Shown: in pieces, positions 1 to 64,000 of the stretch
Layout of the letters: each line of letters begins with the position of its first letter
Numbering within the stretch: position 1 is the first letter of the stretch
Assembly: GCF_024297065.1 (NCBI RefSeq)
Contig: NZ_CP101114.1
Span: 1,054,001-1,118,000, forward strand
From: Bartonella harrusi
Lineage (GTDB): Bacteria; Pseudomonadota; Alphaproteobacteria; Rhizobiales; Rhizobiaceae
DNA length: 64,000 nucleotides
Reading direction: 5' to 3'
Made by a program: the position numbers and the translations under genes
Notes under the pieces: generated by a model
Seen by the model: the letters and a program-made list of their open reading frames with translations, nothing else
Databases searched by the model: none
Told to the model about the DNA's origin: nothing

Positions 1-1170
1 GGGATTGAGCAAAATAGAAAGAATTGCTCCTCCAAGAATTAAATCATGGGCATCATTGTTTAAGAGTCCTAAACTCAAACTTAAACCGGCAAGGATAAAA
101 GAAAACTCTCCGATTTGGGCAAGGCTTGCAGAAATGGTCAAAGCTGTTGCGTTGGAATAGCGAAAAGCTTTGACGATAAAAAAAGCAATAACAGATTTTC
201 CTAATATGATAATAAAAAGCGTTGCTAAGAGAGGAAAAAAATGCGTCAAGAGTTTTCCTGGGTCAAATAACATACCTACAGAGACAAAAAAAAGAACAGA
301 AAATGCATCTCGGAGTGGTAAAGATTCTTCTGCTGCACGATGGCTTAATTCTGACTCACTCATAACCATGCCTGCAAAAAAGGCACCAAGAGAAAGAGAG
401 ACGCCAAATAAATGGGCTGCTCCAAACGCTACTCCTAATGCAATGGCAAAGACGCTTAGACGAAACAATTCACGTGATCCAGATTGTGCGCTTATTTTTA
501 ATAACCACGGGATAACACGTCGTCCGATAACGAGCATAAGAGCGATAAAGATGATGACTTTCAAGATGGTGAGACCAAAAATCCCCCAAATACTTAAATC
601 TAACCACTGAACAAGAGGATCAATCGCTTCCTTTTTTGTATTGCTAAGAACGTTTGCTAGTGATGGTATGAGAACAAGAATAAGGACCATTGCCAAATCT
701 TCAATAATCAACCACCCAACAGCAATGCGTCCTTTTTCTGTTTCAATAAGATGGCGTTCTTGCAAAGCACGCAGCAGAATAACCGTACTTGCTATTGATA
801 AAGCTAAACCGAAGACTAAACTACCGCTAAGACCCCATCCCATGATTAAACCAAGGCATAGACCTAGAAAAGTAGAAAATGCCATTTGTGCAATGGCTGC
901 GGGGATTGCAATCGTTTTTACCGATAAGAGATCTTTTAATGAAAAATGAAGCCCAACACCAAACATAAGCAGAATGACACCAATTTCCGCAAGTTGGTTG
1001 ATAATAACAGAATCTATTCTAAAACCACCTGTATTGGGCCCTACAATAACACCGGCTAACAGGTATCCCACAAGTGGTGAAATACGCAAACGGCTAGCAA
1101 TCATTCCTAAAAGAAAAGCTAAACATAAGCCAGCAACAATAGTTGTAATGAGTGGTGTGTCATGGAGCAT
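1..1170 (-). CDS. ybaL: YbaL/Kef-type cation:proton antiporter (CPA2), partial
   Basis: Inner-membrane monovalent cation/proton antiporter of the CPA2 family. The reverse strand reads open from an ATG at 1170 to the window edge (390 codons), so the C-terminal part is missing, where this family carries a TrkA-N/RCK nucleotide-binding domain. The N-terminus (MLHDTPLITTIVAG, then RISPLVGYLLAGVIVGP) closely follows the E. coli YbaL start as I remember it. The visible part is a string of hydrophobic helices typical of the Na+/H+ exchanger fold. It lies upstream of and parallel to secDF, about 100 bp away, with no obvious shared promoter. Substrate specificity cannot be read from the sequence. Confidence 0.9.
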   Translation of the reverse strand, partial: MLHDTPLITTIVAGLCLAFLLGMIASRLRISPLVGYLLAGVIVGPNTGGFRIDSVIINQLAEIGVILLMFGVGLHFSLKDLLSVKTIAIPAAIAQMAFSTFLGLCLGLIMGWGLSGSLVFGLALSIASTVILLRALQERHLIETEKGRIAVGWLIIEDLAMVLILVLIPSLANVLSNTKKEAIDPLVQWLDLSIWGIFGLTILKVIIFIALMLVIGRRVIPWLLKISAQSGSRELFRLSVFAIALGVAFGAAHLFGVSLSLGAFFAGMVMSESELSHRAAEESLPLRDAFSVLFFVSVGMLFDPGKLLTHFFPLLATLFIIILGKSVIAFFIVKAFRYSNATALTISASLAQIGEFSFILAGLSLSLGLLNNDAHDLILGGAILSILLNP

Positions 1171-1274
1171 GGATTATTTACGATTTTTTCTTTAAAAAAT
1201 AAATGAGTTGAAACAATTGTAAGTTTTTTATGAAAAGAAATGGATAGTCTATCATATAAAGTAGCATGGTATGT

Positions 1275-3788
1275 TCATTTTAGTTTCGTGTTTATACGAT
1301 TATTCCGTTTATGCCACCAATTTCCTAACAAGAGTAAAAGAGGGGCGGCAATAAAGATAGAAGATGATGTTGCAATAACAATCCCAAAGATCATGGGGAC
1401 TGCAAAACTATGGACAGCACTGCCGCCCCATATCGCCATCGGTAACATAGCAAGAACTGTGGTCGCCGATGTAAAGAGACAACGGATAAAAACTTGGTTA
1501 ATTGAAAGATCAATAAGTTCGCGCAATGGCATCTTTTTATAAAGACGCATATTTTCACGCATTCGATCATAGACAACAACCTTATCATTTATCGAATAAC
1601 CAACAATTGTTAAAAGAGCAGCGATGGCTGTTAAATTGAAATCAAATTGAAATAAAGCAAAAAAACCAATCATTTTTGTTGTGTCTAAGATAAGCGTTAC
1701 AATTGCTCCAACGGCAAAGAACCATTCGAAGCGTAGCCATATATAGAGAGACATAGCAATTGCAGCGAGAATAACAGCAGTAAAAGCAGCTGTGGCAAGT
1801 TCACCTGAAATTTTTGGACCAACGACCTCTATTTGATCAAATGTGGCATCTGGATAGATATTTTGTACTGCTGTTTTGACTTTATCGATGACGATGGTTT
1901 GTTGTGATTCGCTGCCGCTTTGTTTCTGCATACGAATCAACACAGTGTTTGCATTATCAATATTTTGTAATGTAATTTCACCAATGTTGAGGGTAGAAAG
2001 TTTTGAACGCAAGGTTGCTAAGTTTGAGGGCTCTTTTGTGGTAATACTCATTTGGCTTCCACCAATGAAATCAATTCCAAAATTTAAGCCAGGTTTTAAA
2101 AACAGAAAAATTGAAGCAAGTGATAAAATAATTGAGATGCCAATACCAATGAAACGTGCTTTCATAAAGCGGAAAGTTGTATTTTGTGGGATGATGTTGA
2201 AAATAGAGTGAAGATGTAGAGTTTTCATTTTCCATTTACGGATTACCCAAATCATCATGATACGCACAATGGTGATATTCGTAAACATCGAGATGATGAT
2301 ACCAAGCAACATTGTTACAGCAAAGCCGCGAACAGGACCGGTACCAAACAAAAACAATAAAATAGTTGCGATAATTGCAGTAATATTGGCATCAACAATG
2401 GTCGCAAAAGCATGTTTGAAGCCACGATCTAAGGCGGCAAAGGCGCTTATACCTTTTCGACTTTCTTCACGAATGCGTTCATTGATGAGAATATTGGCAT
2501 CAACAGAGATACCGATTCCTAAAATAATACCAGCAATACCTGGTAGTGTCAGTGTTGCACCTAGAAGACTGAGCGCAGCAAATGTTAAAATAGTATGGAA
2601 TGCAAGTGCTATATTCGCAATCATCCCCCAAACTCTGTAGAGAAGAAAAATAAATATTGTCACAAGAACGAAGCCGATTATACCGGTGTAAAGTCCCATT
2701 TGAATTGCATCAGCACCAAGATTTGGACCTACAGTTCTTTCTTCAATGACGGTTAGTGGAGCAGGTAAGGAACCAGCGCGCAGTAGAGCAGCGAGAGTTG
2801 ATGCTTCTTTGGCGTCAAAGTTTCCTGTAATTTGACCTTGTCCGTTGGGAATGACGCTATTGATAGTAGGAGCAGTCAAAACTTTGTTATCGAGAACGAT
2901 TGCAAAAGGACGGTTAATATTTTGTCGCGTTATTTCCGCAAATATTTTTGCACCAGCGGAATTCAGAGTGAATGAAATAATAGAACGTCCTGGTATTTGT
3001 GGGTCAAAACCTGCACGGGCATCTTTCAGGACATTTCCATCTAAGGCGATTTGATTATAAATTGCATAATGTTGTGTTTCATCAGTATAGCCAGGAAGGA
3101 TTGAAACACCTGCTGGAGGGTTGTTGATATTGATATTGGAGGGCACCAGATGAAAGGTCATCTTAGCGGTTGTTCCTAAAAGATCACGCAGCTGCTTTGG
3201 GTCTTGTAAACCTGGCAATTGAACCATAATACGATCAGTCCCTACCTTTTGGATGGCTGGTTCAGTAACACCAACTTGATCTATACGGCGACGAATGATT
3301 TCTAAGCTTTGTTCAATAGCATTGCTTATACGATCTTTTATACCGGCTTCTGTTAATGTAATATGGATAGTTCCATTTTGAGAACTGATAACAATATCAT
3401 CGGCTGTAGCGCCAAAACTACGATGGATAGGGGTTATCAATGTCTTCAAAGCAGAAAGTGCTTTTTCAATTTGTAATGGATCAGAAACAAGCACAACGAC
3501 GCTATCTTCAATGATACGAGCACTTGATGTTGGGATTTGTTTTTCACGCAGTGTGTTACGCACATTTGCTAAAATTATGTGTAATTGATCGCGCTTTAAC
3601 GTTTTGCTATCGACCTCGAGGAGGAGAGAAGAGCCGCCTTGAAGATCAAGCCCAAGTGTTACACGGGTATTCGTTAAGAATTGTGAATTTTTCACCTGTT
3701 CTTGCGAAAATAAATTGGGTAAGGCAACGTAAATGCTGCTTAAAAGGATCAAACAATAAAGAGTAGTCAACCAACTGGGTGTACGCAT
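1275..3788 (-). CDS. secDF: Protein translocase subunit SecDF (fused SecD and SecF)
   Basis: Auxiliary Sec translocon subunit that uses the proton motive force to pull exported proteins out of the SecYEG channel. The 837-residue protein has an N-terminal membrane helix (about residues 8-25), the SecD signature TLGLDLQGGSSLLLEVD (about 44-60), a large periplasmic P1 region and the membrane block with GIGISVDANILINERIREE. A second half starts near residue 540 with the SecF pattern (LNFGIDFIGGSQMSI, VGYSINDKVVVYDRMREN). SecD and SecF are therefore one polypeptide here, as in some other bacteria, instead of two genes. ATG start at 3788. Neighbouring genes give no further functional link. Confidence 0.96.
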   Translation of the reverse strand: MRTPSWLTTLYCLILLSSIYVALPNLFSQEQVKNSQFLTNTRVTLGLDLQGGSSLLLEVDSKTLKRDQLHIILANVRNTLREKQIPTSSARIIEDSVVVLVSDPLQIEKALSALKTLITPIHRSFGATADDIVISSQNGTIHITLTEAGIKDRISNAIEQSLEIIRRRIDQVGVTEPAIQKVGTDRIMVQLPGLQDPKQLRDLLGTTAKMTFHLVPSNININNPPAGVSILPGYTDETQHYAIYNQIALDGNVLKDARAGFDPQIPGRSIISFTLNSAGAKIFAEITRQNINRPFAIVLDNKVLTAPTINSVIPNGQGQITGNFDAKEASTLAALLRAGSLPAPLTVIEERTVGPNLGADAIQMGLYTGIIGFVLVTIFIFLLYRVWGMIANIALAFHTILTFAALSLLGATLTLPGIAGIILGIGISVDANILINERIREESRKGISAFAALDRGFKHAFATIVDANITAIIATILLFLFGTGPVRGFAVTMLLGIIISMFTNITIVRIMMIWVIRKWKMKTLHLHSIFNIIPQNTTFRFMKARFIGIGISIILSLASIFLFLKPGLNFGIDFIGGSQMSITTKEPSNLATLRSKLSTLNIGEITLQNIDNANTVLIRMQKQSGSESQQTIVIDKVKTAVQNIYPDATFDQIEVVGPKISGELATAAFTAVILAAIAMSLYIWLRFEWFFAVGAIVTLILDTTKMIGFFALFQFDFNLTAIAALLTIVGYSINDKVVVYDRMRENMRLYKKMPLRELIDLSINQVFIRCLFTSATTVLAMLPMAIWGGSAVHSFAVPMIFGIVIATSSSIFIAAPLLLLLGNWWHKRNNRINTKLK

Positions 3789-3863
3789 GATATATTCCGC
3801 TAATAGGTAATCTTAAGAGTTATTAATAAAGGCAAGGCTAAGATAAGAGTATCATTTTATAAT

Positions 3864-4241
3864 TCAATCAAGAGGAGGGGCACGTTTGTTTGAAAAGTAT
3901 TGTGTTTTAAGGTTTCTAAATGGTGTGCAAATAACTATGACAACGATTAAAAAAAGATTCAGTGTTAGGATATTTTGAAAGGTAGCATTAGGAAGAATAG
4001 GATTTGTATGAAATGTTGCAAAGTTTTTATTTTCAGTTGTTAGAGTATTTAATCGATGAAGTTGATGGTCTTGTGGATCAAGGCACTTCGTTTTTACTAT
4101 ATTATTTTCTTGGGGTTGTTTTATTAAATAAGCATCTGCCTCTAGATTGTTGATCAACAACATGCCAAAGCCTGACAGAAGAAGCCAGAACGTAAAAGGA
4201 AAAAAATCTTCTTTTTTGCAAGAGAGCTGCAAAAAACGCAT
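3864..4241 (-). CDS. Small hypothetical membrane protein
   Basis: I do not recognise this 125-residue product. It has a hydrophobic segment near residues 15-32 (FFPFTFWLLLSGFGMLLI) and another near 90-107 (ILTLNLFLIVVIVICTPF), with a hydrophilic, Asn/Thr-rich stretch between them, so a two-pass membrane protein with a short extracytoplasmic loop is likely. It begins with ATG at 4241 and lies in the same direction as secDF, 75 bp upstream of it. It may share a transcript with secDF. It resembles a cell-division or cell-envelope small protein only in outline, and no function is claimed. Confidence 0.5.
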   Translation of the reverse strand: MRFLQLSCKKEDFFPFTFWLLLSGFGMLLINNLEADAYLIKQPQENNIVKTKCLDPQDHQLHRLNTLTTENKNFATFHTNPILPNATFQNILTLNLFLIVVIVICTPFRNLKTQYFSNKRAPPLD

Positions 4242-4429
4242 GCTAAAACGCCTTCTTTAATTTTGTTGTGTTCACTCTGACTATTATCAACAGTTCTCTT
4301 TCTTCTCTTATCAGTATTGTAGGGTAAGGGAAAGCTTATAAATTATTCTATAAAAGTTGAAAATATTTATTCCATGCAATATTCTAAAAAAAGGAGGGGT
4401 AGATTCCTAATTTATACATTAAGGTAGAT

Positions 4430-6802
4430 ATGTATTTATTTTTTAGAAAAAAGATACGCATACTTCTCTTTGTTTTTTTGATTATCGTTGTTTCTCCCTC
4501 TTGTACATGGGGAGATCTTTGGTCACAGAATGCAATCGTTGAACAGGCAATGGACTCTCAATCGATTGATGAAATTATTCAACAGCAACAGCTTGTTATT
4601 AAGAATCTTGAACAAAATACAGAAACTTTAAAAAAAGATTTTGAAAATAAATTAGAAGACGAGAATGCTTTGGCAGAACTGCGCTCTCGTGCGCGAGATA
4701 TCAGTAAACGGGCTATAGAAGAAGCTTTTATTTTACGTGCTCCCCTTAATGATATTAATGTGCGTCTTGATCAATTGACGGAGCTCTATGATGGCGTAGA
4801 AAACTTGAAAAAAATAGCTAAGGAGCAGTCTCAGTTGATGGAGAAAAAAGCTGAGATTAATAGTATAGTGCTTCGGTTTGAAACACTGTTTTTGGCTACA
4901 AATAGAATATCTGAACTTGCTATTTCTCAATCTCGAGAACTTTTTAAACGTACACTTACGCATAGGCTCACGTTTTCAATCCCGATGATTAAGCATCTCG
5001 TCCAGAAAACAAAAGAAGCCTCATCTGATTTTCTTTTACTTTTGAACTCTTGGTGGAATTTCATATTTTATTTCAAGTTTTTACAGTTATTTCTTTCCTT
5101 TTTGATTCCACTTTTTGTCGCTTTGGGACTTTCGTATTTTTCTCGTAAAGTTCTCACATATGTGCATGATCACTTTGCTAAAAGCAATGAGGAGATATCT
5201 TATTTACAACGTTTATTGGTCGCTTTTATTTCCGTTCTCTTACCCTCGCTTGTATGTATTTTTTGCGTTTATCTGGTATTATTTTTGTTTCGTAGTTTTA
5301 GTTTGGAGCTAGGGGAGCTCACAGCAGTGTTTGATATGGTAGGCTATCAAATTATCTTAGTCTTTTTGATAAATCGTTTAGCCGTTGTTCTTTTAACATC
5401 AAATATAAAACAAGAGTATCTTTTCAATGTTCCCCCGTCGGTAGCATACCAATTGGTGATTTTGCTCACTTTTTTAGGTGTAATTTTGGCATTTGATGCT
5501 GTTTTCGATAGTATTTATCAAATAGTTTCAGCTTCTCTTTCCTTGACAATTGCAAAAAGTTTTATTGCTGTTTTTCTTGTTGCAATACTGTTGTTTATTA
5601 TCTCATTTGTCCCTTTGCGGTTTAGTAGGATTTCCCAAGGCCAAGAGAGAGAACCGTACTTTTGGCCATTTTATATACGTGTTCCTCTGATTGTCTTGGG
5701 AATATTGCTGATTGTGATGAATTTTTTAGGCTATGTTGGTTTTGCGCGTTTTCTTGTGCAGCAAATTGTCATTGGAGGCGCATTTTTAGTCCTCATGTAT
5801 TTGGGGATAAAAAGTGCGCAAGCAATTGGGACTAAAGGACAATTTATGAAAACGATTGTTGGTCATAATTTGATGCGATGGTTCCATTTAGAAGAGAAAA
5901 CAATGAATCAATTAGGGGGCGTTTTGAGCATTTTCCTTAATTTATTTGTTATCATATTTTGTGCAATGCCAATTGCCGTACAGTTTGGATTTTCGTACTC
6001 CGATTTGAAGGCAGTGTTGTGGCAGTTGATGACTGGTTTTCAAATTGGGAATGTCTCTATTTCTTTGATTTCTGTCGTTACAGGAATCGTTGTCTTTTTT
6101 GTTTGTTTTTTTGTCATTCGTCAATTTATTGGTTGGTTAGATAGCACGATATTATCACATGGTGAATTCGATTCTGGTGTGCGTAATTCTATCAAAACCG
6201 TTATGAGTTATAGTGGTATTGTTCTTTCTGCTTTGATAGGATTATCGATGGCAGGTTTGGATCTTAGAAATTTTGCTCTTATTGCTGGTGGGCTTTCGCT
6301 TGGCATAGGTTTTGGTTTACAGAATATTGTGCAAAATTTTGTATCTGGGCTTATTATTTTAGTTGGAAGACCATTTAAACTGGGGGATTATGTGGAATCT
6401 GGCTCAGTAGGTGGTATTGTTAAACGTATTAGTGTGCGTGCAACAGAACTTGAAACATTTCAGCGTAAGACGATTATTATTCCTAATTCAAGTCTCATCA
6501 ATAATAATGTTAGTAATTGGACACGACATAGTAAAATGGGGCGGATTGATATCCCTATTACCGTTTCCTCCAATATTGATCCAGAACGTGTTGTTGAAAT
6601 TTTGTTAGAGATTGCTTCTGTAACAGAAGGGGTTTTGAAAAATCCTACACCGCAGGTGAATTTTACTGCATTTGATAGTAAGAAATTTTCATTTAACTTG
6701 ACTATTTATGTGCCTAATATCACCTTACCTTCTAAGGTAACAAATGCTCTTCACTTTGTGTTATATAAACGTTTTGTTGAAGAAGGAATCTTGGAATGCT
6801 AA
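4430..6802 (+). CDS. MscS-family mechanosensitive channel with DUF3772-like N-terminus
   Basis: Large MscS-type channel (790 residues) expected to release solutes during hypo-osmotic shock. It starts with a hydrophobic export signal (residues 8-28). A periplasmic coiled-coil region follows (about 40-190, rich in Gln, Glu and Lys), resembling the DUF3772 module of large MscS homologues. Many membrane helices come next, ending in the conserved MscS pore helix and beta domain: AGGLSLGIGFGLQNIVQNF, GRPFKLGDYVE and IIIPNSSLINNNVSNW (roughly residues 620-700). ATG at 4430 is preceded by a purine-rich AAGGTAGAT. Its stop overlaps the next gene by a few bases, so the two are probably co-translated. 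Confidence 0.9.
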   Translation: MYLFFRKKIRILLFVFLIIVVSPSCTWGDLWSQNAIVEQAMDSQSIDEIIQQQQLVIKNLEQNTETLKKDFENKLEDENALAELRSRARDISKRAIEEAFILRAPLNDINVRLDQLTELYDGVENLKKIAKEQSQLMEKKAEINSIVLRFETLFLATNRISELAISQSRELFKRTLTHRLTFSIPMIKHLVQKTKEASSDFLLLLNSWWNFIFYFKFLQLFLSFLIPLFVALGLSYFSRKVLTYVHDHFAKSNEEISYLQRLLVAFISVLLPSLVCIFCVYLVLFLFRSFSLELGELTAVFDMVGYQIILVFLINRLAVVLLTSNIKQEYLFNVPPSVAYQLVILLTFLGVILAFDAVFDSIYQIVSASLSLTIAKSFIAVFLVAILLFIISFVPLRFSRISQGQEREPYFWPFYIRVPLIVLGILLIVMNFLGYVGFARFLVQQIVIGGAFLVLMYLGIKSAQAIGTKGQFMKTIVGHNLMRWFHLEEKTMNQLGGVLSIFLNLFVIIFCAMPIAVQFGFSYSDLKAVLWQLMTGFQIGNVSISLISVVTGIVVFFVCFFVIRQFIGWLDSTILSHGEFDSGVRNSIKTVMSYSGIVLSALIGLSMAGLDLRNFALIAGGLSLGIGFGLQNIVQNFVSGLIILVGRPFKLGDYVESGSVGGIVKRISVRATELETFQRKTIIIPNSSLINNNVSNWTRHSKMGRIDIPITVSSNIDPERVVEILLEIASVTEGVLKNPTPQVNFTAFDSKKFSFNLTIYVPNITLPSKVTNALHFVLYKRFVEEGILEC

Positions 6803-7068
6803 AATATGTTTGCGTTTTTATTGTAATTGCGCTGTTGGATGTTTTAGCTCTTCCAACTTTTGCAGCAACTGTAAAGAACACTGATTTAAAGGTACAGTCT
6901 CTCGTCATTCTTGAAGGCAGTAATCCCCTAAATATCTCGTTGCATCCTCATCAAACTGTTACGATTTGCATGAAGGGGTGTTTTATTACTTTTCCTAATA
7001 AAGATCGTTTTGCAGTCAAGCCAGAGGATAATATAGAGATCAGTCAGGGGAGAGCAATTTTTAAGTAA
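6796..7068 (+). CDS. Small exported protein co-encoded with the MscS-family channel
   Basis: 90-residue protein with a clear Sec signal (residues 1-23, MLKYVCVFIVIALLDVLALPTFA, probable cleavage after TFA) and a mature part of about 67 residues. The mature part has two cysteines (CMKGCF), which could form a disulfide in the periplasm. The ATG overlaps the last codons of the channel gene, which argues for an operon. I do not recognise a family. The mature sequence looks beta-rich (QSLVILEG...LHPHQTVTICMKGCFITF). A role as a periplasmic partner of the channel is conceivable but rests only on position. Confidence 0.7.
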   Translation: MLKYVCVFIVIALLDVLALPTFAATVKNTDLKVQSLVILEGSNPLNISLHPHQTVTICMKGCFITFPNKDRFAVKPEDNIEISQGRAIFK

Positions 7069-7599
7069 AATTATTTAAAATTTTTGTTATCAGATAAAAT
7101 TTATAAAATCCATAATGTTACTATTGTATGTTTTGATAATAGCATTATTAACAAGTAAAATATAAAGGCCTGATTTTAGATAAGACGATGGTATTTTACA
7201 TACATTGTCTTTTCAATAGAGTAATTTATTTTAAAATGTTTTATCCACTATAAAATATTGAATAGATAGTTGTTATTTTATAAAATTTCCCAATCGAATA
7301 GACGATTGAATAATATTTTATGTTTTTTAAAGGAGATAATTTATACAATGAAATATCAAAATTGTTATTTTTAATAAAAATAAAACGAATTTTATCGTGT
7401 ATTATAAGTATTTATTAATAGTAATCATATTTAAATAATTAAAATTTATTTACTAAGCTTAAATTTTGATGTAGTTATAAGTATAAGTCTATCTTTAAAG
7501 GAGTATATATAATTTTGCAGCATAAGATTTGATAGCACTTTGGTTTTACTAAATGTGATTTTTGATTATATTTTAATAATAGCAATGGGGTATAATTTT
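7069..7599 (+). other. 531-bp AT-rich intergenic region upstream of the outer-membrane protein
   Basis: Extremely AT-rich stretch with no credible gene. A GGAG-type site (AAGGAG near 7332) precedes a seven-codon open frame (ATG near 7349, MKYQNCYF then stop), and a second AAAGGAG lies near 7496. The region should contain the promoter of the following barrel protein. In Bartonella, hemin-binding protein genes are known to be iron/heme regulated, but I could not pick out a specific operator here. Confidence 0.4.
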
Positions 7600-8589
7600 A
7601 TGAATACAAGAATTATAACAACTTCCGTTTTTGCTTTGGTTTCATCTTCTATAACACACTCTATAGCACAGGCAGCAGATGTGGTGGTGCCTGATAAGCC
7701 AGCGCATGTTGTTTCAGCAATTATTTCTCCTCCCCAATTTTCTTGGGCAGGTTTTTATTTTGGAGGTCAAGTTGGTAGTTTGTCGAGCAAAACTTCTGCT
7801 ATGGCGCCTGATATTGATACTGTTTTTGATCCTGATGAGAAAAATAAAAATAAGGAATGGGTACCAGTGGAAAAACAATATATGCCTGAGCTTTCAGGGT
7901 TTATAGGTGGTCTTTATGCGGGCGTTAATTTTGATATCGGTCATAATTTTATTTTTGGTATTGATACAGATATACTTCTTACGGGTGTAAAGGATACAAT
8001 AACGAAAGAATTTCCTTTTATGGTAGAAGCTGGAGAGCATGCAGGATCAAAACCTGGAGAAAATGGAAAATCTAGAGGATATTATACTAATGAAAATGAA
8101 GATGAAAGTGATAGTGAAAATGATGGGAATGATTATAGCAAGAGAAACATAAGCTTTGGGAGCAGCGGAGCAAGTGAGCATAATAAATTTTCTCGGCGAG
8201 TTGTAAGAAGTGAAGAGAAGTTAAAAGAAAATCAGGTAGTCTTTCACCATTCTTTAAAACAAAAATGGACTGGTGCTACACGGGCGCGTATTGGTTTTTC
8301 TGCTGGTCGTATTATGCCTTATCTCTCTGGTGGTATCGCTTATGGGCAGTTTCGTGATTTTATATCGGTCTCAATTACTGGAGAAGTTCCCTTGAATGAA
8401 ACATCAGATGTTACAAAAACCATGTTTGGTTATACCCTGGGTGGTGGTATTGATTTTGCAATGACAGATAATCTCATTATGCGTGCGGAATATCGTTACT
8501 CAGATTTTGGTAAAAAGAAATTCGATGACAAAATTGAAATTAAATATAAGACGAATGATTTTCGTGCCGGAATAGCTTACAAATTCTAA
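7600..8589 (+). CDS. Outer-membrane beta-barrel protein, Omp25/Hbp (hemin-binding) type
   Basis: Outer-membrane barrel of 329 residues with a signal peptide ending near AQAADV. The mature N-terminus contains FSWAGFYFGGQVG, the hallmark of the Omp25/Omp31 and Bartonella Hbp family. The C-terminus has paired strands (MRAEYRYSDFG, RAGIAYKF) ending in Phe, as outer-membrane barrels do. An acidic, Ser/Asn-rich insertion at about residues 145-215 is longer than I expect for the family and may be a surface loop. I chose ATG 7600 because the signal peptide begins there; the reading frame stays open upstream to a TTG at 7540. Hemin binding is inferred from the family, not shown. Confidence 0.85.
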   Translation: MNTRIITTSVFALVSSSITHSIAQAADVVVPDKPAHVVSAIISPPQFSWAGFYFGGQVGSLSSKTSAMAPDIDTVFDPDEKNKNKEWVPVEKQYMPELSGFIGGLYAGVNFDIGHNFIFGIDTDILLTGVKDTITKEFPFMVEAGEHAGSKPGENGKSRGYYTNENEDESDSENDGNDYSKRNISFGSSGASEHNKFSRRVVRSEEKLKENQVVFHHSLKQKWTGATRARIGFSAGRIMPYLSGGIAYGQFRDFISVSITGEVPLNETSDVTKTMFGYTLGGGIDFAMTDNLIMRAEYRYSDFGKKKFDDKIEIKYKTNDFRAGIAYKF

Positions 8590-8613
8590 TTTTTACAAGA
8601 TTAAATTGGTTTT

Positions 8614-8649
8614 AAAGGCCCTATCTTTGGATAGGGCCTTTGTTTTTTC
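8614..8649 (+). terminator. Rho-independent terminator after the outer-membrane protein
   Basis: Perfect 12-bp inverted repeat AAAGGCCCTATC / GATAGGGCCTTT with a four-base loop, followed by GTTTTTTC. It lies 24 bp after the stop codon of the barrel gene and is a textbook intrinsic terminator. Confidence 0.92.
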
Positions 8650-8912
8650 TGTACTGTCAATATTATCTTTGTACTGGGAAGGAGGATATTGGTTTTTCAT
8701 TTTTTAAAATGGAACTTTTGTGGATCATAGGGAGTAAAATGCATGATCAAAAGAAGTTATGATTCGTAATTGAAAGAATCACCATAGTTTTTTTGCTAGT
8801 ATTAAATGCTCTAATTCTCATGAAAAATATTTTTAAAGAAAGCTTAATTTGTCATTCTCTAAAAGCTATTAATCTAAAAGCTATTAAAAAGAGGAAAATT
8901 CAGATGCGGCGG
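8650..8912. other. Intergenic stretch between the terminator and tRNA-Leu
   Basis: No gene, repeat or regulatory site is seen here. Together with the terminator it forms a gap of more than 300 bases between the barrel gene and tRNA-Leu. A short open frame that runs into the tRNA from the opposite direction is not credible. Confidence 0.4.
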
Positions 8913-8998
8913 TGGTGCGGACGGCGGGACTTGAACCCGCAAGGTCTTAGACCGGCAGATTTTAAGTCTGCTATGTTTACCGATTTCATCACGTCCGC
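8913..8998 (-). tRNA. tRNA-Leu(TAA)
   Basis: Class II tRNA of 86 bases including an encoded CCA. The acceptor stem pairs GCGGACG with CGTCCGC, the anticodon stem GCAGA/TCTGC encloses the loop CTTAAAA with anticodon TAA, and a long variable arm and GGTTCAA T-loop are present. Confidence 0.95.
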
Positions 8999-9156
8999 GG
9001 TAAGAGCATTCTCATAAGCCATATCTTTTGTTGAATCAAGAATTAATGATTAAGAACAGAACTTTTCGTGTTTTGTTTAATTTTTGACTGACAATGGTTC
9101 CCTTTATAGCTAGAAGAAGCCTGTATAAGATTAATGGAGCATGAAATGGCTGGATT

Positions 9157-10422
9157 ATGAGTCAATTTATTCAAGATGTAAATAAAGCTATGGTGGCTTT
9201 GCATAATGTATTTGCTGAAACACCACTTCAGAGAAATGATTTTCTTAGTCAAAAATATGATGCAGAGATTTATTTGAAACGTGAAGATTTAACACCAGTG
9301 CGATCATATAAGATTCGTGGTGCTTTTAATTTTGTTTCAGAAATGCTTGGTGAGATTTCTCAAGATGCTGCATTCGTTTGTGCATCAGCAGGGAATCATG
9401 CGCAGGGTGTTTCTTTTGTTTGTCGCTATTTTAAACGTAAAGGCGTGATTTTTATGCCTGTTACAACGCCGCAACAGAAAATCGAGAAGACACGCATTTT
9501 TGGTAAAGAGTTTGTTGATATCCGTTTAGTTGGTGAGACATTTGATCAATGTTATGCGGCAGCGCAATCTTTCTCTATGGAGAGTGGAGGGGTGATGGCA
9601 CCGCCTTTTGATGATATTCGCATCATTACCGGACAAGCGACAGTTCTTTGTGAGGCTATTTTGCAATGGAAAAAACTCAATGGGGAAAGCGAACCAGATT
9701 TAATCATTGTGCCCGTCGGTGGCGGTGGTTTAGCGAGTGGTGTGAGTAAGTTTTTACATGAATATGGTTGGAAAACGGAGATTCGTTTTGTTGAGCCGCA
9801 AAGAGCTGCAAGTTTGCTTGCTTGTTTGAAGAGTGGAAAACATGTCAAACTTGAAAATATCGATACATTTGTGGATGGTGCTGCTGTAGCTGAAATTGGT
9901 ACGTTAAACTACACAATGCTAAAGAAATTTTCAGCAGATTCTGTTATTACAGTTCCTGAAAATCGTGTTTGTTCTACAATGGTTGAAATGCTTAATGTTG
10001 AAGGGGTTGTTTTAGAACCAGCTGGTGCTTTATCAATTGATGCTCTTAATAGTCTTTCTTCTCAAGAGTTGAAAGGAAAAAAAGTCCTTCTCGTTATTTC
10101 AGGTGGTAATTTTGATTTTGAGCGTTTGCCCGATATTAAAGAGCGCTCTCTACGTTTTCAGGGCTTGAGAAAATATTTTATTTTTAGTTTTCCGCAACAT
10201 CCTGGTGCTTTGCGTAATTTTCTTACTCAACTCTCTCCAGATGATGATATTGTGCGCTTTGAATATCTCAAAAAATCATCGAGAAGTTTTGGTTCTGTTT
10301 TGATCGCAATTGAAACAAAAAAATACGATAATTTTTGTCTCTTAGAGAAAAAGTTTCAAGCTTTAGGTTGGCGTTATCGCGATATTACCGATGATCAAAC
10401 ATTATTCGATTTTGTTATTTGA
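9157..10422 (+). CDS. ilvA: Threonine ammonia-lyase (threonine dehydratase)
   Basis: PLP-dependent enzyme that deaminates L-threonine to 2-oxobutanoate, the first committed step of isoleucine synthesis. The 421-residue length matches the short biosynthetic form with one C-terminal regulatory region. SYKIRGAFNF (about residues 49-58) carries the PLP-binding lysine, CASAGNHAQGV (about 75-85) binds substrate, and the glycine loop GGGGLASG (about 190) binds the cofactor phosphate. The last roughly 85 residues (RKYFIFSFPQHPGALRNFL) form an ACT-like regulatory domain. The gene stands alone between tRNA-Leu and a small exported protein. A catabolic dehydratase would normally lack this C-terminal domain. 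Confidence 0.93.
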   Translation: MSQFIQDVNKAMVALHNVFAETPLQRNDFLSQKYDAEIYLKREDLTPVRSYKIRGAFNFVSEMLGEISQDAAFVCASAGNHAQGVSFVCRYFKRKGVIFMPVTTPQQKIEKTRIFGKEFVDIRLVGETFDQCYAAAQSFSMESGGVMAPPFDDIRIITGQATVLCEAILQWKKLNGESEPDLIIVPVGGGGLASGVSKFLHEYGWKTEIRFVEPQRAASLLACLKSGKHVKLENIDTFVDGAAVAEIGTLNYTMLKKFSADSVITVPENRVCSTMVEMLNVEGVVLEPAGALSIDALNSLSSQELKGKKVLLVISGGNFDFERLPDIKERSLRFQGLRKYFIFSFPQHPGALRNFLTQLSPDDDIVRFEYLKKSSRSFGSVLIAIETKKYDNFCLLEKKFQALGWRYRDITDDQTLFDFVI

Positions 10423-10459
10423 TAAGTTAAAACTTTTGTAAGAATGAGAGATATTAAGG

Positions 10460-10990
10460 ATGAAAGTTGTTTTTTATTTTTTACTGGGACTGTTTTTGTT
10501 TTTTAGTGTTGGTAAACAAATTATTGCATCGGAGTTACAGACAATACAAAAAAATGAACTTTCAAGATTAATTATTGATGTCAATAATGCTGTAAAAAAT
10601 GAAAACTTTGCACTTATTGCTTCTTATATGCCCGATCGACTCTATAAAGAAATGGCGCGTCGGTTGAATACAACAGAGGATAATTTACGCAACAGTTTTC
10701 TTAAACAGTTGCATGTTCAATTTGAGAATTTGCCTGCTGGTGCTTATCATTTAGATGAAAAGAATATAGAATATTTACAGACTGATAAAGGGACTTTTTA
10801 TGCTTTGATTCCGACTACGCTTGAGACGAATGATCGCATCATTCAATATAAAACTTTGGCGATTTTTGATAAAACGCAATGGTCATTAATTTATGGTGGT
10901 CAGAAAACGATACAAAATTCGGTTTTTCTAGAGATTTATCCTGATTTTGATAAATTACATTTACCAAAGAAAATCGTAATAAAGAAATAA
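10460..10990 (+). CDS. Small exported protein of unknown function
   Basis: 176-residue protein with a strong N-terminal signal peptide (MKVVFYFLLGLFLFFSVGKQIIA, cleavage probably near IIASE). The mature part of about 150 residues is mixed helix and strand. It begins with a helical segment (LSRLIIDVNNAVKNENFALIASYMPDRLYKEMA) that resembles the SnoaL/NTF2-like pattern of helices before a sheet, ending in KTLAIFDKTQWSLIYGG. That resemblance is only by eye. It follows ilvA by 37 bp on the same strand, so they may be co-transcribed, but no functional link is visible. Confidence 0.75.
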   Translation: MKVVFYFLLGLFLFFSVGKQIIASELQTIQKNELSRLIIDVNNAVKNENFALIASYMPDRLYKEMARRLNTTEDNLRNSFLKQLHVQFENLPAGAYHLDEKNIEYLQTDKGTFYALIPTTLETNDRIIQYKTLAIFDKTQWSLIYGGQKTIQNSVFLEIYPDFDKLHLPKKIVIKK

Positions 10991-11290
10991 AAGATCAAAA
11001 TATTATTTTTCTTGTTTATGGTAAATCACTTTCGTAAAGTTCTTGCTTTTTTGTGGTAATCCGATGATAATAGAGATGAAGGTGCTTATGCTGGTTAACT
11101 GGCTCTTTATTAAAGTAAGATTTATGCCACCTTTGCCTTGATTTCAGGGTTCTCACGGGTTGCGCAAATCGCTCTTCCAAGCGTTGCTTTACAAATTTGA
11201 AAGACCAAGATTTCTTTTGCGCGGATTCTTGAGTTATTGGATTTAGCTCCTTACTTGTTGAGAGTTGTGGAGTTGAGGAAAGATTTTATT
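10991..11290. other. 300-bp intergenic region before the RNA helicase
   Basis: No convincing gene, tRNA or terminator is visible. An open frame runs in from 11237 (TTG) into the helicase, but that start has no ribosome site; the better start is at 11291. Confidence 0.35.
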
Positions 11291-12667
11291 TTGAATATAA
11301 ATAACGTTTTCACAAAATTAGGTTTGTCTCCTCTTTTGATTAAAAACTTGCTTAGTGCTGGTATGCGTAAACCTACATCTATTCAAGAACAGGCAATTCC
11401 AGTGATGCTGAAAGGGCATGATATATTAGGGATTGCACAGACGGGCTCTGGAAAGACCTTAGCATTCGGTTTGCCTATTTTAAGTCAGATTTTGGCTTTG
11501 GGAGATAAACGTTCCCCTAAAACTGCGCGCGCGTTAATCTTGGTTCCTACACGTGAGCTTGCTGTTCAGGTTGATGAAACAATTCGTGCTGTTGCGAAAG
11601 GAACGCATCTTTCAACATGTCTTGTTTTTGGTGGAGTATCACGTTTAAAACAAATTAAACGTATAAATGCAGGGGTGGATGTTTTAATAGCAACACCAGG
11701 CCGTTTAAGAGATCTTGTCCGTGAAAAATGCGTCGATCTGTCTCAAACGCGTTTTTTGGTTCTGGATGAAGCAGATCGTATGTTAGATATGGGCTTTATT
11801 AATGATGTACGGCAAATCGCAAAGCTTTTGCATCAGGAGCATCAGTCCGCACTCTTTTCTGCGACAATGTCGAAAGAGATTACCGCACTTGCAAAGTGTT
11901 TGCTCAATGAGCCCCTGAAAATAGAAGTTTCTCCTCAAGGGACGACAACTGCGGAGATCAGCCAAAAGCTCTATTGTGTTTCTACGCGTGAAAAAAAGAA
12001 TGTTTTAGGTAAGCTTTTGACAAATGCGGCTTTTACTTCTGTTATTGTTTTTACCAGAACAAAGCACGGTGCTGATGCTGTCACACGTAGTCTCACAAAG
12101 AGAGGGTATTGTGTTGCGACAATTCACGGAAATAAGTCACAAAATGCTCGTCAGTCTGCCTTAAAAGCTTTTCGTGACAAAGCAGTACAGATCCTTGTTG
12201 CAACAGATATTGCAGCACGCGGAATTGACATACCTGGAATAAGCCATGTTATTAATTATGATTTACCAGATGAAGCTGAAAGTTATGTGCATCGTATCGG
12301 TCGCACAGGACGCAATGGTGCTTCTGGTGAAGCACTCACCCTTTTTGATGAAGGTGTAGAAGGAGCACGGTTGCGGGCTGTAGAGCGTTTGATTCGTATG
12401 CGTTTAGCACGTGAAGATATTCCGGAACAGTTTGCTGCTTTCCCAGAGAAGCCGATTGTATCAGAAGGTGAAGAAAGAGGAAATGAAAAAAAATCTCGTT
12501 TTAGAAAATCTAAACGTCAGAAGCGGTTTTTAAATTGTAAAGATAAAGCTGAAGAATTACAGGATAAAAATTCTCCTTCTCCAAGTAAAAAACACAAAAA
12601 AGCAAAAGCAGCCGTAAAACGGAAGAAGCTTTTTCGTTTTCGCAAGTCAATGAAGAAGGCTGCTTGA
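11291..12667 (+). CDS. rhlE: DEAD-box ATP-dependent RNA helicase (RhlE-like)
   Basis: RNA helicase expected to remodel RNA in ribosome assembly or decay. With the proposed start it has 458 residues: Q motif (FTKLGL...SIQEQAIP), motif I AQTGSGKT (about 49-56), PTREL, motif II DEAD (about 159-162), motif III SAT (about 190-192), and the C-terminal domain with ATDIAARGIDIP and HRIGRTGR. The last roughly 70 residues are a Lys/Arg-rich tail, common in RhlE proteins, that probably binds RNA. There is no ATG near the family start. I chose TTG 11291 because GAGGAAAG lies eight bases upstream; a longer frame opens at TTG 11237 without a good ribosome site. Confidence 0.88.
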   Translation: MNINNVFTKLGLSPLLIKNLLSAGMRKPTSIQEQAIPVMLKGHDILGIAQTGSGKTLAFGLPILSQILALGDKRSPKTARALILVPTRELAVQVDETIRAVAKGTHLSTCLVFGGVSRLKQIKRINAGVDVLIATPGRLRDLVREKCVDLSQTRFLVLDEADRMLDMGFINDVRQIAKLLHQEHQSALFSATMSKEITALAKCLLNEPLKIEVSPQGTTTAEISQKLYCVSTREKKNVLGKLLTNAAFTSVIVFTRTKHGADAVTRSLTKRGYCVATIHGNKSQNARQSALKAFRDKAVQILVATDIAARGIDIPGISHVINYDLPDEAESYVHRIGRTGRNGASGEALTLFDEGVEGARLRAVERLIRMRLAREDIPEQFAAFPEKPIVSEGEERGNEKKSRFRKSKRQKRFLNCKDKAEELQDKNSPSPSKKHKKAKAAVKRKKLFRFRKSMKKAA

Positions 12668-13066
12668 GAAAAATTTTTAGAAGAGATTGTGAAGTATTTC
12701 TCTCTTTTCAATTTCATCTAAGATTCAAAGAGAGTAAAAGAAAAACAAAGCAGTATTTTTTCTCAAATAAAGGGGATCTTTCAAAGATTGCAATTTCTTA
12801 GAAGTAGAAATATTTCCGATATCCAGTATAGCTAAAGATATCTTGAAAAGACACCATGCTGGTATTTTCTTAAGTTATCATTATCTCTTGATGTTTTTGT
12901 AGAAAATATCAATAAACTTTGCACTTTTTTAACACCCACCGTAATTCAAAAAACAGAATGAAATACATTGTAACTTATATCTTAAAAATAGTCTTTTAAA
13001 AGGTAATTGAGAAGCATTTTATAAAGAAATGCTAAAAAATCCTATCCCCTTGCTTTTATTTGCAGT
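12668..13066. other. Host intergenic region left of the prophage ends
   Basis: About 400 bp of AT-rich sequence with no gene I can support. It ends where the first copy of the phage terminal sequence begins at 13067. Confidence 0.4.
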
Positions 13067-13770
13067 TGTAGTTTGACAGTATGTTTTGCAGTAAGTGGGA
13101 AGAGGTTTGATTAGTTAGGAATACGTGATAATTTGTTGTTTTTATGCATATTTTTTACCTTTAAATGCGTGTTGTGTCAAAAGAGATTTTGACAGCTGAA
13201 AATGGCAAAAAGAGCGAAAAATGCCAAAAATTAGAATTTTGCACTAAAAATAAGAAAATCCTTTAAAAGGTCTTTGAAAATCCTTTGAAGAATTTTAAAA
13301 AGTCTGTGAAAGCCCAGAAAACCGGCTTTGAAGACCCTTTGAAAAAAATGAAGCAAAAAATGTAATTACCTTCAAAATCAGCCAAAAATGATCAAAAAAG
13401 CAAAAAAGATTTTCACCTATTGGTGATTATCTCTTTTTAGAGGCAATATAATTTTATAAATCAAATAATTATATTGTTTTTCTAATGTAAAAAGATTTTC
13501 ATATTGATTTTTTATTTTAAAGGGACATTAAGCCGTATTTTGTGTGGTTGTTAGATGTGCTTTTTCAGCTTCAATTTGTCGCTTTAAGTGCAACTTTAGA
13601 AGAGGAAAAGTAAGTTCGACTTCTTCTGGGTCATTGATGTTTTGAACAAGCTCTTGCAACTTTCTATAAAGCTCTGCCGCTAATTCCGCTATATCTTCAG
13701 GGGGGAGTTTTATTTTTGCGTCGCGATAGGTCGTATAAGCTATGCGACCGAGCTTTTTCATCAGCCCAGT
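13067..13770. repeat. Long direct repeat, copy 1 (prophage left end to repressor 3' part)
   Basis: Matches 13935 to about 14640 with scattered differences. Similarity covers the terminal sequence, the CTTTGAA-rich non-coding part and the repressor C-terminal coding region. A short segment (about 13420-13500 against 14280-14360) is different in the two copies. Confidence 0.85.
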
Positions 13771-13934
13771 AGGGATGGTAGGTGGAGAGATATTGAAAGA
13801 CCGAGTTAACGTCATGTCTATAAACATTGCATCTTCACCAGTCAAAAGCCAATTCAGGTTTACTCCAAATTTTTCTTTGTATGATGATAAAACGGTTGCG
13901 TCTGGAGTTCTATCACCACGTTCGTAATTCCCAA
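13528..13934 (-). pseudogene. Truncated phage repressor (3' part only)
   Basis: The reverse strand reads open from 13934 to a stop at 13528. It starts in the middle of an XRE-type helix-turn-helix domain (GNYERGDRTPDATVLSSYKE, then FGVNLNWLLTGEDAMF). It continues into a C-terminal half almost identical to that of the intact repressor (LMKKLGRIAYTTYRDAKIKL onward). The N-terminal DNA-recognition part is missing because the left end of the main prophage interrupts the gene. A short ATG/GTG-started product of about 105 residues could still be made from the C-terminal part; whether it mixes with the intact repressor is unknown. The DNA-binding remnant differs from that of the intact repressor, which suggests a different operator specificity. 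Confidence 0.8.
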
Positions 13935-14640
13935 TGTAGTTTGACAGTAGGTTTTGCAGTAAGTGGGAAGAGGTGGGATTAGGTAGGAATACGTGGTAAT
14001 TTGTTGTTTTTATGCATATTTTTTACCTTAAAATGCGCGTTTTGTCAAAAGAGATTTTGACACCTGAAAATGGCAAAAAGAACGAAAAATGCCAAAAATT
14101 AGAATTTTGCACTAAAAATAAGAAAAAGCTTTAAAAGGTCTTTGAAAACCCTTTGAAGAATTTTAAAAAGTCTGTGAAAGCCCAGAAAACCGGCTTTGAA
14201 GACCCTTTGAAAAAAATGAAGCAAAAATTGTAATTACCTTCAAAATCAGCCAAAAATGATCAAAAAAGCAAAAAAGATTTCCATATGTGAGTGGAAATCT
14301 CTAAAAAACGAGTAAAAAACATTATTTATCAATATCTTGTATCAGTTATTTAATGTAAAAAGATTTCCACTTTGATTTTTCCTTTTAAAGGGACATTAGG
14401 CCGTATTTTGTGTGGTTGTTAGATGTGCTTTTTCAGCTTCAATTTGTCGCTTTAAATGCAACTTTAGAAGAGGAAAAGTAAGTTCGACTTCTTCTGGGTC
14501 ATTGATGTTTTGAACAAGCTCTTGCAACTTTATACAAAGCTCTGCCGCTAATTCCGCTATATCTTCAGGGGGGAGTTTTATTTTTGCGTCGCGATAGGTT
14601 GTATAAGCTATGCGACCGAGCTTTTTCATGAGTCCAGGAG
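13935..14640. repeat. Long direct repeat, copy 2
   Basis: Second copy of the repeat at 13067-13770. It contains the left terminus of the main prophage, about 460 bp of non-coding sequence and the 3' half of the intact repressor gene. Confidence 0.85.
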
Positions 14641-14926
14641 GGATAGTCTGTGGTTTAAAACCCGCTGCTTTTGCCTTTGCCATGTCACTGAACATCTCAC
14701 CTTCACCCGTAACAAGCCAATGAGGGTTAATGTTATAGACTCTATGATAGGCATTAATTGCTGAGGATGTTGGTTCGTGTGCTCCGATTTCATAATTGGC
14801 AAGGGTATTGCGTTGTAAATTAAGGCGTTGCGCAAAAATTCCACGCTCTTCGTTTCCGAGTACTCGTCGTACTTCACGTAGCCGTTTTGCCAGTTCTGTT
14901 TGTGGTTCTCTTTCAAGGCGTGCCAA
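14396..14926 (-). CDS. Phage repressor, XRE-type helix-turn-helix
   Basis: Lysogeny repressor of the prophage, transcribed leftward away from the early operon, in the position of Mu c. With the proposed start it has 176 residues. An N-terminal HTH spans roughly residues 10-75 (LAKRLREVRRVLGNEERGIF, LNLQRNTLANYEIGAHEPTS) and ends in the pattern NPHWLVTGEGEMF, common to XRE phage repressors. The C-terminal helical part (from LMKKLGRIAYTT) probably serves oligomerisation. I chose TTG 14926 because GGAG lies eight bases upstream; a TTG at 14965 would add 13 residues. The C-terminal half is nearly identical to that of the truncated repressor at 13528-13934. Confidence 0.85.
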   Translation of the reverse strand: MARLEREPQTELAKRLREVRRVLGNEERGIFAQRLNLQRNTLANYEIGAHEPTSSAINAYHRVYNINPHWLVTGEGEMFSDMAKAKAAGFKPQTIPPGLMKKLGRIAYTTYRDAKIKLPPEDIAELAAELCIKLQELVQNINDPEEVELTFPLLKLHLKRQIEAEKAHLTTTQNTA

Positions 14927-14942
14927 AAAAATTACTCCAACA

Positions 14943-15012
14943 CCAAATATTTTCTTGCAAAACAAAATATTTGGTATTATACCTCATATTACTGTCTGTT
15001 AAAAAAGACAGT
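14943..15012. promoter_or_regulatory. Early operator/promoter region with three inverted repeats
   Basis: This is the divergent region between the repressor and ner. It holds CCAAATATTTT / AAAATATTTGG (14943-14953 and 14964-14974, perfect 11-bp arms), GGTAT-T-ATACC (14973-14983) and ACTGTCT / AGACAGT (14991-14997 and 15006-15012). Such symmetric sites between repressor and Ner genes are the expected binding places for both proteins. Which protein binds which repeat cannot be told. Confidence 0.7.
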
Positions 15013-15078
15013 TATTACACAAAGAACCCGACAAAAGACGGATGGTTGCGGCATCCGTTTCAAGCAGGAGCGAAAGTT

Positions 15079-15372
15079 ATGACTATCACACAAACATGGG
15101 ATCGCCATAGTATTTTAGCTGAGCTACGCCGCCGTAATATGACCTTGGCGGAACTCACGAAAGTTTATCAAATCCCGTCATCCAGTGTCAAAAACATTTG
15201 GACACGGCCCAATGAAAAAGCCGAACGCGCCATTGCCGATTTTATCGGCTTGCCCGTCGAGCAGGTTTTTAGCGACCGCTACCCTAAAACGAACCGTCGC
15301 ATTTTTAAAGCAGCAAAACATGCCAATACGGACTTGAGTGCACATTCCACATTGCGCGGTAATGCCGCTTAA
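15079..15372 (+). CDS. ner: Ner/Nlp-type transcriptional regulator
   Basis: Small DNA-binding protein (97 residues) that in Mu-like phages turns down early transcription and the repressor promoter. The sequence matches the Ner/Nlp family: TWDRHSILAELRRRNMTLAELTKVYQIPSSSVKNIWTRP, then AERAIADFIGLPVEQVFSDRYP, an HTH followed by the typical I..ALG/FSDRYP-like end. The C-terminal tail of about 25 residues is extra. Start ATG 15079 has AGGAG eight bases upstream, while the longer frame from 14887 runs through the operator region and is rejected. It is the first gene of the rightward early operon. Confidence 0.9.
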   Translation: MTITQTWDRHSILAELRRRNMTLAELTKVYQIPSSSVKNIWTRPNEKAERAIADFIGLPVEQVFSDRYPKTNRRIFKAAKHANTDLSAHSTLRGNAA

Positions 15373-15448
15373 ACTTTGTTGCAAGGTTGTGCGTGAGTTT
15401 TACGCATTTCCCATGAATTTAAATATCATAAGATAAAAAGAGTTATCA

Positions 15449-15589
15449 ATGTCTAAACATCAATACGAAATAGGCAAGATAAATTGCAGAGAGTTGCATA
15501 GCCAAACGGCTGTTTGGATAGATTTGTTTTGGCGCTTAGGTGGTAAGCAGGTTTTCTTTAGAGGGGGTTGTTATGGTTGCAGCTTGTAA
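15449..15589 (+). CDS. Possible small phage ORF, 46 codons
   Basis: ATG at 15449 follows AAAAAGAG and opens a frame of 46 residues (MSKHQYEIGKINCREL...) ending at 15589, overlapping the first codons of the next gene by 17 bases. It fills the otherwise empty gap after ner. I recognise no family. The overlap and a fair ribosome site make it plausible, but codon content alone cannot decide for so short a frame. Confidence 0.35.
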   Translation: MSKHQYEIGKINCRELHSQTAVWIDLFWRLGGKQVFFRGGCYGCSL

Positions 15590-15971
15590 TTTATGGACCC
15601 CAGAGGCAAAGAGGGAAATCGTCAATCCTTATTCAGAAGTTGAACGGTTAGAAACGATGCTTGCTTGTTGTTTTAAGGCGGTGAATGGAGGCTTTAGGCA
15701 TCTACCAATCCGGTATATTATTGATCCGCCGCATGGTTTGTTTGATGCGGCATTAGCACGGCAGATTGTTATTCATATTTTGCATTATCAGTTTGAAGTG
15801 CCACGGCGGCGTATTGTTGCCATCCAAGCACGGCAGCGGACTTCTATATCTTTGTCTCTTCAAGTGATTAGTCGGCGTTTGAACGATCCTGTTTTTGCTA
15901 GAGCTTATCGAAGATGGGCTGTGCGTGCGATGGATTTGTTTTTTAAAGAAATGAGAAAGGCGGCGGGGTGA
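15573..15971 (+). CDS. Early phage protein with DnaA domain IV-like C-terminus
   Basis: 132-residue early protein. Its middle and end (LARQIVIHILHYQFEVPRRR, then ARQRTSISLSLQVISRRLNDP) resemble the DNA-binding domain IV of DnaA, in which a helix with ARQIA is followed by a GR-rich HTH loop. The resemblance is by eye and moderate. If true, it would be a sequence-specific DNA-binding protein of the replication or early-control module. ATG 15573 is preceded by GAGGGGG; the frame extends upstream to 15540 without support. The stop overlaps the next start (TGATG), showing translational coupling to the ParB-like gene. Confidence 0.65.
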   Translation: MVAACNLWTPEAKREIVNPYSEVERLETMLACCFKAVNGGFRHLPIRYIIDPPHGLFDAALARQIVIHILHYQFEVPRRRIVAIQARQRTSISLSLQVISRRLNDPVFARAYRRWAVRAMDLFFKEMRKAAG

Positions 15972-16990
15972 TGGCACAGTTTCAAAGGCTTTCTCTTGAT
16001 GTGATTGTGGTGCCGGAGCGTATTCGCCCTGTGGATGATGAGCATGCTAAGGCTCTTGCGCAATCGATAGCGCGAGAAGGGTTGATGAATCCGATTACCG
16101 TGCGCCATACGCCCAATGCCAAGGAGGGCAATTATACGCTTATTGCCGGTGCGCACCGATTACGGGCTGCTACGCTTTTGGGCTTTCGCGAAATTGATGC
16201 GGTTGTGGTGCAAGCGGATAAGGAGAATGCTGCGTTATTAGAGGTTGCGGAAAATCTGTTTCGTAATGAATTGTCTGTTATTGACCGTGCTTTGTTTGTC
16301 CAGACTTACCGCGAATTATGGGAGAAGAAGTATGGGGAAATCAAGTGTGGTGGGGACGGTAGTAACCAGCATAAAAGCAAAAAAGAGCAATTGGGACAAG
16401 TTGTCCCTATTGCTCAAATCAGTGACAATGTCTCTTCAAATGACAGTGAAATCGCCTGTGAAGGGGACAAAGTGGCAAAGGGTAAAGTTTACCCTTTGCC
16501 AAATGATGGGTCTTTGGAGGAATTCGGTCAAGCTGACCTAATTGCTCAAAGGAGTAGCAATAGTGCAAAGTTTGCACAATTGCATGATGAAGAGCAAATG
16601 GGTAAAGTTTACTCTTTTGCCGCACATGTGGCAGATCGTATTGGTTTGTCTCCAAAATCAGTAAGACGTCTTAACAGCATTGCTCGACATTTACAACCGG
16701 AGTTGCGTTCGGTTTTGCGTGGAACGGCTTTGGCGGATAATCAGGCACAATTGTTGAAGTTGGCAAAGATGGAGCCGGTTGCGCAACGGAGAGTGGCGGT
16801 TGCGTTTCAACAGGTTGAGGGGGATTTGCGGCGGGCTTTTGATTTGGTCAATGGGATTAATACGCCCCCGCAAATTAATGAACAGGAACGGATTTTTGCC
16901 CAATTATTGGGGGTGTGGCAAAGGGCGAATGCGCAAACGCGGGCGCGTTTTTGCGACTATTTAGAAAAGCAAGCGGTGGAGGTGCAATGA
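15971..16990 (+). CDS. ParB/Srx-domain protein with internal palindrome array
   Basis: 339-residue protein with an N-terminal ParB-like nuclease/CTPase-type domain (about residues 1-115): the motifs PITVRH and YTLIAGAHRLRAATLLGF correspond to the ParB boxes, followed by VAENLFRNELSVIDRALFV. Residues about 139-217 form a low-similarity linker encoded by five long interrupted palindromes (16385-16620), reported separately. The HTH-like region resumes at VADRIGLSPKSVRRLNSI. Such proteins occur in early operons of Mu-like phages of Rhizobiales; the role (regulation, partition-like or DNA transaction) is not established here. It starts by TGATG coupling and ends in ATGA overlap with the next gene. 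Confidence 0.85.
   Translation: MAQFQRLSLDVIVVPERIRPVDDEHAKALAQSIAREGLMNPITVRHTPNAKEGNYTLIAGAHRLRAATLLGFREIDAVVVQADKENAALLEVAENLFRNELSVIDRALFVQTYRELWEKKYGEIKCGGDGSNQHKSKKEQLGQVVPIAQISDNVSSNDSEIACEGDKVAKGKVYPLPNDGSLEEFGQADLIAQRSSNSAKFAQLHDEEQMGKVYSFAAHVADRIGLSPKSVRRLNSIARHLQPELRSVLRGTALADNQAQLLKLAKMEPVAQRRVAVAFQQVEGDLRRAFDLVNGINTPPQINEQERIFAQLLGVWQRANAQTRARFCDYLEKQAVEVQ
16385..16620. repeat. Array of five interrupted palindromes inside the ParB-like gene
   Basis: Five inverted repeats of 23 to 31 bp, four with a central single G flanked by TAAA/TTTA, CAA/TTG or CAAA/TTTG. Centres lie at 16400, 16487, 16532, 16570 and 16607. The second is perfect: TGGCAAAGGGTAAA at 16473-16486 and TTTACCCTTTGCCA at 16488-16501. 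The first has 14 of 15 matching pairs (16385-16399 / 16401-16415), the third 12 of 15, the fourth 12 of 13 and the fifth 11 of 13. Outer arms share GAGCAATT / AATTGCTC in several units. All lie inside coding sequence and keep the frame open. Confidence 0.9.
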
Positions 16991-17448
16991 TGAAGATGCA
17001 TAGTTGCGGGCAGCTTGATTTTTTTCAACAGCCGGTTTTTCCTTGCCGCGAACCGGTTGCACAGATTGATTTAGAGCGGTTTCGCTCACACATGAAGCGT
17101 GCCATGGCACGAGCTTTGCGCGAATGCCGGTTTGAACGCAGCGTGGTTGCGGAACGGATGGCACATTATTTGGGCATTGGTTTTTTGAGTAAGGCGAGTT
17201 TGGATGCTTATGTTGCTGAGAGTAAGCAGGTTGATATTTCTCTGCCGCGTTTTAAGGCCTTTGTGCGGGCGACAGACGCCTTTTGGCTCTGGGATGAGGT
17301 GGTGCGTGAAGATGGTTTGTTGTTGTTGCAAGGGGATGAAGCGCGTTTGGCAGAGATTGCACGGCTCCAGCAAGAACAGCGGGAGATTGCGGCACGGTTA
17401 AAGGTTATGCGTGCGACACCTGTGAGAATTAGACGGGGGCAGCCATGA
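16987..17448 (+). CDS. Early phage protein of unknown function
   Basis: 153-residue protein between the ParB-like gene and the transposase, coupled to both by ATGA overlaps. The central part (HMKRAMARALRECRFERSVVAERMAHYLG, then LDAYVAESKQVDISLPRFKAFVRAT) looks helical and could contain a helix-turn-helix, and the end is a charged helix (LAEIARLQQEQREIAARLKV). I do not recognise a named family. Its fixed place before transposase A suggests an accessory role in transposition or early regulation, which is only inferred. ATG 16987 is preferred; the frame extends upstream to 16915 inside the ParB-like gene. Confidence 0.8.
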   Translation: MMKMHSCGQLDFFQQPVFPCREPVAQIDLERFRSHMKRAMARALRECRFERSVVAERMAHYLGIGFLSKASLDAYVAESKQVDISLPRFKAFVRATDAFWLWDEVVREDGLLLLQGDEARLAEIARLQQEQREIAARLKVMRATPVRIRRGQP

Positions 17449-19427
17449 AGGAATGGTTTAGTATTGCTGAATTGGCTGAAGCGGCTTTGCCAGGGTTGCC
17501 GAAGAGTCAAGGTGGACTGCGTAAGATTTTGTCGACGAAATGGCGCCATCATAGTGACTTGATACGCAAAGTTAAGGGAGCGTTTCGACCCATTGTCGAG
17601 ATTCATCTCTCGTTATTACCGGAGGAGGCGCGGGCGGCTTTGTTGGTGCGCTCTGGTGTGGGGTGTGTTTCGGGGGAGATAGAGAATAGTGGACAAAAAG
17701 AAGAACTTTGGGCGCGTTATGAGGGGCTTTCAAAGGAGCATAAAAGGCGCTGTGAAGAGCGTTTGAAGGCACTTTGTTTTATGGATGATTTGCTCCATGG
17801 CGGTCTTGGCGTGCATGATGCGGCGGTACGGACGGGGGTTCATTTTGGTATCAGTTGTCGGTCACTGTTTCATTGGTGGCAAAGGGTGGAAGGTTATGAA
17901 CGCCCTGATTGGCTTGCGGCTTTAGCGCCTTGTTATGGTGAGGAGAATTTTTCACAATTTGCGCCTTGTCATGAGGAAGCTTGGGAGGTTCTCTGTTCGG
18001 ATTATTTACGTCCCTCTAAACCTGCTTTTTCGGCGTGTTATCGACGGATGGTTGTGATTGCACGAGAAAAGGGTTGGGAGCCACTTCCTTCGGAGCGGGC
18101 TTTGCGGCGGCGTTTTCATAAAGAAATTTCCAAGGCGGCTGTGGTGTTGGCGCGTGAGGGAGAAGAAAAGGCAAAAAAGCTTTATCCAGCACAACGGCGT
18201 GATCGTTCGAGCCTGCATGCTTTGCAAGCGGTGAATATGGATGGGCATAAGTTGGATGTTTTTGTGACTGTGCCTTGGGCTCAAAGACCTGTGCGGCTTT
18301 ATTTGATAGCTATACAAGATCTTTATTCGGGGAAGATTTTATCGTGGCGCCTATCGGATGTTGAAAGCTGGGAAATCGTTCGTTTGGTGATAGGGGATAT
18401 GGTTGAAGCCTATGGGATACCGGAGCGCATGACTTTGGATAATGGGCGTGCCTTTACCAGCAAATGGATTTCTGGGGGTGTGCAAAACCGTTTTCGCTTT
18501 AAGATTAAGCCGGATGATCCGCAAGGACTTTTGACGAGTTTGGGTGTGCAATTGCAATGGACAACGCCTTATAGTGGGCAATCGAAACCGATTGAACGGG
18601 CATGGCGTGATTTGGCGGAGGGGATTTCGAAGCATCCTTTTTGTGCGGGGGCTTATACGGGCAATAAGCCGGATGCTAAGCCTGAGGATTATGGTAAGCG
18701 TGCGATTGGATTTGAAGAATTTAAAGCCCATGTTGGCGCGCAGATTATGGCGCATAATGAGCAAACGGGGCGCAAGGCGGTTAATTGTGCGGGACGCAGT
18801 TTTGATGTGACCTTTGCTGAGAGTTTAAAAGCCGATGGGACGATTGTTCGGCAAGCAACAGCGGCGCAACGGGCTTTATGGCTTTTGACTTCACAAGCGC
18901 TTCGGGCGCAAAAGGGCACGGGTGAGATCCATTTTTATGGCAATCGTTACTGGGCGCGTGCGTTGAATGAATATGCGGGGCAGAAGGTGATTGTGCGCTT
19001 TGATCCGGATGATTTGCATCAGGATTTGCGGGTTTATGATTTGAACAATCGGTTTATTTGCATGGCATCTTGTCTTTGTGATGTAGGTTTTTACGACCAG
19101 CAGGCAGCGCGTTTGAATGGGCGTTTGCGTAAAGAATATGTGAAGGCTGTGAAAGCCGAAAAGCAGTTGGCAGCTAAACTTGCCCCTGATCAATTGGCGG
19201 ATGTTTATGGGCGCCTTGAACAAAAGGGCAAAGAGTTAAAACGCAAATCTGCGATAAAGCCAAAGGTTACGCGATTGGTTGCAAACAATATGGGGAATTT
19301 GGCTTTGACAGCAAAGGAGGATGAGGCTTTGGAAGAAGAAGAATTTAGCCAACATCTTCATAAGGCTTTGAGACGGCTTTCTGTCTGTGATGGGGGGCGT
19401 GAAGTGATAAAGTTTCCTAAGCAATAG
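17445..19427 (+). CDS. Mu-type DDE transposase (MuA-like)
   Basis: Transposase (660 residues) that cuts the phage ends and joins them to target DNA for integration and replicative transposition. An N-terminal Mu-type winged HTH (EWFSIAELAEAALPGLPKSQGGLRK) starts the protein. The catalytic triad is visible as D266 (VNMDGHKL), D332 (MTLDNGRAF) and E384 (KPIERAWRDL), with spacing close to Mu A. A beta-barrel/C-terminal domain with YGNRYWARALNEYAGQKVIVRFDPDD follows, ending in a basic region that in Mu contacts MuB. The gene appears intact. Its substrates should be the TGTAG/CTACA termini at 13935 and 50302. Confidence 0.96.
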   Translation: MKEWFSIAELAEAALPGLPKSQGGLRKILSTKWRHHSDLIRKVKGAFRPIVEIHLSLLPEEARAALLVRSGVGCVSGEIENSGQKEELWARYEGLSKEHKRRCEERLKALCFMDDLLHGGLGVHDAAVRTGVHFGISCRSLFHWWQRVEGYERPDWLAALAPCYGEENFSQFAPCHEEAWEVLCSDYLRPSKPAFSACYRRMVVIAREKGWEPLPSERALRRRFHKEISKAAVVLAREGEEKAKKLYPAQRRDRSSLHALQAVNMDGHKLDVFVTVPWAQRPVRLYLIAIQDLYSGKILSWRLSDVESWEIVRLVIGDMVEAYGIPERMTLDNGRAFTSKWISGGVQNRFRFKIKPDDPQGLLTSLGVQLQWTTPYSGQSKPIERAWRDLAEGISKHPFCAGAYTGNKPDAKPEDYGKRAIGFEEFKAHVGAQIMAHNEQTGRKAVNCAGRSFDVTFAESLKADGTIVRQATAAQRALWLLTSQALRAQKGTGEIHFYGNRYWARALNEYAGQKVIVRFDPDDLHQDLRVYDLNNRFICMASCLCDVGFYDQQAARLNGRLRKEYVKAVKAEKQLAAKLAPDQLADVYGRLEQKGKELKRKSAIKPKVTRLVANNMGNLALTAKEDEALEEEEFSQHLHKALRRLSVCDGGREVIKFPKQ

Positions 19428-19732
19428 GAAAAGGAGAGGGGGATTTTAGGGGACTGGTTGAGGTCCATGTGCGGGGTTGAAGAATGAACAGAGAAAGGGG
19501 GGAGAAGTCTTATCCATTTCAATTTCTAAATTAATACAATCCAATTTTTATGCGTCTTTGCCTGATTGGGTGAGGAGTATGGAGTGATTTAAGTTTCCCC
19601 TTTGAGTGAAAAGGTGCAGGGGGGAGATTGTCGGGAGCCGGTTGAGTATCGCGTACGGCTTTAGGTTAAAAAAATGGGTAGGTTTGCGACCCCTACCCAT
19701 TCGTCTAAATCAATACGAGAGGGAGATTATAG
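19428..19732. other. Gap between transposase and MuB-like genes with a hairpin
   Basis: 305 bp without a gene. It contains a perfect 10-bp inverted repeat AATGGGTAGG / CCTACCCATT (19673-19682 and 19692-19701, nine-base loop) about 30 bp before the next start. No T-run follows, so it is not an evident terminator; attenuation or a protein site are possible. Confidence 0.5.
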
Positions 19733-20761
19733 ATGAAATACGCGATCAATGCAACAGTTGAGAAAAATCCTTGGGCGCGACCAAAAATCCAGCCCGAAAT
19801 AGCAGCAAACCGCAACAGTGATGATATTGCCTTATGGAATACGCTTGTGGATTCGGTGAGAGCTATCGCAAAAATGCATGATTGGACGAAGGCGGAAGTT
19901 GCGCGGCGCATTGGTATGCCGGATGGAACATTTTCGCAATGGTATGCGGGCAGTTATGCGGGGCAATTGGGCAAGCAGAATACAAAAGTTCAACAGTGGG
20001 TAGAGGCTTTAAAGGAGGTGGATGCGCTTTTTGAGCGTATTCCTGAAAAGCCGGCCTTTCAGAGGAATCGTATTGCACAAGAAATCATTGACACTTTAAC
20101 ACTGGCACAAAGCACGGGCGATATGGTGATGATTACGCTTGATGCGGGCAGTGGCAAGACGGAAACATGCCGTCATTATCGTGCAACGCGCCCGCATGTT
20201 TATTTGGTGACAGCAAGCCCGCATACGCGCAGTGTTCATGGTATTTTGAATGACATGGCAGCAGAATTGGAAGTGGTGGAATATAATCCCACCCGCTTAA
20301 CACGCGCTATTGGCAAGAGGTTAGAGCGGGTAGGTGGTGGGACGTTATTGATTGTTGATGAGGCGCAAAATTTAACGGATGAGGCGATTAATCAATTGCG
20401 CCATTTTGTTGATATCAACGGCACGGGTTTGGCTTTGGTTGGCAATGATGAGATTTCTGGACGTTTGGTTCACCGTCAAAATGGCCCTTCTTATGCGCAA
20501 ATTAAAAGCCGTTTGGCAATGCATTTGAAGCGCCGTAAGCCCTATAGTGAAGATATTGCCGCCCGTATCCATGATTGGGGGATTGAAGATGTTGGGGCGG
20601 TTAAGTTTCTGACAGGGATTGGTTTAAAGGCTGGTGCTTTGCGGCAAATTGATAAAACCATGATGCTGGCACGCATGGCAGCCCTTGGAGATGGGTGTGA
20701 GGTCACGCTTAAACATGTCAAAGCGGCGTGGAAAAACCGTGACGTGGAGGAATTGGCATGA
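19733..20761 (+). CDS. MuB-like AAA+ ATPase, target-DNA activator
   Basis: 342-residue ATPase that in Mu coats target DNA, gives target immunity and stimulates the transposase. It has an N-terminal HTH (WTKAEVARRIGMPDGTFSQW, about residues 51-70), Walker A DAGSGKTE (about 137-144) and Walker B LLIVDEAQ (about 205-212), followed by a sensor region and a C-terminal helical domain resembling that of MuB. ATG 19733 has GAGGGAG upstream. It ends in an ATGA overlap with the next early gene. Confidence 0.93.
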   Translation: MKYAINATVEKNPWARPKIQPEIAANRNSDDIALWNTLVDSVRAIAKMHDWTKAEVARRIGMPDGTFSQWYAGSYAGQLGKQNTKVQQWVEALKEVDALFERIPEKPAFQRNRIAQEIIDTLTLAQSTGDMVMITLDAGSGKTETCRHYRATRPHVYLVTASPHTRSVHGILNDMAAELEVVEYNPTRLTRAIGKRLERVGGGTLLIVDEAQNLTDEAINQLRHFVDINGTGLALVGNDEISGRLVHRQNGPSYAQIKSRLAMHLKRRKPYSEDIAARIHDWGIEDVGAVKFLTGIGLKAGALRQIDKTMMLARMAALGDGCEVTLKHVKAAWKNRDVEELA

Positions 20762-21123
20762 TCCCTTTATGCGATAAAGAATTATCCGATACGCTTGTTG
20801 GTCTTTATGACGATTATCAACGTGGTTTTGAGATTGGCGAGCAGCTTAAACTCTGTGTTGATTTGGCGTTATCGCTTGAATTGGAATTGAGTATTCACCG
20901 TCTAAGCGAAGCAGAAGCGGTTTTAGAAAGCCAAGTGGTGGACTCTTTTGCCCGTTGCAAAATCCTTCTTCAAAGAGGGATGAGGCAGGAGATGAGACAA
21001 AAACAATTGGTGAGACAGGTACAGTTATTCATATGGATTTTGGAGGAGGCAAGTCATGAAACGCAATCCCTATATGGTCGGCGAATGTTTGGTTGCCATG
21101 CGTTCTGCTTTGTTAAAGCATGA
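20758..21123 (+). CDS. Hypothetical early phage protein
   Basis: 121-residue, mostly helical protein (LVGLYDDYQRGFEIGEQLKLCVDLALSLELELSIHRLSEAEAVLESQ) with no family I recognise. It starts in ATGA overlap with the MuB-like gene and overlaps the next gene by 68 bp. The last roughly 22 residues, which lie in that overlap, may be less constrained. Its place in the early operon suggests a semi-essential early function, as with many small Mu genes between B and gemA. Confidence 0.7.
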   Translation: MIPLCDKELSDTLVGLYDDYQRGFEIGEQLKLCVDLALSLELELSIHRLSEAEAVLESQVVDSFARCKILLQRGMRQEMRQKQLVRQVQLFIWILEEASHETQSLYGRRMFGCHAFCFVKA

Positions 21124-21334
21124 GTTGGAAGGCATTTTTTTGAGTGGACAAGATGTTCGAGAATTGAATGATTATTTGCGTCGTTTGGCGCGCTATAACC
21201 ACATTTTGGGTCATGAACTTTGTCGGTATCGTTGGCAAATAAAGGCGGGGTACCAGCTGCAGTCATGTGAAATTGTACCGTTTCGCCGTTTGCAAAAAAA
21301 TAAGGAGGATTTTTGTGATGAATCAACGAATTGA
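21056..21334 (+). CDS. Hypothetical early phage protein
   Basis: 92-residue protein with a helical N-terminus (MVGECLVAMRSALLKHELEGIFLSGQDVRELNDYLRRLARYNHILG). I recognise no family. The strong ribosome site GGAGGAGG before ATG 21056 makes translation convincing although the first 68 bp overlap the previous gene. It overlaps the DUF3164 gene by 17 bp. Function unknown. Confidence 0.7.
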   Translation: MKRNPYMVGECLVAMRSALLKHELEGIFLSGQDVRELNDYLRRLARYNHILGHELCRYRWQIKAGYQLQSCEIVPFRRLQKNKEDFCDESTN

Positions 21335-21941
21335 GCTTGAAGGCACGCATTATATGAAGGATGCGAAAGGGGCTTTGGTACCGATTAATCTGATCCGTCC
21401 TGCGGATTTATTAGAAGATGAAACGGTGCGTAAAATTATGGGCTTTGCCAAAGAATTATCGGCAAGGGTTGCACGTTTTAACAATCATACGATTGCGGAT
21501 TTGAGTGCCTTTGATCGTTTGCTTGCGCAAGAATATGGTGTGGAGCGGCGTGGCAAAAAGGGCAATTGTACTTACACAAGTTTTGATGGTTTGCAACGCA
21601 TTCGGGTGCAAGTGCAAGAGAGCTTTGATTTTGGTCCGCAATTGCAAACAGCCAAAAGCCTTCTTGATGAATGTTTAAATGAGTGGTCTGCGGATGCGCG
21701 TCCTGAAATCCGCGCTATTATTACGCGTGCTTTTAATACCGATAAAGAAGGGAAAGTCAATCGTGGCGAAATCTTTATGCTGTTGCGTTTGGATATTGAT
21801 GACCCTCGCTGGAAGGAAGCTATGCGTGCTATTCGTGAAGCGATCCGTGTGACGACCAGTAAGGAATATGTGCGTTTTTATGAACGGGACAGTTTGGAGC
21901 ATCCTTGGCACCCTGTCACGATTGATTTGGCAAAGACGTAA
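21318..21941 (+). CDS. DUF3164 family protein
   Basis: 207-residue protein matching the DUF3164 family found in the early region of Mu-like phages (near Mu gp08/gp09 positions): HYMKDAKGALVPINLIRP, then a long helical part (KIMGFAKELSARVARFNNHTIADLSAFDRLLAQEYG) and the conserved KGNCTYTSFDGLQRIRVQVQE and ALR/IREAIRVTTSKEYVRFYER elements. Biochemical role unknown. I chose ATG 21318, just after AAGGAGG; a frame open to 21267 adds residues that belong to the previous gene. Next gene follows after 9 bp. Confidence 0.88.
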   Translation: MNQRIELEGTHYMKDAKGALVPINLIRPADLLEDETVRKIMGFAKELSARVARFNNHTIADLSAFDRLLAQEYGVERRGKKGNCTYTSFDGLQRIRVQVQESFDFGPQLQTAKSLLDECLNEWSADARPEIRAIITRAFNTDKEGKVNRGEIFMLLRLDIDDPRWKEAMRAIREAIRVTTSKEYVRFYERDSLEHPWHPVTIDLAKT

Positions 21942-21950
21942 GGAGACCTC

Positions 21951-22583
21951 ATGTCTTTGGCTGTTCTTCATATGGGCAAACGTGCTTTAGGTCTTGATGA
22001 TGAGACCTATCGCGCTTTGCTTTATCGCTTAACAGGCAAGCAATCGGCAAAAGATTTAACTGTTTTAGAACAGCGTCTTGTTGTTGATGAGATGAAAGCG
22101 TGCGGTTTTCAGGAAAGTAGAAAACGGTTAGAGGGCAAATATGCTAAAAAGCTTCAGGCTTTATGGATTGCGGGATGGAATCTTGGCATTATCCGTGATC
22201 GTTCAGATAAGGCGTTGCTTGCCTTTGTCAAGCGGCAAACGGGGATTGATCATATTCGTTTTTTACGGGATGGGGATGATGCGGCTAAAGCTATTGAGGC
22301 GTTAAAAAGTTGGTTAGAGCGTGAGGGCGGGGTTGACTGGAAAGGGAAAAAGATTCAAGATTCTTTACAGAAATTACTGGGGCAGAAACTACCGGGATAT
22401 TTGATTTTATGTGCCCAATGGAAGCGTTTGCATCCGCATAGTTCCTTTGACTGTGAGGCTTTTCATCAAGGTGTTATGGCTGAAAGCGGTAAGGGGGTGG
22501 GCGAGATGGATGTTTTTGCTTTTAGAGAAGTGATGAATGTTTGGGGGCGGAAAATTCGCGGGAGGAAAGGTTATGGGGGATAA
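21951..22583 (+). CDS. gemA: GemA-like regulatory protein (DUF1018, Mu gp16 family)
   Basis: 210-residue protein of the GemA/DUF1018 family: LAVLHMGKRALGLDDETYRALLYRLTGKQSAKDLT, then KKLQALWIAGWNLGIIRDRSDKALLAFVKRQTGID. In Mu, GemA affects host gene expression and DNA supercoiling. The N-terminal domain keeps the conserved L.LDDE.YR..L pattern, and the middle LWI.GW.LG..RD...AL..FV..QTG is typical. ATG 21951 has AAGGAG at the right distance. It is the penultimate early gene, before the Mor/C-type activator. Confidence 0.9.
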   Translation: MSLAVLHMGKRALGLDDETYRALLYRLTGKQSAKDLTVLEQRLVVDEMKACGFQESRKRLEGKYAKKLQALWIAGWNLGIIRDRSDKALLAFVKRQTGIDHIRFLRDGDDAAKAIEALKSWLEREGGVDWKGKKIQDSLQKLLGQKLPGYLILCAQWKRLHPHSSFDCEAFHQGVMAESGKGVGEMDVFAFREVMNVWGRKIRGRKGYGG

Positions 22584-22589
22584 GCGAGC

Positions 22590-22997
22590 GTGCAAGAGAA
22601 AGCTTATAGCGATTTTCCTGCATTGTTGTGTGAAATAGCCGCTGTTGCTGGCAATGAGGCGGCATGGAATATGATGCGGGCTTTTGGTGGGCGACAGGTT
22701 TATCTTCCTGGGCGCCTTGAAAATGCTGATTGGTTGGTTGAAATTGTAGGGCTTGAAGAAACAGAGCAACTGATCAAGCATTTTTGTTTTAATGGTTCTG
22801 GTGTGCGCCTTCTGATCCCCCTTGGCAGAGATGCCGAACGGCGGCAAAAAATGATAAAAGCCTTGCAAAAAGGCTGGTCTGTTGATGCTGCATCTGCTGT
22901 TTCTGGTATGCATGTGCGTACAGCTTATCGCTTGAAGAAGAAAATTTCTTTGCAAGAACCCCAAGGTCTCTTATTTCCAGAACTTTATGAGTATTGA
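22590..22997 (+). CDS. Mor/C-family transcription activator, probable late-gene switch
   Basis: 135-residue protein of the Mor/C activator type. The N-terminal part (FPALLCEIAAVAGNEAAWNMMRAFGGRQVYLPG) matches the dimerisation region with the characteristic FGG..IY.P. The end (MIKALQKGWSVDAASAVSGMHVRTAYRLKKK) is the HTH. In Mu, Mor switches on the middle operon and C the late operons; here I see only one such gene, so it may do both jobs. It starts with GTG 22590, with GGGGG upstream, and ends only 7 bp before the first copy of the late palindrome TTGACTGACAGTGTCAG. Confidence 0.78.
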   Translation: MQEKAYSDFPALLCEIAAVAGNEAAWNMMRAFGGRQVYLPGRLENADWLVEIVGLEETEQLIKHFCFNGSGVRLLIPLGRDAERRQKMIKALQKGWSVDAASAVSGMHVRTAYRLKKKISLQEPQGLLFPELYEY

Positions 22998-23003
22998 GAT
23001 TGT

Positions 23004-23026
23004 TTGACTGACAGTGTCAGACTTAT
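23004..23026 (+). promoter_or_regulatory. Late-operon activator site A
   Basis: TTGACTGACAGTGTCAG followed by ACTTAT; the core CTGACA-G-TGTCAG is a perfect palindrome. The same sequence recurs at 30440 and 42483, each time just before a late gene block. It lies 58 bp before the endolysin start, in the position of Mu Plys. Confidence 0.85.
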
Positions 23027-23084
23027 CTTTGCGATTAGAAATCCAATAAACTGCGCATGAATTTTATGCACTCAGTGGTTTGTT

Positions 23085-23666
23085 ATGGTTTCGATAGACA
23101 GTTCTTTTCTTCATAAGCTTGCGCCTCGATTGGCGCATCATGCGCGCCAAGATTTTATTATTGTGGAAATGGCACGGGCATTGCCTGAAGCTTTGTCTTA
23201 TGCTGCACTCACAACACCGTTGCGTATTGCGCATTTTCTAAGTCAATGTGCCCATGAAAGTGATGGTTTTTTTACGGTGTGTGAATATGCTTCTGGTCGT
23301 GCTTATGAGGGGCGCAAAGATTTAGGCAATGTTAAGCTAGGGGATGGAGTGCGCTTTAAGGGGCGCGGTTTGATCCAATTAACGGGGCGCAAGAATTATC
23401 AACGTTTTACGCAGTTTTGGTGTTCGTTCAATGAACAGGCTGTTGATTATGAAGCTTTTCCAGAAATGGTGGAAAGGTTTCCAGCAGCCCTTTGGTCGGC
23501 TATTTGGTTTTGGCAGATGAAAGGTTTGAATAGGTTAGCAGATCAAGATGATTTGCTAGGGATTACCAAGGCGATTAATGGAGGAAAGAATGGCCTTATG
23601 CAACGCTTGACCTATTTGAATCGCGCTAAAAAGCTTTTGGGGCTTTTTTGCGAGGCGAAGCTATGA
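23085..23666 (+). CDS. GH19-type endolysin
   Basis: 193-residue peptidoglycan hydrolase of glycoside hydrolase family 19, the phage lysis enzyme. Visible family elements are LRIAHFLSQCAHESDGF with the likely catalytic Glu58, the YASGRAYEGRKDLGN segment, and RFKGRGLIQLTGRKNYQRF (about 90-108), which lines the active site; ITKAINGGKNG follows. No signal peptide is present, so a holin is needed for export, and a holin-like gene follows in ATGA overlap. It is the first gene of the first late block, behind activator site A. Confidence 0.93.
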   Translation: MVSIDSSFLHKLAPRLAHHARQDFIIVEMARALPEALSYAALTTPLRIAHFLSQCAHESDGFFTVCEYASGRAYEGRKDLGNVKLGDGVRFKGRGLIQLTGRKNYQRFTQFWCSFNEQAVDYEAFPEMVERFPAALWSAIWFWQMKGLNRLADQDDLLGITKAINGGKNGLMQRLTYLNRAKKLLGLFCEAKL

Positions 23667-23950
23667 AGCCGGCTTATCGTGGTTCGAGACTCTATTTATG
23701 GTGGTCTTTTTGGTTTGCTTGGGGAGTTGTTTTTTTGCTCATTTTTGGTGGTTTGTTAGGTGTGGAGCGTATTGTTGATATGGCCGCCATTGCTATTCCC
23801 TCAATGGTGGCGATTATCGTTGGCAATTTGGGTGTGCACCGCGGCTTTGGTTCATTGGATTTTTCTAATAGGAAGCATTCCAATAAGCGGCATATCAGCT
23901 CTTATGATGTGGGAGAAAGAGCGCATTGGGGGGATAAACGCAATGTTTAA
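23663..23950 (+). CDS. Holin-like membrane protein
   Basis: 95-residue protein with two predicted membrane helices (about 12-33, LWWSFWFAWGVVFLLIFGGLL, and 38-58, VDMAAIAIPSMVAIIVGNLGV) and a basic, hydrophilic C-terminus (NRKHSNKRH). Size, topology and place between endolysin and Rz argue for a holin that permeabilises the inner membrane, though no specific family is recognised. ATG 23663 overlaps the endolysin stop. Its own end overlaps the Rz-like start by 8 bp. Confidence 0.75.
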   Translation: MKPAYRGSRLYLWWSFWFAWGVVFLLIFGGLLGVERIVDMAAIAIPSMVAIIVGNLGVHRGFGSLDFSNRKHSNKRHISSYDVGERAHWGDKRNV

Positions 23951-24281
23951 TTCTTCTTTAAAATTGTCTTTTGGGATGGTTTTTTTGATGAGTGCGCTGT
24001 TGACGGAATTTGGCGTTATGAAAGCGCAAGTTTTCAAAGCGGTAAAAGCGCGTGATTTGTATTGGCAATTGGAAATTGCCAAGATTTCGGCGCGCGCACA
24101 GCTTGAGAAAGAGCGGCAGAGGCAAGCAGCAGATGCTGCTGAAAGTCGTGCGCAAAGGATGATTGCAGCTTTGAGACAAGAGCTTATAAAAATGGAGGCA
24201 GCAAATGGAACTTTGCCGATTACTGGCTGTGGTATTGAGCTTGAACGTGTGCGGTTGCTCAACAAGCAAGCCGGTGGATAA
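23943..24281 (+). CDS. Rz-like inner-membrane spanin
   Basis: 112-residue protein with an N-terminal membrane anchor (about 8-24) followed by a long coiled-coil (LYWQLEIAKISARAQLEKERQRQAADAAESRAQRMIAALRQELIKMEAA), the typical structure of an i-spanin. The Rz1-like lipoprotein gene starts inside it in another frame, the classic embedded arrangement. Together they would connect inner and outer membranes and fuse them at the last lysis step. ATG 23943 is the first reasonable start; the longer frame from 23760 reads through the holin gene. Confidence 0.75.
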   Translation: MFNSSLKLSFGMVFLMSALLTEFGVMKAQVFKAVKARDLYWQLEIAKISARAQLEKERQRQAADAAESRAQRMIAALRQELIKMEAANGTLPITGCGIELERVRLLNKQAGG

Positions 24282-24489
24282 TCTTTCTTATCGGTTTTTA
24301 TCGGTTACATTGCCGCCTTTAGCCCAAGTTGCGTGTTCTCGCCCGCTTTTCCTTCCAGAGCGTGCTTTGAATACACGAGAAGTGGTGCATTATTGGGGGC
24401 GTGACCGTGCGGCTTTATTGATCTGTGAACAGCGTCGTGCTGCTGCTGTGAGAGCGGTTTTGAGCAAGGGGGAGGGGGAATTGAAGTGA
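24205..24489 (+). CDS. Rz1-like outer-membrane lipoprotein (o-spanin)
   Basis: 94-residue lipoprotein with a short signal sequence and a lipobox-like VCGC; Cys18 is the likely lipidated residue, followed by STSKP. The gene starts within the Rz-like gene (77-bp overlap, different frame), which is the signature arrangement of two-component spanins. It is longer than the classic small Rz1 and rich in Pro/Leu/Arg after the lipobox. It ends in GTGA overlap with the next gene. Confidence 0.75.
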   Translation: MELCRLLAVVLSLNVCGCSTSKPVDNLSYRFLSVTLPPLAQVACSRPLFLPERALNTREVVHYWGRDRAALLICEQRRAAAVRAVLSKGEGELK

Positions 24490-24800
24490 ATTTGGATATT
24501 AGTGTTGCCAATGGCTGGTTGTCTTTACTGCTGTCGATTATAGCGATTTGTGGTGTTTTGAAAGCCTATTTTTCTTCTGGTGCACGAGAAATGTTGAAAG
24601 ACATCGTGTTGCTTAAGGAGCGTGTGCAAAAGTTAGAAACAGAGATGGATTTTTTGCCTGATCGCGACGGACTGCAGCGGTTGGAGGTGAATATGGAACG
24701 GTTGAATGGGCGTCTCAATACACTTTCTGCGCAGTTGCAACCGGTGGCGGCGATTGGAGAGCGTTTGCAAGAGTTTTTACTGGAGAATGCCAAAAAATGA
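24486..24800 (+). CDS. DUF2730 family phage protein
   Basis: 104-residue protein with an N-terminal membrane helix (about 9-28, GWLSLLLSIIAICGVLKAYF) and a coiled-coil (DIVLLKERVQKLETEMDFLPDRDGLQRLEVNMERLNGRLNTL). This matches the DUF2730 pattern of Mu-like phages (Mu gp25 position), whose function is unknown. GTG 24486 is coupled to the previous stop. Next gene overlaps by ATGA. Confidence 0.82.
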   Translation: MNLDISVANGWLSLLLSIIAICGVLKAYFSSGAREMLKDIVLLKERVQKLETEMDFLPDRDGLQRLEVNMERLNGRLNTLSAQLQPVAAIGERLQEFLLENAKK

Positions 24801-25153
24801 AAGCAGATATGGATAAGATCATCCGTGAAGAAGCGCGGTTGATTATTTTAAAAGGGCTCCTTTGTGAGCACAGTGAGACTTTGTCGAGTGCGATGATTGA
24901 GAGGCTTTTATACAGCTATGGTATCAGACGCGATCGGGACTTTGTGCATAATGAATTGGCTTTTATGGAAGATCAGGGTGCTGTCACATTAAAACAGGTG
25001 GGTTCGGTTTTGCTTGCGGCGTTAACAGAACGGGGGGCGCGTCATTTAGACCGGAGTTTTCCTATTGAAGGGATTAAGCGACCCAAACGCACATCAATAA
25101 AATATGAGGTGAAGGATGCGCAAGGTCGGGCGTGGACGCTTAACGGCGATTGA
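24797..25153 (+). CDS. Small late protein, VpaChn25_0724-like
   Basis: 118-residue protein (REEARLIILKGLLCEHSETLSSAMIERLLYSYGIRRDRDFVHNELAFMEDQGAV, then LTERGARHLDR). The pattern suggests a winged-helix fold. It corresponds to the Mu gp26 position between DUF2730 and terminase small subunit, where Mu-like phages carry the family named after VpaChn25_0724. That assignment is by motif and order. It overlaps the next gene by 38 bp. Confidence 0.75.
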   Translation: MKADMDKIIREEARLIILKGLLCEHSETLSSAMIERLLYSYGIRRDRDFVHNELAFMEDQGAVTLKQVGSVLLAALTERGARHLDRSFPIEGIKRPKRTSIKYEVKDAQGRAWTLNGD

Positions 25154-25697
25154 TTTATTGCCGCAAGCTTGTGATCAGATTATTGCTGCGGCTGCTGAGG
25201 CTTTAAATGGGCGTGAGAAAACACAAATGGCTATTTATAGTGATTTTAAAGCGGCTTTAAAGGCTTTGCAAAAGGAAACGGGATTAAGTTTTTCGATCCC
25301 TTCTTTTTCCAGTTTTAATCGTTATTCTTTGCGTTTGGCTGTGATGTCACGGCGCCTAGAACAGACAAGGGAAATAGCGGCCAGTCTCTCGCAGCGCTTT
25401 GATGCTAAAGCTTGTGACAATATTACGCTGTTGACGGCAGCGGCGATTAAAGAGCTTATTTTTTCCACATTAAGCAGTGGGAAAAACCTTTCACCAAAAG
25501 CGGCACAAGAGTTGGCAAATGCGCTAAAGGGTGTGTTGGCTGCGGAACATTTGTCGACCACTAGGCGGCAAAAGCTTGAGAAAGATTTTGCTAGCCAAGC
25601 AAGCAAAGCGGTTGACGCGGCAGCGGCAGCGGCGGGACTTTCCAAGGAGACAGCGCGTGCCATTCGTGCGCAAGTGTTGGGGATAAAACATGGCTGA
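25116..25697 (+). CDS. Terminase small subunit (DUF3486, Mu gp27 family)
   Basis: 193-residue protein of the DUF3486 family, in Mu the small terminase that recognises the pac site and hands DNA to the large subunit. N-terminus GRGRLTAIDLLP matches the family start, followed by IYSDFKAALKALQKETGLSFSIPSFSSFNRYSLRLA and a long Ala-rich helical end. ATG 25116 starts within the previous gene; its end overlaps terminase large by 8 bp. Confidence 0.87.
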   Translation: MRKVGRGRLTAIDLLPQACDQIIAAAAEALNGREKTQMAIYSDFKAALKALQKETGLSFSIPSFSSFNRYSLRLAVMSRRLEQTREIAASLSQRFDAKACDNITLLTAAAIKELIFSTLSSGKNLSPKAAQELANALKGVLAAEHLSTTRRQKLEKDFASQASKAVDAAAAAAGLSKETARAIRAQVLGIKHG

Positions 25698-27312
25698 AGA
25701 GTGCTCTTTTATAGACAATCATGCTGATCATCAAAGCGGTTGTGATGTTTGGAAGGCAAGTGTTTTTCCAAAAGAGCAAGATCCTTTAGCGGATGGTGTT
25801 TTGATGGCACATCAACGGGCATGGATTGAAGATAAATCACCGTTAAAACTGGTTGAAAAGGGGCGGCGCACCGGCATTACTTTTGCTGAAGCTTTAGATG
25901 ATACACTGATTGCTGCAGCTAAGCGAGAAGCTGGTGGTGATAATGTTTTTTACATTGGCGATAGCAAAGAAAAGGGACGGGAATTTATTGGCTATGTGAG
26001 CAATTTTGCAAGGGCTATTACCAGCAATAGTGGCGATGTGGAGGAATTTTTATTTTCTGATCAAAAGGCGGATGGCTCGACAAAATATATTTCTGCTTAC
26101 CGTGTGCGTTTTGCTTCTGGTTTTCGCATTGAAGCGCTTTCGAGCCGCCCTGAAAATATTCGCGGGTTGCAGGGGATTGTGGTGATTGATGAGGCGGCTT
26201 TTCATCAAGATGTGCGGGCTGTTTTAGATGCGGTTAATGCTTTGTTGATTTGGGGTGGTAAGATCCGTGTGATTTCCACGCATAATGGCGTGTTAAACCC
26301 TTTCAATGAATTGATCCGTGAGGCAAGGGTGGGCAAGGTTCCTTTTTCGCTGCATTGCTACCCCTTTGTTGAGGCGGTTAAAAATGGCTTGTTTAAACGG
26401 GTCTGTGCCATGAAGGGGGAGGTGTGGAGTGCAAGGGCGGAGCAACAATGGGAGCAGCAGATTCGTGCGTCTTATGGGGTGCGTTTTTCTGCGATGCGGC
26501 AAGAATTGGATGCTATCCCCGCCGATCAAGAAGGGGCCGCTTTAACGCGCTTACAGATTGAAAATTGTTGTGCGCCTGATATTGCGGTGCTGCGTTTTGC
26601 TTGTGTGGATGCTTTTAAAAATCAATCGGATTATCAACGAACAGTTGCGGCACTTAACTGGTGTGATGGGCACTTAAAGCCCCTTCATGCTGTGCTTGAT
26701 CGGCGGCGTCAACATGTTTTTGGTGTTGATTTTGCCAGATCTGGCGATGCAACCTCGATTGTGGTTTTAGAAATTGGGCAAGATTTGGTGCGACGTGTAC
26801 GGTTTATGGTGGAGTTGCGCAATACACCCTTTGATCAACAAAGAGAGATTTTATTTTATGTGGTGAGTGGTTTGCCGCGTTTGTTGGGAGGCGCTTTGGA
26901 TGCACGGGGCAATGGGGCTTATTTAGCAGAAAAAGCGGCACAACGTTATGGTGCTTGTGTCAAGGAAGTGCAATTATCGCAAAGTTGGTATGGCAAAGAA
27001 ATGCCTGCTTACTTAGAAGCTTTTGGGGATGGCTCCATTGTTTTGCCGCGCGATTGTGATATCGTTGCTGATCATCAAGCCCTTTCTTATGTGAATGGCA
27101 TTGTGAAAATTCCAGACAATCATCGTTTTAAAGGCAGTGATGGTTTTATGCGCCATGGTGATAGCGCTATTGCTTGTGCTTTGGCTTATTTTGCTAGCCG
27201 TCAAACCCCTGAGATTTACGACTATATGCCTGTTCGTGCTGTTGATGGTTTTGAGGAAAGTCCGCTTTTTTCAACCCCCTTTTTTTCAACAATGCGGTCA
27301 AAGATTTATTGA
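25690..27312 (+). CDS. Terminase large subunit (Mu gp28 type)
   Basis: 540-residue packaging motor. ATPase elements are the atypical Walker A KGRRTGIT (about 57-64) and Walker B IVVIDE (about 163-168), with DEAAFHQD. The C-terminal nuclease domain starts at HVFGVDFARSGDATSIVVLE, whose acidic residues fit an RNase H-like active site. The product would cut phage DNA from the integrated copy and pump it into the prohead by headful. ATG 25690 overlaps the small terminase; portal follows after 13 bp. Confidence 0.93.
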   Translation: MAEECSFIDNHADHQSGCDVWKASVFPKEQDPLADGVLMAHQRAWIEDKSPLKLVEKGRRTGITFAEALDDTLIAAAKREAGGDNVFYIGDSKEKGREFIGYVSNFARAITSNSGDVEEFLFSDQKADGSTKYISAYRVRFASGFRIEALSSRPENIRGLQGIVVIDEAAFHQDVRAVLDAVNALLIWGGKIRVISTHNGVLNPFNELIREARVGKVPFSLHCYPFVEAVKNGLFKRVCAMKGEVWSARAEQQWEQQIRASYGVRFSAMRQELDAIPADQEGAALTRLQIENCCAPDIAVLRFACVDAFKNQSDYQRTVAALNWCDGHLKPLHAVLDRRRQHVFGVDFARSGDATSIVVLEIGQDLVRRVRFMVELRNTPFDQQREILFYVVSGLPRLLGGALDARGNGAYLAEKAAQRYGACVKEVQLSQSWYGKEMPAYLEAFGDGSIVLPRDCDIVADHQALSYVNGIVKIPDNHRFKGSDGFMRHGDSAIACALAYFASRQTPEIYDYMPVRAVDGFEESPLFSTPFFSTMRSKIY

Positions 27313-27325
27313 GGGAATTTATGAA

Positions 27326-28930
27326 ATGGTAAAACTTGTCGACCAATGGGGTAAGGCGCTTAAAGTCAAAGGATTGGAGCGGGAAGTTGCGGCACCAACG
27401 ATTGGTGGTGTGCGTGATGTTTGGTCACAGACCCTTGTCAGTGGTCTTACGCCCTTGCAACTTGCCGATATTTTGCAACAAGCAGCGCAAGGCACTCCAG
27501 AACAATTTTTCCAGCTTTCTGATGAAATGGAAGAGCGTGATTTGCATTATCGTGCTGTGCTTGGCATGCGTAAAAATGCACTCACGGGGGTGGAGCCTGG
27601 AGTGATTGCCGCAAGTGAGAGTGCTTTGGACAAAAAGATTGCCGATGCTGTACGGGAAGTGATTAGTGCGCCTACCTTTGTTGATGATTATGTGACGGAT
27701 TTATTAGATGCTTTGGGCAAGGGTTATGCGGTTGTTGAAACCTTGTGGGACAAAACTGCTACAGCATGGTGGCCTGTTGCGTGGAAATGGCGTGATCAGC
27801 GGTTTTTCCAATTGGATAGACGGGATGGTTTTCATTTGCGCTTAAAAGAAGAAGATGGCTCGCAAGATGGTAGCGAATTGCCTGCTTATAAATTTTCCAT
27901 TCATCGACCAAAGCTTAAAAGCGGTTTGCCAATCCGGACAGGGCTTGCGAGGCTTGCGGCTTGGGCTTTCCTTTTTAAGTCTTATACCTTAAAGGATTGG
28001 ATGGCTTTTTTAGAAATTTACGGCATGCCGTTGCGTTTGGGAAAATATGGAGCGAGCTCTTCCCATGAGGAGCGACGGGTGCTTATTCAGGCTGTGCGTG
28101 ATTTATCCAGTGATGCGGCGGCGATCATTCCTAAAGAAATGGAGATTGAATTTATTGAAGCAGCGGGGGGCAGTGGCAATGCTGTTTTTGCCGCGAAAGC
28201 GGAATATTTAGATCGGCAGATTTCTAAGGGTGTTTTAGGGCAAACCATGACAACGGATGATGGTTCGTCCTTTTCGCAAGCGCGTATTCATGAAAATGTC
28301 CGCCATGATATTGCTAGAGCTGATGCACGCCAATTGGCTTTGACTGCTAATCGTGATTTGATTGTGCCGTTTGTTGATATTAATTTCGGTCGTCAAGAGC
28401 GCTACCCGCTTGTCTATTGGCCAATCTCTGAAAATGAAGATATTAAGGCTTTGAGTGATGCACTAGCAAAATTGGTGCCTTTGGGGTTGCATGTTGGTGC
28501 GCAAGAAGTGCGCAATAAGATTGGTTTTTCGCAACCAACAAAAGAGGAAGATATTTTAAAGGCTCCTGATCATGTTATCGGTGATGAGGCAAGACAAGAG
28601 GGCGGAGAGAAAAGCAAAAGGGCTGATGTTTGTGCCGATTGTGGGGGGTCTTTTGATGTTTCTCTAACAAGAGAGCACAAGGGTGGAGGAGAGCAGGGGG
28701 GAGATCATCATGATGAATTGGACCAGCTTTCTGAAGAAGCTTTAAGGGACTGGGAAGAGGATTTAGAACCCCTTTTAAAGCCCTTTAAAAAGCTTGTTGA
28801 ACAAGCAAAAAGTTATGAGGATATCCTTAAAGGTTTAGATGAATTGCTGGGTGAAATGGATCATCATGCGTTAGCAGCGCGCTTGGCAAAGGTGCAAATG
28901 ATTGCACGAGGGCTTGGGCATCATGGATGA
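27326..28930 (+). CDS. Portal protein (DUF935, Mu gp29 family)
   Basis: 534-residue portal of the DUF935 family forming the ring at the capsid vertex through which DNA passes. Recognisable stretches are GLTPLQLADILQQAAQGTPEQFFQLSDEMEERDLHYRAVLGMRKNAL near the start and the wing region KSYTLKDWMAFLEIYGMPLRLGKYG. A Cys pair (CADCGGSF) near residue 435 sits in a variable region and could bind a metal. I chose ATG 27326 with GAGGGA upstream; the frame is open back to 27137 inside the terminase gene. Confidence 0.93.
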   Translation: MVKLVDQWGKALKVKGLEREVAAPTIGGVRDVWSQTLVSGLTPLQLADILQQAAQGTPEQFFQLSDEMEERDLHYRAVLGMRKNALTGVEPGVIAASESALDKKIADAVREVISAPTFVDDYVTDLLDALGKGYAVVETLWDKTATAWWPVAWKWRDQRFFQLDRRDGFHLRLKEEDGSQDGSELPAYKFSIHRPKLKSGLPIRTGLARLAAWAFLFKSYTLKDWMAFLEIYGMPLRLGKYGASSSHEERRVLIQAVRDLSSDAAAIIPKEMEIEFIEAAGGSGNAVFAAKAEYLDRQISKGVLGQTMTTDDGSSFSQARIHENVRHDIARADARQLALTANRDLIVPFVDINFGRQERYPLVYWPISENEDIKALSDALAKLVPLGLHVGAQEVRNKIGFSQPTKEEDILKAPDHVIGDEARQEGGEKSKRADVCADCGGSFDVSLTREHKGGGEQGGDHHDELDQLSEEALRDWEEDLEPLLKPFKKLVEQAKSYEDILKGLDELLGEMDHHALAARLAKVQMIARGLGHHG

Positions 28931-30128
28931 GGAACTTTTTAAAACAGCTCCCAAAGAGGTCACGCGTTATTTTGCCGCCAAGGCTGTTGTTCCAAGTTTT
29001 GATTGGCGTGATATAGCGCCGGAGGAACATGCTTTTTCCTTTACGGTGGCAAAATCGGTTGGCTATGATATTTTGGATGATTTTAAGCGAGCGGTTGGGG
29101 AGGCGATAAAAAATCGGCTTCCCTTTCAGGATTTTCAAAAAAATCTGATGCCGCTTTTACAGGAAAAAGGCTGGTGGGGGAGGAAGAGTGTCCTTGATCC
29201 ACAAAGCGGTGAGAAGAGCGTTGTGGAGTTGGGGAGCCCACGGCGTTTAGAAACGGTCTATTGGGCTAATACCATGAGTGCGCATGCGGCAGGTGAGTGG
29301 GAGCGTACGCAAAATAATAAAGAGTTTTTGCCTTATCTGACCTATGCTTTGTCCAGTTCAGAGCACAAACGGTTAGAACATGAAAGTTGGGTAGGATTTA
29401 CAGCACCGGTTGATGACCCGGTTTGGGATTGGCTTTATCCGCCCAATGGTTGGCGGTGTAAATGCAGTGTGCGACAGGTAAGCCGTTATGAAGCAGAAAA
29501 TTTAGGCTATGAAGAGGATGCAGCCCCATTCCAAGTGGAACAGAAGGTTTGGCACAATAAACGGACAGGGAAAGTTGAAAAGATCCCAAAAGGAATTGAT
29601 CCTGGTTGGAACTCTAACCCTGGAAAACATCGGGCGCAAAACTTAAGCCGTTTCTTGAGTGATAAAATTTTTGGGATGCCGGAAGAGCGCAAGCGCATTG
29701 CCATTGAAGATATTGTTGGTTCGCCGCTTTTGCAAGCAATGTTTGAAGAGCGTTTGCCGCGTGGATTTCTTCCCATTGCCCCGATGACACGTAAGGTGTG
29801 TGAGGTTTTTGCAACGGACAGTTCCTTTGTCCGCCTCTCTTCGGACAGTGTGAAGCATATTTTGTTGGAGCATCAAGCCCGTGATCTGACTTTGGATGAT
29901 TTTCGTGGTGCTATTCAAACCCTCATCCGCCCCCATGGTATCATCAGGCGAAAAGATGTACCAAGCATTCTGTTTTTTGGTGAAGGTGCTGGGGCATGGT
30001 GGCGTTTGGCAGTTAAATTTGTGGCAAGCAAACAAGAATGGTGGCTTATTTCTATGCATAAAAAGAGCTTTAGAGAAATTCAACGTTTATTAAATGCGGC
30101 CGAAGAAAAGGGCGAGAGATTGTTGTAG
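28923..30128 (+). CDS. MuF-type head morphogenesis protein with possible C-terminal nuclease domain
   Basis: 401-residue minor head protein. The N-terminal part has the MuF pattern (VYWANTMSAHAAGEWERTQ, then DPVWDWLYPPNGWRCKCSVRQVS), in which the C.C stretch is conserved. The C-terminal roughly 110 residues (VRLSSDSVKHILLEHQARDLTLDDF, later SILFFGEGAGAWWRLAVKF and WWLISMHKKSFREIQ) resemble the small nuclease-like domains (barnase/EndoU/colicin E5/RelE group) often fused to MuF proteins. That would be an injected effector, and it is inferred from pattern only. ATG 28923 overlaps the portal end by 8 bp. Confidence 0.87.
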   Translation: MDEELFKTAPKEVTRYFAAKAVVPSFDWRDIAPEEHAFSFTVAKSVGYDILDDFKRAVGEAIKNRLPFQDFQKNLMPLLQEKGWWGRKSVLDPQSGEKSVVELGSPRRLETVYWANTMSAHAAGEWERTQNNKEFLPYLTYALSSSEHKRLEHESWVGFTAPVDDPVWDWLYPPNGWRCKCSVRQVSRYEAENLGYEEDAAPFQVEQKVWHNKRTGKVEKIPKGIDPGWNSNPGKHRAQNLSRFLSDKIFGMPEERKRIAIEDIVGSPLLQAMFEERLPRGFLPIAPMTRKVCEVFATDSSFVRLSSDSVKHILLEHQARDLTLDDFRGAIQTLIRPHGIIRRKDVPSILFFGEGAGAWWRLAVKFVASKQEWWLISMHKKSFREIQRLLNAAEEKGERLL

Positions 30129-30439
30129 GGAAAATAAGAAGACGTGGAGGGCGGTCAACTCCTCGCAGATCCGGTAAAACCGTCCTGGTATAACTGGCTC
30201 ACGCCTTCTACTCAAAAGTATAGTCTTTTTAAGCAGAAAAGCAATCTTTAAAAAAACGGCTTGAGAGAGGCTTGTTGGTATAAGACGATAATTTGTACCT
30301 TAAAACTTATAACGGCGCTCTATCGCCTTTGAAGTGCCTTTGAAAACGATTTTATAAGAGGGTTTGGAAGAGACTTTTCTCTCATCAGGGAGAAGTGGGG
30401 AAAAGGGCGCTTTTAAAGTGCTTTTTAAAATACGCTCTT
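30129..30439. other. Intergenic region between MuF and late site B, possibly structured
   Basis: No supported gene. Near 30138-30212 the stretches AGAAGACGTG and CACGCCTTCT could pair around smaller stems such as GAGG/CCTC, so a folded RNA element is possible. CTTTGAA-like repeats occur near 30330-30350. Confidence 0.35.
30407..30426 (+). terminator. Possible terminator between late blocks 1 and 2
   Basis: GCGCTT / AAGTGC stem (one G-T pair) with a three-base loop, followed by TTTTT, located 14 bp before late site B. The short stem makes it weak. Confidence 0.4.
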
Positions 30440-30462
30440 TTGACTGACAGTGTCAGACTTAT
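30440..30462 (+). promoter_or_regulatory. Late-operon activator site B
   Basis: TTGACTGACAGTGTCAG then ACTTAT, identical to site A over 23 bases. It precedes the protease/scaffold gene by 57 bp, as Mu PI precedes gene I. Confidence 0.87.
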
Positions 30463-30518
30463 AGCGTGGATGGGTTTCGTGCATTCTATTGCCAATGACA
30501 ACTGTAAAGCAATAGGCA

Positions 30519-31589
30519 ATGATGGAACAGGAATTTCACGAAGATCAAGAGGATAGGCATGCCGGGACATTTCATGATGGGGCAGTTCATACCGCATTGA
30601 TTGATCTTTGCCCAGAGGTTTTGTGCCAAGATAATCTATGTGAAGACAATTTATGTGAAAACATGACAGGCAACCAAGCGCCTGAATGGGTAGAGATTTT
30701 ACCCAAAGCGCCCAATGTGAAGGCACGTGATGGGCGAGAATGGCATTATAATCCGCAAAGAATTTTAAAAGCTTTTGAGGAAAATAAAGGACCGCTTGTG
30801 ATTGATTATGAGCATGGGCAACATCACCGTGCACAAAAAGGTTTAGAAGCACCGGCTAGTGGTTGGATTGAAGAATTAATAGAGCGGGATGGTGCGATTT
30901 GGGGACGGGTTAAGTGGACTGAGGTGGCAGCCAGAAAAATTATTGCCCGTGAATATCGCTATCTTTCGCCTGAGTTTCGCCATTCTAAGAAAGGTGAAAT
31001 TTTGCAGTTAGCTGGTGCTGGTTTGGTCAATCGTCCAGCCCTTGTCATGACGGCTTTAAGCAGTCAACAGCCTTTAGCCCCCCCTTTAACAACTGATGTG
31101 GAGAAAGATATGGATTTGACAGCCATTGCTAGCGCACTCTCGCTTTCAAAAGATGTACGGCTTGATGAAATTTTAGCCGCTGTTGCGGCACGCGAAAAGG
31201 AACGTGTGGAATTGAATGCCCAATTAACAGAGGCACGCAATCAATTGGCCCTTTTACAGGCAGAGCAAAAAAATGATGCGATTGAGAGGCTTTTAGATAA
31301 AGCTATTGAAGAGGGCAAAATTTTGCCAGCTGCGCGTGAGGAATATCGGGCACTGTGTAGCCTTGAAGGGGGCATGGAGCATTTTAGAAGTTTGGTTGAG
31401 AAGTTGCCCACTCTTGCTTCAAAAAGTCCTTTAGAGCGCTCTTTTTTGAGACAAGAACAAAATCTTGCACCAGAAGATCTTGCTGTTGCGGCACGCCATT
31501 ATCAACAAGAACAAGCGCAAAAAGGGCATTTTATCACCATTAGCCAAGCGGTTGATCATATTTGCGAACAAAAGGAGCGCTCGTTATGA
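30519..31589 (+). CDS. Prohead protease/scaffold (Mu gpI-like)
   Basis: 356-residue protein combining a maturation protease and a scaffold. The first about 200 residues carry the Mu I protease signature (GPLVIDYEHGQHHRAQKGLEAPASGWI, then EYRYLSPEFRH), with His and Ser as likely catalytic residues. The second part is a helical, charged scaffold (ILAAVAAREKERVELNAQLTEARNQLALLQAEQK). In Mu the scaffold is also made separately from an internal start; an ATG near 31111 (KDMDLTAIA) could serve that role here. It is the first gene behind activator site B. Confidence 0.9.
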   Translation: MMEQEFHEDQEDRHAGTFHDGAVHTALIDLCPEVLCQDNLCEDNLCENMTGNQAPEWVEILPKAPNVKARDGREWHYNPQRILKAFEENKGPLVIDYEHGQHHRAQKGLEAPASGWIEELIERDGAIWGRVKWTEVAARKIIAREYRYLSPEFRHSKKGEILQLAGAGLVNRPALVMTALSSQQPLAPPLTTDVEKDMDLTAIASALSLSKDVRLDEILAAVAAREKERVELNAQLTEARNQLALLQAEQKNDAIERLLDKAIEEGKILPAAREEYRALCSLEGGMEHFRSLVEKLPTLASKSPLERSFLRQEQNLAPEDLAVAARHYQQEQAQKGHFITISQAVDHICEQKERSL

Positions 31590-31927
31590 GTACAATGATT
31601 TTGATTAAATCTTTTCGCGCCGGTGATGAGATTTCGCCTTATTGCATTGTTGCGGCACGCGGTGATGGTTGTGTGGTCACCGCTTCTGGTAAAACAGATA
31701 AATTATTAGGGACTGCAGGGTCTTTAAGCGCAAAGGCTGGTGAGATGGTTGATATTGGCCAATGTGGTTGGGGCGAAGTGGTTTGTGGAGGCAATGTTTC
31801 CTTTGGTGATTTTTTGACCTCCGATGCTAAGGGGCGCGCCATAAAGGCTGAAGGAACAGATCGCACGATTGGGCTTGCCATGAGTGATGGTTCTGCTGGT
31901 GATGTTATTTCTTTTAAAATAAATTAG
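31586..31927 (+). CDS. Capsid decoration protein (DUF2190-like)
   Basis: 113-residue, beta-rich protein (LIKSFRAGDEISPYCIVAARGDGCVVTASGKTDKLLGTAGSL, GDFLTSDAKGRAIKA, TIGLAMSDGSAGDVISFKI), matching the DUF2190 pattern of small head decoration/cement proteins. Position between protease and capsid agrees. ATG 31586 has AAAGGAGC at the correct distance and overlaps the end of the protease gene. Confidence 0.8.
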   Translation: MSTMILIKSFRAGDEISPYCIVAARGDGCVVTASGKTDKLLGTAGSLSAKAGEMVDIGQCGWGEVVCGGNVSFGDFLTSDAKGRAIKAEGTDRTIGLAMSDGSAGDVISFKIN

Positions 31928-31939
31928 TCGAGGCTTAAA

Positions 31940-32905
31940 ATGAACAGACCTTTTCCCATTGATCCAACACTTACCGCTATTGCTATTGGTTATCGCAATC
32001 CAGCAGGTTCTCTTATTGGCGACAAAGTTTTGCCCCGTGTTTCTGTTTTAAGCGAGGTGTTTAAATATAGTGAATTTCCCTTAGCGGAAAATTTTACCGT
32101 TCCTGAACTTGAGGTCGGCCGTAAAGGACGCCCGAATGTGATAGAATTTTCGGCCTTTGAACGGGAAGCCAGTGTCAAAGATTATGGGCTTGATGATCTC
32201 ATTCCCAATTCGGATATTGAAGCAGCGGCAAGGGCACGGGCAGAAAAACGCTCTCGTTATAATCCTGAAAAGACAGCTGTTGAGGGTCTTGCCAATTTGC
32301 TGGAATTGGGGCGTGAAGTGCGTGTTGCAGCCCTTGTGCAAGCGCGTGAAAATTATGCTCCAGAGCGGGTGATTGATCTTAAGGGTGAGAATAAGTTTAG
32401 CGATTACGACAAATCAGATCCTTATGCTACTTTAGATGAGGCGATGGATAAAAGCCTTGTCTATACGCCAAACACCATTGTTATGGGCAAAGTCGTTTGG
32501 TCAAAACTCAAACGCCATCCCAAAATCATCAAAGCTGTTAAAGGGGGTGGCACTGCGGATGGTTTTGTCACCAAAACGCAATTTGCCGATCTGATGGAAA
32601 TACACCCTGAGCGTTTACTCATTGGTGAATCGCAAGTGAATTTGGCACGCAAAGGGCGCGCAGCACAATTGGCGCGGGTTTGGGGCAATAAGATAGCACT
32701 GCTTTATATTGATCCTACCAAACAACAGGCGGATGGTTCGGTGATTAGTTGGGGCTTTAGCGCCCAATTGGGAGAGCGTTTGTCTGGGGTGATCTCTGAT
32801 CCAGATATCGGTTTATCGGGTGGTAAACGGGTGCGTGTGGGTGAACGGGTGTGTGAATTGGTGGCAGCCAAAGATGCTGGTGTTTTGCTGCAAGAGGTTG
32901 TCTGA
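31940..32905 (+). CDS. Major capsid protein
   Basis: 321-residue protein in the capsid position, between decoration protein and DUF1320. Elements typical of HK97-fold capsid proteins of this group are PTLTAIAIGYRNPAGSLIGDKVLPRVSV, a Glu/Lys-rich spine region (RARAEKRSRYNPEKTAVEGLANLLELGREVRVAALV) and LLYIDPTKQQADGSVISWGFSAQ. It does not look like the classic Mu gpT sequence, so the head may derive from another lineage of the Mu-like group. Confidence 0.85.
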   Translation: MNRPFPIDPTLTAIAIGYRNPAGSLIGDKVLPRVSVLSEVFKYSEFPLAENFTVPELEVGRKGRPNVIEFSAFEREASVKDYGLDDLIPNSDIEAAARARAEKRSRYNPEKTAVEGLANLLELGREVRVAALVQARENYAPERVIDLKGENKFSDYDKSDPYATLDEAMDKSLVYTPNTIVMGKVVWSKLKRHPKIIKAVKGGGTADGFVTKTQFADLMEIHPERLLIGESQVNLARKGRAAQLARVWGNKIALLYIDPTKQQADGSVISWGFSAQLGERLSGVISDPDIGLSGGKRVRVGERVCELVAAKDAGVLLQEVV

Positions 32906-32919
32906 GGAAAAGAGACTCG

Positions 32920-33342
32920 ATGGCTTATGCAAATAAAACCTTGATTGAAGAGCTCTGGGGTGACGATTTCTTGGATGATTTGTGCGGGATTAGCGAAAAT
33001 CCAGACAAAGCACTCTCTGATCAAGCAATTTTTCGTGCGCTAGAACAAGCAAGTGGTGAGATTGATGCCCATCTGTCTCATCGCTACTGCGTCCCGATTG
33101 CCGGACAGCCAACAGCGTTGGGCATGATTTGTGTCAATCTTGCTGTTTATAATTTAGCCATCCGTCATACGGCTCTTACCACCACCATTGAAGATCGTCA
33201 CAAACAGGCGATTGATCTTCTCAAACGCATTGCGGAGGGCAAAGCGGGTTTAGGCTTAGATGAACCAAAAATTATGAGTGAAGATGGGCCGGTGCGTGAT
33301 GGTGCTTTTTTTCACGCAAAACCACGTTTGATGGGGCGATAA
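32920..33342 (+). CDS. DUF1320 family head protein (Mu gp36-like)
   Basis: 140-residue protein of the DUF1320 family, head-completion or head-tail connector component. Typical are ALEQASGEIDAHLSHRYCVPIAGQP and NLAVYNLAIRHTALTTTIEDRHKQAIDLLKRIAEGKAGLGL. In Mu-like phages it follows the capsid gene, as here. Start ATG 32920, 14 bp after the capsid stop. Confidence 0.9.
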   Translation: MAYANKTLIEELWGDDFLDDLCGISENPDKALSDQAIFRALEQASGEIDAHLSHRYCVPIAGQPTALGMICVNLAVYNLAIRHTALTTTIEDRHKQAIDLLKRIAEGKAGLGLDEPKIMSEDGPVRDGAFFHAKPRLMGR

Positions 33343-33343
33343 A

Positions 33344-33838
33344 ATGAGCATTTCCACCCCTATTGAAATTAAAGAAATGGGGCTTGAAGCGGCTCTTTCT
33401 TTTTTGCAAAAAGGCGCTGATAGTTCGATGGGAACTTTAGCGCAAGGGGTGGGGCGTCTGTTGCAAGAGAGCACGAGGCGGCGGATTCAAAGTGAAAAAA
33501 CCTCTCCTCAAGGAGAGAAGTGGCAAAACAATTACGCCCGCACCTCCATTCTTTATGCGAGCGGAGCACTGTCACGCTCTATTGATATGGTGGCATCCCC
33601 AGAAAAGGTCATCATTGGCAGTGGTTTGGTTTATGCCCGTATTCACCAATTGGGTGGGGTTATCCGCCCTAAAAATGGCAGCACCCTTCGCTTTTTTCTT
33701 AACAGCAGCAAAGCACAGCGCTTTGTTTGTGTCCACCAAGTAACGATGCCAGCACGCCCTTATTTAGGGCTTTCAGAGCGCAATAAAGTGGAAATTGTCA
33801 AAGCAGCAGAGGATTGGTTGGAAAGGACCTTTTCATGA
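33344..33838 (+). CDS. Phage virion morphogenesis protein (tail completion, gpG/gpS-like)
   Basis: 164-residue protein with RRRIQSEKTSPQGEKWQNNYARTSILYASGALSRSIDMVASPEKVIIGSGLVYARIHQLGG and PARPYLGLSERNKVEIVKAAEDWL. This is the pattern of virion morphogenesis proteins (P2 gpS / Mu gpG family) that complete the tail-head junction. The start directly follows the DUF1320 stop. It ends in ATGA overlap with the next gene. Confidence 0.88.
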   Translation: MSISTPIEIKEMGLEAALSFLQKGADSSMGTLAQGVGRLLQESTRRRIQSEKTSPQGEKWQNNYARTSILYASGALSRSIDMVASPEKVIIGSGLVYARIHQLGGVIRPKNGSTLRFFLNSSKAQRFVCVHQVTMPARPYLGLSERNKVEIVKAAEDWLERTFS

Positions 33839-34356
33839 GTCAAATGATGAAGCAGATGGGGCGTATCAATGCGCTTCGTGAAGCGGTTATAAAGAGCCTT
33901 AAAAGCGCTTTGCCTGATGTGCGTGATTGCGAGAGCCAATTTGGGCGTTTTAATCTAGAAGAACTTGAAACCCAAATGCTGGTTGCACCAGCAATCCGTG
34001 TTGCGGTGTTAGAAAGCCGTTTGACTTCTGTCGCCAATGGGCAGCAGAGTGCAGATCTTCATTTGGGCGCTTTTATTGTCACCACAGGAAAAGAACGTGA
34101 TTATCACAGTTGGCTTTTGGCTGAAGCCATTGCGGTGCTTTGTCATAGCGGGCAATTGTGGGGGTTAACGCATTTGGGGGCACCCCGTGAAGTGCAGATT
34201 GAACCGGTTATCTCTGCGGCGATTAAGCAGCGCGGTGTGGCAATAAGCGTGGTTGAATGGCACCAAGATTTGTATCATTTGGGTCACGATATTTTTTGTG
34301 ATGATCGTAAGCAGCTTAAAAAGGGTTTAATCTGTTTGGAAGATGAGGGCGTGTGA
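33835..34356 (+). CDS. DUF1834 family tail protein (Mu gp37-like)
   Basis: 173-residue protein that fits the DUF1834 family of Mu-like phages by sequence (INALREAVIKSLKSALPDVRDCESQFGRFNLEELETQMLVAPAIRVAVLE, AEAIAVLCHSGQLWGL) and by its order between virion morphogenesis and baseplate V. It probably belongs to the tail terminator/connector. I chose ATG 33835 over the earlier frame opening at 33814. It ends in TGATG coupling to the next gene. Confidence 0.82.
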   Translation: MSQMMKQMGRINALREAVIKSLKSALPDVRDCESQFGRFNLEELETQMLVAPAIRVAVLESRLTSVANGQQSADLHLGAFIVTTGKERDYHSWLLAEAIAVLCHSGQLWGLTHLGAPREVQIEPVISAAIKQRGVAISVVEWHQDLYHLGHDIFCDDRKQLKKGLICLEDEGV

Positions 34357-34949
34357 TGAATGATGCCCATCTCATTGCTGCGACCTTTCGGCAAATTATG
34401 AAACGGCTGGATAAGCTTGAACTCTGTCTTGCCAACCAGCACATGATTGGGCGGGTTGCAGAAGTTGATGGCCATAGGGTGCGGGTGCAAGTTTCCTCAT
34501 GGGGAGAAAAGGGGCAGGCGGTGTTATCGCCTTGGTTGCAAGCACAAGAAGCAGCAGGGGCTGTTTCGAGCAATATGCCTTTAAATATTGGTGATCCGGT
34601 GCGGTTGTTTAATCCCCATGGGGAGATTGGTTCGGCCTCTTTGGTGGTTCGTGATAGCTATAGTGAGGATGCGCCAAATCCCGCACATCAACACCAAGAG
34701 TTAGCACTGTGTTATGCCGGTGGCGCTTTGCGTATCACCAAAGAGGGACTTATCCTTTCCCATGGGAAAAACCAAATCCATTTGAGTGAAAAAGGTTTGC
34801 TGCTTGGTCATCAGGAAACCCGTGTAATGCTGAAGGAAAGCGTACAGATTCAAGCAGAAGATTTATACCATAATCAAACATCTGTTGGAGCAGACCACAA
34901 ACATGGTGGGGTCAAAATTGGTCCCTCTACAACCTCTAGCCCCCTTTAA
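34356..34949 (+). CDS. Baseplate assembly protein V (spike)
   Basis: 197-residue protein of the gpV family that forms the central membrane-piercing spike. An N-terminal helix is followed by an OB-like fold (MIGRVAEVDGHRVRVQVSSWGEKGQAVLSPWLQAQ, NIGDPVRLFNPHGEIGSASLV). A beta-helical end contains repeated short strands (NQIHLSEKGLLLGHQETRVMLKESVQIQAEDLYHNQTSVGADHKHGGVKIGP), ending in a His-rich tip that could bind iron as in P2 V. ATG 34356 is coupled to the previous stop. Confidence 0.9.
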   Translation: MNDAHLIAATFRQIMKRLDKLELCLANQHMIGRVAEVDGHRVRVQVSSWGEKGQAVLSPWLQAQEAAGAVSSNMPLNIGDPVRLFNPHGEIGSASLVVRDSYSEDAPNPAHQHQELALCYAGGALRITKEGLILSHGKNQIHLSEKGLLLGHQETRVMLKESVQIQAEDLYHNQTSVGADHKHGGVKIGPSTTSSPL

Positions 34950-34960
34950 AGGAGTTTATC

Positions 34961-35143
34961 ATGCGTGAAAAAACTTATGTCATTTTAACCAATGCGGATT
35001 TTGTGGCAGGCAATCGTTCGCCGGGAAAAGGTGAAGAAATTTGTTTAAGCGATGAGGCGGCAAAATACCCATTGCTGCTTGGTCAGATTGCTGAGAAACA
35101 AACGCCTGTCGTTTCTTCAACAAAGGCAGCGAAAGGTGCTTAA
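34961..35143 (+). CDS. Small tail-region protein
   Basis: 60-residue protein (MREKTYVILTNADFVAGNRSPGKGEEICLSDEAAKYPLLLGQI). Position between baseplate V and W, and size, resemble small proteins at the Mu gp38-like location. I do not recognise a family firmly. AAAGGAG eleven bases before ATG 34961 and tight spacing (3 bp) to the next gene support it as real. Confidence 0.7.
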   Translation: MREKTYVILTNADFVAGNRSPGKGEEICLSDEAAKYPLLLGQIAEKQTPVVSSTKAAKGA

Positions 35144-35146
35144 AGC

Positions 35147-35533
35147 ATGCGCTGTGGAGTAAACGAACAGGATGGCTCTCTGTTATATGGTTGGGCACAC
35201 TGCTGTCAGTCCCTTCGTAAATGTTTGACAACAAAAATTGGGACACGGGTTTTGCGGCGTCATTATGGATGTGATGTTGGATCTTTCCAAGATGCCAATG
35301 TTGATCCGGCGACAATATTGCAGCTTTATCAAGCAATTGTACAAGCTTTAAATGATCCAGAATGTGGAGAGCCTGGATTTTCGTTGCAAAAGATTGATCT
35401 GATAAAAGCAACGCGGGAGGGAACATTCCACTTTGTTCTCACAGGTGTGTTTTATCCCGATGGGCATTTGGGCGATTGGTCACATAAGGAGCCGATAAGT
35501 TTCGATTTAGAGGTGGGTGATGACAGAATTTGA
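35147..35533 (+). CDS. Baseplate wedge protein W (GPW/gp25 family)
   Basis: 128-residue baseplate wedge component related to P2 W and T4 gp25. Family features are SLLYGWAHCCQSLRKCLTTKIGTRVLRRHYGCDV near the start, with the conserved L.T..G.R..R..YG, and a C-terminal beta region (FHFVLTGVFYPDGHLGDW). It overlaps the start of the J gene by 14 bp. Confidence 0.9.
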   Translation: MRCGVNEQDGSLLYGWAHCCQSLRKCLTTKIGTRVLRRHYGCDVGSFQDANVDPATILQLYQAIVQALNDPECGEPGFSLQKIDLIKATREGTFHFVLTGVFYPDGHLGDWSHKEPISFDLEVGDDRI

Positions 35534-36372
35534 GCAATTGCCTCTTCCACAAATTCTTGAAGAACTTTCTGTTGAGGCCATTTTAGAGCAAAAAATCACC
35601 CCGTTTAACCAAGTTTTTTGCCGCACAGAATATCCCTTATAATGTGGAAAAGACGGCTTATGATCCCGTGGTTATTCAATTGCAAGCAGCAGCTTATGAA
35701 GAGTTGCTGTTGCGCCAGCGGGCAAATGAGGTTGCGCGGGATAATCTCCTTGCTTTTGCGCGTGGGACAAGTTTAGACCATTTGGGGGACTTTCATGGGG
35801 TTTCCCGCCTTTGGGATGAGGATGATGATCGTTTGCGTCGCCGTATTCGTTTGAATAGACAAGGGCATTCTACAGGTGGCACAGTCCCACGTTATCAATA
35901 TTTTGCTCTCTCAAGCGATATCCGTGTCAAGGATGCTTTTGTTTATCGTGTGGGGAAAAGCCCGCTTATTCATGTCGCGCTTTTTAGCGATAGCCCTTCT
36001 GGTATTGCCGATGAGGCTTTGATTGCCAAGGTACAAGCAGCCCTTGATGAAAAACAGGTTAAAATGACCAATGATCATATCCTTGTGAAAAGTGCTGTAC
36101 AGCGGATTATCGATGTGCATGCTGATCTCTGGTTGTTGCCAAATGAAGGTCCCCTTGTTTTGGAAAAGGCCGTGAACAATTTGCAAACGGAATGGGCACG
36201 CGCGCAAAGGCTTGGGCGTGATCTGTCTTTAAGTTGGATGATAAGCCGCTTGATGGTTGAAGGTGTCCACCATGTGATTTTAACACAGCCCTTAGCAGAT
36301 ATTGTGGTCGCACCTGATGAGGCGGTGGCTTTAGGGGAGATTGTCTTGTCTAAACGGGGGGATGCTTATTGA
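35520..36372 (+). pseudogene. Baseplate assembly protein J, frameshifted at a T6 tract
   Basis: The gene starts at ATG 35520 (MTEFEQLPLPQILEELSVEAILEQKI, a typical gpJ beginning) but the frame runs into a stop at 35639-35641. The correct continuation AAQNIPYNVEKTAYDPVVIQLQAAAYEE lies one frame away and stays open to 36372 (GSLDHLGDFHGVSRLWDEDDDRLRRRI is typical gpJ). One extra T in the run at 35614-35619 explains the break: with five T the reading is VFAAQNIPY. It could be a real inactivating mutation, a sequencing error or slippage. If real, baseplate assembly would fail unless translation restarts at GTG 35644. Confidence 0.85.
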
Positions 36373-37478
36373 TGATTTCCTCACTTTTACCGCAAAATTC
36401 AAGCTTGTTTGAACGCTGTTTAGCAGAAGCAATGGCATTTGATCCGCAGGTCAAAAATACTCTCGAAGAAATCCCCCGTATAAAATTTATCACGCGTCCT
36501 CCTTCATGGTTGCCTTACTTGATCGACGAATATGGCTTACAAGAATTAAGCCCATATTTTTCTAATCCTTATGATTTGATTGACCAAGGGCTCCAATGGC
36601 AAAATATTCGCGGTTCTTTAGCGGCTATTGAGAGAGGGCTTTCATGGCTTCAGATTACAGCATGCTTTACACCAGCATGGTCGGGGCGTGCGTGGTGGAA
36701 TTCCTTCCAACTTTACTTTGATCAATTGCCTGAACAAAGTGCTCTTGAAGCCATTGAAGCCATCACAGAGCTTTCCAAAAGTTTGCGCTCTGATTTTCGC
36801 CGCGGTGTCAATGGTTATGACGTGCAAGCACTGGAAGGCAATATGTCACGCCTTGATGACAGTCTGCTGGATTATGAGAGCGGTGTGCGCTTAACCGCGG
36901 GGGATACGCTGTTTTCCTTTGGTCGCACAACAGAAATCAAGCACAGGCTTACCAAACAAGAAGGCACACTGATTGGCAATTGGATGGATGACGGGGATGG
37001 GGAATTAAGCTTCGACCAAATTGATTATCCATGGGATATGGCAAATTTTCCCTGGTGTTCTGTTAAAAAACATCAACGCGATATACTGATGGCAGAGTGG
37101 TTTTATAACCGCACCCTTTATCTCGTGTTAAGAGACTGTGAGGATGATGTCATTGGCACTCGCAGATGCAACATTGTCAAACCAGTAGAACAGAATTTGG
37201 CGGGTGTTTATCACCATTTGGGCGATCGTTATCAACCCTCCTCGATGGGCACAGCCCTTCTTATTGCAGCACGCACGGATTTTCAAAATGTTGACGGCAG
37301 AAAAGCCGCCTCTATTGCTGTTCTCGTGCATGCGACCCCTAAACAACATATCCCTTTGGGTAAACTTTGGTGTGCGTGCAATGAACTGATTGGCGGGGTG
37401 GAGATCATCAAAACGCCCATCAATATTCCTTTGCGTGGTGATGTTCGCGAGCAATTCAAGATTTTATTGAGGTTTTAA
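36372..37478 (+). CDS. Tail protein I (baseplate wedge)
   Basis: 368-residue protein in the gpI position after J. The N-terminal part (SSLFERCLAEAMAFD, PPSWLPYLIDEYGLQELSPYFSNPYDLIDQGLQWQNIRGSLAAIERGLSWLQI) is the P2-I-like domain. The remaining about 230 residues (DYESGVRLTAGDTLFSFGRTTEIKHRL onward) extend the family length and are probably a binding platform for the fibre-like protein that follows. ATG 36372 is coupled to the J stop by TGATG. Confidence 0.87.
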   Translation: MISSLLPQNSSLFERCLAEAMAFDPQVKNTLEEIPRIKFITRPPSWLPYLIDEYGLQELSPYFSNPYDLIDQGLQWQNIRGSLAAIERGLSWLQITACFTPAWSGRAWWNSFQLYFDQLPEQSALEAIEAITELSKSLRSDFRRGVNGYDVQALEGNMSRLDDSLLDYESGVRLTAGDTLFSFGRTTEIKHRLTKQEGTLIGNWMDDGDGELSFDQIDYPWDMANFPWCSVKKHQRDILMAEWFYNRTLYLVLRDCEDDVIGTRRCNIVKPVEQNLAGVYHHLGDRYQPSSMGTALLIAARTDFQNVDGRKAASIAVLVHATPKQHIPLGKLWCACNELIGGVEIIKTPINIPLRGDVREQFKILLRF

Positions 37479-37479
37479 C

Positions 37480-40400
37480 ATGAAGCATGAAAGCGGTTTA
37501 CCCTTTGCAATTGACAGATCTTGCGGCAAAGACGACCAACAAAGCGTTGTTTTCTACGGGCAACGTCCCTTTATCCAAAGTGGTGAACTCAATGAGATGC
37601 AAACCATCATCAGGGGGCGCCATGACCGTTTGGGGCGCTTGGTCGCCAAAGAGGGAGACCGTGTTGAACGAGCCGATGCCTTTGTCAATAAAAACGCAAA
37701 GACCGTTACTTTAACAGAAGGCAAAATCTATATCGCAGGGGATATCTTTCCGGTCTCACAAGCGGTTCTGAATGCTGTTTCGATGGTTGGGCGTCTTGAA
37801 ATCGGTGTGAAGTTGCAAAAAACATGGATTACCCATGAGGATGATCCAGAACTGTTGGGGCAGGTTCCCGGCACCTTGGCACAAGGAGAGCCCGGTGCGG
37901 CGCGCGAAACAGCAAAGCTTGTTTGGGCCTTAAAAGAGGATGGGCAGCAAGGCACGTTCTTTCCTGTTTATATCTTACAAGACGGCATTTTGATTGACCA
38001 AAAGTCCCCCTCACTGCTTGAACCCGCCATGCAAGCCATTGCGACTTATGACCGTGCCCATGGTCATTATATCGTCAATGGATGCCGGGTGACGGCTCTG
38101 GGACGAAAGAATGGATGCCAAGTGTTTAGCATTCAAGAAGGAGAAGCCAATATCAATGGCTTTAAGCGCAAACGCCTTGCTGCTTTGCGCCATGAAGAGA
38201 GGGAAGAGTTTTCGCAAGGGCTTGTGCCTAGTGAAACGCATATTTTTGCCCCGCAAAAAGGCAAAACAAGCTTTACCTTTAAAAGCTATTATGCTTCCAT
38301 TGCCGATATCCACTCTCTTTTGTTGACAAAAGAAAAAACCGTTACCCTCACCCGCGGTGCGGTCGTTGCTGGGCGAGATGGTGTTCCCGATAAAAGCATC
38401 ACCTCTTTTCTCAAAGTCATGCAAGGCAACAAGGAATTTAAAGAAGGAACAGATTTTAAGAAGACCGGTGATACCATTGACTGGGCACCGATGGGGGATG
38501 AACCGCGTCCTGGCAGCAGTTACACGGTAACCTATCGCTATCGTGCACAAGTAACCGCCGATAAGGTCACGGCACAGGAAATCACGCTCTCAGGGGGGGC
38601 ACAAGGGGGGGATATCATTGTTCGTTACACTTACAAATTGCCCCGTATTGACCGTATAGGTCTCAATACAGAGGGCAGTGTGGTTTATATCAAGGGGATT
38701 TCGGCAGATCAACCGATGGCGCCCAGCGTTCCTGAAGATGTCCTCTCCCTTGCCACCATCACCAATAGTTGGTTAGATCTTCCGCTTGTGGTCAATGATG
38801 GCACGCGTGTTGCCCCCTATGATGAGATGTGGCGTTATTTTCAAAGGGTGCTGTCCCTTGATCGCTTGATGCAATTAGAGCGCATTAAAAGCAATGTTGA
38901 CTCTAAAGAGCCCGTTGCCAAAAAAGGCATGTTTGCTGACCCGTTTCTTGATGACAGTTATCGCGATGAAGGGTTCACGCAAACAGGAGCTGTTGGCAAT
39001 GGCATTTTACAGCTGGCTATTGATCCAACCTTTTATACCGCCCCCTTAAAGGCTCCTGTCACCCTTGACTGGACCAATGAAGTGATCATTGCCCAAGAAT
39101 TGACAACCGCTTGCGAAAAAATCAACCCCTATCAAAATTTTGCCCCTCTGCCTGGTACGATCACACTCAATCCCGCAACAGACTTTTGGCATGTCCAGCG
39201 CACCGATTGGCTCTCAAGCGTGACCAATCAACTGAACATGGGATGGAACCGTGGGAGAACTATCCGTAACACAGAAGTGCATGATGATCTCATCAATACG
39301 CATCAAGAACAAATCGATTTCTTAAGACAAATTACCCTTGGCTTTAAAATTGAAGGTTTTGGCAAGGGGGAAATTTTAGACACTCTCACCTTTGATGGTG
39401 TGAATGTCTTGCCAAAAAGCCGCCTTGTTGCCAATGACAATGGCATTTTGGAAAGCATTTTCAAAATCCCTGAAAATATTCCTGCCGGCACCAAGAATGT
39501 TGTAGCACGAGGCAAAGGGGGAACCCTTGCGACGGGTCTCTTTACCGGGCAAGGTGTTATTGATGTGAAAGTGATTCGGCACACCACAACAGTCAAGATC
39601 TGGACGCAAGTGGACCCGCAAGCGCAAGTCTTTACACCAGAAGAAACACGGCAAATCACCGGTCTTGACTTTCATCTTTGCAAAATCGGCAATCCCAATC
39701 ATGATCTGGTGATTGATTTGGTCACAACCGAAAACGGTTATCCCACCGCCAATATCCAAGCCCAAAGCTTTTATTCCATGAAGGGGGCAAAAACCGGATG
39801 GGCACAGGCACGCTATGATGTCCCACTCCTCGTCCCCAATGATCGGTTAACGGCTTTTGTCATTAAGACCGATGATAGTGATCATTCCCTCTCACTCGCA
39901 AAGCTTGGAGGGTTTGATGAAGAACAGCAAAGATTTGTCTCAAGCCACCCCTATGTGACCGGTCCTCGTTTTTCCTCTGTCAATGCGCAAAGTTGGAGTG
40001 CCCATCAAGATGAGGCTTTGGCTTTTCGTGTCTTGGCAGCACGCTACAGACAAACAACAAAGACCATTGATCTTGGTACCTTTAATCTTGTTAACTGTTC
40101 TGATTTGCAAATCCGTGCCGCGGTTGAATTGCCTTCTAGTGATTGTTCGGTGATCTTTGAAATTGAAAGAAACAACGGCACGATTTATCAACTCTTACCC
40201 TTTCAATTGTTAAGCCTCACCGAATATATCAGTGAAAAGGTTCGATTACGTGCCATTCTCAAAGGCACGGAGAAACTCTCCCCCATTCTGTTTGCTCCTG
40301 TTCAGTTGATTGCCGGCAAGATCCATAACACAGCAACCTATGTTACCCGTGCTTTTGCCTTTGGTGAGAAAGCAAGATTGACCAGCTATATCAAGACCTT

Positions 40401-40623
40401 TTTACCAGGCGGCTCCACATTCACCCTCGAGATGCAACGGGATGATGGTGCTTTTACCCCTCTCACCTTAGAGGAAACAGAACAGCTTACTGAACCCCTT
40501 TGGGTGGAGCGAAAATTTGTCAGTCACGACCAAACAGCAAAGCAAGCGCGCTTGAAACTGACACTGACCGGTGGACCTTGTGCACGGTCAATGCTGCGTG
40601 ATTTTGGTGCGGGTATTTTGTGA
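37480..40623 (+). CDS. Large tail protein with DUF4815 region
   Basis: 1047-residue structural protein. The first about 450 residues match the DUF4815 pattern (FYGQRPFIQSGELNEMQTIIRGRHDRLGRLVAKEGDRVE, GKIYIAGDIFPV, YRYRAQVTADKVTAQEITLSGGAQGGDIIVRYTYKLPRIDRIGLN). A middle part (MQLERIKSNVDSKEP...SVTNQLNMGWNRGRTIRNTEVHDDLI) and a beta-rich C-terminus complete it. DUF4815 proteins lie next to baseplate and fibre genes and probably attach the fibres. Start ATG 37480 follows the I stop by one base. Codon usage is like that of the neighbours. Confidence 0.85.
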   Translation: MKHESGLPFAIDRSCGKDDQQSVVFYGQRPFIQSGELNEMQTIIRGRHDRLGRLVAKEGDRVERADAFVNKNAKTVTLTEGKIYIAGDIFPVSQAVLNAVSMVGRLEIGVKLQKTWITHEDDPELLGQVPGTLAQGEPGAARETAKLVWALKEDGQQGTFFPVYILQDGILIDQKSPSLLEPAMQAIATYDRAHGHYIVNGCRVTALGRKNGCQVFSIQEGEANINGFKRKRLAALRHEEREEFSQGLVPSETHIFAPQKGKTSFTFKSYYASIADIHSLLLTKEKTVTLTRGAVVAGRDGVPDKSITSFLKVMQGNKEFKEGTDFKKTGDTIDWAPMGDEPRPGSSYTVTYRYRAQVTADKVTAQEITLSGGAQGGDIIVRYTYKLPRIDRIGLNTEGSVVYIKGISADQPMAPSVPEDVLSLATITNSWLDLPLVVNDGTRVAPYDEMWRYFQRVLSLDRLMQLERIKSNVDSKEPVAKKGMFADPFLDDSYRDEGFTQTGAVGNGILQLAIDPTFYTAPLKAPVTLDWTNEVIIAQELTTACEKINPYQNFAPLPGTITLNPATDFWHVQRTDWLSSVTNQLNMGWNRGRTIRNTEVHDDLINTHQEQIDFLRQITLGFKIEGFGKGEILDTLTFDGVNVLPKSRLVANDNGILESIFKIPENIPAGTKNVVARGKGGTLATGLFTGQGVIDVKVIRHTTTVKIWTQVDPQAQVFTPEETRQITGLDFHLCKIGNPNHDLVIDLVTTENGYPTANIQAQSFYSMKGAKTGWAQARYDVPLLVPNDRLTAFVIKTDDSDHSLSLAKLGGFDEEQQRFVSSHPYVTGPRFSSVNAQSWSAHQDEALAFRVLAARYRQTTKTIDLGTFNLVNCSDLQIRAAVELPSSDCSVIFEIERNNGTIYQLLPFQLLSLTEYISEKVRLRAILKGTEKLSPILFAPVQLIAGKIHNTATYVTRAFAFGEKARLTSYIKTFLPGGSTFTLEMQRDDGAFTPLTLEETEQLTEPLWVERKFVSHDQTAKQARLKLTLTGGPCARSMLRDFGAGIL

Positions 40624-40640
40624 CATCCCCTCGCTTTGAG

Positions 40641-40688
40641 AGATGGAATTTGGGGGAAAGATGGAATTTGGGGGAAAGATGGGATTTT
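40641..40688 (+). repeat. 18-bp tandem repeat before the tail-fibre gene
   Basis: Unit AGATGGAATTTGGGGGAA occurs at 40641-40658 and 40659-40676 and continues partially (AGATGGGATTTT) from 40677. It lies between the DUF4815 gene and the fibre start, in the stretch likely to hold translation signals. Confidence 0.88.
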
Positions 40689-40718
40689 AGACTGCTTGAG
40701 AGACTTGGAGAATAAGAA

Positions 40719-42095
40719 ATGACAAAAACCAAAAAGCTTGCAATGGAATTGCCTAAAGAAGGGCGTTTTATCAGTTCTGAATTTCCCATTTTGCGTGAGA
40801 ACTTGACAAAACTTGATCAAGCCATAATGGAAGTTGAGGAAAAGCTAGACGAAAAAGCCCCTGCAAAACACACGCATAGCATAGGGGATGTTGCAGATCT
40901 TGAGGCAGCCCTCAAAGGCAAAATGGCAGCGGATAAAACCTTCACTTTAACCGATTTGAGTGATATCGAGGGTGCACAAGATGCCGCTAACAATTATGTT
41001 CTCTACAAAGCAAGCAACAATCATTTTACCTTTGGCAGTGCTGTCTCACTTCTTGGAGCACACCAACATAAAATTGAAGATATTGTTGGTCTTGATAGAT
41101 TTAGAGCCAAGATTAACGAAGATCTGACAAGCTATGGGCGCTTAGCGCAAGCCAATGAATGGCAGAATTATAACAAATTTACCCGCAAAGTGACCATTGC
41201 TGGTGGTTTGGAACTCATAGGTAATTCGTCATTGAATCTCATGCATAATGGGGAAATCGTCACAAGTCTCAGCATCACGGGCAGCAAGCTTAAAGGACCG
41301 CTCAAGGTTGATGGTGCGGAAGTTTATAGCAAAGATGAAGCTGTTGTTGCTCTTCAAGAAATACGTGATGAAATCACAAAACTGAGGAAAGCGACCTCTC
41401 CCCTAGAAGTTCTTGTAACAGAAAGTGGTCCCATTCCATGGCCTGAAGGTGTTAGCGATAACACCGATATCGAAATATGGGCTTGGGGTGGAGGAGGTGG
41501 TGGTGGATATGGAGGCTGGTTCAAAAAACCACTTAATGGTGGTATTAGCTACTATGGTGGTGGTGGTGCTGGTGGAGGCCGAGCTGTGTATGTTAAAATC
41601 AAAGCTTCACAGCTAAGATCGGCAAAAGCTATTGACATTGGTCGAGGAGGCCGCGGTGCATCTTCGGGAGGGGGTTCCTACGCTGGTGGTTATACACGCA
41701 TTGCAGGAATTATTATAGCATATGGGGGTGCAGGAGGAGGTGATGGTGCCAGTGGCCGCGGCGGCGTACCAAATTTCAATGGTGGCCGTGGCGGCGATGC
41801 TAGTTTTAATGGTTATAGAGGGAGCTCTTTTATTTATGCCGGTGGGAATGGCGGCGATGGGGGGAGTGGGAATGGCGGAAACTCTTTTTTTGGTGGCGGT
41901 GGGGGTGCTGGTGCTCAGAATGGTAACGGTGGTTATGGCGGAGAGAGCCAGAAAGGTGGTCATGGTGGTAAAGGCTGCAATGGCAGTGGACAAGGAGGTG
42001 GCGGTGGAGGTGGTTATTTCCTAGGAGAAGATGGTAGTTCTGGTAAAGGTGGCAATGGTGGCAACGGAGCAGTGTTGTTGAGGTTTTTTATATAG
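40719..42095 (+). CDS. Tail fibre with glycine-rich C-terminal receptor domain
   Basis: 458-residue fibre. The N-terminal part has the fibre motif EKAPAKHTHSIGDVADLEAAL and repeats it in looser form (GAHQHKIEDIVGLDRF). Residues about 225-456 are extremely rich in glycine (runs GGGGGGGYGG, GGGGAGGG, GGAGGGDGASGRGG, GGNGGDGGSGNGG, GGGGGGGYF) separated by short variable loops. Glycine-rich domains of this sort form a polyglycine-II lattice in phage adhesins, with the loops making receptor contact. It is the most likely host-range determinant. GGAG precedes ATG 40719. Confidence 0.88.
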   Translation: MTKTKKLAMELPKEGRFISSEFPILRENLTKLDQAIMEVEEKLDEKAPAKHTHSIGDVADLEAALKGKMAADKTFTLTDLSDIEGAQDAANNYVLYKASNNHFTFGSAVSLLGAHQHKIEDIVGLDRFRAKINEDLTSYGRLAQANEWQNYNKFTRKVTIAGGLELIGNSSLNLMHNGEIVTSLSITGSKLKGPLKVDGAEVYSKDEAVVALQEIRDEITKLRKATSPLEVLVTESGPIPWPEGVSDNTDIEIWAWGGGGGGGYGGWFKKPLNGGISYYGGGGAGGGRAVYVKIKASQLRSAKAIDIGRGGRGASSGGGSYAGGYTRIAGIIIAYGGAGGGDGASGRGGVPNFNGGRGGDASFNGYRGSSFIYAGGNGGDGGSGNGGNSFFGGGGGAGAQNGNGGYGGESQKGGHGGKGCNGSGQGGGGGGGYFLGEDGSSGKGGNGGNGAVLLRFFI

Positions 42096-42103
42096 GAGTT
42101 TTT

Positions 42104-42331
42104 ATGGAATATGCAATTGTTGAAAAGGGTGTGGTAACGAACATTATTATTGCCTCAGAAAATTATGTTCATGCCTTTGATGGTGAGGCTATTGCTTCAA
42201 AGGAAGCGCAAATCGGCTGGACTTATAAGGATGGGGTATTCTCTCCTCCCATCATTGATGAAGAAAAAAATTCTTTGTCTTCTGAAAAGGCTGAGACAGA
42301 CGCATCAGTAGAATCTATGAAAGAACGATAA
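42104..42331 (+). CDS. Small protein after the fibre, possible fibre-assembly factor
   Basis: 75-residue protein: MEYAIVEKGVVTNIIIASENYVHAFDG, then AQIGWTYKDGVFSPP and an acidic tail. The short beta N-terminus and IGWTYKDGVFSPP motif are common in small Tfa-like proteins encoded right after fibres, so assisting fibre folding is likely, though not proven. AGGAG before ATG 42104 is a good ribosome site. It is the last gene of late block 2. Confidence 0.75.
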   Translation: MEYAIVEKGVVTNIIIASENYVHAFDGEAIASKEAQIGWTYKDGVFSPPIIDEEKNSLSSEKAETDASVESMKER

Positions 42332-42482
42332 GAGAAAGATGAACAAGCTTAGTATAATTGTTGAGAATAGATTATATAATCAACATTGTTGGACGCAAGC
42401 TTATTGTGTGATAGCTTAATCTGTATCATTTTCTTTTAAAGTCTTTCTCAAAGGGGTTTCAAAGCCTTTTTAAAGGAATTTT

Positions 42483-42505
42483 TTGACTGACAGTGTCAGT
42501 CTTAT
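42483..42505 (+). promoter_or_regulatory. Late-operon activator site C
   Basis: TTGACTGACAGTGTCAG followed by TCTTAT. Here the palindrome is longest: GACTGACA-G-TGTCAGTC. It lies 49 bp before the sheath start. A short CCTTT/AAAGG stem with a T-rich tail just upstream (42465-42484) could end the previous transcript. Confidence 0.85.
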
Positions 42506-42554
42506 GCGGTTTGATCCTTGTTATTATTGTTGCTTTATTGATTTGGAGCGCAAG

Positions 42555-43844
42555 ATGGCAACAGAATTTAATCATGGTATCCGCATTGTTGAGGCTGGTG
42601 AAAGCTCTAGGCCGTTGGCAACATTTGATCAGACGGCGATTGGCGCGGTTGTTACAGCCCCTGATGCTGATGGACAAATTTATCCGGTAAATGAACCTGT
42701 TTTGGTTTTTACCCATGAGACAGAGAAAATCCAAAAGCTGGGGACAAGGGGCACAGCGCTTGATGTGATTAACGCTGTATGCGCGCAAGGGGTTGAGGCC
42801 AAAATTGTTCTTGTGCGGGTGGAGGAAAAGTCAACAATTTCTGAGACACAAGCCGAAATGGTGGGGTCCAAGGCTGCCTTAACCGGTGTTCATGCTTTGA
42901 CCCATGCGCGTGGGCATTTAGGGGTTGAACCTGGAATTTTATTGGCACCGGCTTATAGTGCAGGGCGCCTTGATAATGGTAAAAACCCCGTGGCTGACGC
43001 GCTTGAACAGGTGGCTGAAAAGCTGCAAGCGATTGCGGTTTTTGACACAGGGGGCAAAAACACCGAAGAAAGCCTTGTTTATCGCGCCGATTTTTCCTCA
43101 CGCTTTTGTTATTTGATTGACCCCTTCGTGCGGGTGGCAAACGGTGAGGGTGGTTATTGTATTAAACCGGCAAGTCCCTTTGCCGCAGCGATGTTTATCA
43201 AACGCGATAAGCAAAAGGGGGGTGTTTTTTGGTCTCCTTCAAACCAAGATGTGCACGGCATTTTAGGCACAGCGCGCCCCATTAGCTATTTTGATGGCGA
43301 AATCGATCATGAGGCAAATCGCCTTAACCAAGCCGATATTGCCACCTTTATACCGGGACGGCTTAGTCAAAACGCACAAGGAAAGATGGCTGCTAATGGA
43401 CGGATTTTATGGGGCAATCATACCACATCTTCTGATCCGCTTTGGCGCTTTGTCAATGTGGTGCGCACCCGCGCAGCACTGGAAAAGACCATCATCAATA
43501 GTTTCCGCCCTTTTGCCAATGACGAAAACCTCACCGGTCAACATGTCATTGCCATTACGAGAAGTCTCACGCAGTTTCTTGATGATATGATTGCTCGTGG
43601 GGCCCTGCTTGGTGGACGTGTTTGGTTTGATCGCGATTTGAATTCCAACAGCACTTTACAATTGGGCAAGTTGCGGGTTGAATTTGATGCCGAAGAGGTG
43701 CCTCCTCTCGAAGATTTAAGTTTTGGGAGCCGGCGCAATGGCGCTTATTTTGACCGATTGGCTGAAGACATCCAAAAGAAAATGACCTACCAATTTGGCG
43801 ATACGTTAGAGAGCTATCGCAAAGCAGCAAGGAGTGAAGCATGA
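42555..43844 (+). CDS. Contractile tail sheath protein
   Basis: 429-residue sheath of a myovirus tail. Family elements are FNHGIRIVEAGESSRPLATFDQTAIGAVVTAPDAD near the start and the C-terminal domain (LWRFVNVVRTRAALEKTIINSFRPFANDENLTGQHVIAITRSLTQFLDDMIARGALLGG, VEFDAEEVPPLEDLSF). I chose ATG 42555 with GGAG upstream; the frame is open back to the activator palindrome. First gene of late block 3, ending in ATGA overlap with the tube gene. Confidence 0.94.
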   Translation: MATEFNHGIRIVEAGESSRPLATFDQTAIGAVVTAPDADGQIYPVNEPVLVFTHETEKIQKLGTRGTALDVINAVCAQGVEAKIVLVRVEEKSTISETQAEMVGSKAALTGVHALTHARGHLGVEPGILLAPAYSAGRLDNGKNPVADALEQVAEKLQAIAVFDTGGKNTEESLVYRADFSSRFCYLIDPFVRVANGEGGYCIKPASPFAAAMFIKRDKQKGGVFWSPSNQDVHGILGTARPISYFDGEIDHEANRLNQADIATFIPGRLSQNAQGKMAANGRILWGNHTTSSDPLWRFVNVVRTRAALEKTIINSFRPFANDENLTGQHVIAITRSLTQFLDDMIARGALLGGRVWFDRDLNSNSTLQLGKLRVEFDAEEVPPLEDLSFGSRRNGAYFDRLAEDIQKKMTYQFGDTLESYRKAARSEA

Positions 43845-44359
43845 CTTTACGGATTGTTCGTGGTTTTACCCTGATTGTTGATGATGATGTCAATCTTCAT
43901 CTTGATCTTGAAACGCTGAAACTGCCCACCTTAGAAGAACTCACCGAAACCTATCAACCGGGCGGTTCTGATATGCAAATTGATGTGAGTGGTCTTGGTG
44001 TGAAAGCTTTAAGCTTGCAAATGAAGATCCGCAGCCATACCCCCGAAGTTATCGGTATCTTTGCTGGTCCCCCTGGTCTTCGTCATAAATTTACCGGCAA
44101 AAAACATGTGGTGTCTGAAGAAGATGGCCGCGAGCATGAACATTCCATTGATGTCACAGGGCGCTTGGTCAAAGTCGATAGCGAAGGGCTTTCTGCTGGA
44201 AAAGCGACGGGCTATGATTGTGAGATTAAGAATATTTGGGACTATAGCGAATATTGGGATGGTGCTGTTTTGCATCGCTTTTCGTTTAAACGGGGCGGTT
44301 GGCTTGTGCGCAATGGGCAGGATATTGGTGGGCGCAGGCGCTCTATCCTTAATTTATAG
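43841..44359 (+). CDS. Tail tube protein (P2 FII-like)
   Basis: 172-residue protein that builds the inner tail tube. Family-like segments are VRGFTLIVDDDVNLHLDLETLKLPTLEELTETYQPGGSDMQIDVS and VDVTGRLVKVDSEGLSAGKATGYDCEIKNIWDYSEYWDG; alternating beta strands predominate. It immediately follows the sheath gene, as in P2 and Mu. Start ATG 43841 is coupled to the sheath stop. Confidence 0.92.
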   Translation: MTLRIVRGFTLIVDDDVNLHLDLETLKLPTLEELTETYQPGGSDMQIDVSGLGVKALSLQMKIRSHTPEVIGIFAGPPGLRHKFTGKKHVVSEEDGREHEHSIDVTGRLVKVDSEGLSAGKATGYDCEIKNIWDYSEYWDGAVLHRFSFKRGGWLVRNGQDIGGRRRSILNL

Positions 44360-44379
44360 GCCTTAATTTATAGGAAACT

Positions 44380-44793
44380 ATGATGACAAATTTACAAACA
44401 AGCATTGCTGTGGAATTGCAAGTGCCCATACTTTATCAAGACAGTGATGGCAAACAAGCAACACGCAATAAATTAACCTTTTATCGCCCCACCTTCAAAC
44501 ATGCCAAGCAATTGGCAGTGTTGATTGGACCGCAATTGACAAAATTGCTGGCTCCAGAGCTTGGCGAGCAGAAAACGCTCTCCAATGATGTTCTGCTTGT
44601 CAAGCTTTCGCAAGTTTTGTTCACCAATGAAGCAACAGAAGGCATCACAGCGCTTTTGGCGGATATGTCCCATGAAACGGTCGAACTGATTGATCGGATT
44701 GATACTGTTGATATGATGGCAATCTTGAAGGCTTTTTTTGCTTTTTTTATGGGACGCCAATCCCTTATGCTGGACAATTTGGAGCCGAATTAG
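44380..44793 (+). CDS. Tail assembly chaperone, short form (gpE-like)
   Basis: 137-residue tail assembly chaperone encoded between tube and tape measure, where P2 has E and Mu has gp41. Typical are KLTFYRPTFKHAKQLAVLIGPQLTKLL and MSHETVELIDRIDTVDMMAILKAFFAFF. Near the end the codons GCT TTT TTT occur twice in tandem (44731-44748), giving two T7 slippery heptamers in the -1 configuration. A -1 slip there yields the longer E-E' form described in the next entry. Confidence 0.88.
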   Translation: MMTNLQTSIAVELQVPILYQDSDGKQATRNKLTFYRPTFKHAKQLAVLIGPQLTKLLAPELGEQKTLSNDVLLVKLSQVLFTNEATEGITALLADMSHETVELIDRIDTVDMMAILKAFFAFFMGRQSLMLDNLEPN

Positions 44794-44915
44794 CGCTTCA
44801 TTTTCGTTGGTCGGCTTTAGAGATCAACCAGATGGATTGGCTGGATGTCATTTTTTATCGCAGTGAGTTAGCACGCTTGAAATCCCAAGAATATGAACAG
44901 CAGATGTTGGAATAG
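44380..44915 (+). CDS. Tail assembly chaperone, predicted -1 frameshift product (E-E')
   Basis: Shifting by -1 at the second T7 run (44742-44748) joins the chaperone to the frame YGTPIPYAGQFGAELALHFRW, which stays open to the stop at 44913-44915. The result is a product of about 178 residues. The fused part (LALHFRWSALEINQMDWLDVIFYRSELARL) resembles the E' half of such chaperones, with aromatic-rich helices. Programmed -1 frameshifting in this gene pair is a conserved feature of long-tailed phages; the ratio of short and long forms controls tail assembly around the tape measure. No independent start serves the downstream frame. Confidence 0.78.
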
Positions 44916-44923
44916 GAGCTGTT

Positions 44924-47272
44924 ATGGATGTTTCCCTTGTTGTGCGTTTTGTCAATCATCTGCAAGAAGGGATAGCCTCTGCCAAGCGCGATTTGCAAGC
45001 TTTTAGTGCTGATGTTGCCCATTTGCAAAAACAAACGCGCCAGCATTTTCAAAAATGGTTTGATCCTCAACATCTTGAGGATGCAACCAAGAACGCTGAA
45101 CTGGCTTTTATCCAAGCGCGAGGGCGCATGGTGGGGGCGATTGCCCAAACCGCAACCTTGATTGCGCCCCTCTATAAGGCCATGCAATTTGACCAATCGA
45201 TGAAGGGCTTGGAAAAGGTTCTTGATGCGCCTCTGCATCGTTTAAAGGAATTGCGCCGTTTTGCTCTTGAGACCTCAACCAAAATCCCTTTAGCTGCACG
45301 TGAGGTTTTGGAACTGATGACCAGTGCCAGCCAAGCGGGGATTGGCGAGCAAGATCTGGAAGCCTTTAGTCTTTATGCTGCCAAAGCGGCTGTGGCTTTT
45401 GATATGACGGGGGACCAGATTGGCGAACGTTTTGCCAAATTGCGCAATGTCTTTAAACTCAGTCAAACGGGCATCGAAGAGTTAGGCGATGCCATCAATC
45501 ATCTCTCCAACCATATGGCGGCTAAAGCCAGTGAAGTGTCTGATTTTACCAATCGTGCCACCGGTGCTGCCACCATGTTTAAGCTCACCGCCCGTGAAAC
45601 GGCTGTTTTTGGTACGGCGATGATTTCTGCGGGGATTGTCCCTGAGAGTGCGGCGCGTGGTTTTAATGCGATGAGTTCGCGTATTCAGGCAGGGGGCAAA
45701 CATATTGAAGATGCTTTTGCCAATATTGGGCTGTCACGGCAAAAGTTTCTCCAAGACCTCGACAAAGATGCCACCGGCACGTTAGTGCGCTTTTTTGATG
45801 TTTTAGCCAAATCCGAACAGGGTATGCGTTCCCTGATTGCCATTGCTGGGCGCGACTTTACCGGTGACTTTGCCAAATTGGTTGGCAATCCAGAATTGTT
45901 AAGCCAAGCGCTCGAATTTGTTCAAGACCCCAAAGTCTTTAAAGGCTCCGTAGAGCAAGAAGCAGATAAACAAGCAACCGGTGCCATCCGGCAATTTGAA
46001 CTTTTACAAAACCGCATCGTGGCTTTGGGCATTAGCATTGGCAACGTGTTGTTGCCCCATGTTAACAGTTTGATGGAAAGTGTTGGAAATTTTATCAATG
46101 GCTTGATGGCATGGGCCAATGCCCATCCCGCCTTAACCAGTGCGATTGTCAAAACCATTAGCACCCTGATGGCTTTTAATATTGCTCTGCGGGTATTGCG
46201 CTTTACCATGGCTGGCACACGTCTTGGGCTTCTTCAACTCATGACTTCTTTTGTTAAGCTTGGAACGCTTAGTCGTGCCCTTAAAATCAATTGGCAAAGC
46301 TTAATCGCTTCAGGGCGCTCTTTGGGACTCATGGCAGCAACTCTTGGTGGAAGCACGCTTCGTCTTCTGCGACCCATGACTTTGTTGGTGGCAGCCTTTC
46401 GCGGGCTTATGGTCTTGAGTTCCGCCTTTGCTGCTGCTTTTGGCTGGGTTGGCACAATTGTGGAAGTGGTGGCTGCTGGTATTGCTTCTGTTGTGGGTGC
46501 TGTTTTGTCCCCGATAGGGGCTTTGATTGCCGCTGTTGTGGCAGTGATCATGGCGGCTTGTTTTGCCTTGTGGAAATATTGGGATCGGTTTTCCTCTTTT
46601 GTCAAAGGTTTTGCTCGCGGGCTGGTCCATGCTTTTGGCCGTATCTTTGAAGCTGTCATGCGCTTTTTTGGTGCTGATACCGCAACCATTACAAGATGGA
46701 AAAACATCCTTGCTGCTGCCTTTGACTTCTCTGAACATTGGCAAAAGTTCAAACAGGAACTTAGCGCTGTTGGCGAGTGGTTTGGCAATGCCTGGGAGGG
46801 TTTTAAGCAAAGCATTGCCAATTTTTGGAGCTGGTTGGGCAGTTTTTTTGCCCGCGAAAAGCTCTCAGAAGAAGCCAAAGCGGGTATGGAACAGGCCGGA
46901 GAGGATCTTGCCAATGGGATTGTCGATGGCTTTCTGTCCTCCATCACAAAGTTGGCTGATTTTTTTAAATCTTTATCTGGTCGCATCAAAGGATGGATTG
47001 GTTCGATTGATATCTCTAACATGTTTCATTTGCCCAGTTGGCTTGGTGGCAAAACAGCTTTGCAGCCAATTGTACAATTTGCCGGTCACTCGCAAACCAG
47101 CCCTGTGACAACGCAGGCAACGGACAAAAACAAGCAGAGCGCATCCGTTTATCACCATCAAAATGTCACGGTGCATGTCAATGGGGCGCGTGATCCTCTT
47201 GCTACCGGCCGTGCGGTAAGTCATGCCCTCCAACGGGCCAAAGCCAATGCCTTGCATGGCGGCACAGAATAA
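44924..47272 (+). CDS. Tail tape measure protein
   Basis: 782-residue tape measure that sets tail length and is the last tail protein to leave before DNA. N-terminal part (FVNHLQEGIASAKRDLQAFSADVAHLQKQTRQHFQ) is coiled-coil, followed by a TP901-type domain (FDQSMKGLEKVLDAPLHRLKELRRFALETSTKIPLAAREVLELMTSASQAGIG, FTNRATGAATMFKLTARETAVFGTAMISAGIVPESAARGFNAM). A hydrophobic block (about 385-555) could span membranes during injection. ATG 44924 has GGAGCT upstream, 9 bp after the frameshift product ends. Length suggests a tail shorter than that of phages with tape measures above 1000 residues. Confidence 0.93.
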   Translation: MDVSLVVRFVNHLQEGIASAKRDLQAFSADVAHLQKQTRQHFQKWFDPQHLEDATKNAELAFIQARGRMVGAIAQTATLIAPLYKAMQFDQSMKGLEKVLDAPLHRLKELRRFALETSTKIPLAAREVLELMTSASQAGIGEQDLEAFSLYAAKAAVAFDMTGDQIGERFAKLRNVFKLSQTGIEELGDAINHLSNHMAAKASEVSDFTNRATGAATMFKLTARETAVFGTAMISAGIVPESAARGFNAMSSRIQAGGKHIEDAFANIGLSRQKFLQDLDKDATGTLVRFFDVLAKSEQGMRSLIAIAGRDFTGDFAKLVGNPELLSQALEFVQDPKVFKGSVEQEADKQATGAIRQFELLQNRIVALGISIGNVLLPHVNSLMESVGNFINGLMAWANAHPALTSAIVKTISTLMAFNIALRVLRFTMAGTRLGLLQLMTSFVKLGTLSRALKINWQSLIASGRSLGLMAATLGGSTLRLLRPMTLLVAAFRGLMVLSSAFAAAFGWVGTIVEVVAAGIASVVGAVLSPIGALIAAVVAVIMAACFALWKYWDRFSSFVKGFARGLVHAFGRIFEAVMRFFGADTATITRWKNILAAAFDFSEHWQKFKQELSAVGEWFGNAWEGFKQSIANFWSWLGSFFAREKLSEEAKAGMEQAGEDLANGIVDGFLSSITKLADFFKSLSGRIKGWIGSIDISNMFHLPSWLGGKTALQPIVQFAGHSQTSPVTTQATDKNKQSASVYHHQNVTVHVNGARDPLATGRAVSHALQRAKANALHGGTE

Positions 47273-47305
47273 GGGGGAGGGAGAAGCAATGAGGGGAGAG
47301 AAGCA

Positions 47306-47752
47306 ATGCAAGATCCTTTGATGATGCTAGGCCCGCATCAATTTTATGTCGATTGGCTGAATTTCCAATCCTTTGAAGAAGAGTTTTCCGCCTCATGGGT
47401 GTCTATGGAGCGTTTTGGCAAAGCCCCCAGCTTGCAATTTACCGGCTATGGCAATGATGCCAAAACCATCCATGGCGTATGGTTTCCAGAAGAGTTTGGT
47501 GATTGTATAGCCATTGATGCACTCACTATGACCATACGAGCAGCAAAACCGGTACAGATGCTTCGTTGGGTCAATGATATAAGCTATAGTGCCATATTCC
47601 ATGGTCCCGTGGTGATCACCTCGATCACCAAAGACCACGATTATATCAGTCGCTCTGGTCAATCGCAGCGTATCCGTTATTCCATCAGTCTGTTGCCCTT
47701 TTTTGATGGGGGCAAACCACAAGGATATTTCCAAGAGGGACGACAGCTATGA
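47306..47752 (+). CDS. Tail protein U (P2 gpU-like)
   Basis: 148-residue protein of the P2 U type, involved in tail completion. Recognisable pattern: MMLGPHQFYVDWLNFQSFEEEFSASWVSMERFGKAPSLQFTGYGNDAKTIHGVWFPEEFG, followed by RAAKPVQMLRW and a beta end (FHGPVVITSITKDHDYIS). Between tape measure and tail protein X, the order is that of P2-like tails. It overlaps the X gene by 4 bp. Confidence 0.9.
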   Translation: MQDPLMMLGPHQFYVDWLNFQSFEEEFSASWVSMERFGKAPSLQFTGYGNDAKTIHGVWFPEEFGDCIAIDALTMTIRAAKPVQMLRWVNDISYSAIFHGPVVITSITKDHDYISRSGQSQRIRYSISLLPFFDGGKPQGYFQEGRQL

Positions 47753-48003
47753 AGCTACCAGTAAAGCACATTGTTGTAGAGTTAGAAGATCTCAGTCTCG
47801 ATCTGATTTGCTTTCAACATGCCATGGCGGTGTTAGGAGACCGTCAACAGGCTGGATTCTTAGAGGGCTATTTAGAAGCCACCTTGAGAGCCAATTCAGG
47901 GATTGCCCAATATGGTGCTGTTTTGCCACGGGGTTTAGAGATCACTTTGCCTGAATTTGTCTTTGTTCCTCCTCAAAGCAGAGTGAAGCGGTTATGGGAT
48001 TAA
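47749..48003 (+). CDS. Tail protein X
   Basis: 84-residue protein corresponding to P2 X, a small tail-tip component with a LysM-like character. Sequence VKHIVVELEDLSLDLICFQHAMAVLGDRQQAGFLEGYLEATLRANSGIAQYGAVLPRGLEITLPEF shows the common ANPGLA..G..LP.G..I.LP ending in variant form. It overlaps both neighbours, consistent with tight co-translation. Confidence 0.88.
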   Translation: MKLPVKHIVVELEDLSLDLICFQHAMAVLGDRQQAGFLEGYLEATLRANSGIAQYGAVLPRGLEITLPEFVFVPPQSRVKRLWD

Positions 48004-49097
48004 GGCGGAGCACTCCTTTTATTGAGGTTAAGGTTGGAGAAAAAACCGTCCATGAGGTTTTCTACCAGCGTCTTCTTAGCGCCACCATTACCGATCATGC
48101 CGGCAATGAAGCCGATCGCTTTGAAGCGGAGTTTGATGATAGGGACAATGATTTAGAGGTTCCACAAAAGAACAGCACTCTGCAGGTGAAGTTTGGTTAT
48201 CAGGACAGCATCAGTGCTGTTATGGGGCGTTTTGTTGTCGAATCGGTTGTCAGTATCGGGGGCAGTGATGGAGAGATTTTACGCCTTTGCGGCAAAAGCG
48301 CTTCGATGCGTGGCGAACTCAAAGAACAGACAAGTGAGCATTTTGACAATCAAACCATTGGTGAGATTGTCGAAAGCTTAGCCAAGCGTCATGGTTATCA
48401 AGCCAAAGTCGACCAAGAGTTTTATAGCAAAACCTTGCCTTATGTGGTGTGCACCAATCAGTCGACAATTGATTTTTTAACCCGCCTTGCGGAGCGTATG
48501 CAGGCACGTTTTTTTATCAAAGACAATAAGTTTTTATTTTTAAGCGGCAACAATTTACCGGCAATCACTCTTGCCAAGCATGATTGTTCCAGTTGGGAAT
48601 TTACCCTCGAGCCACGCACCCAATATGGCAGCGTTGAATCAACCTATTTTGATCGCTCGCAAGGAAAACAGCTGTCTGTCAAATATCAAACGAATCTCCA
48701 AGGCCCCACACGGCGTTTGCGTGGTTGCTATCCTTGCAGAGAGGAAGCTTTGGCTGCTGCCGCATCAGAATCGGACCGGCTTTGTCGTGGTATGGGCAGT
48801 GGTTCTTTGGCTTTAGAGGGGCGTCCAGAAATCATGGCCGATCAACCTCTCATTTTGCAAGGGTTCCGCGAGCAAATTAATGGAGCATGGAAAGTCGCAA
48901 CCGTGACCCACCGCTATGAGAAACAAAGCGGCTATACCACAGAAATCACCTTAGAGGCACCAGAAAAGGAAAGGAAACCAACAAAGAAGAATAGAGGCTG
49001 GGCTGGTTGCCCAGTCAACGGGACAAGTTTCGCGACAGACCCGTCCGATGTAGAAGAACTTAACATCGCAGCCACTTCTTATCACTTAAAGCAATGA
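47994..49097 (+). CDS. Baseplate hub protein D (late control D family)
   Basis: 367-residue baseplate hub of the gpD family. N-terminal beta domain (TPFIEVKVGEKTVHEVFYQRLLSATITDHAGNEADRFEAEFDDRDNDLEVPQ) and the middle region (DNQTIGEIVESLAKRHGYQAKVDQEFYSKTLPYVVCTNQSTIDFLTRLAERMQARFFIKDNKFLF) match the family. The C-terminus ends without an obvious lytic domain. It is the last clearly intact gene of the prophage. ATG 47994 overlaps tail protein X. Confidence 0.92.
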   Translation: MGLRRSTPFIEVKVGEKTVHEVFYQRLLSATITDHAGNEADRFEAEFDDRDNDLEVPQKNSTLQVKFGYQDSISAVMGRFVVESVVSIGGSDGEILRLCGKSASMRGELKEQTSEHFDNQTIGEIVESLAKRHGYQAKVDQEFYSKTLPYVVCTNQSTIDFLTRLAERMQARFFIKDNKFLFLSGNNLPAITLAKHDCSSWEFTLEPRTQYGSVESTYFDRSQGKQLSVKYQTNLQGPTRRLRGCYPCREEALAAAASESDRLCRGMGSGSLALEGRPEIMADQPLILQGFREQINGAWKVATVTHRYEKQSGYTTEITLEAPEKERKPTKKNRGWAGCPVNGTSFATDPSDVEELNIAATSYHLKQ

Positions 49098-49135
49098 GAA
49101 GATGGCTAGTATAGAGGGAAGAGTGTTAAAAAATT

Positions 49136-49951
49136 ATGGATACACTTTACAAGGAAACATTAAAATCTATTGATCCTATAGAACCAGCTGCCGCTTATGT
49201 TGGTGGCAAAATCAAGTTGGAAAAACCATTATCAAAATCATCGAAGGCATTCCTCATCGCACTTATGCTGAACCTTTTGTTGGAATGGGAGGGATATTTT
49301 TTAGGCGGAAGTTGATTCCACCTACTGAAATTATCAATGATCGTTCAGGTGATGTGGTGAATTTTTTTCGAGTATTGCAACGCCATTATCATCCTTTTAT
49401 GGATCTATTGGAGTTCCAGATTAGTAGCCGTGAGGCGTTTCAACGTTTTACTCTACAAGATCCAAAGATGCTTACGGATTTAGAGCGGGCTTTGCGATTT
49501 TTATATCTACAGCGGTTGAGTTTTGGTGGTCAGGTGGCAAAGCGTACGTTTGGAGTTGATCCCCACCGTGGTGCACGGTTTAATAGTTTAAAACTTGAAG
49601 GCTTACTAAAGCTTGTTTATCGACGTTTATCAGGCGTGACCATTGAACATTTAGACTGGTTTGATTTTATCAGGCGTTATGACCGGCCAACGACCTTGTT
49701 TTACCTTGACCCGCCTTATTGGGGTGCTGAGGATTACTATGGGAAGGATTTGTTTAAGCGAGAGGATTACCAGACGATGTCTATGCTTCTTGGACAATGA
49801 AAAGGGAAATTTCTTCTCTCTCTCAATGATGTGTCAGAGATCCGAAAAACCTTTAGCCAATTTAAATTAAAAGAAGTGAGAACGATTTATTCGTATTCCC
49901 GCTAAGGAACTGATCATCACCAATTGTGATTTAGCAGAAAAAGACCCATGA
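49136..49951 (+). pseudogene. DNA adenine methylase (Dam-type), decayed
   Basis: Remnant of a Dam-like methylase that would protect or modify phage DNA. Motif FxGxGG-like FVGMGGIFF and catalytic DPPY (YLDPPYWG) are present. The frame starts at ATG 49136 (PAAAYVGGKIKLEK). It shifts near 49217, where an A run lacks one base. It meets a stop at 49798-49800 (LGQ, stop, KGKFLLSLND) and shifts again near 49890, where the natural end (IPAKELIITNCDLAEKDP, stop at 49951) lies in another frame. Three lesions make function unlikely. The position at the right end is where Mu carries the modification gene mom. Confidence 0.87.
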
Positions 49952-49961
49952 GAGGGTCTTT
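49940..49961 (+). terminator. Possible terminator of the last late transcript
   Basis: Perfect 8-bp stem AAAGACCC / GGGTCTTT with a six-base loop at the end of the methylase pseudogene. No strong T-run follows, so termination is uncertain. Confidence 0.45.
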
Positions 49962-50256
49962 AAATGACCTTTGAAAGGCCTTTGAAGACCCTTTGAGAGC
50001 CCTTTGAAAAAATGAAAATCCTTTGAAAAGGAGGTCATTTTTACAAAATATGATGCAAATGATACAAAATTTGTTGGTCTCTGCATACATATTTTATAGA
50101 TTTTAGATGTCAAATAATGGGGTTATTGGAAGAGATGAATCATCTTAAATTGTGATTCTGGTCAGGGCAAAATAAGAACTCATAAAAGCCGTTCTAAACA
50201 CCTCTTAAAACTTCTTTGAAAACCGCTTAAAAACTCTGTGAAAAAAAATGAATTGC
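49962..50256. other. Non-coding right end of the prophage
   Basis: Contains repeated CTTTGAA/CCCTTTGA elements (49970-50030, again near 50210) similar to those in both left-end copies (13262-13350 and 14130-14215). No gene is supported. Confidence 0.5.
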
Positions 50257-50327
50257 TGCAAAACCTAGTGGCAAATTGTGCAAAACCTAGTGGCAAGCTA
50301 CACAAGCTACACTAGTGGCAAGCTACA
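50257..50327. repeat. Right-end transposase-type sites and repeated terminal tips
   Basis: TGCAAAACCTAGTGGCAA occurs at 50257-50274 and again at 50279-50296, 22 bp apart, the second running into GCTACA at 50302. The tips CAAGCTACA (50303-50311) and CTAGTGGCAAGCTACA (50312-50327) follow. The pair with 22-bp spacing resembles Mu R1/R2 transposase sites; the extra tips may be residues of earlier right ends. Confidence 0.8.
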
Positions 50328-50356
50328 TCTCTATAACCTATTGATTCGATTTAAGA

Positions 50357-50446
50357 TGGCGGAGGGGGTGGGATTCGAACCCACGGTACAGTCTCCTGCA
50401 CGCCGGTTTTCAAGACCGGTGCCTTAAACCGCTCGGCCACCCCTCC
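50357..50446 (-). tRNA. tRNA-Ser(TGA)
   Basis: 90 bases including an encoded CCA. The acceptor pairs GGAGGGG with CCCCTCC, the anticodon loop CTTGAAA carries TGA, and the long variable arm marks class II. The gene ends 30 bp from the prophage right-end repeats. Confidence 0.95.
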
Positions 50447-51036
50447 AAACTAAGTACGCTTTTTTACTAAATTTTCACAAAAGGTCAATCATTTAAATAG
50501 GTTTCTAAATGTTATTATCACTTTTTAAGTGAGAGATTTTTGAATCTTAATCAGAATAATCTCTAAGTTGCAGTATTTTGAGAATTGCCCTTAAATCAGT
50601 ATCTTAATTTTAGAATAAGTAATTTTTCCGATGTTTTCTTTCTCTTATATGCGATTATAAAAACTATTATGAGAAAAATTGTATTAAAACAGCTTCATAC
50701 AATTTCTATTTTAGTTGACGTAATCATAGAAGAAATTGACTTATATGAACAGGGTGAATCTGTATGACGCTGTGTTATAAGAATCAAGCTGCGTATTGTT
50801 ATTAATGACAGACATTATAAATCCTATATGATTTAATAAAACAAAATTTTATATGTTTTATTTTTAAAAATATATCTTTTCGCTAACTGTTCTTTTAAGA
50901 AAATTATAAAATGTCATTGTTTAATTTTATTTTAAAAACATTGTTAATTTAACTTTTTCGGAAATAAGTTTTATCAATATAGGGAATCTAAAATACCTTA
51001 TTCTTTTATTTTTATCTCTCGCACTAAAAAAAACTA
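50447..51036. other. AT-rich gap between tRNA-Ser and tRNA-Val
   Basis: About 590 bp with no supported gene. A frame around 50585-50767 (60 codons) has no good start context and hydrophobic, AT-driven composition; I leave it out. Confidence 0.4.
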
Positions 51037-51112
51037 TGGTGGGCGATGAGAGACTCGAACTCCCGACATCCTCGGTGTAAACGAGGCGCTCTACCAGCTG
51101 AGCTAATCGCCC
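51037..51112 (-). tRNA. tRNA-Val(TAC)
   Basis: 76 bases with encoded CCA. Acceptor GGGCGAT pairs with ATCGCCC, the D-arm is TAGCTCAGCTGGTAGAGC, the anticodon is TAC within CGTTTACACCG, and the T-arm is GGAGTTCGAGTCTC. Confidence 0.96.
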
Positions 51113-51220
51113 AATGCAATGATCAGCAAATGAATAAGCACTCCTTAAGGAAAAATTTTTATAAACGCAAGAATAAAGATAGTATTTGATAATTTTTTTT
51201 TAAAAAATACACATACCGGC

Positions 51221-51250
51221 TTGACATAAACGAGTGAACATCTTACACGA
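51221..51250 (+). promoter_or_regulatory. Possible promoter for tRNA-Asp
   Basis: TTGACA at 51221-51226 is followed after 17 bases by TACACG, a poor -10. It lies about 40 bp before the tRNA. The -35 is perfect, but the -10 is weak, so the call is tentative. Confidence 0.4.
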
Positions 51251-51287
51251 CCGTTTATACCAATATGAATTGGTCCGAAGAAAGTGC

Positions 51288-51364
51288 GCGGGTGTAGCTC
51301 AGTTGGTTAGAGTGCTGGCCTGTCACGCCGGAGGTCGCGGGTTCGAGCCCCGTCACTCGCGCCA
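51288..51364 (+). tRNA. tRNA-Asp(GTC)
   Basis: 77 bases with encoded CCA. Acceptor GCGGGTG pairs with CACTCGC (one G-T pair), the anticodon loop CTGTCAC has GTC, and the T-loop is GGTTCGAGCCCC. Confidence 0.96.
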
Positions 51365-51668
51365 TTTTCATGATTTATTTATGATATTTGTTTTTTGAGC
51401 ATAATCCCCTTATGTGTAGGGCATATGTTTTCTTAAGTGTTGTTTTGTATTATTCTTTATTCTTAGAATGCTGATTTTCTCTCTTTTTACGCGCTTTATT
51501 AAGAATAGGGCTTGCGTCTTTCTTTGCTCTGCGTTACCTATGCCGTCAGGAAAAGCATTGCTCAACATGTCTTTAACAGTGAGAGCGGCATTATAATCTA
51601 TCTGTTTGATTTAACAGTGTGGAATGATTGCGTTAATTCAGGTCATGCCATTAAGGTGGAAGAGGATT
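51365..51668. other. Gap between tRNA-Asp and nuoA
   Basis: 304 bp with no gene I can support. It should hold the promoter of the nuo operon, but I see no strong -35/-10 pair. Confidence 0.4.
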
Positions 51669-52034
51669 ATGACTCATTTAGTGGGCTCTTATTTACCGGT
51701 TTTGATTTTTATCATTGTTTCAGCAGTTATTTCTGGAGTTCTTTTAGTTATGCCTTATATTGTAGCTTATCGTTCTCCTGATCCTGAAAAATTATCGGCT
51801 TATGAATGTGGGTTTAATTCGTTTGATGATGCACGCATGAAGTTTGATATTCGTTTTTATTTAGTATCGATTTTATTTATTATTTTTGATCTTGAAGTTG
51901 CTTTTCTTTTTCCTTGGGCCGTTTCATTTGCTTCGATAGGCATGTTCGGCTTTTGGTCAATGATGATGTTTTTAGCACTTTTAACCATCGGGTTTATATA
52001 TGAATGGAAAAAAGGGGCTCTTGAATGGGATTAA
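51669..52034 (+). CDS. nuoA: NADH-quinone oxidoreductase subunit A
   Basis: Small membrane subunit of respiratory complex I (121 residues, three membrane helices). The conserved segment [41 protein letters not shown] is diagnostic: it forms the hinge loop near the quinone site and its following helix. ATG 51669 with AGAGGA upstream is preferred over the frame opening at 51624. First gene of the nuo operon, overlapping nuoB by 10 bp. Confidence 0.97.
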
Positions 52035-52606
52035 TATCTAATAATACAACAATTATTGCGTCAAAACCGAGAGGGATTATTGATCCGAATACAGGAACGT
52101 TGATAGGCTCTGATGATAGTTTCTTCCGTGATATTAATACGGAATTGTCAGATAAGGGCTTTTTAGTTACCTCAGCAGATGCTTTGATTACTTGGGCGCG
52201 TACCGGCTCTTTAATGTGGATGAGCTTTGGTTTGGCTTGCTGTGCTATTGAAATGATGCAATGTTCAATGCCTCACTATGATAATGAGCGTTTTGGATAT
52301 GCACCACGCGCTTCACCTCGCCAATCAGACGTCATGGTGGTAGCGGGCACCCTAACAAATAAGATGGCACCTGCTTTAAGAAAAGTATACGATCAAATGC
52401 CAGAGCCGCGTTATGTGATTTCTATGGGATCATGTGCAAACGGGGGTGGATATTACCATTATTCTTATTCAGTTGTACGTGGGTGCGATCGTATTGTGCC
52501 TGTGGATATTTATGTTCCAGGGTGTCCTCCTACAGCGGAAGCATTGCTATACGGTATATTATTGTTGCAGAAAAAAATCCGTCGTACCGGTTCTATAGAG
52601 CGATAG
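52025..52606 (+). CDS. nuoB: NADH-quinone oxidoreductase subunit B
   Basis: 193-residue peripheral-arm subunit holding cluster N2, the last iron-sulfur centre before quinone. The cysteines are seen in [58 protein letters not shown] 52025 lies within the nuoA end. Spacing to nuoC is 14 bp. Length and motifs are ordinary for alphaproteobacteria. Confidence 0.98.
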
Positions 52607-52620
52607 GAGAAATTGTTATA

Positions 52621-53253
52621 ATGGTAAATGAATCATTGGTTGAACTTTCTAACTATTTGAAAAGTAAATTAGAAGATAAAATTGAAGAAACCATTTTTGC
52701 ATTTGGTGAATTGACTATTATATCACGTCTCAATGCAATTACGGATGTTTTAATTTTTGTTCGTGATGATTCTCATTGCCAGTTTATTAATCTTACTGAT
52801 ATTAGTGGTGTTGATTATCCATCTCGCGATAAACGTTTTGATGTCTCTTATCAACTCTTATCTCCTTGTAGGAATTTACGCTTGCGCGTGAAAGTGCGTA
52901 CTGATGAAAATACTCCCATTGCTTCCGCTTGTTCAGTTTACCCTGGAGCAGAATGGTATGAGCGCGAAGCGTATGATATGTACGGGATTTTATTTTCAGG
53001 TCATCCAGATTTGAGGCGGATTTTAACAGATTATGGATTTGAAGGTCATCCCTTGCGTAAAGACTTTCCTGTAACAGGATTTGTGGAATGTCGTTATGAT
53101 AATGAAGCAAAGAGGGTAATTTATGAGCCTGTTATTTTACGACAGGAGATGCGTAATTTTGATTTTCTTTCTCCTTGGGAGGGAGATCAGGGTGCTTTAC
53201 CATATGATGGAAAAACAGATGATAAAAATGATATTGGAGCTAATAAAACTTAA
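52621..53253 (+). CDS. nuoC: NADH-quinone oxidoreductase subunit C
   Basis: 210-residue 30-kDa-type subunit of the connecting part of complex I. The signature ERE(A/V)YDMYGI is present as [42 protein letters not shown]. It is separate from NuoD, unlike the fused NuoCD of E. coli. ATG 52621 with GGAG upstream is the proper start; an open frame extends back to 52432 inside nuoB. Confidence 0.97.
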
Positions 53254-53338
53254 TATGAGAGTGATAAAGCTTTAAAGTAATCATTTTTTTATCGTATGAT
53301 GAAATCTGATATAAAGTTAAAAAAGTAAGGGGTTGATT

Positions 53339-54529
53339 GTGGCTGAGGTCAATGTTCGGAACTTTAATATCAATTTTGGACCGCAGCATCCTGCCGCGCA
53401 TGGAGTTTTGCGCATGGTTCTGGAATTGGACGGTGAAGTTGTTGAGCGTGTAGATCCACATATTGGATTATTGCATCGTGGCACCGAAAAATTAATGGAG
53501 ACCAAGACTTATCTTCAAGCTGGTCCTTATTTAGATCGTTTAGACTATGTTGCTCCTATGAATCAGGAGCATGCTTTTGTACTTGCTGTTGAAAAGTTAT
53601 TAGGGGTTGAGGTTCCTAAACGAGGGCAGTTAATCCGAGTTTTGTTTTCTGAAATTGGGCGCATTCTGAACCATCTGCTTAATGTAACAACGCAGGCAAT
53701 GGATGTTGGTGCTTTAACACCACCACTTTGGGGGTTCGAGCAACGTGAAAGATTAATGGTTTTTTATGAGCGTGCGTGTGGAGCACGTCTTCATGCAAAT
53801 TATTTTCGTCCCGGTGGTGTACATCAAGATTTACCGGAAACTTTAATTGAGGATATTGGTAATTTTATTGATCCATTTTTTATTGCTCTTGGAAAACTTG
53901 ATGCACTTGTAACGCCAAATCGGATTTTTAAGCAGCGTAATGTAGATATTGGCGTTGTGAGTATTGATGAAGCTTGGGCACGAGGCTTTTCCGGAGTCAT
54001 GATTCGTGGGGCTGGTGTGCCATGGGATTTACGTAAAAGCCAACCTTATGAATGTTATGATGAAATGGAGTTTGATATTCCTGTAGGTAAAAACAGCGAT
54101 TGTTATGATCGTTATCTGATTCGTATGGAAGAGATGCGTCAATCAGCAAAAATTATGCGCCAGTGTGTTGATCGTTTGCTAGGTACCGAAAAAAATGGAC
54201 CAGTTTCGAGCTTAGATCGTAAAATCGTTCCTCCAAAACGGTCTGAAATGAAAGGTTCGATGGAAGCGCTTATTCATCATTTTAAACTTTATACGGAAGG
54301 TTTTCATACACCTCCTGGTGAGGTATATGTCGCTGTAGAGGCTCCAAAAGGAGAGTTTGGGGTTTATCTTGTTTCTGATGGAACCAATAAGCCTTATCGT
54401 GTTAAATTGCGTGCTCCAGGCTTTGCTCATCTTCAAGCTATGGACTTTTTAACCCGAGGTCATATGTTGGCAGATGCTACAGCTATCTTAGGCTCGATTG
54501 ATATTGTTTTTGGGGAGGTTGATCGCTAA
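53339..54529 (+). CDS. nuoD: NADH-quinone oxidoreductase subunit D
   Basis: 396-residue 49-kDa-type subunit that lines the quinone pocket together with NuoB. Starts with [32 protein letters not shown], where the conserved GPQHP.AHG is visible, then [14 protein letters not shown] and the C-terminal [14 protein letters not shown] 53339 is chosen because the family begins MAEVNVRNF and GTAAGGGG lies upstream; TTG 53333 is possible. It ends in TAATG overlap with nuoE. Confidence 0.97.
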
Positions 54530-55197
54530 TGTCTGTGCGCCGTCTAGCAGATGATGTCTACCAACCCGCAGAGTTTTCTTTTACAACAGAAAATCAGGTA
54601 TGGGTGAAGAAAACGATAGAAAAGTATCCTATCGGGCGTGAGCAATCTGCTGTCATTCCATTGTTAATGCGGGCTCAAGAGCAAGATGGGTGGGTTACAC
54701 GCGCTGCGATTGAGCATATCGCGGAGCTTCTTTCTATGGCTTATATTCGTGTTTTAGAAGTGGCTACTTTTTATACTCAATTTCAGCTTCAGCCCGTTGG
54801 AACTAGGGCACATGTTCAAGTTTGTGGTACAACGCCTTGTATGTTACGTGGATCTGGTGAATTAATTAAAGTTTGTCAGAAAAAAATTCATCATGAACCT
54901 TTTGTTACCAATCAAGATGGGACGTTATCATGGGAAGAGGTGGAGTGTCTTGGTGCTTGTGTAAATGCTCCGATGGTTATGATTTTTAAAGATACTTATG
55001 AAGATCTTACCACTGAGCGTCTTGAGGAAATTATTGACGCATTTGCAGCGGGTAAAGGCTCTGAGATAGCGGTTGGTCCACAAAATAGTCGTAAATCATC
55101 TGAGCCGATTAATGGTTTAACATCTCTCATTGATGAAGAAGAAAAGAAGTCGTTTAAGTCTTCAAAGAAAAAGGGTAAGGATGGAATGGACGAATAA
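54529..55197 (+). CDS. nuoE: NADH-quinone oxidoreductase subunit E
   Basis: 222-residue 24-kDa-type subunit with the [2Fe-2S] cluster N1a. Ligands lie in [11 protein letters not shown] and [11 protein letters not shown]-terminal part ([33 protein letters not shown], in local variant) is typical. The C-terminal about 55 residues are a charged Ser/Lys-rich tail ending [10 protein letters not shown], a usual alphaproteobacterial extension. The start overlaps the nuoD stop. Confidence 0.96.
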
Positions 55198-55336
55198 TAA
55201 GTATTTTTTAAAAAATATTTTATTATTTTACCCATTGTGACAATATTTAATTAAAAGTAAAAATTTTTAAAAAGATCGAAGAATTGCATTTGAGGAAAAA
55301 CTAAGAATGCTAGGAGCAAGAGAAAAAGGGGGAGGG

Positions 55337-56644
55337 ATGCTAGCTGATAAAGACCGTATTTTCACCAATATTTATGGTTTGAAGGATAAGTCATTAAAAG
55401 CTGCAATCTCTCGTGGGCATTGGGATGGCATAAAGGCAATTATTGAAAAAGGCCGTGATTGGATCATTGATGAGGTGAAGGCATCGGGTTTGCGTGGGCG
55501 TGGAGGTGCCGGTTTTTCTACTGGGATGAAGTGGTCTTTTATGCCAAAAAAAAGTGACGGTCGTCCCCATTATTTGGTTGTCAATGCGGATGAATCGGAG
55601 CCTGGAACATGTAAAGATCGCGATATTTTACGGCATGATCCCCATACTTTAATTGAAGGATGTGCAATTGCTACTTTTGCTATGGGGGCGAATGTTGCTT
55701 TTATTTATATTCGTGGTGAATATATTCGTGAGCGTGAGGCACTTCAAGCTGCCGTTGATGAATGTTATGATGCGGGCTTACTTGGCAAAAAAACAAAATA
55801 TGGACATGCTTGCGATATTATTATTCATCATGGTGCGGGTGCTTATATTTGTGGTGAAGAAACAGCTCTTCTTGAAAGTCTTGAGGGAAAAAAAGGACAA
55901 CCTCGTCTTAAACCACCATTCCCTGCCAATATGGGGGTTTATGGTTGTCCAACAACAGTGAATAATGTGGAGTCTATTGCTGTTGTTCCAACAATTTTGC
56001 GGCGTGGTGCTTCGTGGTTTTCGTCGATTGGACGTGCCAATAATGTAGGGACAAAATTATTTATGGTTTCTGGACATGTGAATGCACCTTGTACATTTGA
56101 GGATGCTCTTGGTGTTTCATTCCGTGAATTAATTGAAAAGCATACGGGTGGTATTCGTGGAGGATGGAATAATCTTTTAGCTGTTATTCCAGGAGGGGCT
56201 TCTTGTCCAGTTGTTCGTGGTGAGGATATGATCGATGCAATCATGGATTTTGATGGAATGCGAGAGGTTGGATCTTCTTTTGGCACTGGGGGAATGATTG
56301 TTATGGATAAATCAACCGATATCATTAAGGCAATTTGGCGTATAGCCGCTTTTTTTAAGCATGAGAGTTGTGGCCAGTGTACGCCGTGCCGTGAAGGTAC
56401 GGGGTGGATGATGCGCCTTTTAGGGCGTATGGTTGAAGGAAGGGCGCAAAAACGTGAGATTGATCTTTTGTTTGAAGTGTCTAAACAGGTTGAAGGGCAC
56501 ACTATTTGCGCACTTGGTGATGCGGCAGCATGGCCTATACAAGGATTGATACGTAATTTTCGTCCAGAAATCGAGCGTAGAATTGATGATTATACGCGAA
56601 ATGTAGTTCAAAGAAAAAATATTGCTTTGGAAGCAGTTGGGTAG
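55337..56644 (+). CDS. nuoF: NADH-quinone oxidoreductase subunit F
   Basis: NADH-oxidising subunit of complex I (435 residues) with FMN and [4Fe-4S] cluster N3. Visible are the FMN/NADH loops [15 protein letters not shown] and [19 protein letters not shown] and the cluster ligands [14 protein letters not shown] plus the later Cys in [14 protein letters not shown] chose ATG 55337 because the family starts M-L-x-D-K-D-R-I-F; a frame ten codons longer from ATG 55307 has a GAGG site upstream and cannot be excluded. A gap of about 140 AT-rich bases separates it from nuoE. Confidence 0.95.
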
Positions 56645-56709
56645 AGAATTTTGTTTTAAGAACAATGAAATGCAAGTTTTAAGTGGAGTATCCATAGGCT
56701 GGATGAGTG

Positions 56710-58767
56710 ATGATAAATATCAAAGTTAATGGTAAAGAAATTGAAGTTCCTGATTATTATACGTTGCTTCAAGCTGCTGAGGCTGCTGGTGCTGAAGTAC
56801 CGCGTTTTTGTTTTCATGAATCTTTATCTATTGCTGGAAATTGTCGTATGTGTTTGGTTGAGGTTAAGGGTGGACCTCCAAAACCGCAAGCTTCTTGTGC
56901 TATGGGGGTTCGTGATTTACGATTAGGGCCAAATGGTGAAACGCCAGAAATTTTTACCAATACAGAGATGGTAAAAAAAGCACGTGAAGGTGTGATGGAG
57001 TTCCTACTCATCAATCACCCTTTGGATTGTCCTGTTTGTGATCAAGGAGGAGAATGCGATCTTCAAGATCAAGCCATGCTCTATGGGCGTGATTGTTCTC
57101 GATATAAAGAAAATAAGCGTGCTGTAGAAGATAAATATATTGGTCCACTTGTAAAAACTGTTATGACACGATGCATTCATTGCACACGTTGTGTTCGTTT
57201 TACAACAGAAGTTGCGGGTATTTCTGAGCTTGGTTTAATAGGTCGTGGTGAAGATGCTGAAATTACCACATATCTTGAAAAAGCAATGACTTCTGAGTTG
57301 CAGGGGAATGTTATTGATCTTTGTCCAGTGGGAGCTTTAACCTCAAAACCTTATGCATTTCATGCACGTCCTTGGGAACTGGTTAAAACAGAATCGATTG
57401 ATGTCATGGATGCACTTGGGAGTGCAATTCGCATTGATAGCCGTGGTCGTGAAGTTATGCGAATTATGCCGCGTACAAATGAAGATATAAATGAGGAATG
57501 GATTTCTGATAAGACACGTTTTATTTGGGATGGATTACGTACGCAGCGTCTTGATAGGCCCTATGTACGTAAAAATGGAAAGCTTCAGCCTGTAAGTTGG
57601 ACTGAAGCTTTTGCAGAAATTAAAAGGGTGGTTTGTAAAATTTTGCCAGAAAAAATTGGGGCAATTGCGGGAGATCTTGCATCCATTGAGGAAATGTATG
57701 CACTTAAAAAATTACTGATTTCACTAGGATCAAAGATTTTTGATTGTCGTCAAAGAGGAATGGCTTTATCGTCTGAATTAGGGCGTTCGAGTTATATTTT
57801 TAATCCAACAATTGCAGGGATTGAACAGGCTGATTCATTGCTTATCGTTGGATCTAATCCACGTCATGAGGCTGCTGTTCTCAATGCACGTATTTTAAAG
57901 CGTCAACGAATGGGACAGTTTCCTATCGCATTAATTGGTGAGAAAGTCGATTTACGTTATCCTTATTCTTATCTTGGATCTGGTACTGATGCATTGAGTG
58001 CGCTTGTTCGTGGAGAAGATGCATTTTTTAATGTCTTAAAAGAAACAAAGAAACCGCTTATCCTTATTGGAGAGGGTTCTGTTTCAGGGAAAGAAGGATT
58101 GGCTGTTTTAAAAAATCTTGCAAAACTAGCTGATAGTGTTGGAGCCCTTAGTGAGGAATGGAATGGTTTTGGTGTTCTTCATACTGCAGCATCAATGGTT
58201 GGGGGATTAGATATTGGTTTTACTTCTGAGCTTGGAGTTGTAAATATTCTTAAAACGTGTGAAGTTTTATTTTTGCTTGGTGCTGATGAAATAGAATTAG
58301 CCAATACAGAAGCTTTTACAATTTATATCGGTAGCCATGGTGATAATGGTGCACATGCTGCGGATGTTATCTTGCCAGCATCAGCTTATACTGAAAAATC
58401 AGGGCTTTATGTGAATACAGAGGGACGTGTGCAAATGACAAATCGCGCTGGTTTTGCACCAGGTGAAGCAAAAGAAGATTGGGCTATCTTGCGTGCTTTA
58501 TCAGATATTTTAGGACAAAAGCTTCCATTTGATTCGCTTTCTCAATTAAGGCAGAACTTATTTAATGATTATCCACATCTTTGTGCTATTGATGATATAA
58601 TACCTTCCTGTATAGATGATCTTAAAGCACTCGGTTCGCAAATAGTCGCTCTTGAGAAGCAAACATTTACTTCTATGGTTAAAGACTTTTATTTAACAAA
58701 TCCAATAGCACGTGCTTCTGCAGTTATGGCTGAATGTTCATCTCTTGCAAAGAATCGTGTTATATAA
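56710..58767 (+). CDS. nuoG: NADH-quinone oxidoreductase subunit G
   Basis: 685-residue 75-kDa-type subunit with several iron-sulfur clusters. Ligands of the [2Fe-2S] centre are in CFHESLSIAGNCRMCLVEV and ASCAM, the His-ligated cluster in HPLDCPVCDQGGECDLQDQ, and another in CIHCTRCVRF with VIDLCPVGALTSKPY. The rest is a molybdopterin oxidoreductase-like fold without cofactor function. ATG 56710 chosen; a GTG directly before it (56707) is less likely. Confidence 0.97.
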   Translation: MINIKVNGKEIEVPDYYTLLQAAEAAGAEVPRFCFHESLSIAGNCRMCLVEVKGGPPKPQASCAMGVRDLRLGPNGETPEIFTNTEMVKKAREGVMEFLLINHPLDCPVCDQGGECDLQDQAMLYGRDCSRYKENKRAVEDKYIGPLVKTVMTRCIHCTRCVRFTTEVAGISELGLIGRGEDAEITTYLEKAMTSELQGNVIDLCPVGALTSKPYAFHARPWELVKTESIDVMDALGSAIRIDSRGREVMRIMPRTNEDINEEWISDKTRFIWDGLRTQRLDRPYVRKNGKLQPVSWTEAFAEIKRVVCKILPEKIGAIAGDLASIEEMYALKKLLISLGSKIFDCRQRGMALSSELGRSSYIFNPTIAGIEQADSLLIVGSNPRHEAAVLNARILKRQRMGQFPIALIGEKVDLRYPYSYLGSGTDALSALVRGEDAFFNVLKETKKPLILIGEGSVSGKEGLAVLKNLAKLADSVGALSEEWNGFGVLHTAASMVGGLDIGFTSELGVVNILKTCEVLFLLGADEIELANTEAFTIYIGSHGDNGAHAADVILPASAYTEKSGLYVNTEGRVQMTNRAGFAPGEAKEDWAILRALSDILGQKLPFDSLSQLRQNLFNDYPHLCAIDDIIPSCIDDLKALGSQIVALEKQTFTSMVKDFYLTNPIARASAVMAECSSLAKNRVI

Positions 58768-58798
58768 ACTGTAGAGTAAGGGCAGAGGGAAAAGAATA

Positions 58799-59848
58799 AT
58801 GATGTATGATTTCTTTATAACTTGGCTATTGCCATTACTCATTATCGTTGGAAAAACACTTCTCCTTTTGGTTGTTCTTCTTGTTTTAGTTGCGTATCTT
58901 CTTTACGCAGATAGAAAGATTTGGGCAGCAGTACAATTACGGCGTGGTCCGAACGTTGTTGGTCCGTGGGGATTGTTACAGTCTTTTGCGGATTTAATTA
59001 AATTTGTTGTTAAAGAGCCTATTATCCCTGCTGGTGCGAATAAAGGTGTTTTTCTTTTAGCACCTTTTATTTCTGCTACGCTTGCTTTATCAACGTGGGC
59101 TGTTATTCCAGTTAATGAAGGCTGGGAAGTTGCAAAAATTAATGTTGGTTTGCTTTATATCTTAGCCATTTCATCTCTTGAAGTTTATGGCGTTATTATG
59201 GGAGGATGGGCATCAAACTCAAAATATCCTTTCTTAGGAGCCCTTCGTTCAGCGGCACAAATGGTTTCTTATGAGGTTTCCATTGGGTTTGTCCTTGTAA
59301 CTGTCATTTTAGTGAGTGGTTCGTTGGATCTTACAACAATTGTAAATAAACAAAGCTATGGATTTGGTACGAGACTAGGTCTTCCTTTTAACAGTTTTCT
59401 TGATTGGAATTGGTTCGTTCTTTTCCCAATGTTTATTATATTTTTTATTTCCGCACTTGCAGAGACAAATCGTCCTCCTTTTGATTTAGTAGAAGCAGAA
59501 TCTGAGCTTGTTGCTGGTCATATGGTTGAGTATTCTTCAACGCCTTACATGCTTTTCTTCCTTGGTGAGTATGTTGCTATTGTTTTAATGTGTGCTTTAA
59601 CAACTCTTTTATTTTTAGGTGGTTGGTTGCCTCCTTTAGATGTTTGGTGGCTTAATTGGATTCCTGGTGTTATTTGGTTTGTTTTAAAAGTTTGCTTTGT
59701 ATTTTTTTGGTTTGCTATGGTTAAAGCTTTCGTTCCACGTTATCGCTATGACCAACTTATGCGGCTTGGTTGGAAAGTTTTTCTTCCACTTTCATTAGCA
59801 ATGGTTGTGATAACCGCTGCTTTTTTAAAGTATACGGGTTTTTCTTAA
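58799..59848 (+). CDS. nuoH: NADH-quinone oxidoreductase subunit H
   Basis: 349-residue membrane subunit that carries part of the quinone tunnel and couples to the proton pumps. Conserved parts are [77 protein letters not shown] and [28 protein letters not shown] upstream supports ATG 58799; a second ATG follows at once. Eleven bases separate it from nuoI. Confidence 0.98.
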
Positions 59849-59859
59849 GAGGAGTTATA

Positions 59860-60354
59860 ATGATGTCAGGTCTTTTTCAGGCAGCAAAGTCACTCCTTTT
59901 ATTGGAATTTGTGAGTGCTTTTTTCTTAGCCATGCGTCAATTTTTTGCACCAAAGCCTACAATTAATTATCCTTATGAGAAGGGTTTTGTTTCTGAACGT
60001 TTTCGTGGTGAACATGCACTGCGTCGTTATCCAAATGGTGAAGAGCGGTGTATAGCCTGTAAATTGTGTGAAGCAATTTGTCCTGCACAAGCGATCACAA
60101 TTGAAGCAGGGCCGCGGCGTAATGATGGTACACGTAGAACTGTTCGTTATGATATAGATATGGTTAAATGTATTTACTGTGGTTTTTGTCAAGAAGCTTG
60201 TCCTGTTGAAGCTATTGTAGAAGGACCAAATTTTGAGTTTGCAACAGAAACACGTGAAGAACTCTATTATGATAAAGAAAAACTTTTAATGAATGGAGAT
60301 CGTTGGGAGCGAGAAATTGCTCGCAATATATTGATGGATGCACCTTATCGTTAA
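59860..60354 (+). CDS. nuoI: NADH-quinone oxidoreductase subunit I
   Basis: 164-residue ferredoxin-like subunit with two [4Fe-4S] clusters (N6a and N6b). The two cysteine motifs are [19 protein letters not shown] and [22 protein letters not shown]. An amphipathic N-terminus ([19 protein letters not shown]) anchors it to the membrane arm. AAGAGGAG precedes ATG 59860; the earlier frame from 59770 is inside nuoH. Confidence 0.98.
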
Positions 60355-60450
60355 GTGTATCCTCGCATGAGGTGTCGGATGATTTTTCCGATAATGTTTA
60401 ATCTGGTATGAAATTTTATACCAATTGTTTAATTGATTGAGGAGAAGCCT

Positions 60451-61071
60451 ATGCTAACGGATCTAGCGGCGGCATTTTTCTATTTATTTGCTTTTATTAT
60501 GCTTGTAAGTGCAGTTGTTGTGATTACAGCCCGCAATCCTGTGCATTCGGTTTTGTTTTTAATATTAGCATTTTTTAACGCCGCAGCTTTATTTTTACTT
60601 GCAGGAGCAGAATTTTTGGGGCTTATTCTGCTTGTTGTTTATGTTGGTGCTGTAGCGGTTTTGTTTTTGTTTGTGGTTATGATGCTTGATGTTAATTTTG
60701 CAGAGTTTAAAACTGGTGCACTTCGTTATGCTCCTATTGGAGCTCTTGTTGGAAGCATCGTTTCTTTAGAATTGATTTTTGTTTTTGTTAGTGGCAATTT
60801 TTCTACTGTTCGTAGATCACATGTTACACAACCAATGCCAGATTTAATGCAGCGAACAAATACACAGGCTCTAGGTGATATTCTTTATACAGATTATGTT
60901 TTTTATTTTCAAATTGCTGGAATAATTTTATTGATTGCAATGATTGGTGCAATTGTTTTAACACTCCGTCATAAGTTAGGTGTAAAACGGCAATCTATTG
61001 CGGTGCAAGTTTCTCGAACAGTAGAAAATGCAATTGAAATCAAACAAGTTGAGTCAGGAAAAGGCATTTAA
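60451..61071 (+). CDS. nuoJ: NADH-quinone oxidoreductase subunit J
   Basis: 206-residue membrane subunit with five hydrophobic helices. Family features are [55 protein letters not shown], the long helix containing the pi-bulge. GAGGAG precedes ATG 60451. A gap of 96 bp lies before it, longer than the usual operon spacing here. Confidence 0.97.
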
Positions 61072-61081
61072 GGGGGGAATT

Positions 61082-61390
61082 ATGCTCATTGATATTACGC
61101 ATTATCTTATTGTTTCTGCTTTGCTCTTTACAATTGGTATTGCTGGCATTTTTCTTAATAGAAAGAATGTGATTATCATCTTGATGTCCATTGAACTTAT
61201 ATTGCTTTCTGTCAATCTCAATTTTGTTGCATTTTCAGCATTTCTTCATGATCTTGTTGGGCAGATATTCGCTTTATTTGTCTTAACAATAGCAGCTGCT
61301 GAAGCCGCAATTGGTCTAGCAATTCTTGTCGTTTTTTTCCGTAATCGTGGTTCTATTGCGGTTGAAGATGTTAATGTAATGAAAGGCTAA
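61082..61390 (+). CDS. nuoK: NADH-quinone oxidoreductase subunit K
   Basis: 102-residue membrane subunit with three helices, part of the proton path near the hinge. The conserved acidic residues are in [17 protein letters not shown] and [27 protein letters not shown] before ATG 61082 is a good ribosome site. It lies between nuoJ and nuoL with 10 and 6 bp gaps. Confidence 0.98.
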
Positions 61391-61396
61391 CCAGCA

Positions 61397-63361
61397 ATGT
61401 ATTATACGATTGTCTTTCTTCCGCTTTTGGGCTTTTTAATTGCTTCTATAGGAGGAAAAACTATAGGAAATCGCGCTAGTGAATTGGTAACATGTAGCTT
61501 TATGGTGATTGTTGCCATGTTATCGTGGATTGCCTTTTTTAATGTTGCACTTTCTCATGTTCCTGTGGTTGATGTATTCGTATTACATTGGCTTACGGTT
61601 GGTGATTTATCCTTTAATTGGGCTTTACATATTGATACATTGACAGCTGTCATGCTTGTTGTTGTAAATAGTGTTTCGGCAGTGGTACATATTTATTCAA
61701 TTGGCTATATGCACCATGATCCTTCAAGATCACGTTTTTTTTCTTATCTTTCCCTCTTTACATTTATGATGTTGATGTTAGTGACATCTAATAACTTGAT
61801 TCAGATGTTTTTTGGGTGGGAAGGTGTAGGACTTGCTTCTTATTTACTTATTGGTTTTTGGTTTCAGCGAGATTCAGCCAATAAAGCTGCAATGAAAGCT
61901 TTTGTAGTTAACCGTGTTGGAGACTTTGGTTTTCTTTTAGGGATCTTTAGCATTTTTGTTTTGTTTCAGTCAGTGAATTTTTCCTCTATTTTTGCAAAAA
62001 CGGCAGACAAAAGCTTCATACAAAATGTAACATTTTTAGGTTGGCAGCTTGATGGACAAACGGCTATTACCGTTACATGTCTTCTATTGTTTATTGGTGC
62101 AATGGGGAAATCAGCGCAATTTCTTTTACATACATGGCTCCCTGATGCCATGGAGGGACCAACGCCTGTATCAGCGCTTATTCATGCAGCAACGATGGTA
62201 ACAGCTGGTGTCTTTATGGTTGCGCGTATGTCGCCAATTTTTGAACTCTCTTCTATTGCTTTGACAGTTATTATTATTGTTGGAGCAACGACTGCATTTT
62301 TTGCGGCAACTATAGGGCTGGTGCAGAATGATATTAAACGTGTGATTGCCTATTCTACATGTTCACAACTTGGTTATATGTTTGTTGCATTAGGTGTTGG
62401 AGCTTATGGAGCGGCTGTTTTTCATCTTTTTACGCATGCTTTTTTTAAAGCTCTATTATTTCTTGGTGCAGGCTCTGTCATTCATGCTGTGTCTGATGAA
62501 CAAGATATGCGAAAAATGGGTGGGTTATACAAGCATATCAAAGCAACTTATTGGATGATGATGATCGGAACCCTTGCATTGACGGGTGTTGGGATTCCAG
62601 GAACAGTTTTTGGGACCGCAGGCTTTTTTTCCAAGGATGCAATTATAGAATCTGCTTTTGCTTCACATAATATCGCTTCAGGATATGCTTTCTCTCTTCT
62701 TGTTTTTGCTGCTTTATTAACAAGTTTTTATTCATGGCGTCTTATATTTATGACATTTCACGGTAAACCACGGGCAACCGTTGATGTTATGCATCATGTT
62801 CATGAATCCCCCCCCGTTATGTTGATTCCTCTCCTTATTTTATCTATTGGAGCAATATTTGCTGGTGTCGTTTTCCAGCCTTACTTTTTTGGTGATTTGT
62901 ATGATGCTTTTTGGAAGGGAGCACTCTTTACAAACAAACATAATCATATCCTTCACGATGCGCACAATGTGTTTGATTGGGTTAAATGGTCACCCTTTAT
63001 AGCGATGATTTTCGGGTTCATGTTAGCCTATTTGTTTTATATTATTTTCCCTTCTCTTCCTAAGAAATTGGCTGTTGTTATGCCAAGGGTTTATCTCTTT
63101 CTTTACCAAAAATGGTATTTTGATCAACTCTACAACTTTCTATTTGTGCGTCCTGCTTTCAGAATTGGTTTTTTTCTTTGGAAGGTGGGAGACGGAAAAA
63201 TTATTGATGGTCTAGGTCCGAATGGTATTGCAGCACGTGTTGTTGAGATTACAAATAGAGTGGTTCGGATGCAGACAGGCTATCTTTATCACTATGCATT
63301 TGCGATGCTTATAGGTGTTGCAATGTTGATCACATGGATGATGATCGGGGGCGTAAATTGA
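61397..63361 (+). CDS. nuoL: NADH-quinone oxidoreductase subunit L
   Basis: 654-residue antiporter-like proton pump subunit at the far end of the membrane arm. Core motifs are [56 protein letters not shown] and [16 protein letters not shown]. The C-terminal part contains the lateral helix and last membrane segment ([24 protein letters not shown]). Its stop overlaps the nuoM start. Confidence 0.98.
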
Positions 63362-64000
63362 TGATCGATTGGCCTATTCTTTCTACAGTTACATTTTTAC
63401 CGCTTGTTGGTGTCCTTCTCATTTTATTTATCAAAGAGGATAATGAGGTCGCTCGGCATAACATACGCAATGTAGCATTTTTTACGACTGTGTTTGTTTT
63501 TATTATTTCCTTAATTATTTGGGCGGGTTTCGATCATACAGATGCTCATTTTCAAATGGTTGAGAAAGCCAATTGGTTAGGGGGGGGGATCAGTTATCAT
63601 ATGGGGGTTGATGGCATTTCTATCCTCTTTGTAGTTCTTTCGGCTTTTCTTTTGCCTTTCTGTATTTTAGCAAGTTGGGAAAATGTTAAAGATAGATTAA
63701 AAGCCTATATGATTGCTTTTCTTCTTCTTGAAGTTGCGATTATTGGGGTTTTTTGTGCTCTTGATGCAATGTTGTTTTATGTCTTTTTTGAAGGCAGCCT
63801 TATTCCAATGTTTATTATTATAGGTGTTTGGGGAGGCCCACGACGTGTTTATGCAAGTATAAAGTTTTTCCTTTACACTTTACTTGGTTCAGTGCTGATG
63901 CTGGTTGCTCTTATGGCTATGTATTGGCAAGCTGGAACACTTGATATACCGACTTTATTAACTTACCAATTTCCTGCGCATATGCAAATTTGGTTATGGC
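63361..64000 (+). CDS. nuoM: NADH-quinone oxidoreductase subunit M, partial
   Basis: N-terminal 213 codons of the antiporter-like NuoM subunit; the rest lies beyond the window. Recognisable are the first helices (WPILSTVTFLPLVGVLLILFI), YHMGVDGISILFVVLSAFLLPF and FYVFFEGSLIPMFIIIGVWGGPRRVYASIKFFLYTLLGSVLML, which contains the conserved Glu of the first pump helices. ATG 63361 overlaps the nuoL stop by one base. Confidence 0.96.
   Translation, partial: MIDWPILSTVTFLPLVGVLLILFIKEDNEVARHNIRNVAFFTTVFVFIISLIIWAGFDHTDAHFQMVEKANWLGGGISYHMGVDGISILFVVLSAFLLPFCILASWENVKDRLKAYMIAFLLLEVAIIGVFCALDAMLFYVFFEGSLIPMFIIIGVWGGPRRVYASIKFFLYTLLGSVLMLVALMAMYWQAGTLDIPTLLTYQFPAHMQIWLW

Follow-up and report, generated by a model that had tools for sequence, protein, structure and literature searches.

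We found that the palindromes embedded in the ParB-like gene of a Mu-like prophage of Bartonella are very probably cognate binding sites of the protein encoded by this same gene, a prediction from sequence that follows from covariation between the recognition helix of the protein and the palindrome cores and that would make them the protein's own parS-like site, placed within its coding region. The first-pass annotation had offered three meanings for these repeats (binding sites of the ParB-like protein itself forming a parS-like cluster in the gene, a mobile palindromic element, and an mRNA hairpin array), and it is the first of them that this residue-to-base covariation supports.

The window, that is, the whole stretch of DNA analysed, covers 64 kb of a Bartonella genome of 2.27 Mb and contains, from ~14.4 kb onwards, the left part of the prophage. 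The prophage genes are arranged in the order repressor-like, Ner-like, PHROG 9734, ParB-like, PHROG 2345 regulator, Mu A, and Mu B, with GemA later on. The genes and domains referred to below are the following:

14396..14965, minus strand: c-repressor-like gene of the Mu-like prophage (PHROG transcriptional repressor/regulator families)
15080..15372, plus strand: Ner-like regulator (Pfam HTH_35, PHROG 769; longest ORF from TTG 14887, ATG 15080 likely)
15968..16990, plus strand: ParB-like gene, 340 aa (start GTG 15968 or ATG 15971; PHROG 3264 over residues 2-339, E 3.6e-106)
16025..16258, plus strand: ParB N-terminal domain, residues 20-97 (Pfam ParB_N PF02195; GAHR and ENLFR motifs conserved)
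16346..16609, plus strand: codons of the interdomain loop, residues 127-214 (AF2 pLDDT <50, disordered)
16652..16690, plus strand: HTH recognition helix, residues 229-241, PKSVRRLNSIARH (AF2 helix)
17445..19427, plus strand: Mu A transposase (Pfam DDE_2, HTH_Tnp_Mu_2, Mu-transpos_C)
19733..20761, plus strand: Mu B transposition protein (Pfam Phage-MuB_C)

The C-terminal 80-odd residues encoded by the repressor-like ORF at 14396-14965 recur almost unchanged in a smaller ORF at 13528-13845 (minus strand), which is thus a duplicated repressor tail. A scan for promoters and terminators gave nothing useful.

The ParB-like protein matches PF02195 above the cut-off (E 2.3e-13). Nucleotide-pocket motifs of the ParB/KorB/Noc family are GxxR and ENxxR, and the ParB-like protein has both of them, with G61, R64, E95, and N96 invariant among 43 aligned sequences (six phage-record rows were excluded from this motif alignment and locus L144 was added). 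In the AlphaFold2 (AF2) model, built from an alignment of 43 homologues, the N-domain is followed by an HTH (helices 217-225 and 229-241), and two C-terminal helices are present, which may correspond to a dimerisation domain. Foldseek searches with this model returned Noc, ParB, Spo0J, and KorB (matches 7nfu, 6t1f, and 8qa9), and a profile-based search of solved structures retrieved the Noc/ParB/Spo0J/KorB families again, plus a sulfiredoxin.

Five inverted repeats had been claimed within the gene, centred at 16400, 16487, 16532, 16570, and 16607, and all of these positions are true dyad centres (no strand is assigned to the palindromes):

16385..16415: palindrome 1, core GGGACAA-G-TTGTCCC, centre 16400; 14/15 pairs, mismatch at distance 8; predicted cognate site
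16473..16501: palindrome 2, GTA core, centre 16487; perfect over 29 bp, 14+14 around G; predicted non-cognate
16517..16547: palindrome 3, degenerate, cGTC-type core, centre 16532; mismatches at 1, 7, and 12
16557..16583: palindrome 4, GTGCAAA-G-TTTGCAC core, centre 16570; 12/13 pairs, mismatch at 8; codon phase differs
16594..16620: palindrome 5, degenerate, GTA-type core, centre 16607; mismatches at 6 and 8

The repeat described earlier as perfect over 29 bp is the one at 16487, and four of the five indeed share one codon phase (phases 0, 0, 0, 2, and 0). Chance is an improbable source of this arrangement, as had been argued: the five best linker scores sum to 51, and the maximum over 3000 synonymous-codon shuffles was 36 (0/3000). 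Palindromes 1-5 occupy the codons of residues 140-218 and the low-pLDDT segment comprises residues 127-214, so the palindromes lie in the loop and at its far edge, just before the HTH. A gapless scan of the 64 kb detected four palindromes scoring at least 9, three of which are inside the ParB-like gene, and a scan tolerating mismatches in the two central pairs detected three more sites with a score of at least 10 elsewhere in the window. No match was obtained when phage records were searched for DNA similarity with positions 16320-16640. Linkers belonging to several helix alleles (L214, L215, L220, and L222-L224) also contain the core type of palindrome 4, GTGCAAA-N-TTTGCAC.

Distribution of the palindromes was examined in homologous loci. 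Among 65 loci (L001-L065), 44 could be parsed (43 from Bartonella and L032), five had one half missing, and 16 were without a usable anchor pair. All 43 parsed Bartonella loci, some of which represent one gene fetched twice, have palindromes in the loop, one to four each at a score of at least 8 and up to five per loop under a looser threshold, and no loop palindrome of score at least 8 was found in L032, which comes from a relative in a different family within the order. The ParB-like genes of phages POA1180 (Ochrobactrum), StopSmel and Aussie (Sinorhizobium), RcapMu (Rhodobacter), and RR1-B (Rhizobium) each contain one palindrome in the same place and with differing sequence, and eighty IMG/VR loci further widen the homologue set carrying a loop palindrome; all 120 proteins listed by a second protein search were already in the first list. 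Five cut or broken loci (L021, L054, L056, L060, and L061) were excluded too, leaving 127 genes, which were dereplicated to 52 homologue lineages with a cut-off of 80% identity outside the loop. The best-scoring palindrome within the gene falls in the loop in 43 of the 52 lineages, is tied in four, and lies elsewhere in five (L141, L176, L183, L194, and L032). When 200 synonymous shuffles were made for each lineage, the observed score was reached by none of them in 27 of the 52 lineages, by at most 2 in 36, and by at most 10 in 45. The loop palindrome is not specific to Bartonella; it is an old feature with a fixed place. As to array size, there is typically one site in the non-Bartonella homologues examined and one to five in Bartonella phages, and the five complete phage genomes named above contain no second palindrome of like sequence at a score of at least 10.

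Other palindromes were noticed in some of these phages. RR1-B (L200) has a different palindrome, TGACCGGAACCGRGTTCCGGTCA, which occurs four times (11530, 18994, 26071, and 31108, ~5-8 kb apart) and is possibly a regulator site. StopSmel (L197) and Aussie (L201) have a common palindrome near base 322, at the left end, with arms AACATGCAA/TTGCATGTT and a variable centre. Among four more distant ParB-like phage genes, L202, L204, and L205 contain no linker palindrome above score 7, and L203 (Microcystis phage Mvi-Yong1342-1) has a score-7 palindrome at approximately the corresponding place (bases 356-384 of gene 1420-2073), which may be a hint of wider spread.

What is kept at this place is the DNA rather than the protein sequence. 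In 43 non-Bartonella lineages aligned on the palindrome centre, arm pairing at distances 3-11 amounts to 0.84-1.00, whereas the composition of the columns would give 0.36-0.69. A single palindrome position can show as many as four pair types, and the codon phase of the palindrome varies by lineage (0, 1, or 2). The first-pass annotation had named as counter-evidence a protein segment that is conserved by amino acid while its palindromes are lost through synonymous changes; the reverse is seen across homologues.

The relationship between the protein and its palindrome was analyzed in the non-Bartonella phages, using as a code set 43 of the 50 non-Bartonella lineages (the 52 less L001 and L032) whose palindromes score at least 8 and holding out the seven weaker ones. 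When 203 protein columns are ranked by how informative they are on bases 3-6, ranks 1-3 go to residues 175, 179, and 178 in RR1-B numbering, which correspond to residues 230, 234, and 233 of the window protein and are all situated in the recognition helix. Residue 178 and base 6 agree throughout: E with C (12/12), Q with C (7/7), N with G (7/7), K with G (12/12), R with G (4/4), and A with T (1/1), or, when pooled, E/Q with C in 19/19 and N/K/R with G in 23/23. The rule also fits 6/6 held-out lineages with E, K, or R, and the seventh held-out lineage has S with T. For residue 179 and base 3, L goes with A (14/14) and R with C (9/9). With the rest of the protein controlled for, the inner palindrome half (distances 1-5) correlates with HTH windows at partial r 0.35-0.37, versus at most 0.18 elsewhere, and the HTH window with a partial r of 0.37 contains no linker. 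The outer half tracks mainly the loop that it encodes (0.26-0.30; elsewhere at most 0.16). The whole half-site correlates with the HTH at a partial r of 0.24 when the N-terminal part is controlled for (0/2000 permutations). With linker and HTH left out of tree building, 10 changes each are counted for residue 178 and for base 6, and 6/6 independent pairs are concordant (p 0.031).

In Bartonella, 158 proteins yielded 135 distinct helix-plus-linker entries, 128 of them with a readable core. Fifteen six-residue recognition-helix alleles are present, nine of which occur in at least four entries, and a tree that was built from 125 Bartonella proteins without loop and helix shows 65 changes of allele. 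Assigning one core to each helix allele accounts for 117 of the 128 proteins, versus a maximum of 96 in 2000 permutations with the map refitted, a test limited by the cores of these database proteins being read from amino-acid motifs rather than from DNA. Among proteins with readable cores, the matches are QDVVKR with TGC (33/36), KESVKL with GTA (28/29), SKSVRR with GAC (19/19), PKSVRR with GAC (4/4), QVSVKR with ATC (7/8), EESVRR with cGTC (5/5), and KESVKR with GTC (3/3); KRAVHY with GTC is weaker (10/16), and SKSVKR is divided between GAC and ATC. Base rates of the same cores under other helices are 34/92 for TGC, 45/96 for GTA, 10/119 for ATC, 15/123 for cGTC, and 31/109 for GTC, and GAC is present in 24/24 PKSVRR/SKSVRR/TKSVRR proteins versus 19/104 proteins with other helices. 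The 23 proteins with a single core follow QDVVKR-TGC in 8/9, KRAVHY-GTC in 4/4, KESVKL-GTA in 3/4, EESVRR-cGTC in 3/3, and KESVKR-GTC in 2/2 cases, the remaining one being SKSVKR-ATC. Considering residue 234 alone, a base-3-A core is found in 31/32 L234 proteins and a base-3-C core in 79/80 R234 proteins; the opposite core is also present, base-3-C in 23/32 L234 proteins and GTA in 34/80 R234 proteins. Under tree control, 8.7 of 10 GAC pairs are of the same kind and 0 of the other (median p 0.004). GTA, TGC, ATC, cGTC, and GTC point in the expected direction with few pairs and p not below 0.05 (TGC and GTC with 0.5 opposite on average); because arrays also hold foreign cores, finding a common core in an array says little by itself.

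The helix of the window protein is PKSVRR, which pairs with GAC, so that palindrome 1 (16385-16415) is its predicted cognate site, and palindromes 2-5 have cores of other types. A second prophage of the same genome is an exception, having helix QDVVKR and yet no TGC core. Mismatches are present in 4/30 cognate and 17/52 foreign units (Fisher p 0.068), which is no more than suggestive of better preservation of the cognate sites. We also considered incompatibility, in which co-resident prophages avoid an equal helix. It was unsupported among ten genomes, of which G017, G067, and G069 have distinct copies sharing a helix, and G036 and G050 have repeated same-helix copies.

It could be argued that another phage or host protein reads the sites and that the ParB helix correlates with them only as a gene neighbour. 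The linker adjoins the HTH and, of 100 columns ranked in Bartonella, the linker-edge residues 216, 219, and 218 take the third, eighth, and tenth ranks, as such an explanation would have it. However, the top two Bartonella columns (230 and 229) and the top three in the other phages lie in the recognition helix, farther from the linker than the preceding helix, and helix residues 237, 231, 234, and 233 follow in Bartonella at ranks four to seven. Moreover, the correlation fades beyond the HTH, with values of 0.14 and 0.01 in the windows that follow it, and the pairing of residue 234 (179 in RR1-B) with base 3 is common to Bartonella and the other phages. We therefore regard mere linkage as very unlikely.

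A second alternative is that symmetry arises by mutation only, template switching copying arm onto arm while the palindromes drift unread. This would account for the joint change of the two arms, even in foreign cores, whose arms are symmetric although they are presumably unread, a property that simple recognition does not explain. On the other hand, a link to helix residues is not predicted by it, and a displaced, non-coding array looks decayed. This array, with nine ParB-linker-like palindromes (counted in L076, 836-1225; G000:C2 871.8-872.2 kb), sits after a late-control-D-like tail gene and is found in copies at five genome places (L076 and L077-L080), away from any ParB gene seen. Under one picking rule, perfect units at distances 2-11 number 0/9 in the displaced array versus 29/66 among distinct coding units, and mismatched pairs 14/90 versus 59/660, and thus symmetry seems to decay once the gene is lost, as judged from this one array. 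Symmetry by mutation alone appears very improbable; template switching may nevertheless be how symmetric changes come about.

The hairpin array suggested earlier, with stem-loops slowing translation between the two domains or protecting or processing the mRNA, would be expected to form strong stems; the arms covary, and the site is indeed at the domain junction. Selection on the message should, however, let G.T mismatches outnumber A.C ones, and the counts at distances 3-11 are 3 versus 6 in the 43 non-Bartonella lineages and 4 versus 5 in 50 distinct Bartonella units, small numbers without a G.T excess. As covariation with recognition-helix residues is not predicted either, a message hairpin is disfavoured as the selected feature and we consider it highly improbable. 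A mobile palindromic element inserting in frame is extremely unlikely: unit number does vary in Bartonella, and the decayed array stands behind a tail gene at five genome places, but that array carries ParB-linker-like spacers and is likely, from its appearance, a displaced ParB fragment; the site holds one place in the homologues of other hosts despite unrelated arm sequences; and, unlike Rickettsia palindromic elements, which are palindromes inside ORFs with copies across many unrelated genes, the perfect palindromes among 31 genome matches to GGNNNAASTTNNNCC (the only core pattern searched genome-wide) are five and are all confined to two ParB-like genes.

If the palindromes are read by the ParB-like protein, as we prefer, a ParB-family dimer would recognize the dyad via its HTH, with residue 233 (window numbering) contacting base 6 (distances in bp from the centre), residue 234 contacting base 3, and residues 229-230 contacting bases around 4-5. 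The site would occupy codons of the disordered loop before the HTH, where amino acids may be free to follow the DNA, and its embedding in the gene would hold protein and site together through phage recombination. Bartonella phages appear, from their sequences, to have expanded the site into arrays, usually comprising the core of their own allele plus foreign cores.

By analogy with the family, the protein might load as a CTP-dependent, ParB-type clamp at the site, near c, ner, A, and B; such a clamp is suggested by the conserved N-domain motifs together with what is described for the family in passages of PMC7383237 and PMC11790492. Since the site belongs to the early region and precedes A and B, the foremost candidate roles are feedback on the transposition genes and marking of phage DNA. 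It is conceivable, though doubtful, that loading of the protein blocks transcription of the transposition genes downstream, or tunes it; equally tentative is the idea that loading marks the phage DNA as this transposes replicatively. A KorB-like or Noc-like role is more probable than partition, as ParA-type PF13614, the one family searched for here, has six matches genome-wide and none inside the 64-kb window. We think it unlikely that the arrays of Bartonella phages are functional for several specificities at once, with the protein's own loading site accompanied by sites for ParB-like proteins of other phage alleles. If this were true, the protein of one phage could load onto the DNA of another or be titrated by it, providing a phage-against-phage or phage-to-phage signalling layer within a protein-coding loop.

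Two Mu-like roseophages with ParB homologues have been described, with a possible role in integration suggested (in passages of PMC5488378). In the literature searched, we found no tested function for this ParB-like protein of Mu-like phages, and no account of an embedded, covarying site is given there or in the passages of PMC7022226 considered. The present results propose a loading site for this protein and reveal a natural library comprising ~50 homologue lineages and over 100 proteins from Bartonella, each gene of which shows both a ParB-family protein and the site it probably binds. Evolution of protein-DNA specificity thereby becomes directly testable, and orthogonal ParB/site pairs are possible laboratory tools.

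ParB and Noc dimers insert their recognition helices into palindromic parS and NBS sites, with few interface residues setting specificity (as described in passages of Jalal et al. 2020, PMC7383237). The phage protein resembles them in having a ParB N-domain and an HTH and in its structural match, whereas its sites, unlike parS and NBS, are inside the gene, in loop codons before the HTH, have an odd centre and long arms, vary in specificity from phage to phage, and form arrays with several core types. KorB of plasmid RK2 is a regulator and a DNA-stimulated CTPase of the ParB family (from passages of McLean et al. 2025, PMC11790492). The phage protein matches KorB in sequence and fold; KorB, however, has operators upstream of its target promoters and a ParA partner, IncC, whereas no second like palindrome of score at least 10 was found in the five phage genomes and no PF13614 in the window.

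Location of a ParB site in a ParB gene also occurs in Bacillus subtilis, where a parS is located inside spo0J. That site has the universal parS sequence, which is present in many chromosomal places, and it differs from the phage system, in which protein and site change together. The chromosomal parS consensus is TGTTTCACGTGAAACA, and the palindromes of the window do not fit it, having an odd centre and another sequence. The origin of phage lambda lies within gene O and consists of iterated sites of a phage protein in its own gene (passages of PMC4488673). Lambda O, however, starts origin-dependent replication, whereas Mu-like phages replicate by transposition and the protein found here is of the ParB family. 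Sites inside the gene of the protein that binds them are already known, namely the lambda origin in O and parS in spo0J. What is new is the family-wide placement of the site in the loop before the reading helix, a residue-to-base code that single genes display, and arrays in which matching cores stand beside foreign ones.
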